31,277 nucleotides of DNA, taken from positions 1-31,277 of the forward strand of contig JAMOQH010000155.1 of NCBI GenBank assembly GCA_027064085.1. Direction: 5' to 3'. This DNA comes from a bacterium. Lineage in GTDB: Bacteria > UBP6 > JAFGXH01. The position numbers were made by a program, and so were the translations under genes. Shown here piece by piece: positions 1 through 31,277 of the stretch (position 1 is the stretch's first letter; each line of letters opens with the position of its first letter). A model generated the notes under the pieces. That model worked only from the letters and a program-made list of their open reading frames with translations. It did no database searches and had not been told where the DNA came from.

Positions 1-612
1 GGATTACAAGCTCATGCAATGGCTCCACATAAAGGAGTTAATGCTATTAATCATTTAGCAAGATTTCTAATGGAATTGGAAAAGTATAAATTCAAATATG
101 AAGAGCATGATTTACTAGATCCTCCAACGCTAAATGTTGGAATTATAGAAGGTGGAACAGTTATAAATTCTGTACCAAATGAAGCAATTGCTTTTCTCGA
201 TATTAGATATTTACCTTCTCAAAATGTAAATGATATTATTAGTGATTTCAAAGCAATAGTAAAAAAACTTCAAGTTAAATATCAGGATTTAGATATTGAT
301 ATTATTCTTGAAAGTGTTAGTGAGCCAATTGCACTTGACCCTAATAATCTGATTATTTCTACAATCAAAAAAGAAGCTAAATTATTTCATGGTAATGATG
401 TTAAAATTACTGGTATGGGTGGGGGCACCGTTTGCAAAGATTTAATGAGAAATGGAACAGTGGCTCTTTGTTTTTCTGCTGGAGACCATGAGTTTTATCA
501 TCAGGTAAACGAGAATATTTCAATTACAGAGCTTATTGATTATGCTAATATTATGGCTATAGTATTAACGAAATTAAATAATGATAATGAGTTTTATGGA
601 AAATCACTATAA
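1..612 (+). CDS. M20 family metallo-hydrolase (ArgE/DapE-like), 5'-truncated by window edge
   Basis: The frame is open from base 1, so the visible 203 residues are the C-terminal half of a protein whose start lies outside the window. It begins in the dimerisation ('lid') domain with GLQAHAMAPHKGVNAI, the usual signature after the inserted domain of M20 peptidases. It returns to the catalytic domain near the end with MGGGTVCKDL and HQVNEN; that His is the usual late metal ligand. The GGGT...HQxNE arrangement resembles the M20 hydrolases often named succinyl-diaminopimelate desuccinylase or acetylornithine deacetylase-like. Family members are cytoplasmic, two-metal amidohydrolases acting on N-acylated amino acids or dipeptides. 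The substrate here cannot be told, because the metal-binding N-terminal half is missing and no lysine or arginine biosynthesis neighbour is visible. Confidence 0.85.
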   Translation, partial: GLQAHAMAPHKGVNAINHLARFLMELEKYKFKYEEHDLLDPPTLNVGIIEGGTVINSVPNEAIAFLDIRYLPSQNVNDIISDFKAIVKKLQVKYQDLDIDIILESVSEPIALDPNNLIISTIKKEAKLFHGNDVKITGMGGGTVCKDLMRNGTVALCFSAGDHEFYHQVNENISITELIDYANIMAIVLTKLNNDNEFYGKSL

Positions 613-622
613 TTTAGTGATT
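602..622 (+). other. 8-bp hairpin overlapping the stop codon of the M20 gene
   Basis: AATCACTA (602-609) and TAGTGATT (615-622) are perfect inverted repeats around a 5-nt loop containing the TAA stop. It lacks a T-tract. Its TCAC and GTGA cores recur in the next hairpin at 641-656, so alternative pairings between the two are possible. Confidence 0.5.
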
Positions 623-640
623 ATAAATTTTAATGGTTTT

Positions 641-670
641 ATGTGAGTTATCACATTTTTTATTTTTTTT
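641..670 (+). terminator. Rho-independent-type terminator/attenuator before the EF-G-like gene
   Basis: ATGTGA (641-646), loop GTTA, TCACAT (651-656) form a perfect but short 6-bp stem. It is followed by an almost unbroken T-tract to 670. The Shine-Dalgarno of the next gene starts about 3 nt later, leaving no room for a promoter between hairpin and gene. It therefore either ends the M20 transcript with readthrough or acts as an attenuator in the EF-G-like leader. Confidence 0.6.
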
Positions 671-685
671 ATTAGGGAGTTTATT

Positions 686-2758
686 ATGACAAAAGCAGCT
701 ATTCGTAATCTTGGAGTTTTGGGTAAGGATGGTTCAGGTAAAACAACTTTATCTGAAGCCATCCTATTTAAAGGAAAAGCAATAAAAGAAATGGGCTCTG
801 TTATGAAAGGCAATACTGTAATGGATTTTGAAGATGTTGAAAAAAGAAGAAAATTTTCTTTAAAAACATCTGTTGCTCATTTTAATTGGAAAAAAGAATC
901 CTATAACTTAATTGATACTCCTGCATTTTCTGCATTTATACATGATACATTAACTACTATGCAAGTTATTGATGCTGGTTTGATGGTTCTTCCAGGAAAT
1001 GAAGAGGTTTCTGCACAAGTTAGATATTTATGGTCTGAAGCAACTAAAAGTGGCATTCCAACAATGGGGGTAATTACTAACTTAGATAAAGAAGATGGTA
1101 ATTTTAATCAGGCAATCACTGATATAAGTAAAAAATTTGGTAAAAAGCCAATAATCTTACAAATCCCTTATGGTGAAAAAGGAAATTTTAAAGGTTTTAT
1201 TGATTTAGTAAATGGAAAACTTTATGAATATCCTATGGATAAAAGTGGTAAAGTTGAAATTAAAGATGTTCCTGCTGATTATGCTGAACAAGTTGAAGAT
1301 GCAAGAATGGAAATGCTAGAAGAAGTAGCAATGATTAACGATGATTTAACTGAAAAATTTATGGAAGAAATGGATTTAACTCCAGAAGAGACAAAAGCTG
1401 CTTTAATGGAAGGATTTGCAAGTACGAAGTTTTTTCCAGTTGTTATTGCTACGGGAGAGTATGTTCTTGGTATAGAAAGAATGCTTGATTTAGTTTCTGA
1501 GTTTTTACCAGTATCATCCTTAAGAAATAATTATATGATAAATAAAGGAAATGCTGAAGAGGTAACAAAGTTTGATTCTTTACAATCTGATCAATTTTCT
1601 GCTTTAATTTTTAAAACAATGGTAGATCCATTTTTAGGTAATTTGTCTCTTATGAGAGTTACTTCTGGGCATTTAGAAAATGGAATGGAAGTTTATAATC
1701 CTAAAACAGATACAGATGAAAAGATAAGCAAATTATATTTTATGAAAGGCAAAGATTTAGTTGATACCGATATTGCTGTTACTGGTGATATTGTTGCTGT
1801 TGCGAAATTAAAAAATAGTAATACTAATGATACTTTATGTGCAAGTAGTAAAAATCCATTTATATTTGAAACAATTGCTAAGCCTAGTCCTGTTATTCAG
1901 TATGCAATAACTGCAGAAAGTAAAAAAGATGAAGATAAAATGGGCTCTGTTATGCATAAGTTAATGGCAGAAGATCCAACAATAGAATTAATTCAAGATT
2001 CAGAAATGCATCAATTATTACTTGCTGGCCAAGGAAGAATGCAATTAAAAACTCTTGTTGAAGAAGCTAAAAATAAGTATCATGTTGGTCTTAAATTAGA
2101 AGTTCCTAAAGTTCAATATAGGGAAACAATAAAAGGTAAGGCTGAAGCTCAGGGTAAATATAAAAAACAATCTGGTGGTAAAGGTCAGTATGGTGATTGC
2201 CATATTAGAGTAAGGCCATTACCTATGGGTGAAGGTTTTAAATTTGTTGATAAGATTGTTGGAGGTGTAATACCAAGAAACTTTATTCCTTCCGTTGAAA
2301 AAGGATTAATTGAGGCAAAGAAAACTGGTGTATTAAAAGGTTATCCTACTATTGATTTTGAAGCTGAAGTTTTTTATGGTTCTTATCATGCAGTTGATTC
2401 ATCAGATAGAGCATTTCAAGTTGCTGCATCTATGGCATATAAAAAAGCAATGCCTGAAGCTAAGCCTATTGTTTTAGAGCCTTATATGTACTTAGAAATT
2501 TTTGTTGAAGATGATTTAGTTGGTACAATTTATGGTGATTTATCATCAAGAAGAGGTAGAGTAGAGGGAAGTGAAGCTACTGATGGTGGGCAAATTATTA
2601 AAGCTAAAGTTCCACAAGTAGAAGTTATGGAATATGAGCCTATTTTAAATCAACTTACTAGTGGTAATACAAGGTTTAAAATGGAGTTTTCTCATTATGA
2701 AGAGTTTAGGGGTGAATTATCTGATATTCCTCGTAATGGAGAAGAGGAAGAAGAGTAA
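686..2758 (+). CDS. Elongation factor G-like translational GTPase (paralogue with degenerate G motifs)
   Basis: The 690-residue protein has the full five-domain length of EF-G: GTPase domain (about 1-270), domain II (about 300-380), domains III-V to the C-terminus, including the domain IV/V stretch GKGQYGDCHIRVRP and GGVIPRNFIPSVEKG. The P-loop is GKDGSGKT (13-20), not the GHxDHGKT of true EF-G. Switch II is DTPAF (77-81), not DTPGH. The position of NKMD reads TNLD (131-134). This combination fits the 'EF-G-like' group (PRK12740 type) rather than canonical FusA, and is more diverged than usual in G3 and G4. Family function is poorly defined (ribosome-associated GTPase, possible accessory translocase or recycling factor). 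The start ATG is preceded by TTAGGGAG. The C-terminus ends in a run of Glu. It sits alone between two hairpins. Confidence 0.9.
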   Translation: MTKAAIRNLGVLGKDGSGKTTLSEAILFKGKAIKEMGSVMKGNTVMDFEDVEKRRKFSLKTSVAHFNWKKESYNLIDTPAFSAFIHDTLTTMQVIDAGLMVLPGNEEVSAQVRYLWSEATKSGIPTMGVITNLDKEDGNFNQAITDISKKFGKKPIILQIPYGEKGNFKGFIDLVNGKLYEYPMDKSGKVEIKDVPADYAEQVEDARMEMLEEVAMINDDLTEKFMEEMDLTPEETKAALMEGFASTKFFPVVIATGEYVLGIERMLDLVSEFLPVSSLRNNYMINKGNAEEVTKFDSLQSDQFSALIFKTMVDPFLGNLSLMRVTSGHLENGMEVYNPKTDTDEKISKLYFMKGKDLVDTDIAVTGDIVAVAKLKNSNTNDTLCASSKNPFIFETIAKPSPVIQYAITAESKKDEDKMGSVMHKLMAEDPTIELIQDSEMHQLLLAGQGRMQLKTLVEEAKNKYHVGLKLEVPKVQYRETIKGKAEAQGKYKKQSGGKGQYGDCHIRVRPLPMGEGFKFVDKIVGGVIPRNFIPSVEKGLIEAKKTGVLKGYPTIDFEAEVFYGSYHAVDSSDRAFQVAASMAYKKAMPEAKPIVLEPYMYLEIFVEDDLVGTIYGDLSSRRGRVEGSEATDGGQIIKAKVPQVEVMEYEPILNQLTSGNTRFKMEFSHYEEFRGELSDIPRNGEEEEE

Positions 2759-2788
2759 CATTTCAAAGCCTTACAGTCTTTTCCATGC

Positions 2789-2819
2789 AAAAAAGTAACC
2801 AGCAAGCTGTTTCTTTTTT
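2789..2819 (+). terminator. Probable terminator after the EF-G-like gene
   Basis: AAAAAAGTAACCAGC (2789-2803) pairs with GCTGTTTCTTTTTT (2806-2819) with one mismatch and one bulge. The resulting long A-tract/T-tract stem ends in a T-run, the usual layout of an intrinsic terminator that can also work in the opposite direction. It lies 30 nt after the stop codon. Confidence 0.55.
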
Positions 2820-2891
2820 ATTATACATAATACATTAAATTAATAAAACTGTGATTTTTCAATGATATCAACAAATGGAGTTTAATAAATA

Positions 2892-2920
2892 TTGACTTTT
2901 TTTGATTTTAGATATATAAA
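2892..2920 (+). promoter_or_regulatory. Sigma-70-type promoter for the Cys-rich lipoprotein gene
   Basis: TTGACT (2892-2897), a 17-bp spacer and TATAAA (2915-2920) are present, 29 nt before the ATG. The remainder of the 190-bp gap upstream holds the terminator at 2789 and AT-rich sequence in which nothing else was recognised. Confidence 0.6.
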
Positions 2921-2948
2921 GTAGGTAAATATTATTTATGGAGATATT

Positions 2949-4853
2949 ATGAAATATTTTTTATTACTTTTGTCTTTTTTTATATTGATTTCATGTTCAG
3001 AAACTGCAAAAGTTGGTTGTTCTGATGATAGTGATTGTGCAGATGACAGAATTTGTGAATTGGAAAGTAATTCTTGTGTTACTTGTAAAGCAACTATGTG
3101 CAACTATGATAATGCAACTGGTGTTTGTGAAGCCAATAGTGATGGGAAAATTCATTGTGCAATGGGAGATTGTAAAGAAGGTTTTTGGGATATCGATAAT
3201 GATGATAATAATGGCTGTGAGTATTCCTGTAGTGTAACGAACAATGGTGTTGAAATTTGTGATACTAAGGATAATAACTGTGACGGAAAGACAGATGAAG
3301 GCTTAGATTGTTCTTGTAACGAAAATGAAAGCAATACCTGTATTGTTGCTGGTACTTCATGTGATGGTACACAAGATTGTGTTTCAGGTTCTTGGGGAGA
3401 ATGTACAACAAATGATACGACAGTAGGGGTAGAAATTTGTGATAACCTTGATAATGACTGTAATGATGGTGTTGATGAAGATTTTAAAACTAATGGAGTT
3501 TATACAAAAGATGACCATTGTGGAGCATGTAATCAGAAATGTGAGGCAATTCATGGTACAAATTCATGTGCAACTACTGGTACTTGTAATCCCATTTGTG
3601 AAGATGGCTGGAATGATTTTGATAAAAATGGCTTAAATGGTTGTGAAACGGGATGTGCCTTATATTCATTAGAAGAAGGTAAAATAAATAAAGTTATTTT
3701 AAGCTCAAATGGTGAATATATTATAGGAGATAGTGATAGTTTTTATAAAGATGGTAAAATTTTAATTTCTTATACGAAGTCTAATGAATTTGCTAGTTCT
3801 ATTGTTGCTAAAATAATAGATAAAGATGGCTCTGTAATAAAAGATGAAGTTTTCCTTGCGTCAACCGGGGGCGGTGAGTTTTCAATTAAGCCTAAGGTTG
3901 TAATGACAGATAGTTATAATTATATTCTTTATAGAGATAACTATAAAAATGATGGTTCTAAAAAAGTTAAACTTTTGATTAAAGATAATAATTTAAATCT
4001 AGGTAATTCTTTAGAAATTACTCCAATAGGTACTTCTGCAAGTATTGCTAAAAAAAATTATGTAGCAAATAATATTTTTATGGTATGGAGTAGAAATATG
4101 CTGAAAATTGGAGGAGGAGATGTTTCTGTTATCTATTTTAGGTCTTATGATGAAGTCAATTCTCAATTAAATACAGTTTATACTGTCATTAATTCAAGTG
4201 GAGATGATTTTATCGCTCCTAAAATTACAACAGCAAATTCTTATATTGCTATAGCATATTGTGATGTCACAGGGCATGGACAATCAAATTTAAATGTCTA
4301 TTCTTTAAAGGATAACTATACTAATCCTGTAACTAAAGTAGTTGACTCTTTTACTAATACTGATTGTAATGATTTTGAAAATACTGGTAGTATTACATCA
4401 GATGGTGATTCTTTTTATGTTTCTTATGTAAATAATTTAAGTTTTAATATAAAAAAATATACTTATGGATTAGTTAATCCTGATTCTCACACAGAATATG
4501 ACATTAGATTAGATAAAAAATATAGTATTTTAGGAACAGATGATGAAAATAAAATAGTGAATAGTTCAATTAATTATAAAAATAATAATTTATTATTAGC
4601 TTATAGCAAACTTTTCATAACTAATGCGGGTAGTTTAGGATTAATTAATCATAAAAAGGTTTATCAAAGATTGAATTCAGACTTAGAACTTAAAGATACT
4701 AGAGATTTGATAAGCTCATTAGGTGTGGGCCTAAGTAGCTTTAATATGTCTATTCTTTATACTGATGATAATGAAATTATTCTTCAATATGAAAATAAAC
4801 AAGGAGTTGATAATAATATAGAAATTATAAGAAGCTCAAGTTGTGAAAATTAA
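2949..4853 (+). CDS. Cys-rich lipoprotein with MopE-type motifs
   Basis: The 634-residue protein starts with a lipoprotein signal peptide: MKYF, a hydrophobic core and lipobox LISC with the lipidated Cys at residue 16. A Cys-rich region follows to about residue 235. It contains a CSDDSDC module, two acidic MopE-like motifs (CDTKDNNCDGKTDEG and CDNLDNDCNDGVDEDF), a CGACNQKC module, and Asp/Asn-rich loops such as DIDNDDNNGC and DFDKNGLNGC. Such modules are common in myxobacterial-type surface proteins and are thought to bind Cu or Ca. The remaining ~400 residues have few Cys and are rich in beta-strand patterns, with a lone Cys near the end (SSSCEN); the fold is not recognised. It is probably anchored in the outer membrane or on the cell surface. 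The start is supported by GGAGA 6 nt before the ATG. Confidence 0.8.
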   Translation: MKYFLLLLSFFILISCSETAKVGCSDDSDCADDRICELESNSCVTCKATMCNYDNATGVCEANSDGKIHCAMGDCKEGFWDIDNDDNNGCEYSCSVTNNGVEICDTKDNNCDGKTDEGLDCSCNENESNTCIVAGTSCDGTQDCVSGSWGECTTNDTTVGVEICDNLDNDCNDGVDEDFKTNGVYTKDDHCGACNQKCEAIHGTNSCATTGTCNPICEDGWNDFDKNGLNGCETGCALYSLEEGKINKVILSSNGEYIIGDSDSFYKDGKILISYTKSNEFASSIVAKIIDKDGSVIKDEVFLASTGGGEFSIKPKVVMTDSYNYILYRDNYKNDGSKKVKLLIKDNNLNLGNSLEITPIGTSASIAKKNYVANNIFMVWSRNMLKIGGGDVSVIYFRSYDEVNSQLNTVYTVINSSGDDFIAPKITTANSYIAIAYCDVTGHGQSNLNVYSLKDNYTNPVTKVVDSFTNTDCNDFENTGSITSDGDSFYVSYVNNLSFNIKKYTYGLVNPDSHTEYDIRLDKKYSILGTDDENKIVNSSINYKNNNLLLAYSKLFITNAGSLGLINHKKVYQRLNSDLELKDTRDLISSLGVGLSSFNMSILYTDDNEIILQYENKQGVDNNIEIIRSSSCEN

Positions 4854-4856
4854 TCT

Positions 4857-4884
4857 TTGATTTATAAAAAAAATTATATATAAT
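4857..4884 (+). promoter_or_regulatory. Sigma-70-type promoter for the Sel1-repeat gene
   Basis: TTGATT (4857-4862) and a perfect TATAAT (4879-4884) are separated by 16 bp. Transcription would start just before the TTTGGAGA ribosome-binding site, giving a very short leader. Confidence 0.55.
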
Positions 4885-4903
4885 AAAATTTTTGGAGAAA
4901 ATA

Positions 4904-5899
4904 ATGAATTTTAGAGAAAATGTATTAAAATTACTTTCTAACAAAGCCTCAGAAGAAGATAAAATGGCTATTTTAGATGAAATGGAAAATAATGCGAATG
5001 ATAATCTAGCTGTTGCTGGATATTTGACATACTATTATCATGAAGTTGATCATAATCATGAAAAACATCATAAATATGAAAATTTACTAAACGGTAAAAA
5101 CTTAAAAGAATTGGCAAAGAATGATGCCGATTTAGCATTTGTGGTTGCATTGTTGATGAGTGCATCTATTATTTTTGAACAAAATGTTTCAGAAATGATA
5201 ACTTGGTTTGATGTTTCTTCTAAAAATGGAAATCCTTTAGCTGATTTCGAAATGGGATTTTATTACTATCAGCTTGCTCTTGAAGGTGAAGAAATCAATA
5301 TGAAAACTGAAGTAAGCAAAGCTTTAACTTATTTTGATAAAGCAAGAAAAGCTGGGTTAACAGAAGCAATACTTGCTATGGCAGAACTTTATATTGAAGT
5401 TGATGATGTGAAAAATGCAAGAAAAATGTTTGAAGAAGCTATTCAATTAAATGATAGCGATGGTTATCTTGGAATCGCGTTGATAGAATATGATAATGAA
5501 AATTTTAAAAAATCTAAAGAGTATTTACTTAAAAGTTTTGAAATAGATAATAATAGAGTTGCTTCTTTTTATTTAGGTGGAATGTATTTTGAAGAGAATG
5601 ATGAAGAAAAGGGATTGTATTACTTACAAAAAAGTGCAGAGCAGGGTAATATTGATGCAATGTTTGATTTAGGTGTTTTATATCTAGATGGAGAAGTTGT
5701 TAAACAAGATGATAAAAAGGCATTTGATTATTTTTCTTATGCTGCTCAAAAAGGAGATGCGGGTTCTCAGTTTTATGTTGGCGTTTTCTATAAAGAAGGA
5801 AAAGTTGTTAAGCAAAGTGATGAAGATGCAAAATATTGGCTTGAAGCTGCCGCTGACCAAGGAGATGAAGATGCAATTGAAGCATTGGGAAGTTTCTAG
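4904..5899 (+). CDS. Sel1-like (TPR-type) repeat protein
   Basis: The 331-residue protein has no signal peptide or membrane segment, so it is probably cytoplasmic. The C-terminal half carries several Sel1-like repeats, for example GLYYLQKSAEQGNIDAMFDL, AFDYFSYAAQKGDAGSQFYV and AKYWLEAAADQGDEDAIEAL, each followed by the GxxYxxGxxVKQ-type turn. The N-terminal half is acidic and helical, with weaker TPR-like units. Sel1 proteins are adaptor scaffolds; no partner is indicated by the context. The start is the ATG at 4904: an in-frame TTG at 4892 overlaps the TTTGGAGA ribosome-binding site and is rejected. The TAG stop falls in a CTAG that also supplies the stop of the convergent minus-strand gene. 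Confidence 0.85.
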   Translation: MNFRENVLKLLSNKASEEDKMAILDEMENNANDNLAVAGYLTYYYHEVDHNHEKHHKYENLLNGKNLKELAKNDADLAFVVALLMSASIIFEQNVSEMITWFDVSSKNGNPLADFEMGFYYYQLALEGEEINMKTEVSKALTYFDKARKAGLTEAILAMAELYIEVDDVKNARKMFEEAIQLNDSDGYLGIALIEYDNENFKKSKEYLLKSFEIDNNRVASFYLGGMYFEENDEEKGLYYLQKSAEQGNIDAMFDLGVLYLDGEVVKQDDKKAFDYFSYAAQKGDAGSQFYVGVFYKEGKVVKQSDEDAKYWLEAAADQGDEDAIEALGSF

Positions 5900-7551
5900 T
5901 TGTTTTTTTTCAGGGATATTTTCTCGCCCCCTTCTATTTCAATTTTTATAAAACCACCAAGTGCATCTAGGTCACTTCCGTTTATATAAATTGTTTTCTT
6001 TTCCATTGAGTCAATTTTTGCATCATAACCTAATAAGTGAGTAATTGTTGATGAAATATCATAGTGAGATTTTATATTTTTTAATTGAATTTTCATTTCT
6101 TTTGAAATAGGTCGGTTTGAGGCAAATATAAATGGAACTTTATAAACTTCAGGTTCAAACCAGCCATGTCCTTTATGCCCTTTTTCATTCAATAATTCTC
6201 CATGATCTGAAACATAGAAAAAATATGTTTCTTTTTTTACATTTCTTAATATGTACTTTATTATTGATGATAATACATAATCACTGTAAAGTATTGAGTT
6301 ATTATATTCACTTTTAAATTTCTTAAAACTTTTGGGTGACCTTATCTCATATGGAGAATGGGAGCCTTGCATCTCTAAGGTAACTAAATTATTGTTATTT
6401 TCCAAGTCTATTTTCTTTATAAATTTCAGTAAATCCTCATCCATACCTGTTGTTTTTCCTAATTTATCTTTAAATTCATCTCTTGTTAAATCTTCTTTTA
6501 GGTACTTACTACATATTAAAGTATGAATAATTGTCATATACTGTTTTTCTTGTGCTGTTATAAAATATGTATCAAAATTATTTGATTTTGCAAGGTTAAA
6601 TATACAGTTTTCTTGTTCTGCAATTTGTTGTGTTACTCCTGGATATTTCAATCTATTAATTAAAACGGCTACTGATGTTTTAGTCATTGTCCCACCAGAA
6701 TAAACCCAGTTATAAAATGTTTTATTAGCTTGTTCTTTAAATAATTTCTTTAAAAGAGGAGTAGTTTCTTCTTTTTTATAATCAAGAAAGGATACATTTT
6801 TAGCTCTTAGTGTTTCTCCTATTATAAGAATAATATTGATATTTGGATTCTTTTTAATCTTTTTAGGCTTTTTCAACACTTTAAAATGAGAATTATGTCC
6901 TAATAATTTTTTAGGAACTATTCCTATTATAAAATAATTTATACTTTTGAATAAATTAAATGAGGAACTATTGCCTGCAAGGGGATAAATCATTTTACTT
7001 GATCTGCTGTAGAGTTTATTTGATGTTCTATATACAATTCTTATATCATTTATTATGAAAACAAATAATAATAATAACAATAATTTAGATGAATATTTGA
7101 ATGTATAAATAATAGCATTAAACTTTTTATTAATTAAATAAAGTAAAGTAAAGGATATAAGTATGAGTATAGAAGGAATTATTAATATATTTAATGAACT
7201 TAAAAAAGATTCTCTTATATCATTCATATTTGTAAAAATTGCATAAAACTCTATTGCTCTAAATAGGTTGCCGTAATATTCAAAATGAACTAATTGTACA
7301 AAAGAAAAGAGAAGGATTATAGAGTATATAATAATCCTATTTTTATATTTAGGTAGTGTTGCAGTAAGAATAATTGTAATAAGTAGATAATAATTCATAT
7401 TAAATTCATAGTTTTTGTTAAGAATATGATATATGAAATCCATTATAGTAAAAGAAAACCATATTAAAAAAATATAAAATATCGATGTTTTATATTTTTT
7501 TATGTTTATCTTTTTTAAATTTTCCACTATTCCACTCAAAAAATCATACAT
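5896..7551 (-). CDS. Phosphoethanolamine transferase, EptA/MCR-type (sulfatase fold)
   Basis: The 551-residue protein has about five N-terminal membrane segments (roughly 21-40, 53-66, 71-90, 120-140, 155-172) and then a periplasmic sulfatase-fold domain. The alkaline phosphatase-type metal site is recognisable: IIGETLRAKN with Glu246, the nucleophile loop SGGTMTKTS (Thr290, or Thr288), MQGSHSPYE, and SDHGELLNEKGHKGHGW with Asp449/His450. Family members move phosphoethanolamine from phosphatidylethanolamine to lipid A, core sugars or other glycans. The acceptor here is unknown. The Cys pair that flanks the nucleophile loop in EptA/MCR is absent. No Shine-Dalgarno precedes the ATG at 7551; a GTG eight codons downstream is a possible alternative start. 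It converges with and overlaps the Sel1 gene by 4 bp. Confidence 0.85.
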   Translation of the reverse strand: MYDFLSGIVENLKKINIKKYKTSIFYIFLIWFSFTIMDFIYHILNKNYEFNMNYYLLITIILTATLPKYKNRIIIYSIILLFSFVQLVHFEYYGNLFRAIEFYAIFTNMNDIRESFLSSLNILIIPSILILISFTLLYLINKKFNAIIYTFKYSSKLLLLLLFVFIINDIRIVYRTSNKLYSRSSKMIYPLAGNSSSFNLFKSINYFIIGIVPKKLLGHNSHFKVLKKPKKIKKNPNINIILIIGETLRAKNVSFLDYKKEETTPLLKKLFKEQANKTFYNWVYSGGTMTKTSVAVLINRLKYPGVTQQIAEQENCIFNLAKSNNFDTYFITAQEKQYMTIIHTLICSKYLKEDLTRDEFKDKLGKTTGMDEDLLKFIKKIDLENNNNLVTLEMQGSHSPYEIRSPKSFKKFKSEYNNSILYSDYVLSSIIKYILRNVKKETYFFYVSDHGELLNEKGHKGHGWFEPEVYKVPFIFASNRPISKEMKIQLKNIKSHYDISSTITHLLGYDAKIDSMEKKTIYINGSDLDALGGFIKIEIEGGEKISLKKNN

Positions 7552-7558
7552 AAAGGAC

Positions 7559-7588
7559 TTACTAGCACAATATATATAATCTTGTCAA
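7559..7588 (-). promoter_or_regulatory. Possible promoter for the phosphoethanolamine transferase gene
   Basis: On the minus strand TTGACA (7588-7583) is followed after 18 bp by the weak -10 TAGTAA (7564-7559). Initiation would fall almost at the ATG, consistent with a nearly leaderless message and with the lack of a ribosome-binding site. The -35 is perfect; the -10 matches only 3 of 6 positions. Confidence 0.35.
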
Positions 7589-7659
7589 TACCTCATTTTT
7601 ATCTCCTAAAATAATATGTAACTTAGACTGATGATTATGGACTTTTATTCAATAAAAAT

Positions 7660-7688
7660 TTGACATAATTACTTTTAAGTAATATATT
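7660..7688 (+). promoter_or_regulatory. Sigma-70-type promoter for the methyltransferase gene
   Basis: A perfect TTGACA (7660-7665), a 17-bp spacer and TATATT (7683-7688) are present, 25 nt before the ATG. It lies in the 162-bp divergent region shared with the phosphoethanolamine transferase. Confidence 0.7.
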
Positions 7689-7713
7689 TACTTTAAATTT
7701 TATTTGGAGAATA

Positions 7714-8328
7714 ATGCCCGATAAAAAAACGATACATTTTTACAATATAAATGCAGAAAATCTTCACAAGGTATACAAAACAGTTGGTCGTGGTGTTTCA
7801 ATGTATTTTAAGTCATTTTTTGAGCCAGAAAGCAAGGTGTTAGAAATTGGTTTTGGGAGTGGAAGAGACTTATCTACATTAAATAATGAGAATATTAGGG
7901 CAAATGGGATAGAGGCAAGTATTAGCATGCTCAATGTAGCAACAAAGTATTATCCTAAATTAGCAATAAGAGTTTGGTTGGACTCATTGCCATATTTAAA
8001 AACCATTGAAGATAAATCTTATGATGCAATTCTATGTTCTGCTGTTTTAATGCATATAAGCGAAGATGAAATGCCTATTGCAATAAAAAATATAGCTAGA
8101 GTTATAAAAAAAGGGGGAAAATTATTAATTTCTATTCCATCTATTAGGGATGATGTAAATCTTGATACATTGAGAGATCGATATGGCAGACTGTATAATA
8201 ACTACTCATCAAGCTTGTATTTAGAAATGTTTAAATTAGTAGGATTCAGGCTTTTATTTCAAGAAGAAAATAAAGATGCCATGAAAAGAAAGTTTAATTG
8301 GATAACAATGGGGTTCATAAAAGAATAA
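7714..8328 (+). CDS. Class I SAM-dependent methyltransferase
   Basis: The 204-residue protein is a single Rossmann-type methyltransferase domain. Motif I is VLEIGFGSGRD (42-52). An acidic residue ends the second strand (GIEAS). The post-II/motif IV region is YDAILCSAVLMHI, and motif V/VI is ARVIKKGGKLLISIP. These match the Methyltransf_11/25-type small-molecule or protein methyltransferases; the substrate cannot be told. TTTGGAGA lies 5-6 nt before the ATG. It has its own strong promoter and is separated from the motor ATPase gene by a 54-bp gap with another promoter-like element, so it may be an independent unit. Confidence 0.85.
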   Translation: MPDKKTIHFYNINAENLHKVYKTVGRGVSMYFKSFFEPESKVLEIGFGSGRDLSTLNNENIRANGIEASISMLNVATKYYPKLAIRVWLDSLPYLKTIEDKSYDAILCSAVLMHISEDEMPIAIKNIARVIKKGGKLLISIPSIRDDVNLDTLRDRYGRLYNNYSSSLYLEMFKLVGFRLLFQEENKDAMKRKFNWITMGFIKE

Positions 8329-8353
8329 AAACTTAATTTTTAAATTTATTTAT

Positions 8354-8361
8354 GTTATAAT
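8354..8361 (+). promoter_or_regulatory. Extended -10 promoter before the motor ATPase gene
   Basis: TGTTATAAT (TG at 8353-8354, TATAAT at 8356-8361) is a consensus extended -10 element, 21 nt before the GTG start. The -35 position (8333-8338, TTAATT) is poor, as is usual for extended -10 promoters. Confidence 0.5.
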
Positions 8362-8382
8362 ACTTCATCGTTTTGGGGTGTT

Positions 8383-10191
8383 GTGGCAAAAAAAACTGAT
8401 TTTAATATACTTTATTTACTTAATGTTATAAAAAAATATCATATTATTGATGATGACTCTATTCTTGAAAATATAAAGTTTTCAGCTAGAAAAATTAAAA
8501 GTAGAATAGTAGCAAATAAATTTCCAACTTCAATGGAGAGGAAAATTGCAAAATATACTGTTTCTCCTGTAGAGGTTTTGTTATGGTACAACAAGATAAC
8601 TCTTGGTGGTAGATATGATATGGTAGAAGATGACATAATGAAACTTTTAGCTAAAGAGGAAAAACTAGAATATATAAAAATAAATTCACTGAAGGTTGAT
8701 ACTGAATTGGCTATTAAGTATGTTAGTCGTAATTTTGCAAGAATAAATATTATTGCCCCACTGTTTGAGGAGGGAAATTCTTTACATATTGCAACCGATA
8801 ACCCTTTCAATACTCCTTTATTTGAACAGTTAAAGATACAGAGTAAAAAAAATATTGTTGTTCATCTTGCCTCTAAAACAGATATCTTAAGTATTATTAA
8901 TGAAATATTCGGATTTAATGTTTCTGTGAAAAAAGCAGAAAAGGATTTTTCCAATATTGATATTCAAAAACTTGGTAACTTAGAGCAATTATTTAAGTTA
9001 AAAACAATTTCTGAGATTGATGCAAATGATAAGCACATGATTAACGCTGTAGATTACCTACTTAATCATGCAATAACAATGAAGGCATCCGATATTCATA
9101 TTGAGCCTAAAAGAGACTTTACTTTAGTTCGTTTTAGAATTGATGGGATTTTACATACTATACAAAAATTTCCTGCATCTCTACATCCTGCTTTTACTAG
9201 TAGGTTAAAAAATATGTCAAGACTTGATATTTCTGAAAGAAGAAAACCACAAGATGGCAGAATCAAAATAGATAAAAATGGTAAAGAGGTTGAACTTAGA
9301 ATTTCAACTGTACCCGTTGCTTTTGGGGAAAAGTTGGTTCTAAGGATTTTTGATCCAGAGATGTTGTTCAAAGATTTAAAGGATTTAGGGTTTAATGATT
9401 TTGAATATAATAAATATAAAAAATTTGTAAATGCTCCTAATGGACTTATTTTAATTACGGGACCAACAGGTAGTGGTAAAACAACTACTCTTTATTCATC
9501 TTTAAGAACAAGAGTTGATGATAGTGTTAATATTGTGACAATTGAGGACCCCGTTGAAATGGTATATGAGGCATTTAATCAAATTGCTGTAAATCCTACT
9601 CCAAAAGTTAATCTGACTTTTGCAAATGCACTAAAAACTATACTAAGACAAGACCCTGATATTATTATGGTTGGAGAGATTAGAGACAGAGAAACTGCTG
9701 AAAATGCAGTTCAGGCTGCTTTAACAGGTCATTTGGTATTTGCTTCACTACATACAAATGATAGTATTTCGGCCATTGACAGATTACTAGATCTAGGAAT
9801 AGATAAATTTTTAATTGCAACTACTCTTATCGGGGTTATTGCACAAAGGCTTGTAAGAAAAATATGTACAGAGTGTAAAATTAAAACTCACATAACAAAA
9901 GAGGAAGCTAAGGTTCTGGGCATTAAATTACCAACCACTAAAAAATCAGTTAGAACATATATTGGTGAAGGTTGTCCGGCATGCCGAGGAACTGGGTTTT
10001 CAGGAAGGGTAGCTATATATGAATTATTTGAAATTTCTTCTAAAATAAAAAGACTGATAGTTGATGAAGATATGGGAGAAATTGGACGGGTTGCCCAAAT
10101 GGATGGAATGAAAACATTGAGAGATAATGCTATTAAAAAATTGGCAGAAGGAGTAACTTCTTATCATGAGGTTTTAAGGGTAATATTTTAA
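8383..10191 (+). CDS. GspE/PilB-family type II secretion / type IV pilus assembly ATPase
   Basis: The 602-residue protein has an N-terminal MshEN/GspE_N-like region (about 60-175), the linker-N2 domain with DIHIEP (237-242), and a C-terminal RecA-like motor. Motor motifs are Walker A GPTGSGKT (360-367), Asp box (about 386-392), Walker B DPDIIMVGE (424-432) and His box GHLVFASLHT (449-458). A tetracysteine zinc site, CTEC (495-498) and CPAC (531-534), is typical of PilB/GspE extension-type motors and absent from PilT. All catalytic motifs are intact. It starts with GTG behind TGGGGTG. Its TAA overlaps the next ATG by 1 nt, so the Ycf46-like gene is translationally coupled. No pilC, pilT or pilin gene is in the window, so pilus versus type II secretion cannot be decided. 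Confidence 0.93.
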   Translation: MAKKTDFNILYLLNVIKKYHIIDDDSILENIKFSARKIKSRIVANKFPTSMERKIAKYTVSPVEVLLWYNKITLGGRYDMVEDDIMKLLAKEEKLEYIKINSLKVDTELAIKYVSRNFARINIIAPLFEEGNSLHIATDNPFNTPLFEQLKIQSKKNIVVHLASKTDILSIINEIFGFNVSVKKAEKDFSNIDIQKLGNLEQLFKLKTISEIDANDKHMINAVDYLLNHAITMKASDIHIEPKRDFTLVRFRIDGILHTIQKFPASLHPAFTSRLKNMSRLDISERRKPQDGRIKIDKNGKEVELRISTVPVAFGEKLVLRIFDPEMLFKDLKDLGFNDFEYNKYKKFVNAPNGLILITGPTGSGKTTTLYSSLRTRVDDSVNIVTIEDPVEMVYEAFNQIAVNPTPKVNLTFANALKTILRQDPDIIMVGEIRDRETAENAVQAALTGHLVFASLHTNDSISAIDRLLDLGIDKFLIATTLIGVIAQRLVRKICTECKIKTHITKEEAKVLGIKLPTTKKSVRTYIGEGCPACRGTGFSGRVAIYELFEISSKIKRLIVDEDMGEIGRVAQMDGMKTLRDNAIKKLAEGVTSYHEVLRVIF

Positions 10192-11684
10192 TGAGTTTAT
10201 TAAGTAATTTGAAATTTATAACAAAGAATAAAGGCATATATAACTTTGTGTCAGAAGATATTATTTATGATTATAAAAAAATAGTTACAACTATTTTTAA
10301 AAATAATTTGGTTAATAATGAATTTACTATTATTGATAATTATGTTGGTTTTATTAGATCTATAAAAGCCAGTGAAATTAGTGGCTTAAACGAAAATGCT
10401 ATATCTTACATTAAATATATGGGGCAGAAGCAAGATATTAATTTAAAACTTCTAGAGAACCTTGAAGTTAACTCTGTTGTAATTGATGTAAATGATGTTT
10501 TTATAGGTAAATACAAAGAGTTGTATGAAGTCGTTTCTTCTCGTAAACTGGTATATATTGTACTTTCTAACAAAAATATTGGAAATATTTATGTTAAAGA
10601 TTTTAATATAAGTTTACCCAAGAAAGAAGAATTAATTATTATAATTGGAAGGTATTTTAAAGAGAAAAAAATTTCAATAAATAAAGAAATGATAGAGCAG
10701 ATAACTAATTATTTGACAGGTATTCCTATTACCAAGTTAATTGAAATATTAAATTATTCAATATTTCAATTTAGGGAAAATAAAAAAGATTTTTTCAAAA
10801 CATTATTAGAGGAAAAGAAGAATTACTTTAAACTAAATTTATCAATGGAATTTATAGAAGAGGTAGAAAAAATATCAGATTTAGGGGGGCAGAATGCATT
10901 AAAGGCTTGGCTTAAAGAAAGAGAAAGTTCTCTTTCCTTAAAAGCTGAAAATCTTGGAATTCCTTTTCCTAAAGGACTTCTGTTAGTAGGGATACAAGGA
11001 TGTGGTAAATCTTTAACTGCAAAGTCTATTTCAAGTATGTGGAAAATGCCTTTGTTAAAAATGGATTTTTCTTTATTGTTTACAACAGGTAAAACACCAG
11101 AAGTTACATTTAAAGAGAATTTACTGATGGCTGAGAAATTATCTCCAATAATATTATGGTTAGATGAAATAGATAAGTTGTTTTCTGCATCATCATCTTC
11201 TGGAGTAATTGAATTAAAAAGAATTTTAGGAACTTTTTTAACTTGGTTGCAAGAAAAGAAAAGTAAAGTATTTGTTGTTGCTACGGCTAATAAAATTGAT
11301 GACATACCTCCTGAATTACTTAGAAAAGGTAGATTCGATGAAATATTCTTTTTAGATTTACCGAAAGAAAAGGAAAGAAAAGAAATATTTAAGATTCATA
11401 TAAAAAAAAGGAATTTAGATTATAATGAATTTGATATAGATGGATTTACACAAAAAAGCGATTTTTTTTCTGGCTCAGAAATAGAACAAGTTGTTGTTTC
11501 TGTTTTATATAGAGGGTTTTACTTAAATAAAAAACCTTCAGATGAAGATTTTTATGATATAATAGAAGAAACAATACCTTTTTACTATACATATGAAGAT
11601 AGTATTAAAGAATTAAAAAAATGGGCTGAAGAGAAGGCAAGAAAAGCATCTTTTGATGATGAAGTATATGAAATGTTTGAGTAG
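10191..11684 (+). CDS. Ycf46-like AAA+ ATPase
   Basis: The 497-residue protein has an N-terminal helical/Rossmann-like region (about 1-215) without clear motifs and then one AAA+ module. Motor motifs are Walker A GIQGCGKS (267-274), Walker B ILWLDE (321-326), sensor 1 Asn in ATANK (about 367), and the GRFDEIFFLDLP arginine-finger/post-sensor segment (380-391). The GVQGCGKSLTAK-type P-loop and the LWLDEIDK Walker B are characteristic of the chloroplast/cyanobacterial Ycf46 family. There is no HEXXH, so it is not FtsH. The family's role is uncertain; it has been linked to photosynthesis/CO2 responses in cyanobacteria, which is unlikely to apply here. The 1-nt overlap with the motor ATPase gene suggests it works with, or in fixed ratio to, that motor. 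Confidence 0.85.
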   Translation: MSLLSNLKFITKNKGIYNFVSEDIIYDYKKIVTTIFKNNLVNNEFTIIDNYVGFIRSIKASEISGLNENAISYIKYMGQKQDINLKLLENLEVNSVVIDVNDVFIGKYKELYEVVSSRKLVYIVLSNKNIGNIYVKDFNISLPKKEELIIIIGRYFKEKKISINKEMIEQITNYLTGIPITKLIEILNYSIFQFRENKKDFFKTLLEEKKNYFKLNLSMEFIEEVEKISDLGGQNALKAWLKERESSLSLKAENLGIPFPKGLLLVGIQGCGKSLTAKSISSMWKMPLLKMDFSLLFTTGKTPEVTFKENLLMAEKLSPIILWLDEIDKLFSASSSSGVIELKRILGTFLTWLQEKKSKVFVVATANKIDDIPPELLRKGRFDEIFFLDLPKEKERKEIFKIHIKKRNLDYNEFDIDGFTQKSDFFSGSEIEQVVVSVLYRGFYLNKKPSDEDFYDIIEETIPFYYTYEDSIKELKKWAEEKARKASFDDEVYEMFE

Positions 11685-11707
11685 ATTTACAAAAATAGGA
11701 GTATAAA

Positions 11708-12925
11708 TTGCAGGTAATTTGTAATAAATGTAATGCTAAGTATAGGATTAGCGATGAAAAATTAGTTGGAAGAGATAGGATTAGGCTTAAATGTAAAAAA
11801 TGTGATAATATAATTGAAGCTAAGGTTAAAAATATTGCTGATGAAGATACAAGTAATTTATTTTCAACATCTTCTAGTAAGAGTATAACTAGTTCAATTT
11901 CTAGTGAAAATAATGATATTTTTGAGGATAATTTGTTTTCGGGTAATAAAGATGAATTTTCTTTTGAAGATGTAAAAAAAACTTTGATATTAAATACAAG
12001 TGGTTCTAATAGTTCTAATAATCGGGAGGTTGATTCAAATCAGGAGGCTAAGTTTAAATCAAATTTTCAAATGGATTTTAGTGATAAAACCAGCCAGCAA
12101 AATATTTATAAACCTTCAGGTAATAAAAATAGTACTGCTATATCCTTTGAAACAACACAGCAAATCTCTGTTGATAAATTTAATGAATATCAAAAGAATA
12201 AGGAAGCTAATGAGTTGCCTTTATCAAATACAAATTTAAATAATAAAAATATATCAAAATCAATTGACTCTAAAACAAAAGACAGGTTTGAAGATATTTC
12301 TAAAGAATTTAAAACCAAAAAAGTTAGTGCTGGTGGTGGAGTTTTTAAGTTTTTGTTTTTACTTATATTTATTGTTTCGATTTTATTTACCTTTGTTTTA
12401 TATAAAAATAATTGGAACCTAGACTTCAATAATTTTCCTAATATGATTAAAGTTGCAATGGGTAATTCAATGCTGGTTAATAAGGAAAAAGATAAGAAGA
12501 TTATTCATAAATCACTTAGAGATCAGTTTTTTATTGATGCAAAAAAAATCAAAACGAAGTTATTTAAGTTTTCTAAGAAGAGAAGGAGCAAAAAATATGT
12601 TTTTGTTGTTTCCGGTGAAATAAAAAATATAGATACTAAAAGGAAAAGCTTAACGACTGTTAGAGTTAAAGTTAATAACATATTAAATAAAAGAACAATT
12701 CTTGAAAAGAGAGTTTATGCTGGTAATTTATTTACAAAGAGAGAGATATTAAAAGCTAAAAATGAAGAGACTCTTGATGCAGAGTATTTGCAATCAGGTA
12801 AAAATGGAAGTAATTGGGGAGTTTTATCCAATAATACTGTTCCTTTTATGGTTGTTTTTTACCTAGATAAAAAAATAAATCTAAAAGAAATAAGAATAAA
12901 AATAGAAGTTGAGTCTACTCAATAG
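11708..12925 (+). CDS. MJ0042 zinc-ribbon, single-TM protein with DUF3426-like C-domain
   Basis: The 405-residue protein begins with an MJ0042-type zinc ribbon (Cys5, Cys8, Cys29, Cys32; CNKCNAKYRI...CKKC). A ~170-residue low-complexity Ser/Asn/Asp-rich linker follows, then one membrane helix (about 213-231), then a soluble domain. That domain has the pattern of DUF3426: VVSGEIKNID, TVRVKV, GNLFTKREIL and NTVPFMVVF. The zinc ribbon should be cytoplasmic and the C-domain periplasmic. In delta- and gammaproteobacteria such proteins are membrane proteins of unknown role, sometimes near motility genes. The start is TTG at 11708 behind AGGAG, placing the CxxC ribbon at the extreme N-terminus as in the family. 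It is 23 nt after the Ycf46 gene, so probably the third gene of that operon. Confidence 0.8.
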   Translation: MQVICNKCNAKYRISDEKLVGRDRIRLKCKKCDNIIEAKVKNIADEDTSNLFSTSSSKSITSSISSENNDIFEDNLFSGNKDEFSFEDVKKTLILNTSGSNSSNNREVDSNQEAKFKSNFQMDFSDKTSQQNIYKPSGNKNSTAISFETTQQISVDKFNEYQKNKEANELPLSNTNLNNKNISKSIDSKTKDRFEDISKEFKTKKVSAGGGVFKFLFLLIFIVSILFTFVLYKNNWNLDFNNFPNMIKVAMGNSMLVNKEKDKKIIHKSLRDQFFIDAKKIKTKLFKFSKKRRSKKYVFVVSGEIKNIDTKRKSLTTVRVKVNNILNKRTILEKRVYAGNLFTKREILKAKNEETLDAEYLQSGKNGSNWGVLSNNTVPFMVVFYLDKKINLKEIRIKIEVESTQ

Positions 12926-12961
12926 AGTGTTATGTGAGTAATTACAATCTATTGTGCTTTT

Positions 12962-12984
12962 AACTTAACTTAATAAGTTAAGTT
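12962..12984. terminator. Perfect 10-bp inverted repeat between the zinc-ribbon gene and the division operon
   Basis: AACTTAACTT (12962-12971) and AAGTTAAGTT (12975-12984) are perfect inverted repeats with a 3-nt loop, 36 nt past the stop. The stem is AT-only apart from two C/G pairs, and the T-tract is poor (TTTCT). It may therefore be a weak terminator or an operator; it lies 28 bp upstream of the -35 box of the next promoter. Confidence 0.4.
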
Positions 12985-13011
12985 TCTACTTAATAAAAAC
13001 ATAATATTTAT

Positions 13012-13040
13012 TTGACAAGTGAAATTCTTTCTTATATTAT
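13012..13040 (+). promoter_or_regulatory. Strong sigma-70-type promoter of the rsmH-ftsL-ftsI operon
   Basis: TTGACA (13012-13017), a 17-bp spacer and TATTAT (13035-13040) match consensus at 11 of 12 positions. Initiation would lie near 13047, just before the AGGAGG ribosome-binding site at 13054-13059. Confidence 0.72.
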
Positions 13041-13063
13041 TAATTTAATCCTTAGGAGGAATG

Positions 13064-13753
13064 ATGTTGTCATCGGAACAATTTTACCTAAAAGAAAATA
13101 CTTTGGTTTTTAATAAACTAAAAGGGTTTAATTTATTAAAAATATTGGGTAAAGATATTGTAAAGACAACTGATTTTATTAAAATAGATTTAAGATCTGT
13201 TGATGAAATTCCTAAAAATTTTTTTAAAAATTTTATTGATTTACTCTCAGATATAAATGTTAACGGGGTGCTTATGTATTTATCAAAAGAATTAGATTAT
13301 ATTATGAAAGATTATCAAGAAGAAGTAAGTTTGTCGTCATCTAATCATTCGAACAGCAATTCTTTTGTAATATTTGATTCTAGTGATAAGGTTGATATCT
13401 TATTTTTTAATGGTATTGAGAATACTTCAATTAATATGATTAAAGATAATCTTTTAAGCTATAAAAATAAAAAAGTTGTTTTTAATTTTAGTAATTTGAA
13501 TATTGAGTCATTAAGTAAATTCATACCTTCTTTTATGGGGTGGATGATGAATTCTGGTTTAAAAAAGATATCATTTTCAAAACATTATGGTGAGATTAAT
13601 GATCTTTTAGAAAAAAGAGGAATTTATTGTATGTTTAATGTATCTACTTCCATTTCTTTTCCAAAAAGAAAAAAGCAAGAGTGTAAATATGTAAATAATA
13701 AGAAAATTGATAGATTTTTAAAATTTGCTAACTATGCAGCACTACAATTTTGA
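13064..13753 (+). CDS. Unrecognised protein at the mraZ position, two STAS-like halves
   Basis: This 229-residue protein is not recognised. It is the first gene of the division operon, in the slot usually held by mraZ, but has none of the MraZ DxxxR/AbrB-like features. Two parts resemble degenerate STAS (anti-sigma antagonist-like) units. Around 25-75 there is FIKIDLRSVDEIPKNFFKNF then VNGVLMYLS. Around 135-195 there is KVVFNFSNLNIESLSKFIPS then GLKKISFS and INDLLEKRGI. Both have the strand / short helix / strand / helix order of STAS, but without a clear phospho-Ser. This is inference from pattern only. The C-terminus is basic (PKRKKQE...NNKKIDR). No membrane segment or signal is seen. AGGAGG lies directly before three successive start codons (ATG 13061, ATG 13064, TTG 13067); 13064 is preferred on spacing. 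rsmH begins 9 nt downstream. Confidence 0.7.
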   Translation: MLSSEQFYLKENTLVFNKLKGFNLLKILGKDIVKTTDFIKIDLRSVDEIPKNFFKNFIDLLSDINVNGVLMYLSKELDYIMKDYQEEVSLSSSNHSNSNSFVIFDSSDKVDILFFNGIENTSINMIKDNLLSYKNKKVVFNFSNLNIESLSKFIPSFMGWMMNSGLKKISFSKHYGEINDLLEKRGIYCMFNVSTSISFPKRKKQECKYVNNKKIDRFLKFANYAALQF

Positions 13754-13762
13754 AAGGTTTAA

Positions 13763-14647
13763 ATGGAGCATGTCTCAGTTTTAAAAAAAGAAGCGATTGA
13801 TTATCTTAATATAAAAAATGATGGAATATATTATGATGCAACTTATGGCGGCGGTGGTCATACAAAAGAGATATTAAAAAGAGATATTATAACTTTATAT
13901 GCAACAGATAAAGATTTAAATGTTAAACCTATTGAGGATAATAAATTAATTTTTGTAAAGAGTGATTTTGTAGAGTTTTTAAATAATGATAAGTACAAAG
14001 ATATTTTTTTTGATGGCATTTTAGCTGATTTCGGTGTATCAAATATGCAGATTTTAGGAGAAGATAGAGGATTTAGCTTTTTACACGATTATTATCTTGA
14101 TATGAGAATGGATCAAACTCAAGAATTAGATGCTCATTATGTTGTTAACAACTATTCTAGTGAAGAATTATTTATAATTATAAAGAAATATGGTGAAGAA
14201 AAATTTGCAAGTAGAATTGCAAATTCGATTGTTAGAAATAGGCCAATTGATACGACTTTTCAATTAGTAGATGCAGTTAAACAAGTTAAAAAATCAAATA
14301 AAAAAAATATAAATCCAGCAACTCAAACATTTCAGGCTATAAGAATTGAAGTAAATCAAGAGTTAAAAAAGATTGAAGACTTTTTAGACTTAGCTGTAAA
14401 TCGTTTAAAAAAAGGTGGAAGACTTGTAGTTATTTCATTTCATTCACTAGAAGATAGAATTGTAAAATGGAGATTTATAGAATATAAAAAGGATTGTATT
14501 TGTCCTAAAGATTTGCCAGTTTGCTCTTGTGATAAAGTTTCTTTAGGAAATATTATAACAAGAAAACCTCTTACGCCGTCAGAAGATGAATTAAAATTAA
14601 ATCCAAAATCAAGAAGTGCAAAATTGAGGGTTTTTGAGAGAATTTAA
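13763..14647 (+). CDS. rsmH: 16S rRNA (cytosine(1402)-N(4))-methyltransferase RsmH (MraW)
   Basis: The 294-residue protein is full length. It opens with MEHVSVLKKEAIDYL and the SAM-binding motif DATYGGGGHT (25-34). It also has GILADFGVS (the DLGVS motif), DRGFSF, the LDMRMD motif, TFQAIRIEVNQEL, and the late VISFHSLEDRIVK and SRSAKLRV motifs. RsmH adds the N4 methyl group to C1402 in the decoding centre of 16S rRNA, together with RsmI (not in this window). It is normally the first or second gene of the dcw cluster. AAAGG lies 5-6 nt before the ATG, and the TAA stop overlaps the ftsL ATG by 1 nt. Confidence 0.97.
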   Translation: MEHVSVLKKEAIDYLNIKNDGIYYDATYGGGGHTKEILKRDIITLYATDKDLNVKPIEDNKLIFVKSDFVEFLNNDKYKDIFFDGILADFGVSNMQILGEDRGFSFLHDYYLDMRMDQTQELDAHYVVNNYSSEELFIIIKKYGEEKFASRIANSIVRNRPIDTTFQLVDAVKQVKKSNKKNINPATQTFQAIRIEVNQELKKIEDFLDLAVNRLKKGGRLVVISFHSLEDRIVKWRFIEYKKDCICPKDLPVCSCDKVSLGNIITRKPLTPSEDELKLNPKSRSAKLRVFERI

Positions 14648-14928
14648 TGGAGCTAGATAAGAAATATTTTATAAAATCAGTATTTTCATTACTGATTTTA
14701 ACATTACTCTTTTTTTTATATTTAAACTTAAATATAAAAAAATCAAAATTGAATGAAGAATTGTCTTTAAATACAAATAATTACATTGATTTGAAAGGCG
14801 ATATCTCAAAATTAGAAATTGAATATAATAAACTAACAAGAAATAAAGTACTTGAGGAAAAAGCAGTTAAAGACTTCGAAATGAAAACACCTGAATCATC
14901 TAGTGTAATAAGGGTTAAAGATGAGTAA
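14647..14928 (+). CDS. ftsL: Cell division protein FtsL-like
   Basis: A 93-residue bitopic protein: a short cytoplasmic N-terminus (MELDKKYFIK), one membrane helix (about 11-28) and a periplasmic coiled coil (about 30-80, heptad-like Leu/Ile spacing with Lys/Glu). Sequence identity in FtsL is always low, so the call rests on size, topology and position between rsmH and ftsI. It overlaps rsmH by 1 nt and ftsI by 8 nt, implying coupled translation of the division proteins. FtsL forms the FtsQLB complex that activates FtsWI. Confidence 0.8.
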   Translation: MELDKKYFIKSVFSLLILTLLFFLYLNLNIKKSKLNEELSLNTNNYIDLKGDISKLEIEYNKLTRNKVLEEKAVKDFEMKTPESSSVIRVKDE

Positions 14929-16951
14929 AAAAATAGATCCTTTATTGTGGAGAAGTATAAGACTTAGGCTTACTTTTGTTCTTTTAGGTGTTTTGCTTAT
15001 ATTTATTTATGTTTCATATAAAATTTTTTCTGTTTATTTTATTGAGTCTGAAGAATACATAAGAGATGCTAATAGGTTTCATAATTCTAATATAAAAATA
15101 AATATTAAACGAGGAACAATATATGATGTGAATGGAAAAAAATTAGCTATTTCTATTCCTGCAAAAACATTGTATGCTAGGCCTAGGGCAATTAATCATA
15201 AAGATAAAGCTGTTAAAATATTAGCGAGTTTTTTTAAACTTGATTATTCTGCTGTTTTTAGAAAATTATTTTCTAAAAATAGAAGGTTTCTTTATTTTAA
15301 AAGAATGATGTCAGAGGAAGATGCTAAAAAACTAGATAAAATATTGAAAAATAATAAAATAACTGGATTTGGTTTTGAAACTGAGTCTAAAAGAGTGTAT
15401 CCACAGCAACGATTAGCTGCACAGTTAATTGGGTTTGTTGGTGCTGATTCAAAAGGTCTTTATGGTGTAGAAAAGGCCTTAGATCTTAAATTAAAATTTA
15501 AAGGTGAAAAAAGAGGTGTTTTAAAAAATGCTAAACATAAAATTATTGAATTTAAGAATAAAGATTTTAGCGATATTATGGGTGTTTACAATGAAGTAAC
15601 TCTAACAGTTAACTCTTTTATTCAATATTTTGTTGAAGAAGAATTACAAAAAGGAGTTGAAGAATTTGGGGTAAAAAGAGGGGTTGCCATTGTAATGAAT
15701 CCAAATACGGGAGAAATTGTTGCGGCTGCTCAATATCCAACATTTAATCCTAATAAGTATAAAGAATACCCATCAAAACTTTGGAAACCTCAATATTTAT
15801 CTATGGTTTATGAACCTGGTTCTACTTTTAAAACATTTTCTATTGCCTTGGCTCTTAAAAAAGGAGTTGTTACTCCTAGTACTCTGTTTGACTGTGAACA
15901 TGGAAGCATGAAATTAGGGAGATTTATTATTCATGATTCTCATCCTCATGACATGTTAACGGTAAAAGATATTTTAGTTAAGTCTTCGAATATTGGAGTT
16001 GCTAAAATTATAGAAAAAGTTGACAGTAAGGAGTTTTACAACTTTATTCATGATTTACATTTTGGCCAAAGGTATAAACTTAATGTTCCAGGGCAAGAAA
16101 GAGGCTTAGTCAAAAAATTAAAAAGGTGGAGAAAGGTTGAAGTTGCAAATATTTCATTTGGTCAAGGAATTGGAGTTACACCTTTACAATTAATTAGTGC
16201 GTTTTCTGCAATTATTAATGGTGGAAATTTAATGAAACCTATTTTTATAAAGAAAATACTAGATGAAGATGGGAATATTATTAAAGAAAATAAACCTAGA
16301 ATCCTTAAGAAAATTATTTCTGCTGATGTTTCAAAACAATTAAAAAATATGTTAAAAGCTGTTGTTTCAAATGAGGGGACAGCTCCAAGAGCTGCTATTT
16401 ATGGAATTGAAGTAGGTGGTAAAACAGGAACGGCACAAAAAATTGATCCTACTAAAAGAGGTTATTCTGATAAAAGAATAGCATCTTTTATTGGATTCTT
16501 TCCTATAAAAAAACCAGAATATGTTATACTTGTAATTATGGATGAGCCAACAATTTCTAGTTATGGAGGAGTTGTTGCGGCTCCTGTGTTTAAAAATATT
16601 GCAACAAGAATATTGAAATATGAGCATAAAGCACCTAAAAGTCTTGAATTAGATGATTTAAACCTAAATTTACCTGATTTAGATAAAAATATTAAATTAT
16701 TAGAAAGCGTTAGAGACATAGAAAAGAGATTGGGTATAAATAAATCTAAAATAAAAAAAATGGAAACAGATAAGATAAAAATGCCAAATTTGATAGGTTT
16801 AAATATTAGAAATGCTTTATCTATACTTGAGAAGAATAATTTGGATTTTGAAATAAAAGGAAAGGGAACTATTTACAAAACTATTCCCCAAGAAGCTGTG
16901 GAAATCAATAAGTTTGAAAGTGTTAAAATATTCATGAAAGAAATTTACTGA
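14921..16951 (+). CDS. ftsI: Penicillin-binding protein FtsI (PBP3) with C-terminal PASTA domain
   Basis: The 676-residue class B PBP has a cytoplasmic N-terminus, one membrane helix (about 16-37), and the pedestal domain with RGTIYDVNGKKLA (64-76). Transpeptidase motifs are SxxK at STFK (301-304), SSN (355-357) and KTG (501-503, in GGKTGTAQ). A single PASTA domain follows (about 618-676, starting IKMPNLIGLN). It cross-links septal peptidoglycan in the periplasm with FtsW. A PASTA tail on FtsI is found in Gram-positives, deltaproteobacteria and some other phyla, and is absent from E. coli PBP3. No murE follows, so the dcw cluster is broken here: the next gene is sbcD. Confidence 0.95.
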   Translation: MSKKIDPLLWRSIRLRLTFVLLGVLLIFIYVSYKIFSVYFIESEEYIRDANRFHNSNIKINIKRGTIYDVNGKKLAISIPAKTLYARPRAINHKDKAVKILASFFKLDYSAVFRKLFSKNRRFLYFKRMMSEEDAKKLDKILKNNKITGFGFETESKRVYPQQRLAAQLIGFVGADSKGLYGVEKALDLKLKFKGEKRGVLKNAKHKIIEFKNKDFSDIMGVYNEVTLTVNSFIQYFVEEELQKGVEEFGVKRGVAIVMNPNTGEIVAAAQYPTFNPNKYKEYPSKLWKPQYLSMVYEPGSTFKTFSIALALKKGVVTPSTLFDCEHGSMKLGRFIIHDSHPHDMLTVKDILVKSSNIGVAKIIEKVDSKEFYNFIHDLHFGQRYKLNVPGQERGLVKKLKRWRKVEVANISFGQGIGVTPLQLISAFSAIINGGNLMKPIFIKKILDEDGNIIKENKPRILKKIISADVSKQLKNMLKAVVSNEGTAPRAAIYGIEVGGKTGTAQKIDPTKRGYSDKRIASFIGFFPIKKPEYVILVIMDEPTISSYGGVVAAPVFKNIATRILKYEHKAPKSLELDDLNLNLPDLDKNIKLLESVRDIEKRLGINKSKIKKMETDKIKMPNLIGLNIRNALSILEKNNLDFEIKGKGTIYKTIPQEAVEINKFESVKIFMKEIY

Positions 16952-16985
16952 AATTTAATTAAAACTGTAATCATAACTTAGATTA

Positions 16986-16994
16986 TGCTATAAA
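16986..16994 (+). promoter_or_regulatory. Extended -10 promoter before sbcD
   Basis: TGCTATAAA (16986-16994) is an extended -10 element, 23 nt before the sbcD ATG, with no good -35. A TAATC...GATTA dyad (16968-16972 and 16981-16985) lies just upstream and could be an operator. Confidence 0.4.
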
Positions 16995-17017
16995 TAACAA
17001 TATTTTTTAGGTTGTTT

Positions 17018-18238
17018 ATGAAAGTATTGCATAGTTCAGATTGGCATTTAGGTAAGAAATTAGAAAATATTTCAAGGCTTGAAGAGCAAAAATTAGTTCT
17101 TAATGAAATAGTTGATATTACAAATAATCAAGATATTGATGTTATTATTATTGCAGGTGATATTTATGATACCGCAAATCCATCAAATGAAGCGGAGGAG
17201 CTTTTTTATAGAACTGTTAAAAAATTAAGTAATAATGGAAAGAGAATAATTATAATTATCGCTGGGAATCATGATAGTTCCGATGGAATCAATGCACCAA
17301 ATCCAATTGCAAAAATGAATGGTATCTTTATGATAGGTGACTTAAGTAAAATAATTAAACCACTTAAACTTGATTCAGGAATTGAGCTAATAAATTCAGA
17401 TATGGGTTTTTTAGAGTTTAAATTTGATAAATATGATTATCCATTAAGAATAATCACAACTCCTTATGTTAATGAACTAAGATTAAAAAAACTTTTATCA
17501 GCAAAACACGGTGAAAAGGAAGTTTTGGGGCTTTTAGAAGAAAAATGGTTTGAATTAAGTGATAAATATTGTGATAAAAAAGGTATAAATCTTTTAACTG
17601 CACATTTATACATGGCAGGAAAAGGAGAAGTTGATGATATTGAACCCTTAGATGAAAGAAGTATATTACATATTGGGGGGTTAAGAAAGTTATTTACTAA
17701 TTCTATACCTAAGTCTATTCAATATACTGCATTAGGGCATTTACATAAGTTTAATTTATTAAAGTCTGAAAGTGATTTTCCTATTATTTATAGTGGAGCT
17801 ATTTTAGAGTATAGTTTTAGTGAAGCAATGCAGGATAAATATGTTATTGTGTCTGAAATTTTCCCAAATTCAATACCAGAGATTAAAAAAATTGAACTAA
17901 AATCAGGTAGAAAATTAAAAAGAGCTAGGTTTAAAAATATTGACAGTGCTATAGAGTGGCTTAAAAATAATTTAGATTCTTATGTTGAATTAATTATAGT
18001 TACTGACTCATATATAGATATGGATATTCAGAAAATGTTGTATGATACCCATGATAAAATTGTTTCTATTATTCCCGAAGTTATTTCAAAGAACAATAAA
18101 GATGATGATTTTGAGAATTTTTCATTGAGTGAAGATTTTGAATCTTTGTTTAAAAAATTTTTTAAATATAAAAATAATAATTTAGATCCATCAGAGGATA
18201 TTATGAATTTACTAAAAGAAATTAGGAGTATTGAGTAG
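17018..18238 (+). CDS. sbcD: DNA double-strand-break nuclease subunit SbcD (Mre11 family)
   Basis: The 406-residue metallophosphoesterase has the full Mre11/SbcD set: SDWHLGK near the start (Asp8, His10), IIAGDIYDTANPS, AGNHDSSDG, LTAHLYMAGKG and the paired-His motif ALGHLHK. It is the two-metal nuclease partner of SbcC; the complex opens hairpins and trims protein-blocked or broken DNA ends. The C-terminal part carries the capping and SbcC-contact regions. The ATG at 17018 is preferred (AGG 6 nt before, and MKVLHSSDWHLGK fits the family) over an in-frame TTG at 17012. Unusually, sbcC is not adjacent: an acetyltransferase gene is inserted between them after a structured 88-bp gap. Confidence 0.95.
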   Translation: MKVLHSSDWHLGKKLENISRLEEQKLVLNEIVDITNNQDIDVIIIAGDIYDTANPSNEAEELFYRTVKKLSNNGKRIIIIIAGNHDSSDGINAPNPIAKMNGIFMIGDLSKIIKPLKLDSGIELINSDMGFLEFKFDKYDYPLRIITTPYVNELRLKKLLSAKHGEKEVLGLLEEKWFELSDKYCDKKGINLLTAHLYMAGKGEVDDIEPLDERSILHIGGLRKLFTNSIPKSIQYTALGHLHKFNLLKSESDFPIIYSGAILEYSFSEAMQDKYVIVSEIFPNSIPEIKKIELKSGRKLKRARFKNIDSAIEWLKNNLDSYVELIIVTDSYIDMDIQKMLYDTHDKIVSIIPEVISKNNKDDDFENFSLSEDFESLFKKFFKYKNNNLDPSEDIMNLLKEIRSIE

Positions 18239-18246
18239 ATTTTTTG

Positions 18247-18283
18247 CCGTTTCAACCTGCTAATGCAGTTTTACACGGTTTTT
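18247..18283 (+). terminator. Structured terminator after sbcD
   Basis: CCGT (18247-18250) pairs with ACGG (18275-18278), enclosing a hairpin CTGC-TAAT-GCAG (18257-18268), followed by TTTTT (18279-18283). The T-tract is also the left arm of the next hairpin (18279-18306), so the two structures compete. Confidence 0.5.
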
Positions 18284-18306
18284 CAAGCCTTAAAAGTCTT
18301 GAAAAA
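18279..18306 (+). other. Near-perfect 13-bp hairpin before the acetyltransferase gene
   Basis: TTTTTCAAGCCTT (18279-18291) and AAGTCTTGAAAAA (18294-18306) are inverted repeats with a single mismatch and a 2-nt gap. The structure ends about 9 nt before the AGGAG ribosome-binding site. It overlaps the T-tract of the sbcD terminator, a layout seen in antiterminator switches. A plain intergenic repeat is the alternative. Confidence 0.5.
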
Positions 18307-18326
18307 GAGAAAATAGGAGAACTAAC

Positions 18327-18815
18327 ATGAGTAATTTTAGTAAAACCAATAAAATAAAATGGGCAATCAAAAAATATAATGAGTTAAACCTTGATGAACT
18401 TTATGAAATTTTGAAAATTAGAGTAGATATTTTTATCATTGAACAAGAATGTTTTTATCAAGATTTAGACGATAAAGACAAAGTTTCATTTCATTTAATG
18501 GGTATTGATATAAATACAAATAAAATGATAGCTTATTTAAGAATTTTACCACCTAGTGTTAGCTATAAAGAACCATCTATTGGAAGAGTTGTTACTGTTA
18601 AATCTTATAGAAAAATGAAATTAGGTAAAGAATTAATGTTTAATGGTATTAAATTTATAGAAAATAAATATAAAAATCAAGGAATAAGGATTTCAGGGCA
18701 AAAATATTTAGAGGTATTTTACAATAATTTAGGATTTAAAACAGTTAGTGATGTATATTTAGAAGATGGAATTGAACATGTTGAGATGTTTAAAGAGGGA
18801 AAATGTTACCAATAA
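18327..18815 (+). CDS. elaA: GNAT family N-acetyltransferase, ElaA-like
   Basis: The 162-residue protein matches the ElaA pattern. It has LDELYEILKIRVDIFIIEQEC near the N-terminus (the LYxLLxLRxxVFVVEQxCxY signature), then YQDLDDKD, FHLMGI and AYLRILPP. The acetyl-CoA-binding strand and loop are IGRVVTVKSYRKMKLGKELM, and ISGQKYLEVFYNNLGFKTV is the terminal GNAT helix-strand. The natural substrate of ElaA is not known. AGGAG lies 7 nt before the ATG. Its last 13 nt overlap the start of sbcC, so the two are translationally coupled. Lying between sbcD and sbcC it is probably co-expressed with the nuclease complex; whether this is functional or merely positional cannot be told. Confidence 0.85.
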   Translation: MSNFSKTNKIKWAIKKYNELNLDELYEILKIRVDIFIIEQECFYQDLDDKDKVSFHLMGIDINTNKMIAYLRILPPSVSYKEPSIGRVVTVKSYRKMKLGKELMFNGIKFIENKYKNQGIRISGQKYLEVFYNNLGFKTVSDVYLEDGIEHVEMFKEGKCYQ

Positions 18816-21796
18816 AATTAGAAATAGAAGGTTTATACTCTTATAAGGAAAAGCAAATAATTGATTTTGAAACATTAACTTCATCTTGGTTATTTGGAAT
18901 ATTTGGAAAAGTTGGAAGTGGTAAATCGAGTATTATTGATGCCATAACTTTGGCTATTTATGGAGAGGTTGAAAGACTTGGTGGTAGAGATGATAAAAAT
19001 TATAATTTAATGAATTTAGATAGTAATATATTGTTAATTGATTTTGAGTGTAAAATTAAAGATAAACATTATAAATTCAGATACTCATCAAAAAGAAATG
19101 GTAGAAATCATGATAGAGTTAATTCTCCTAAAAAAATAATTTCTGTTTTAGAAAATAATGAATGGATTCCCATTGATAAAAAAGGAGAAGAGATTTTAAA
19201 TATTTCATATAGAAATTTTAAACAAGCTGTTGTTATTCCACAAGGAAGATTTCAGGAATTTATTTCTCAAGGGCCAAGTGATAGAACTAAAATGCTTTCT
19301 GAAATTTTTAAATTAAACAGATATGATTTATCAGGTAATATTAAAAAATTAAAAGAAGAAGCTAAGGATAAAAAAATTGCAATTGAAACTTTGTTATCTG
19401 ATATTCCTCAAATAAATAAAGATGAATTAAATGAAAACAAAGAGCTTTTAGTTAAATATAAAGAAAGTATTAAAAATTTAAAAAAAGAATTTGAAGTTTT
19501 AGATAAAAAGAGAATGAAAATATCAAAAGCTAAGGATATTTTTGATGATTATGTTAAAACTTTGGATTTTTACAATAAATATAAAATTATTAATGATAAT
19601 TTGTCTTCTATAAAAGAAAAGATTGTTATTTTTGAAAGGATAAAACCTTTGATTGTTAAAAATAGTAGAATTTCAAATAAATTATCTGAAAAAAATGATT
19701 ATTTAAATGAGTTAAAAGAAAAAAAGATATTAAAAGAGCAGGAATTAGTTGAAATTAATGAAAATTTTGACAATTTGAAATTAAAAGAAGAAGAAATAAC
19801 TAAAAAAAATATTTTTATTGAGGACTTTAAGAATATTTTAAAAATAAATAAATTAGTTAAAAAAATTGAAGAGATTTCTCTCACAAAAGGTAAATTAGAA
19901 AATGAAATAAAAAATTTAACAACGGAAAAATATGAAATAGATAAAACATTAAAAGTCCTAGAGATTGATAAAGATAATTTAAAAAATAAAATCAAAGATT
20001 TTGACTTTATTGATGAGTTAAAAGAATGGTATTTGAAAAATAATTATTTAGTGAATGAACTTAAAAAATTAAATGATGAATTTATAAAATTTACAAATAA
20101 AGTCAATGAACTTAAAGATGACAAAATTAAAATACTTGAGCAGATAAAAGATGAAAATTTATTATTAATTAAAAAGGAAGAATTAATAGGTAAAATCGCT
20201 AAATTAAATCTTAATCATAAGCTTTCTAGTTTTACTAAAGAGATAAAAGACGGAGAGCCTTGTCCTTTGTGCGGTTCATTTCAACATCCTAATATATTAG
20301 AAATTGATGATGTTAATGATGAATTAAAAGTAACAGAAAATGAACTAAATACTTTAGAAAAAGATATAAAAAATAATCAGAAATTCAAAAATGATATAGA
20401 GTTAATTAATTTAAAAATAGATGATAATAGTGCAAAAATTGTTGACAATGAAAAAGATATTAATATGTTAAATTTAGAAATATCTGATTTAGAAAGCAAG
20501 TTCAAATGGAGTGAGAAATATAAAAAATTAGAAAACATAGAGGATTTAAAAAAAGAAAAACTTATAATTGAAAATAAAATTGTTGAAATTGAATTGAAAA
20601 TTAAAAAAAATAATAAAATCAAAGAAAAAATAAATAGTAGAATTCAAAAAAATGAAATTGATTTAAGTAGAGTTTTAACTGAATTTACCTTAAAAACAGA
20701 AGATAAAAATGAACTTATAAATAAATTAAAAAAATTAAATAATAAAGATTATTTAAGCTCTAAAAATGAAGAAATAGATGAATATATTTCAAAATATACT
20801 AATGAAATTAACTCTTATAATAACGAATTATCAAAGCTTATAAAACAGTTAGATAGCTTGAAATCTGAAGTAAATACAATTAGTTCAAGAATACCTGAAT
20901 TAGCTTCTGATGTGTATGACTTAAAAATTGAATTAGCTGAAAATGATGATAAATTGAAAAATGTTTATCAAGAAACAAATTTAGATGAGGCTTTAGTTGC
21001 TCCAATTTTAAAAGAAAAATTTAACTTAAAACAAAAAAAATTAGAAGTAAGCGAAGCAGAAAAAAAATATAGTATATTTAAGTTTAAATTGTATGAGTTA
21101 CTAGAGAAAAAATCTCAAAATCCATATTCTGAAGATGAGTTTTTAGAAAATAATATAATAATTGCTAAAAATAGAGAAAAATTGGAAAAATTAATTAATG
21201 ATGCTGCTAATTTAGATACTGAGATTAAAAATAATATAAATAATTTAGCAAAATTTGAAAATAATATTAAAAGTAGAAATAAAATTGTAAAAAGGTTTGA
21301 TAATTTAGTCGTATTAGAGAAATTATTTAAAGGGCAAAAATTTGTTGAATTTGTGGCAAATTTCTATCTTAGAGCATTAATTGCTAATGCAAATAAAAGA
21401 TTTTCAAAATTAACTAAACATCAACTAAGTTTAGGCATTAACAAAGATGGTAACTTTATTGTAAAAGATTTTTTAAATGCAGGGAGAGTTAGATTATTAA
21501 AAACTCTTTCTGGTGGGCAAACTTTTCAAGCATCTTTTTGTATTGCATTAGCTTTAGCAGAAAGTATTAATACTTTAAATAATCAATCTGAAAACTTTTT
21601 CTTTATTGATGAAGGTTTTGGTAGTTTAGATAAGGATAGCTTGAGGCTTGTATTTGATACACTTAATTCTTTAAGATATGAAAAAAGAATTGTTGGTGTG
21701 ATTTCACATGTAGAAGATTTTAAAAGAGAAGTTGATGTTTCAATAACTATAAGAAGAGATAAGAAAATAGGAACCGTTGTAAAAACAAGTTGGTAA
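18803..21796 (+). CDS. sbcC: SbcC (Rad50 family) ATPase of the SbcCD nuclease
   Basis: The 997-residue SMC-like protein has an N-terminal ABC half with Walker A GKVGSGKS (35-42) and Q-loop VIPQGRFQEFI. Two very long Lys/Glu/Asn-rich coiled coils flank the zinc hook CPLC (about 487-490). The C-terminal half has signature LSGGQ (about 902-906) and Walker B FFFIDEGFGSLD (about 932-943), ending in a D-loop and HVEDFK. It tethers and holds DNA ends for SbcD, with ATP-driven opening and closing. Length and motif order are normal. It starts inside the 3' end of the elaA-like gene (13-nt overlap, different frame), behind AGAGGGAAA within that gene. Confidence 0.96.
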   Translation: MLPIKLEIEGLYSYKEKQIIDFETLTSSWLFGIFGKVGSGKSSIIDAITLAIYGEVERLGGRDDKNYNLMNLDSNILLIDFECKIKDKHYKFRYSSKRNGRNHDRVNSPKKIISVLENNEWIPIDKKGEEILNISYRNFKQAVVIPQGRFQEFISQGPSDRTKMLSEIFKLNRYDLSGNIKKLKEEAKDKKIAIETLLSDIPQINKDELNENKELLVKYKESIKNLKKEFEVLDKKRMKISKAKDIFDDYVKTLDFYNKYKIINDNLSSIKEKIVIFERIKPLIVKNSRISNKLSEKNDYLNELKEKKILKEQELVEINENFDNLKLKEEEITKKNIFIEDFKNILKINKLVKKIEEISLTKGKLENEIKNLTTEKYEIDKTLKVLEIDKDNLKNKIKDFDFIDELKEWYLKNNYLVNELKKLNDEFIKFTNKVNELKDDKIKILEQIKDENLLLIKKEELIGKIAKLNLNHKLSSFTKEIKDGEPCPLCGSFQHPNILEIDDVNDELKVTENELNTLEKDIKNNQKFKNDIELINLKIDDNSAKIVDNEKDINMLNLEISDLESKFKWSEKYKKLENIEDLKKEKLIIENKIVEIELKIKKNNKIKEKINSRIQKNEIDLSRVLTEFTLKTEDKNELINKLKKLNNKDYLSSKNEEIDEYISKYTNEINSYNNELSKLIKQLDSLKSEVNTISSRIPELASDVYDLKIELAENDDKLKNVYQETNLDEALVAPILKEKFNLKQKKLEVSEAEKKYSIFKFKLYELLEKKSQNPYSEDEFLENNIIIAKNREKLEKLINDAANLDTEIKNNINNLAKFENNIKSRNKIVKRFDNLVVLEKLFKGQKFVEFVANFYLRALIANANKRFSKLTKHQLSLGINKDGNFIVKDFLNAGRVRLLKTLSGGQTFQASFCIALALAESINTLNNQSENFFFIDEGFGSLDKDSLRLVFDTLNSLRYEKRIVGVISHVEDFKREVDVSITIRRDKKIGTVVKTSW

Positions 21797-21830
21797 AAGT
21801 TATCAGTAGAGTACAATAATAACTTAATCC

Positions 21831-21859
21831 TTGACATTTACCTCTAATATGAGTATTTT
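21831..21859 (+). promoter_or_regulatory. Sigma-70-type promoter of the glycan-transfer cassette
   Basis: TTGACA (21831-21836), a 17-bp spacer and TATTTT (21854-21859) are present. Transcription would start near 21866, giving a leader of about 215 nt before the first well-placed start codon. Within it, CTTAGTA (21882-21888) and TACTAAG (21909-21915) form a 7-bp stem around a 20-nt loop. No known riboswitch was recognised. Apart from these the 286-bp gap (21797-22082) shows no gene or RNA. Confidence 0.6.
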
Positions 21860-22082
21860 CCTTTAGAGAGCATTAATCCTCCTTAGTATAAGCTATTTAT
21901 GGCAATTTTACTAAGAATTATTGGTTTTAATCGTGACATTTATTTCGTTAAATTTAGTAATTTAATGAAAGTCATTGATATTACAGCTTTTTGTTGTAGA
22001 CGATTATTTGGGAAACTATTTTGCTTGGATTATTGATTGGGTGCTTATGCCTAATTTGTTAATTAAATTTGTTGGTAATGAA

Positions 22083-22886
22083 ATGAGTAGAAATAAGTAT
22101 AGTAATATTATCTCAATAACAAGTAAAAAAAGATTTGAAATCAAATATGATAATATTGTTAATTATTCTATAGTTAAAAATAAAAAAATTATTGCAATTA
22201 TTCCTACATATAATGAAGAACTTAGCATAAAAAAAACTTGTACTGATTTAATAAAACATCATCCTAATATAGATATTTTGGTTGTGAATGATTCATCTAC
22301 TGATAATACCGCAAAAATAGTTGAGAGTATGAGTTCTGTTAAACTTATTACATCTCCTATTAACTTAGGTATAGGAGGAGCCGTTCAGCTTGGATTAAAA
22401 TTTGCTTACAAAAATAATTATGATGTTGCATTTCAATTTGATGGAGATGGGCAACACAGAGCAAATGAATTTGATAAGCTATTAAATAGATTAGAAGATG
22501 ATGCTAGTGATATTGCTATTGGTTCTAGGTTTATGTTTAATGATAAAACAAATTTTAGATCTTCTTTTCTTAGAAGATTAGGAATAAATTTCTTTGCTAT
22601 GTTGATAACTTTTTTAATAAGAAAGAAGATAACTGACCCTACATCTGGTTTTAGAGCCTTTAATAAAAAGGCTATTGCAGTATTTAGTAAAAATTATCCC
22701 TTTGACTTTCCTGAACCTGAAGTTATTATTATTGCAAAAAAGAAAAAACTAAACATTTCTGAAGTTTTTGTTAAAATGAATGAAAGAGAATTTGGGGTAT
22801 CTTCTATTAGTCCATTAAAATCAGTTAAATATATGTTTAAAGTTACTATGGCTATATTACTTGCTTTTTTTAGGGAGAATGTTTGA
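22083..22886 (+). CDS. Glycosyltransferase family 2 (DPM1/GtrB-like polyprenyl-phosphate glycosyltransferase)
   Basis: From the ATG at 22083 the protein is 267 residues. A ~33-residue N-terminal extension precedes the GT-A fold, which opens with IIAIIPTYNEE. It continues with ILVVNDSSTDNTAKI (nucleotide-sugar binding), INLGIGGAVQLGL, the DxD-containing FQFDGDGQHR and DPTSGFRAFNKKAI. These are hallmarks of the DPM1-like group, which charge polyprenyl phosphate with a sugar on the cytoplasmic membrane face. A C-terminal hydrophobic stretch (YMFKVTMAILLAFF) may hold it at the membrane. The frame is open back to a TTG at 21975, but that extension has no recognised homology and no ribosome-binding site, so the start is uncertain. 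The TGA overlaps the next gene's TTG start (TTGA). Confidence 0.88.
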   Translation: MSRNKYSNIISITSKKRFEIKYDNIVNYSIVKNKKIIAIIPTYNEELSIKKTCTDLIKHHPNIDILVVNDSSTDNTAKIVESMSSVKLITSPINLGIGGAVQLGLKFAYKNNYDVAFQFDGDGQHRANEFDKLLNRLEDDASDIAIGSRFMFNDKTNFRSSFLRRLGINFFAMLITFLIRKKITDPTSGFRAFNKKAIAVFSKNYPFDFPEPEVIIIAKKKKLNISEVFVKMNEREFGVSSISPLKSVKYMFKVTMAILLAFFRENV

Positions 22887-23245
22887 CCCAAAGAGCTTAT
22901 GTTTTTTTGATAATCACAGCATTAATTATTTTTCTATATATTCTTAGAAAAGCTTTAAAAAAAGAAATTTCTGAAATAGATGCTATTATTTGGCTGACTT
23001 CATCATTTTTGGGTTTAATATTTGTAAGTGTTCCTGGAAGTATAAATTTTTTACTTAATTTAACTGGTGTTAAATATGCTCCAATTGCCTTTTTAGGATT
23101 AATAATTCTATTCTTAATAATTCAAAATATAAGACTTACAACAAGGTTATACTCTATTCAGAAAAAACAAATAAAATTAACACAAGAAATTGCTCTTATT
23201 GATTTTAATGTGAATAAAATATCTAAAAAGGCAGAAGATGAATAA
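22883..23245 (+). CDS. DUF2304 family membrane protein
   Basis: The 120-residue protein has three hydrophobic segments (about 5-22, 34-52, 66-86) and a C-terminal amphipathic helix. It has the DUF2304 pattern: LRKALKKEISEIDAIIWL after TM1, then a short TM2, a GVKYAP turn before TM3, and RLYSIQKKQIKLTQEIALID. DUF2304 proteins commonly sit beside GT2 polyprenyl-phosphate glycosyltransferases; their role is unknown, perhaps accessory to flipping or to enzyme anchoring. The TTG start at 22883 overlaps the preceding stop by 4 nt and is preceded by TAGGGAGAATG. It overlaps the next gene by 8 nt. Confidence 0.8.
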   Translation: MTQRAYVFLIITALIIFLYILRKALKKEISEIDAIIWLTSSFLGLIFVSVPGSINFLLNLTGVKYAPIAFLGLIILFLIIQNIRLTTRLYSIQKKQIKLTQEIALIDFNVNKISKKAEDE

Positions 23246-23594
23246 ATCATATTTCTTTTTAATAGCTAATGTTTTATTTTTAGTAATAGGACAGATACTA
23301 TGGAAGTTATCGCTTAATAAAAATCCCTTGGTTATTAATTCAGAAGGAATAATTAGATTAATAAAAGACCCCCTTATTTGGGGCGGATTATTTTTATTTG
23401 GAATAGCAACTTTGCTTTGGTTTGTTGTTTTATCAAATTTAAATCTTTCTGTTGCATATCCGTTACAAAGTATTTCTTATGTTATTGGTATTCTTGCTGC
23501 TGTAATAATATTCAAAGAAAATGTTATTATTGCACAATGGATAGGACTAGTCTTAATATTAATTGGTGTTTATCTTGTCTCAAGAACTGCTTAA
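23238..23594 (+). CDS. SMR/EamA-like small membrane transporter (putative polyprenyl-sugar flippase)
   Basis: The 118-residue protein has four predicted membrane helices in the small multidrug resistance/EamA half-unit layout. It carries FLVIGQILWKLSL in TM1, LSNLNLSVAYPLQSISYVIGIL in TM2-3 (the LxxxxLSVAYP signature), and IAQWIGLVLILIGVYLV in TM4. Neighbours of this type in GT2/GT-C clusters (ArnE/F, GtrA-like) are thought to flip lipid-linked sugars across the inner membrane, most likely as a dimer. A drug-export role is less likely given the cluster. It is translationally coupled on both sides: 8 nt overlap upstream, and about 20-30 nt overlap with the next gene. Confidence 0.82.
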   Translation: MNKSYFFLIANVLFLVIGQILWKLSLNKNPLVINSEGIIRLIKDPLIWGGLFLFGIATLLWFVVLSNLNLSVAYPLQSISYVIGILAAVIIFKENVIIAQWIGLVLILIGVYLVSRTA

Positions 23595-25188
23595 AAAACT
23601 TTTTTTTATCGCTTTAATAATATTTTCTGTTTTCTTATTTTTTTCTAAATTAGATAAGATTCCGGAGTCAGGTTATGCCTCTTATGATGGAGCATTTTAT
23701 TCTGATATTGCATTGCATATATATAATGGAGATGGTTTATTAACTTCTATATCTTCTTTTGATCAGTTCTATAAAGTATTGCCAAGACCAACACAAGTTT
23801 ATCCGTTTTGGCCACTTGTTGGTGGCTCTTTGGCTCATTTATTTCCTCATTCTGTAAAATTTGTTATAAGATTAGAGTTTATTAATTTAATTTTCTCCAT
23901 TTTTTCAATTTATGTATTATATTTTTTAATATTAAACATCTTAAAAAAGGAGAGCAGTAAAAAATATATATATGCTTTTATTTTTACTATAGCATTTAAC
24001 TGTATGGCAACATACTATTATTATTCAATAAAACCCTATACTGAATCATTAGCAATTTTTTTAATTTTGTTATCTCTTTTGATATTTTTCAATGTACTAG
24101 ATTATGCTAATAAGAAATATAATAGCTTTATGTCATTTCTTTTGGGTGTTTTACTATTTTTGTCATTTCTTACCAGATCTCAGTCAGTGATTTCTATTTT
24201 TGTTGTATTTTTGTTTTCTGTTTATTTTTTAATAACTAAACAGATTAGTAAGAAATCATTTTTTATTACATGGATAACTTCTTTATTACTATTAACTTCA
24301 TATTTTTATTATTTTTATCTTATAAAGGCAGAATATTTTGATTTATCTTCATTTTTCATATTTCAAAATAATTATGATTTATCAAAATATACTCCCTTGC
24401 CACATGTGAAATCTAATCCAATTTATCTTAGAATACTACATGGCTTAAAAGCATTTTTTGCCTTTGATTATACAAGTGGGGTTCCTAATTCGGGTATACT
24501 GATTTTTTTACTGCCTGCAACATTGATAAAATTTAAATATTATAATATAAAATTTAAAATAATAATAATAACAGGTGGATTTTATTTGCTTTCATTATTA
24601 TCTATGGAGATGACAATTACCTTAAAGTGGCTTTTTGGACACAGGCATGGTATTTTAGTACTTTTTTTGACTTTGTTTTCATTTTTGGCTTTTATTATTT
24701 ATCTTGAAACTTCAGAGAAGTTTAAGAATATATATATATTCTTCTTTACATCTTTAATATTATTTTCATCTGTTTATTCTTCAAGATATGTTAGAAATAA
24801 TGATAAAAGTAGTAAAATCAGGTTTTCACACAAAACAGTTAATAAACTTTACTCTTTTTTAATAAGTAAGCAGGAAAACCTAAACCGAAAACTTAAAATT
24901 CTTTCTCTTAATTCTAGAAACATTGTTTTATTTTCGGGGACTACGGGATATTTTTTTGAATCAAGAAGAGAAAACTGGAAGGAGTATCTGATATATAAAA
25001 TGAGAAAACTAAATATAGATTATTTTATTATCAATAAATACTATGACTACTATACAAAAGATAAAAAAGATGATTATTTTACTATTATGAAAGATAAAAC
25101 GCCAAAAGAGTTTAAGCTAGTAAAATCTTTTGAAGATAAGAAATTGGGTAATTGGCTTGGTATTTATAAGTTAGTCAGTAATAAATAA
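23563..25188 (+). CDS. GT-C family membrane glycosyltransferase (ArnT/PMT-like)
   Basis: The protein has up to 541 residues and about ten membrane helices, followed by a soluble C-terminal part (about 430-541). The first periplasmic loop has ASYDGAFYSDIALHIYNGDG, the acidic D/E-containing motif of GT-C enzymes such as PMT and ArnT (GT39/GT83-like), and later VYPFWPLVGGSLAHLF. Such enzymes take a sugar from a polyprenyl phosphate on the outer face and attach it to lipid A, glycan or protein. The exact acceptor is unknown. The start is unresolved: TTG 23563, GTG 23566 and TTG 23575 are all possible, none with a strong ribosome-binding site; 23575 (MSQELLKK) is the most economical. It ends the four-gene cassette. 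Confidence 0.8.
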   Translation: MVFILSQELLKKLFFIALIIFSVFLFFSKLDKIPESGYASYDGAFYSDIALHIYNGDGLLTSISSFDQFYKVLPRPTQVYPFWPLVGGSLAHLFPHSVKFVIRLEFINLIFSIFSIYVLYFLILNILKKESSKKYIYAFIFTIAFNCMATYYYYSIKPYTESLAIFLILLSLLIFFNVLDYANKKYNSFMSFLLGVLLFLSFLTRSQSVISIFVVFLFSVYFLITKQISKKSFFITWITSLLLLTSYFYYFYLIKAEYFDLSSFFIFQNNYDLSKYTPLPHVKSNPIYLRILHGLKAFFAFDYTSGVPNSGILIFLLPATLIKFKYYNIKFKIIIITGGFYLLSLLSMEMTITLKWLFGHRHGILVLFLTLFSFLAFIIYLETSEKFKNIYIFFFTSLILFSSVYSSRYVRNNDKSSKIRFSHKTVNKLYSFLISKQENLNRKLKILSLNSRNIVLFSGTTGYFFESRRENWKEYLIYKMRKLNIDYFIINKYYDYYTKDKKDDYFTIMKDKTPKEFKLVKSFEDKKLGNWLGIYKLVSNK

Positions 25189-25253
25189 AATAAAAATAGA
25201 AAAAATATAAATAATATGTTAAATTAATCTTTTTATTATTAATGGAGATATTA

Positions 25254-27638
25254 GTGAATAGAAATATTGTAAAAAAAGAAAATTTAAATAATTACTGTGA
25301 TTATAAAAAATTCAACTTTAAAACAACAAAAACCTTAAGTTCTGAAATAACTCCAATAGGACAAGATAGAGCTATTGAGGCTATAACAACGGCATTAAAT
25401 ATAAAAAAGAAAGGATTTAACTTGTTTTTATCTGGTAATTCAGGTTGTGGTAAATCGTCTGTAATAAAAGCAATTCTTGAAGCTAGAGCAGTTGAAGAAA
25501 CTCCACCTAATGATTGGATTTATTTACATAATTTTGATAATACATCTGTTCCTATTGCGGTAGAAGTAGAAAAAGGAAAGGCTAAAAAATTTACTAAAGC
25601 ACTAAATAAAGTAATTGATGAATTTATTCCACAAGTCCCTAAAACTTATGAATCTAAAGAATTTAAAAATGAAAGAAAGGCAATCTTGAAGGAATATGAT
25701 AACAAAGAAATTGAGATTGAACAAAATCTTTCACAAAAAATGATGGAATATGGCTTTGTTTTAGGAAAGGGTGATGATGGTGGTTATACGGCTACGCCAT
25801 TTAATGAAAATGGAGATCTTTTAACTTCTGAAGCTATATTAAAACTTTCCTCAAAGGAAAGAGAAAAAATAGAAAAAAATCAAAGAAAAGTTCAAGTTTT
25901 AACAGATAAAGCATATAAAAAATCCAATGATCTAGATAAAAAAATTAAAAAGAAGTTTGAAAAGCACTTAAATAAAGTTATTTTAGATGCTTTAGAAAAT
26001 GTAGGATTTTACAATTTGCAAAAAACATATAAGTTTAATCAGGATTTAAAAAATCATTTAAAAGAAATTAAAGAAGATATCAATGAAAATGCCCATACCT
26101 TTGCTGCTTTGCTAATTGAAGATGAGTTTTTAAATCAGTATAAAAGAGGAGCAACTCTTGATGATTTAACTCAAAGGTATAAAGTTAATTTATTTATTAA
26201 TAATGAAAAATTAAAGGGTGCTCCGGTAATTATAGATAATAACCCAACAATAACATCGATTTTTGGAATGATAGAGTATGTTGATGATCCCAATAAAGGT
26301 CCCATAACTTCATTTATCCATATTAAGCCAGGTAAAATACATCAAGCAAATGGTGGATATTTAGTTTTAGAAGCTATGGATTTATATAAAAACCCTAGAT
26401 TATGGGAAATGCTAAAGCGAGTAATTAGAAATCAAGAAATACAAATTGGTGATGATACATTTATACATTCTTCAAGGATTGCTGTTAGAATTGAACCACA
26501 GCCTATTCCTGTAAATATGAAGGTAATATTAGTTGGTACGCCTGATTTACATGAATATTTTATGACTTATGATGATAATTTTGATAGATTATTTAAAATT
26601 ACAGCTGATTTTAACTCAGAAATACCAAGAAATGAAGAAAATGAAGCTAAATATGCTTCTTTTATTGGTTCTAAATGCACTGAAGATGGTTTATTACACT
26701 TAGATAGAAAAGCTGTTAGTAAAGTAATAGAGCATTCTTCATGGCTTATAGAAGACCAATTTATGTTATCTACTAATTTTAGTAAAATCGTAGATTTATT
26801 AGTAGAAGCTGATTATATTGCAAGACAAAAAAATAAAAAAGTTATTTCTAGTGAATGTATTGAAGAGACAATAAGGAAAATAGATTTTAGGCTTAAAAAA
26901 GAAAATGAAGAGTTTCAAAGATGGATTAAGGAAAATATTATTTATATTAAAACAGATGATTCCTTAGTTGGAGAAATAAATGGTTTGACTGTTTTGACAA
27001 CTGGAGAATATAGTTTTGGACTTCCCGTAAGAATTACGGCAAAAACTTTTGTTGGTGATTTAGGAATTGTAAATATTGAAAGAGAAGTTAGAATGAGTGG
27101 TAAAATTCATGATAAAGGGGTAATGACTCTTTCTGGTTACCTAGGAAATATTTTTGGACAAACAAAGCCATTGTCATTTGAGGCTTCTATTACATTTGAG
27201 CAGCAATATTATCATATTGATGGAGATAGTGCCTCTTCGACTGAATTATATGCAATTTTGAGTAGTTTGTCCGGTATTCCAATAAAACAAAACTTTGCAG
27301 TAACTGGTTCAGTTAATCAAAATGGTGAAATACAACCTATAGGTGGAGTTAATGAGAAAATAGAGGGCTTTTATTCTATTTGTAAATATAGAGGCTTTAA
27401 TCATAATGGAGTTATAATACCTAAATCTAATGTAAGAAACTTAATTTTAAAACAAGAAATAATAGATGCTTCTGAAAGAGGTGATTTTAGTATTTATGCA
27501 ATTGATACAATAGAAGAGGGTATTGAAATTCTAACGGGAGTAAATGCAGGTAGTATTGAAGAGGTTGATAGTCTTTTTTATAAGGTAAATGAAAGATTAA
27601 AAGAATTTTATTCTGTTTTGAAAGATGATAAAGAGTAG
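25254..27638 (+). CDS. Lon-related AAA+ protease (AAA_32/LonB-like)
   Basis: The 794-residue protein has an N-terminal region with the AAA Walker A GNSGCGKS (61-68), and a long helical insert (about 130-280) rich in Lys/Glu. The ATPase continues with GGYLVLEAMDL and VRIEPQPIPVNMKVILVG. The C-terminal Lon protease domain has the catalytic Ser in GDSASS (Ser659) and Lys in GGVNEKIEG (Lys702). This is the 'Lon-related putative ATP-dependent protease' family, distinct from LonA. It has no membrane segment, so is cytoplasmic. The GTG at 25254 is chosen, 6 nt after GGAG; the in-frame ATG at 25242 contains that ribosome-binding site and would leave itself without one. No terminator or clear promoter was found in the 65-bp AT-rich gap upstream. 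Confidence 0.9.
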   Translation: MNRNIVKKENLNNYCDYKKFNFKTTKTLSSEITPIGQDRAIEAITTALNIKKKGFNLFLSGNSGCGKSSVIKAILEARAVEETPPNDWIYLHNFDNTSVPIAVEVEKGKAKKFTKALNKVIDEFIPQVPKTYESKEFKNERKAILKEYDNKEIEIEQNLSQKMMEYGFVLGKGDDGGYTATPFNENGDLLTSEAILKLSSKEREKIEKNQRKVQVLTDKAYKKSNDLDKKIKKKFEKHLNKVILDALENVGFYNLQKTYKFNQDLKNHLKEIKEDINENAHTFAALLIEDEFLNQYKRGATLDDLTQRYKVNLFINNEKLKGAPVIIDNNPTITSIFGMIEYVDDPNKGPITSFIHIKPGKIHQANGGYLVLEAMDLYKNPRLWEMLKRVIRNQEIQIGDDTFIHSSRIAVRIEPQPIPVNMKVILVGTPDLHEYFMTYDDNFDRLFKITADFNSEIPRNEENEAKYASFIGSKCTEDGLLHLDRKAVSKVIEHSSWLIEDQFMLSTNFSKIVDLLVEADYIARQKNKKVISSECIEETIRKIDFRLKKENEEFQRWIKENIIYIKTDDSLVGEINGLTVLTTGEYSFGLPVRITAKTFVGDLGIVNIEREVRMSGKIHDKGVMTLSGYLGNIFGQTKPLSFEASITFEQQYYHIDGDSASSTELYAILSSLSGIPIKQNFAVTGSVNQNGEIQPIGGVNEKIEGFYSICKYRGFNHNGVIIPKSNVRNLILKQEIIDASERGDFSIYAIDTIEEGIEILTGVNAGSIEEVDSLFYKVNERLKEFYSVLKDDKE

Positions 27639-27701
27639 ATATGTGAAGAAGTAAGTAATTGTTATTCAAGTGACTTATTATTAAAAGGGTAAAGGAGATT
27701 A

Positions 27702-28646
27702 ATGGATTTTTATTCTGATATATTAAAAGAAAAGAAGATTAGTGATAGGGAGAGTGTTATTGCTATTGGTAATTTTGACGGAGTACATATTGGGCATCAA
27801 TCTATATTGAATAAATTTAAAAATTATCCTGATTTAAACAAAGTTATAATTACTTTTAAGCCACATCCTGTTTTATTTGTAAATCCTACTAAGAATTTAA
27901 AATTAATTATTGCTGATTATGCAGATAAAATTAATATATTGAAAAAATTTAATCCAGATACTATTTTTTTACAAGATTTTTCAAATATAATAAAAAATGC
28001 AAGGCCAATTGATTTTGTAAGAACTCTAAAAGAAAAGTTAAATATGAAGTATTTAATTGTTGGAGATGATTATAATTTTGGAAAGAATAGAGCTGGTAAT
28101 GTTGAATTTTTAAGTAAAATAAGTAATAGTTTTGATTTTAATTTAATTATTGTTCCTCAAATTGAGGAAAATAATTTAAGGATAACATCATCATATATAA
28201 GGAAGCTCCTTTTAAATGGAGAAATAGAATTAGTTAATAAATATTTGTATACTAAGTTTTTTATAAAAGGTTTTGTTGAAACTGGGGCCTCTAGAGGTAA
28301 AAAACTTGGATTTCCTACTGTAAACTTTAAATCTTATGCTTCTAATCAAATATATCCCAATGATGGAGTATATATTACCTTCACTAAAATAGATGGAGAT
28401 ACTAATATTTATAAATCAATTACAAATATTGGTAATAATCCAACATTTAATGAAGATGCTAGAAGAGTAGAGACTCATATTCTGGACTTTAATAAAGATA
28501 TATATTTTAAAAAGATAAAAATATGTTTTCTTAAAAAATTAAGAACAGAAGTTAAATTTAATTCAACAGAAGAATTAGTAGCTCAAATAAATAAAGATAA
28601 AGCTAATACAATAAACTATTTTAATAATATAATAATAACAGTTTGA
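27702..28646 (+). CDS. ribF: Bifunctional riboflavin kinase / FAD synthetase
   Basis: The 314-residue protein has the normal two-domain layout. The N-terminal nucleotidyltransferase has AIGNFDGVHIGHQ (the HxGH-type site), FKPHP, GDDYNFGKNRAG and ITSSYIRKLL. The C-terminal flavokinase (from about 185) has GASRGKKLGFPTVNF and NDGVYITF, then ITNIGNNPTF and ETHILDFN. It converts riboflavin to FMN and then to FAD in the cytoplasm. AAAGGAG lies 6 nt before the ATG. The 63-bp leader is too short for an FMN riboswitch, so none is expected. The histidine kinase gene starts 7 nt downstream. Confidence 0.97.
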   Translation: MDFYSDILKEKKISDRESVIAIGNFDGVHIGHQSILNKFKNYPDLNKVIITFKPHPVLFVNPTKNLKLIIADYADKINILKKFNPDTIFLQDFSNIIKNARPIDFVRTLKEKLNMKYLIVGDDYNFGKNRAGNVEFLSKISNSFDFNLIIVPQIEENNLRITSSYIRKLLLNGEIELVNKYLYTKFFIKGFVETGASRGKKLGFPTVNFKSYASNQIYPNDGVYITFTKIDGDTNIYKSITNIGNNPTFNEDARRVETHILDFNKDIYFKKIKICFLKKLRTEVKFNSTEELVAQINKDKANTINYFNNIIITV

Positions 28647-28653
28647 GGTTATT

Positions 28654-30198
28654 ATGAAACAAAAAAATATAGAATCTGCTTTAAAAAGTAATGAAGAAGC
28701 TTTTAAAATTATATTTGAAAATACTTCTCTAGGTATTTATATTGCAGATATTAATGGAAATATTTTAGATGCAAATAAAACGCTTTTAGAATTATTAGCT
28801 TCTCCATCATTAGAGGCAACTAAAAAAATAAATCTTCTTAAATTCCAACCTCTTATAGATAATGGATATTCTGAGTTATTTAAAACTTGTATTAAAAATA
28901 AAGAAACTATGAGTTTTGAAATAAAATATCAGTCTCTTTGGGGTAAGGAATTAATATATTTTGTACATTTAGTTCCCAAACTAGATGTTAATAAAAATAT
29001 TATGTATATCTACACAATAATGAATGATATAACGAAGCAAAAAAATAAAGAAGAAGAAGAAATGAAAAATCAAAAACTTAAAAGTATAGGTCTTCTTGCT
29101 GGTGGAATTGCTCATGATTTTAATAATTTACTTAATGGCTTGTTTGGTAATTTATCATTGATGAAATACACCATAGAGGAGAATCATCCTGCTTTAGACT
29201 TACTTGAATCTGCAGAATTATCTATTGAAAGAGCAAAATCATTAACAAAACAACTACTTATATTTTCTAAAGGTGGAGAACCTATATTAAGTACAGTAAG
29301 CATGGATAGTTTTATAAAAGAAATTGTTTTATTTCATTTAGCTGGTAGTAATGTAAAGCCTGTATTTAAAATAGATAAAGATATTAAAGTAATTAAAGCA
29401 GATAAGGGGCAAGTTGAACAGGTTATTTCTAATATTGTAATTAATGCAATTCAAGCTATGCCTAATGGGGGGATGTTATATGTTTCTCTTTCTAATACTT
29501 CTTTGCATGCCAATAACGCCATAAATTTAAATACTGGAGAATATTTAGAAATATCAATAAAGGATACGGGAATTGGAATATCTAAAGAGAATTTACAATC
29601 TATTTTTGATCCTTATTTTACAACAAAAGGGCAAGGCAATGGTTTAGGTCTTGCAACATCATATGGCATTATTAATAAACACAAAGGCACTATTATTGTT
29701 GATTCTGAAATAGGAAAATATACAAAATTTACAATATATTTACCCGTTATTAAAAATCCTCCGCTTGTGACTAATAAATTAAATGAAATAATTAAAAAAA
29801 ATAATAGTAAAAACATTAGTAAATTAAATATTTTGATTATGGATGATGAATATATAATTCGAGAATTATTAACCAAAATGCTTGACTTTTTGGGACATAA
29901 GGTTACCACTACTTCAAAAGGTGAAGAGGCAATTGACGAATATTCTAAATCTATTACTAATAATAAAAAATTTGACCTAATAATTAGTGATTTAACTGTT
30001 CCAGGTGGTTTAGGTGGAAAAGAAATGCTAAAAAAAATTCTAGAAATAAACTCAGATGTTTATTGTATTGTATCTAGTGGATACTCTAATGACCCTATAA
30101 TGGCTAATTATCAAGAATATGGATTTGTTGGAGCACTTGAAAAACCGTATACTATAGATATGTTAAAAAAGGCTATTGATAAAGTTTTTATTAAATAA
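28654..30198 (+). CDS. PAS-HisKA-HATPase-REC hybrid histidine kinase
   Basis: The 514-residue protein has no membrane segment, suggesting a cytoplasmic sensor. In order: one PAS domain (about 14-130), an acidic coiled linker, a HisKA dimerisation helix with LLAGGIAHDFNNLLNG (phospho-His154), and an ATPase domain. The ATPase has the N box (Asn260/Asn264), G1 DTGIGIS, F box FDPYFTTK and G2 GQGNGLGLA. A receiver domain (about 391-514) follows, with acidic pocket DD (397-398), phospho-acceptor Asp446 (ISDLTVPG), a Ser/Thr switch (VSSG) and Lys in LEKPY. The HAHDFNN-type H box is typical of this kinase class in deltaproteobacteria. No output domain is fused and no response regulator is adjacent. 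GAGG before the ATG overlaps the ribF stop, so the two genes are probably co-transcribed. Confidence 0.93.
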   Translation: MKQKNIESALKSNEEAFKIIFENTSLGIYIADINGNILDANKTLLELLASPSLEATKKINLLKFQPLIDNGYSELFKTCIKNKETMSFEIKYQSLWGKELIYFVHLVPKLDVNKNIMYIYTIMNDITKQKNKEEEEMKNQKLKSIGLLAGGIAHDFNNLLNGLFGNLSLMKYTIEENHPALDLLESAELSIERAKSLTKQLLIFSKGGEPILSTVSMDSFIKEIVLFHLAGSNVKPVFKIDKDIKVIKADKGQVEQVISNIVINAIQAMPNGGMLYVSLSNTSLHANNAINLNTGEYLEISIKDTGIGISKENLQSIFDPYFTTKGQGNGLGLATSYGIINKHKGTIIVDSEIGKYTKFTIYLPVIKNPPLVTNKLNEIIKKNNSKNISKLNILIMDDEYIIRELLTKMLDFLGHKVTTTSKGEEAIDEYSKSITNNKKFDLIISDLTVPGGLGGKEMLKKILEINSDVYCIVSSGYSNDPIMANYQEYGFVGALEKPYTIDMLKKAIDKVFIK

Positions 30199-30253
30199 AA
30201 TTTTATATATCAGAAATTTAAAACGAAAATAAATTTTAATTTAGTTGAGTTTT

Positions 30254-30278
30254 CAGTTTTAGGGTTAAACTAAAACTG
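30254..30278. terminator. Inverted repeat between convergent genes
   Basis: CAGTTTTAG (30254-30262) and CTAAAACTG (30270-30278) are perfect 9-bp inverted repeats with a 7-nt loop. The right arm includes the stop codon of the minus-strand gene. T-tracts are weak on either side, so a bidirectional terminator is only a guess from position. Confidence 0.35.
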
Positions 30279-31235
30279 TTCTACAGTTGTATAACTTTGT
30301 CCTGCCTTTATAATAACAGCCGCTGTATCTGCAGATTTAACACTAAACAAAGTACCATTATTATAAAATAAATTATTTTTAATGGTCATTTTAGGCATTC
30401 TACTTTCTTGCCATAATGGGTTTATCGCTCCTCCTACATTATATGCAAAAATATTATCAGTAATAATAACATTATTTAATCTTGATTTTGAACTAACTTC
30501 AAGAGTTCCTGCTGTTCCTGTTGTTGGATCTGGATTATAAGGCCAATTTAAAATGAATGAATTATTTTTGAAGATATATTTGTTTAATTTATATCTATAA
30601 TTTGCTGCATCTGCTTTCCAAGCATAGACATTATTTACCATAAAATTGTTTCTAACTTCAACAGTAACATCTTTATCTACAGGCCTAATTAGAGGTGCAG
30701 ATGCTTGTTGAGCACTATTTAAGAATGTATTATCTGCAATAACTAGTTTTTTTAATTCCCAATAAGAAAAATGTAAAATTGGTAGGGTAGTGGAAGTTCC
30801 TTTTAATAAGCAGTTACTCTTTGCATCGTATTTATTTCCTCTATAAACATCCATAACAAGCCCAGAAATATATAATTCCTTCAATGCAGGTTTTCTACCT
30901 TCAAAAGTAAGAATATAAGATGCTCCAACTAAAATAGTTGGTGTATCAAAGGGTGCTCTTTTTTTAAAGTTGTTATCATATCCACCCAAGATTCTTAAAG
31001 TTCCTTTTGGGCTTTTTATTTCCGGGAATCCCCATGTACCTGATTTTGTTTTACCAAAATATTCACCTGCTGCGATTTTAATATTAATGGTATCACCTTT
31101 GTTAGTAGAAAGAATTTCTGCCGCTTTTCTCATTGCCTTGAATAATTTGTTTTTAAAAAAAATATTATCACCATAAAATCTCCTTGATAAATAAATGATT
31201 ATCTTAATAGACTTCAATATATTCAAATAAATCAA
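30270..31235 (-). CDS. Right-handed parallel beta-helix protein, apparently lacking its N-terminus
   Basis: The frame spans 321 residues from a TTG at 31235. Residues from about 20 onward show the opening of pectate-lyase-like surface proteins: FKNKLFKAMRKAAEILS, GDTINIKIAAGEYFGKT, GTLRILGGYDNNFKKRAPFD. Asn-rich beta-helix rungs follow, such as VIADNTFLN, VRNNFMVNN, IFKNNSFIL, IITDNIFAY and TIKNNLFYNN. Proteins of this type are normally exported, but no signal peptide is present and the first ~20 residues look like non-coding AT-rich sequence. The best ribosome-binding site (AAGGAGA, 31179-31185) instead precedes an ATG at 31174 in another frame. The C-terminus stops soon after the last rung. 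It may be a decayed or partial gene, or one needing a frameshift. Enzymatic activity is not evident. Confidence 0.6.
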   Translation of the reverse strand: MIYLNILKSIKIIIYLSRRFYGDNIFFKNKLFKAMRKAAEILSTNKGDTINIKIAAGEYFGKTKSGTWGFPEIKSPKGTLRILGGYDNNFKKRAPFDTPTILVGASYILTFEGRKPALKELYISGLVMDVYRGNKYDAKSNCLLKGTSTTLPILHFSYWELKKLVIADNTFLNSAQQASAPLIRPVDKDVTVEVRNNFMVNNVYAWKADAANYRYKLNKYIFKNNSFILNWPYNPDPTTGTAGTLEVSSKSRLNNVIITDNIFAYNVGGAINPLWQESRMPKMTIKNNLFYNNGTLFSVKSADTAAVIIKAGQSYTTVEQF

Positions 31236-31277
31236 CTAAATATTGTTTAGTTGTTAAAATTTAGTTACTTAAAGTCT

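Follow-up and report, generated by a model that had tools for sequence, protein, structure and literature searches.

Few bacterial gene clusters have been studied as well as the dcw cluster. MraZ regulates this cluster and binds the MraZ boxes upstream of it (PMC8475190). In Neisseriaceae, the loss of mraZ accompanies lower dcw expression and new division modes (PMC9395523). A phylogenomic reconstruction gives the fullest dcw cluster as 17 genes, and no STAS gene is named among them (PMC8871954). A search of the open-licence literature for mraZ or dcw together with STAS or anti-anti-sigma returned no relevant paper.

The classical antagonists SpoIIAA and RsbV bind a kinase, and serine phosphorylation switches them off. 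MlaB and the RsbS/RsbR-type proteins, which likewise have STAS domains, act as binding partners or scaffolds.

The window, which is the whole 31,277-nt stretch of DNA that was analysed, carries an rsmH-ftsL-ftsI operon headed by a short gene, referred to here as the window gene (Table 1). The second ATG of this gene is better spaced from the AGGAGG than the first. The promoter scores 11 out of 12, and no site in the window reaches 12 out of 12. The original prediction called it the strongest in the window; it is the joint strongest, for the sites at 7660 and 8170 equal its score. The 9-nt spacing that had been noted to the next gene was borne out, and that gene is, by its sequence match, certainly rsmH. 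The window protein matches no Pfam family even at E 10, and the NCBIfam search gave a chance-level match only (E 0.19), in agreement with the earlier statement that it contains no recognisable motif. Its C-terminus is basic as described, with a net charge of +7 over residues 199–230.

Table 1. Features at the head of the operon, in window coordinates.
Feature	Position	Strand	Remarks
Perfect inverted repeat, 11+1+11 bp, AACTTAACTTA/TAAGTTAAGTT	12962..12984	.	5′ of the promoter; possible operator
Sigma-70-type promoter, TTGACA-17-TATTAT	13012..13040	+	
Shine-Dalgarno AGGAGG	13054..13059	+	4-nt spacer to the ATG at 13064
Window gene	13061..13753	+	230 aa from first ATG; 229 aa from second ATG, 13064
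Window protein layout			Residues 1–95, N-terminal region; then C-terminal STAS-like domain; basic tail
Predicted C-terminal STAS-like domain	13349..13669	+	Residues 97–203; from the G002 homologue and structure matches
Basic C-terminal tail	13655..13750	+	Residues 199–230; helix predicted at 214–229
rsmH (mraW), 16S rRNA methyltransferase	13763..14647	+	PF01795, E 1.4e-100
ftsL-like small membrane protein	14647..14928	+	Position, size and established dcw gene order
ftsI, class B penicillin-binding protein with C-terminal PASTA-like segment	14921..16951	+	Motif reading and dcw gene order

Twenty-eight genomes of the phylum were examined. Three form the family of the window: its own assembly (G000), G001, and G002 from a different genus. 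The locus is readable in G000 and G002 only, the G001 assembly being without rsmH. No MraZ was found in any of the three, nor anywhere in the own assembly, which is 94.7% complete. Outside the family, mraZ immediately precedes rsmH, with no STAS gene in between, in 23 of the 25 genomes of the phylum; the two without MraZ (G023 and G025) are incomplete and miss rsmH too. Within the 55 nt that precede the start, the 23 mraZ genes have 2–4 GTGG or TGG repeats, for the most part at −41, −31 and −10, as is expected of MraZ boxes. Neither of the two readable family members has GTGG boxes (Fisher p 0.003 against the 23 mraZ genomes). The original prediction held that the window gene replaces mraZ. 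The gene does stand in the place of a missing mraZ; however, the event is better read as the loss of mraZ, because many other bacteria have both genes, with the STAS gene placed between mraZ and rsmH. Since the other families of the phylum have no STAS gene at this position, inheritance within the phylum is not simple.

The survey of rsmH-upstream genes in relatives, proposed with the original prediction, shows a homologue next to rsmH in G002. There the slot before rsmH encodes a 124-residue protein (L012:2376–2747, minus strand), which aligns to residues 100–221 of the window protein (BLASTP E 8e-6, 26% identity). The similarity between the C-terminal half of the window protein and the G002 protein has a shuffle Z of 8.9, with none of 2000 shuffles as good, and in the reverse search the window gene is the best and only match of the G002 protein in G000. 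When 242 genomes were searched directly, with either the protein or the two-row alignment as query, only G000 and G002 were matched; weaker matches, such as that in G044 (E 9e-4), were discarded, as they fall in an unrelated protein of 405 residues. The G002 homologue is a single domain that lacks the N-terminal half and the DxxxR motifs. The tail motif KKIxxFxK is common to both proteins, with charges of +7 (window) and +5 (G002). The promoter region is similar in the two genera, with TTGACAAGTG identical, and the G002 gene starts with GGGGG-catc-ATG, that is, with the same 4-nt Shine-Dalgarno spacer as the window gene. The G002 homologue overlaps rsmH by an ATGA start/stop, in place of the 9-nt gap in the window. 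The homologue in the same slot of another genus and the similar promoter region show that the window ORF is a real gene.

AlphaFold2 models of the window and G002 proteins were both built on one two-row alignment and are of low to moderate confidence, with a mean pLDDT of 53.8 for the former and 65.1 for the latter (core blocks about 70–81). Both run in the order strand-strand-helix-strand-helix(-strand)-helix. The predicted strand-strand-helix-strand-helix-strand-helix order is a likeness to SpoIIAA and RsbV (PF01740; TIGR00377), as are the best structural matches of both models, namely TM1442 (1vc1), RsbV (6m36) and SpoIIAA (1thn and 1h4y). With VIA-align, ranks 1–17 for the window model are all STAS domains (Z 4.5–6.0, about 95 residues within 97–203), comprising TM1442, TM1081, RsfB, YtvA, RsbV, RsbS, SpoIIAA and SLC26 STAS; ranks 1–12 for the G002 model are all STAS domains as well (Z 5.5–7.1), and TM1442 ranks first for both, all Z-scores being below 8. 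Foldseek likewise places STAS entries on top for both models, at E 0.18–0.19 and none below 0.1, and MlaB is among its matches. Each match is weak when taken singly; what supports the STAS reading is that two query sequences point to a single superfamily, in models that share the same two sequences. On these models, a STAS fold is very probable for the C-terminal half (about residues 97–203) of the window protein.

Sequence profiles do not reach this fold. The HMM-profile search against STAS, the other check proposed beforehand, gave no significant match: PF01740 and PF13466 leave the window protein unmatched, a generic STAS HMM scores about 2 bits, and neither the STAS nor the dcw-STAS profile (see below) matches significantly. 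Of the two STAS-like halves originally predicted, the fold search supports the C-terminal one only, for which the models of two homologues match STAS best at the pLDDT values given above. For the N-terminal half (residues 1–95), a second STAS domain finds no support in the sequence. In the model its strand/helix order is partly STAS-like, its similarity to the C-terminal half is at chance level (421 of 2000 shuffles as good), and it is missing in G002.

STAS genes beside rsmH are found in other bacteria. In 232 genomes searched for RsmH, MraZ and STAS, the first STAS genes touching rsmH came from G051 and G198, both with the order mraZ-STAS-rsmH-ftsL-ftsI. A further 80 rsmH-upstream regions were read, picked because mraZ was lacking, had no listed position or was separated from rsmH by a gap. 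At least 17 genomes, from 15 unrelated families, have a STAS gene of about 100–150 residues immediately before rsmH (L186 in G051, L187 in G198, L191–L203, L221 and L228); the count is a lower bound because not all of the 221 rsmH loci were read. These genes are called dcw-STAS here, and no description or name for them was found in the databases and open-licence papers searched. mraZ occurs in the stretch read for 16 of the 17 genomes and was located in G084 by genome search, which makes 17 of 17. The chance of such a count of mraZ-STAS-rsmH is below 1e-11, even with 19 STAS genes in every genome. None of 30 rsmH-upstream regions without mraZ has a STAS gene. Among the named genomes scanned that have RsmH, mostly Bacillota, mraZ lies beside rsmH in 19 of 20 checked and a STAS gene in none.

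All 17 dcw-STAS proteins match PF01740 and 15 match TIGR00377; they have no more specific Pfam or NCBIfam name. The column of SpoIIAA Ser58 holds a serine in 0 of 17 dcw-STAS proteins, whereas it does so in 23 of 23 other STAS proteins (Fisher 1e-11); the latter are 20 paralogues from the sampled genomes, two proteins from the own genome and SpoIIAA, the paralogues being taken from high-scoring Pfam matches with a resulting bias to canonical STAS. The residues at this phospho-site in dcw-STAS are Tyr, Phe, Val, Glu, Gly or His, with Tyr or Phe in 13 of 17 (INYRG, INYMG, HIHYQ and similar). In a tree of all columns, the 17 dcw-STAS proteins fall on one side of a branch with support of 97/95; when the columns around the phospho-site are left out, they fall into more than one group (3 changes). 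The dcw-STAS genes may have a single origin.

Small ORFs of 75–143 residues without STAS similarity were also seen between mraZ and rsmH, at L208 (G094), L209 (G100), L188 (G113) and L189 (G115), and further ones at L232 (G160), L234 (G182) and L236 (G217). The slot between mraZ and rsmH may hold other unrecognised genes.

The window gene resembles the dcw-STAS genes in lying immediately before rsmH, on the same strand, as its G002 homologue does, and in encoding a small predicted STAS domain. It differs in that mraZ, present in 17 of 17 dcw-STAS genomes, is missing from its family, and in that the window protein has diverged far from theirs and has double the length. The hhalign comparison of the window/G002 pair with the 17 dcw-STAS proteins is colinear over the whole domain (90 columns, P 0.037), somewhat better than that with the canonical STAS proteins of the own genome (32 columns, P 0.069); neither is significant. 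Grouping the window protein with dcw-STAS in the tree gives an AU test p of 0.415, at which it is neither rejected nor shown; by path, the rows closest to the window protein are those of other STAS proteins. From position and fold, we lean slightly towards equating the window gene with the dcw-STAS of other bacteria. In a broader sense, it probably either is a dcw-STAS or stands in for one in a lineage without mraZ. The protein likely works like a dcw-STAS, and may be one by descent.

The similarity to dcw-STAS could also be convergent, a STAS-like gene having been recruited to the slot by the window family alone after mraZ was lost. The lack of a STAS gene at rsmH in the other families of the phylum would agree with such a recruitment, as would the tree, which does not join the window protein to dcw-STAS. 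Yet the slot is identical to that in 15 other families and the profile comparison, colinear throughout, favours dcw-STAS over the STAS proteins of the own genome, so that we regard convergence as the less probable course, though one to be reckoned with. The proposal that the protein is an anti-sigma or partner-switch relative fares worse. It would make the protein an anti-sigma-factor antagonist of the SpoIIAA/RsbV type, through which a partner-switching kinase and a sigma factor would be linked to the division operon. The STAS-like fold predicted for the C-terminal half fits an antagonist, and the own genome encodes HATPase_c_2 anti-sigma kinases and SpoIIE-type phosphatases. However, these kinases adjoin STAS genes of their own, with DSSG or DSAT sites (C156 and C51), and no HATPase_c_2 kinase gene lies in the window. 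Unlike SpoIIAA and RsbV, the window protein has no significant sequence match, belongs to a division operon, and has an extra N-terminal half and a basic tail. It contains no DSSG; NIESLS could put a serine at or beside the phospho-site, where the alignment is ambiguous by a few residues. Three things speak against a partner switch: the dcw-STAS proteins have lost the serine, no kinase gene adjoins the window gene, and the genome has canonical pairs at other loci. We consider such an antagonist unlikely.

A strongly diverged MraZ in two halves, kept in its old slot, would agree with the place of the window gene as the first of the cluster and directly before rsmH, and the two halves and the basic region recall MraZ as well. 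The window protein, however, differs from MraZ (PF02381) in sequence and in predicted fold, which has alpha/beta elements in STAS order. It has no PF02381 match, and an HMM of the 23 phylum MraZ proteins scores it below zero bits, against 237 for a member. With the G002 homologue a single domain of 124 residues without DxxxR, and with the MraZ-box-like GTGG repeats gone too, a diverged MraZ was rejected as barely credible. Little more can be said for a membrane-tethered division factor, composed of a STAS/MinC-N-like domain and a C-terminal amphipathic targeting helix. The conserved, positively charged tail could serve such a factor, and the MinC N-terminal domain is among the weaker structural matches (3ghf, Z 3.6). 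But MinC ranks far below the STAS proteins, and the tail is not unusually amphipathic, since 374 of 5000 shuffles have a moment as high, which makes this a very improbable reading.

The best explanation remains a diverged STAS protein in the dcw-STAS slot of a lineage that lost mraZ, made together with RsmH and acting as an adaptor; taken as a whole, it stands at even chances in our judgement. Elsewhere, many unrelated bacteria have the order mraZ-STAS-rsmH-ftsL-ftsI. The window family has lost mraZ together with the GTGG operator boxes, and the STAS gene would thereby have become the first of the operon, under a near-consensus promoter. The close coupling to rsmH, by the 9-nt gap or by the ATGA overlap in the other genus, would cause the STAS protein to be made together with RsmH. 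The likeliest role of the protein would be that of an adaptor that binds other proteins and is not switched, as classical anti-anti-sigma factors are, by serine phosphorylation. Since MraZ is missing where this gene is kept, the essential partner of its product is probably RsmH, some other protein of the operon or an unknown regulator rather than MraZ, and the tight coupling to rsmH favours a partner within the operon. A non-phosphorylated adaptor of RsmH or of another operon product is thus our tentative suggestion for the role, with the odds somewhat against it. MlaB and the RsbS/RsbR-type proteins differ from the window protein in operon and partners, and are not closely related to it in sequence. 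A bolder and rather doubtful extension would be that the cluster has a widespread, undescribed gene between mraZ and rsmH, for a STAS protein lacking the phospho-serine, and that this protein took over dcw control in the window lineage, where MraZ and its operators were lost.

A STAS subfamily linked to rsmH in at least 15 families, with the phospho-site lost, suggests that a regulator or adaptor acting at the protein level, on RsmH or on division, has been overlooked. The window family amounts to a natural experiment: it has lost MraZ and its boxes but kept the STAS gene, so that the functions of the two neighbours become separable. A gene that has drawn little notice, in a cluster studied very thoroughly, thereby becomes testable.

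A perfect 11-bp inverted repeat, AAGTACTTATT/AATAAGTACTT, was found just 5′ of the G002 promoter (L012:2807–2837); its sequence differs from that of the window repeat (Table 1). The inverted repeats in both genera leave room for possible operators of a DNA-binding regulator that replaced MraZ.

Canonical pairs of STAS and HATPase_c_2 genes were located in all three family genomes (G000 C156:19199–19902 and C51:14085–14345; G001 C12; G002 C82). In addition, G000 C122:34513–36015 holds a STAS-STAS-kinase-SpoIIE-type array that resembles a stressosome or partner-switch module. G002 carries a second full-length rsmH of a very different type on a short contig (C9:760–4695, L037), with a Sua5-like gene upstream and neither STAS nor mraZ adjoining; this contig is probably contamination or a foreign contig in the bin. 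Elsewhere in the window, positions 2949–4853 encode a predicted lipoprotein of 634 residues with cysteine-rich repeats of the type that large secreted proteins have in delta-proteobacteria-like lineages.
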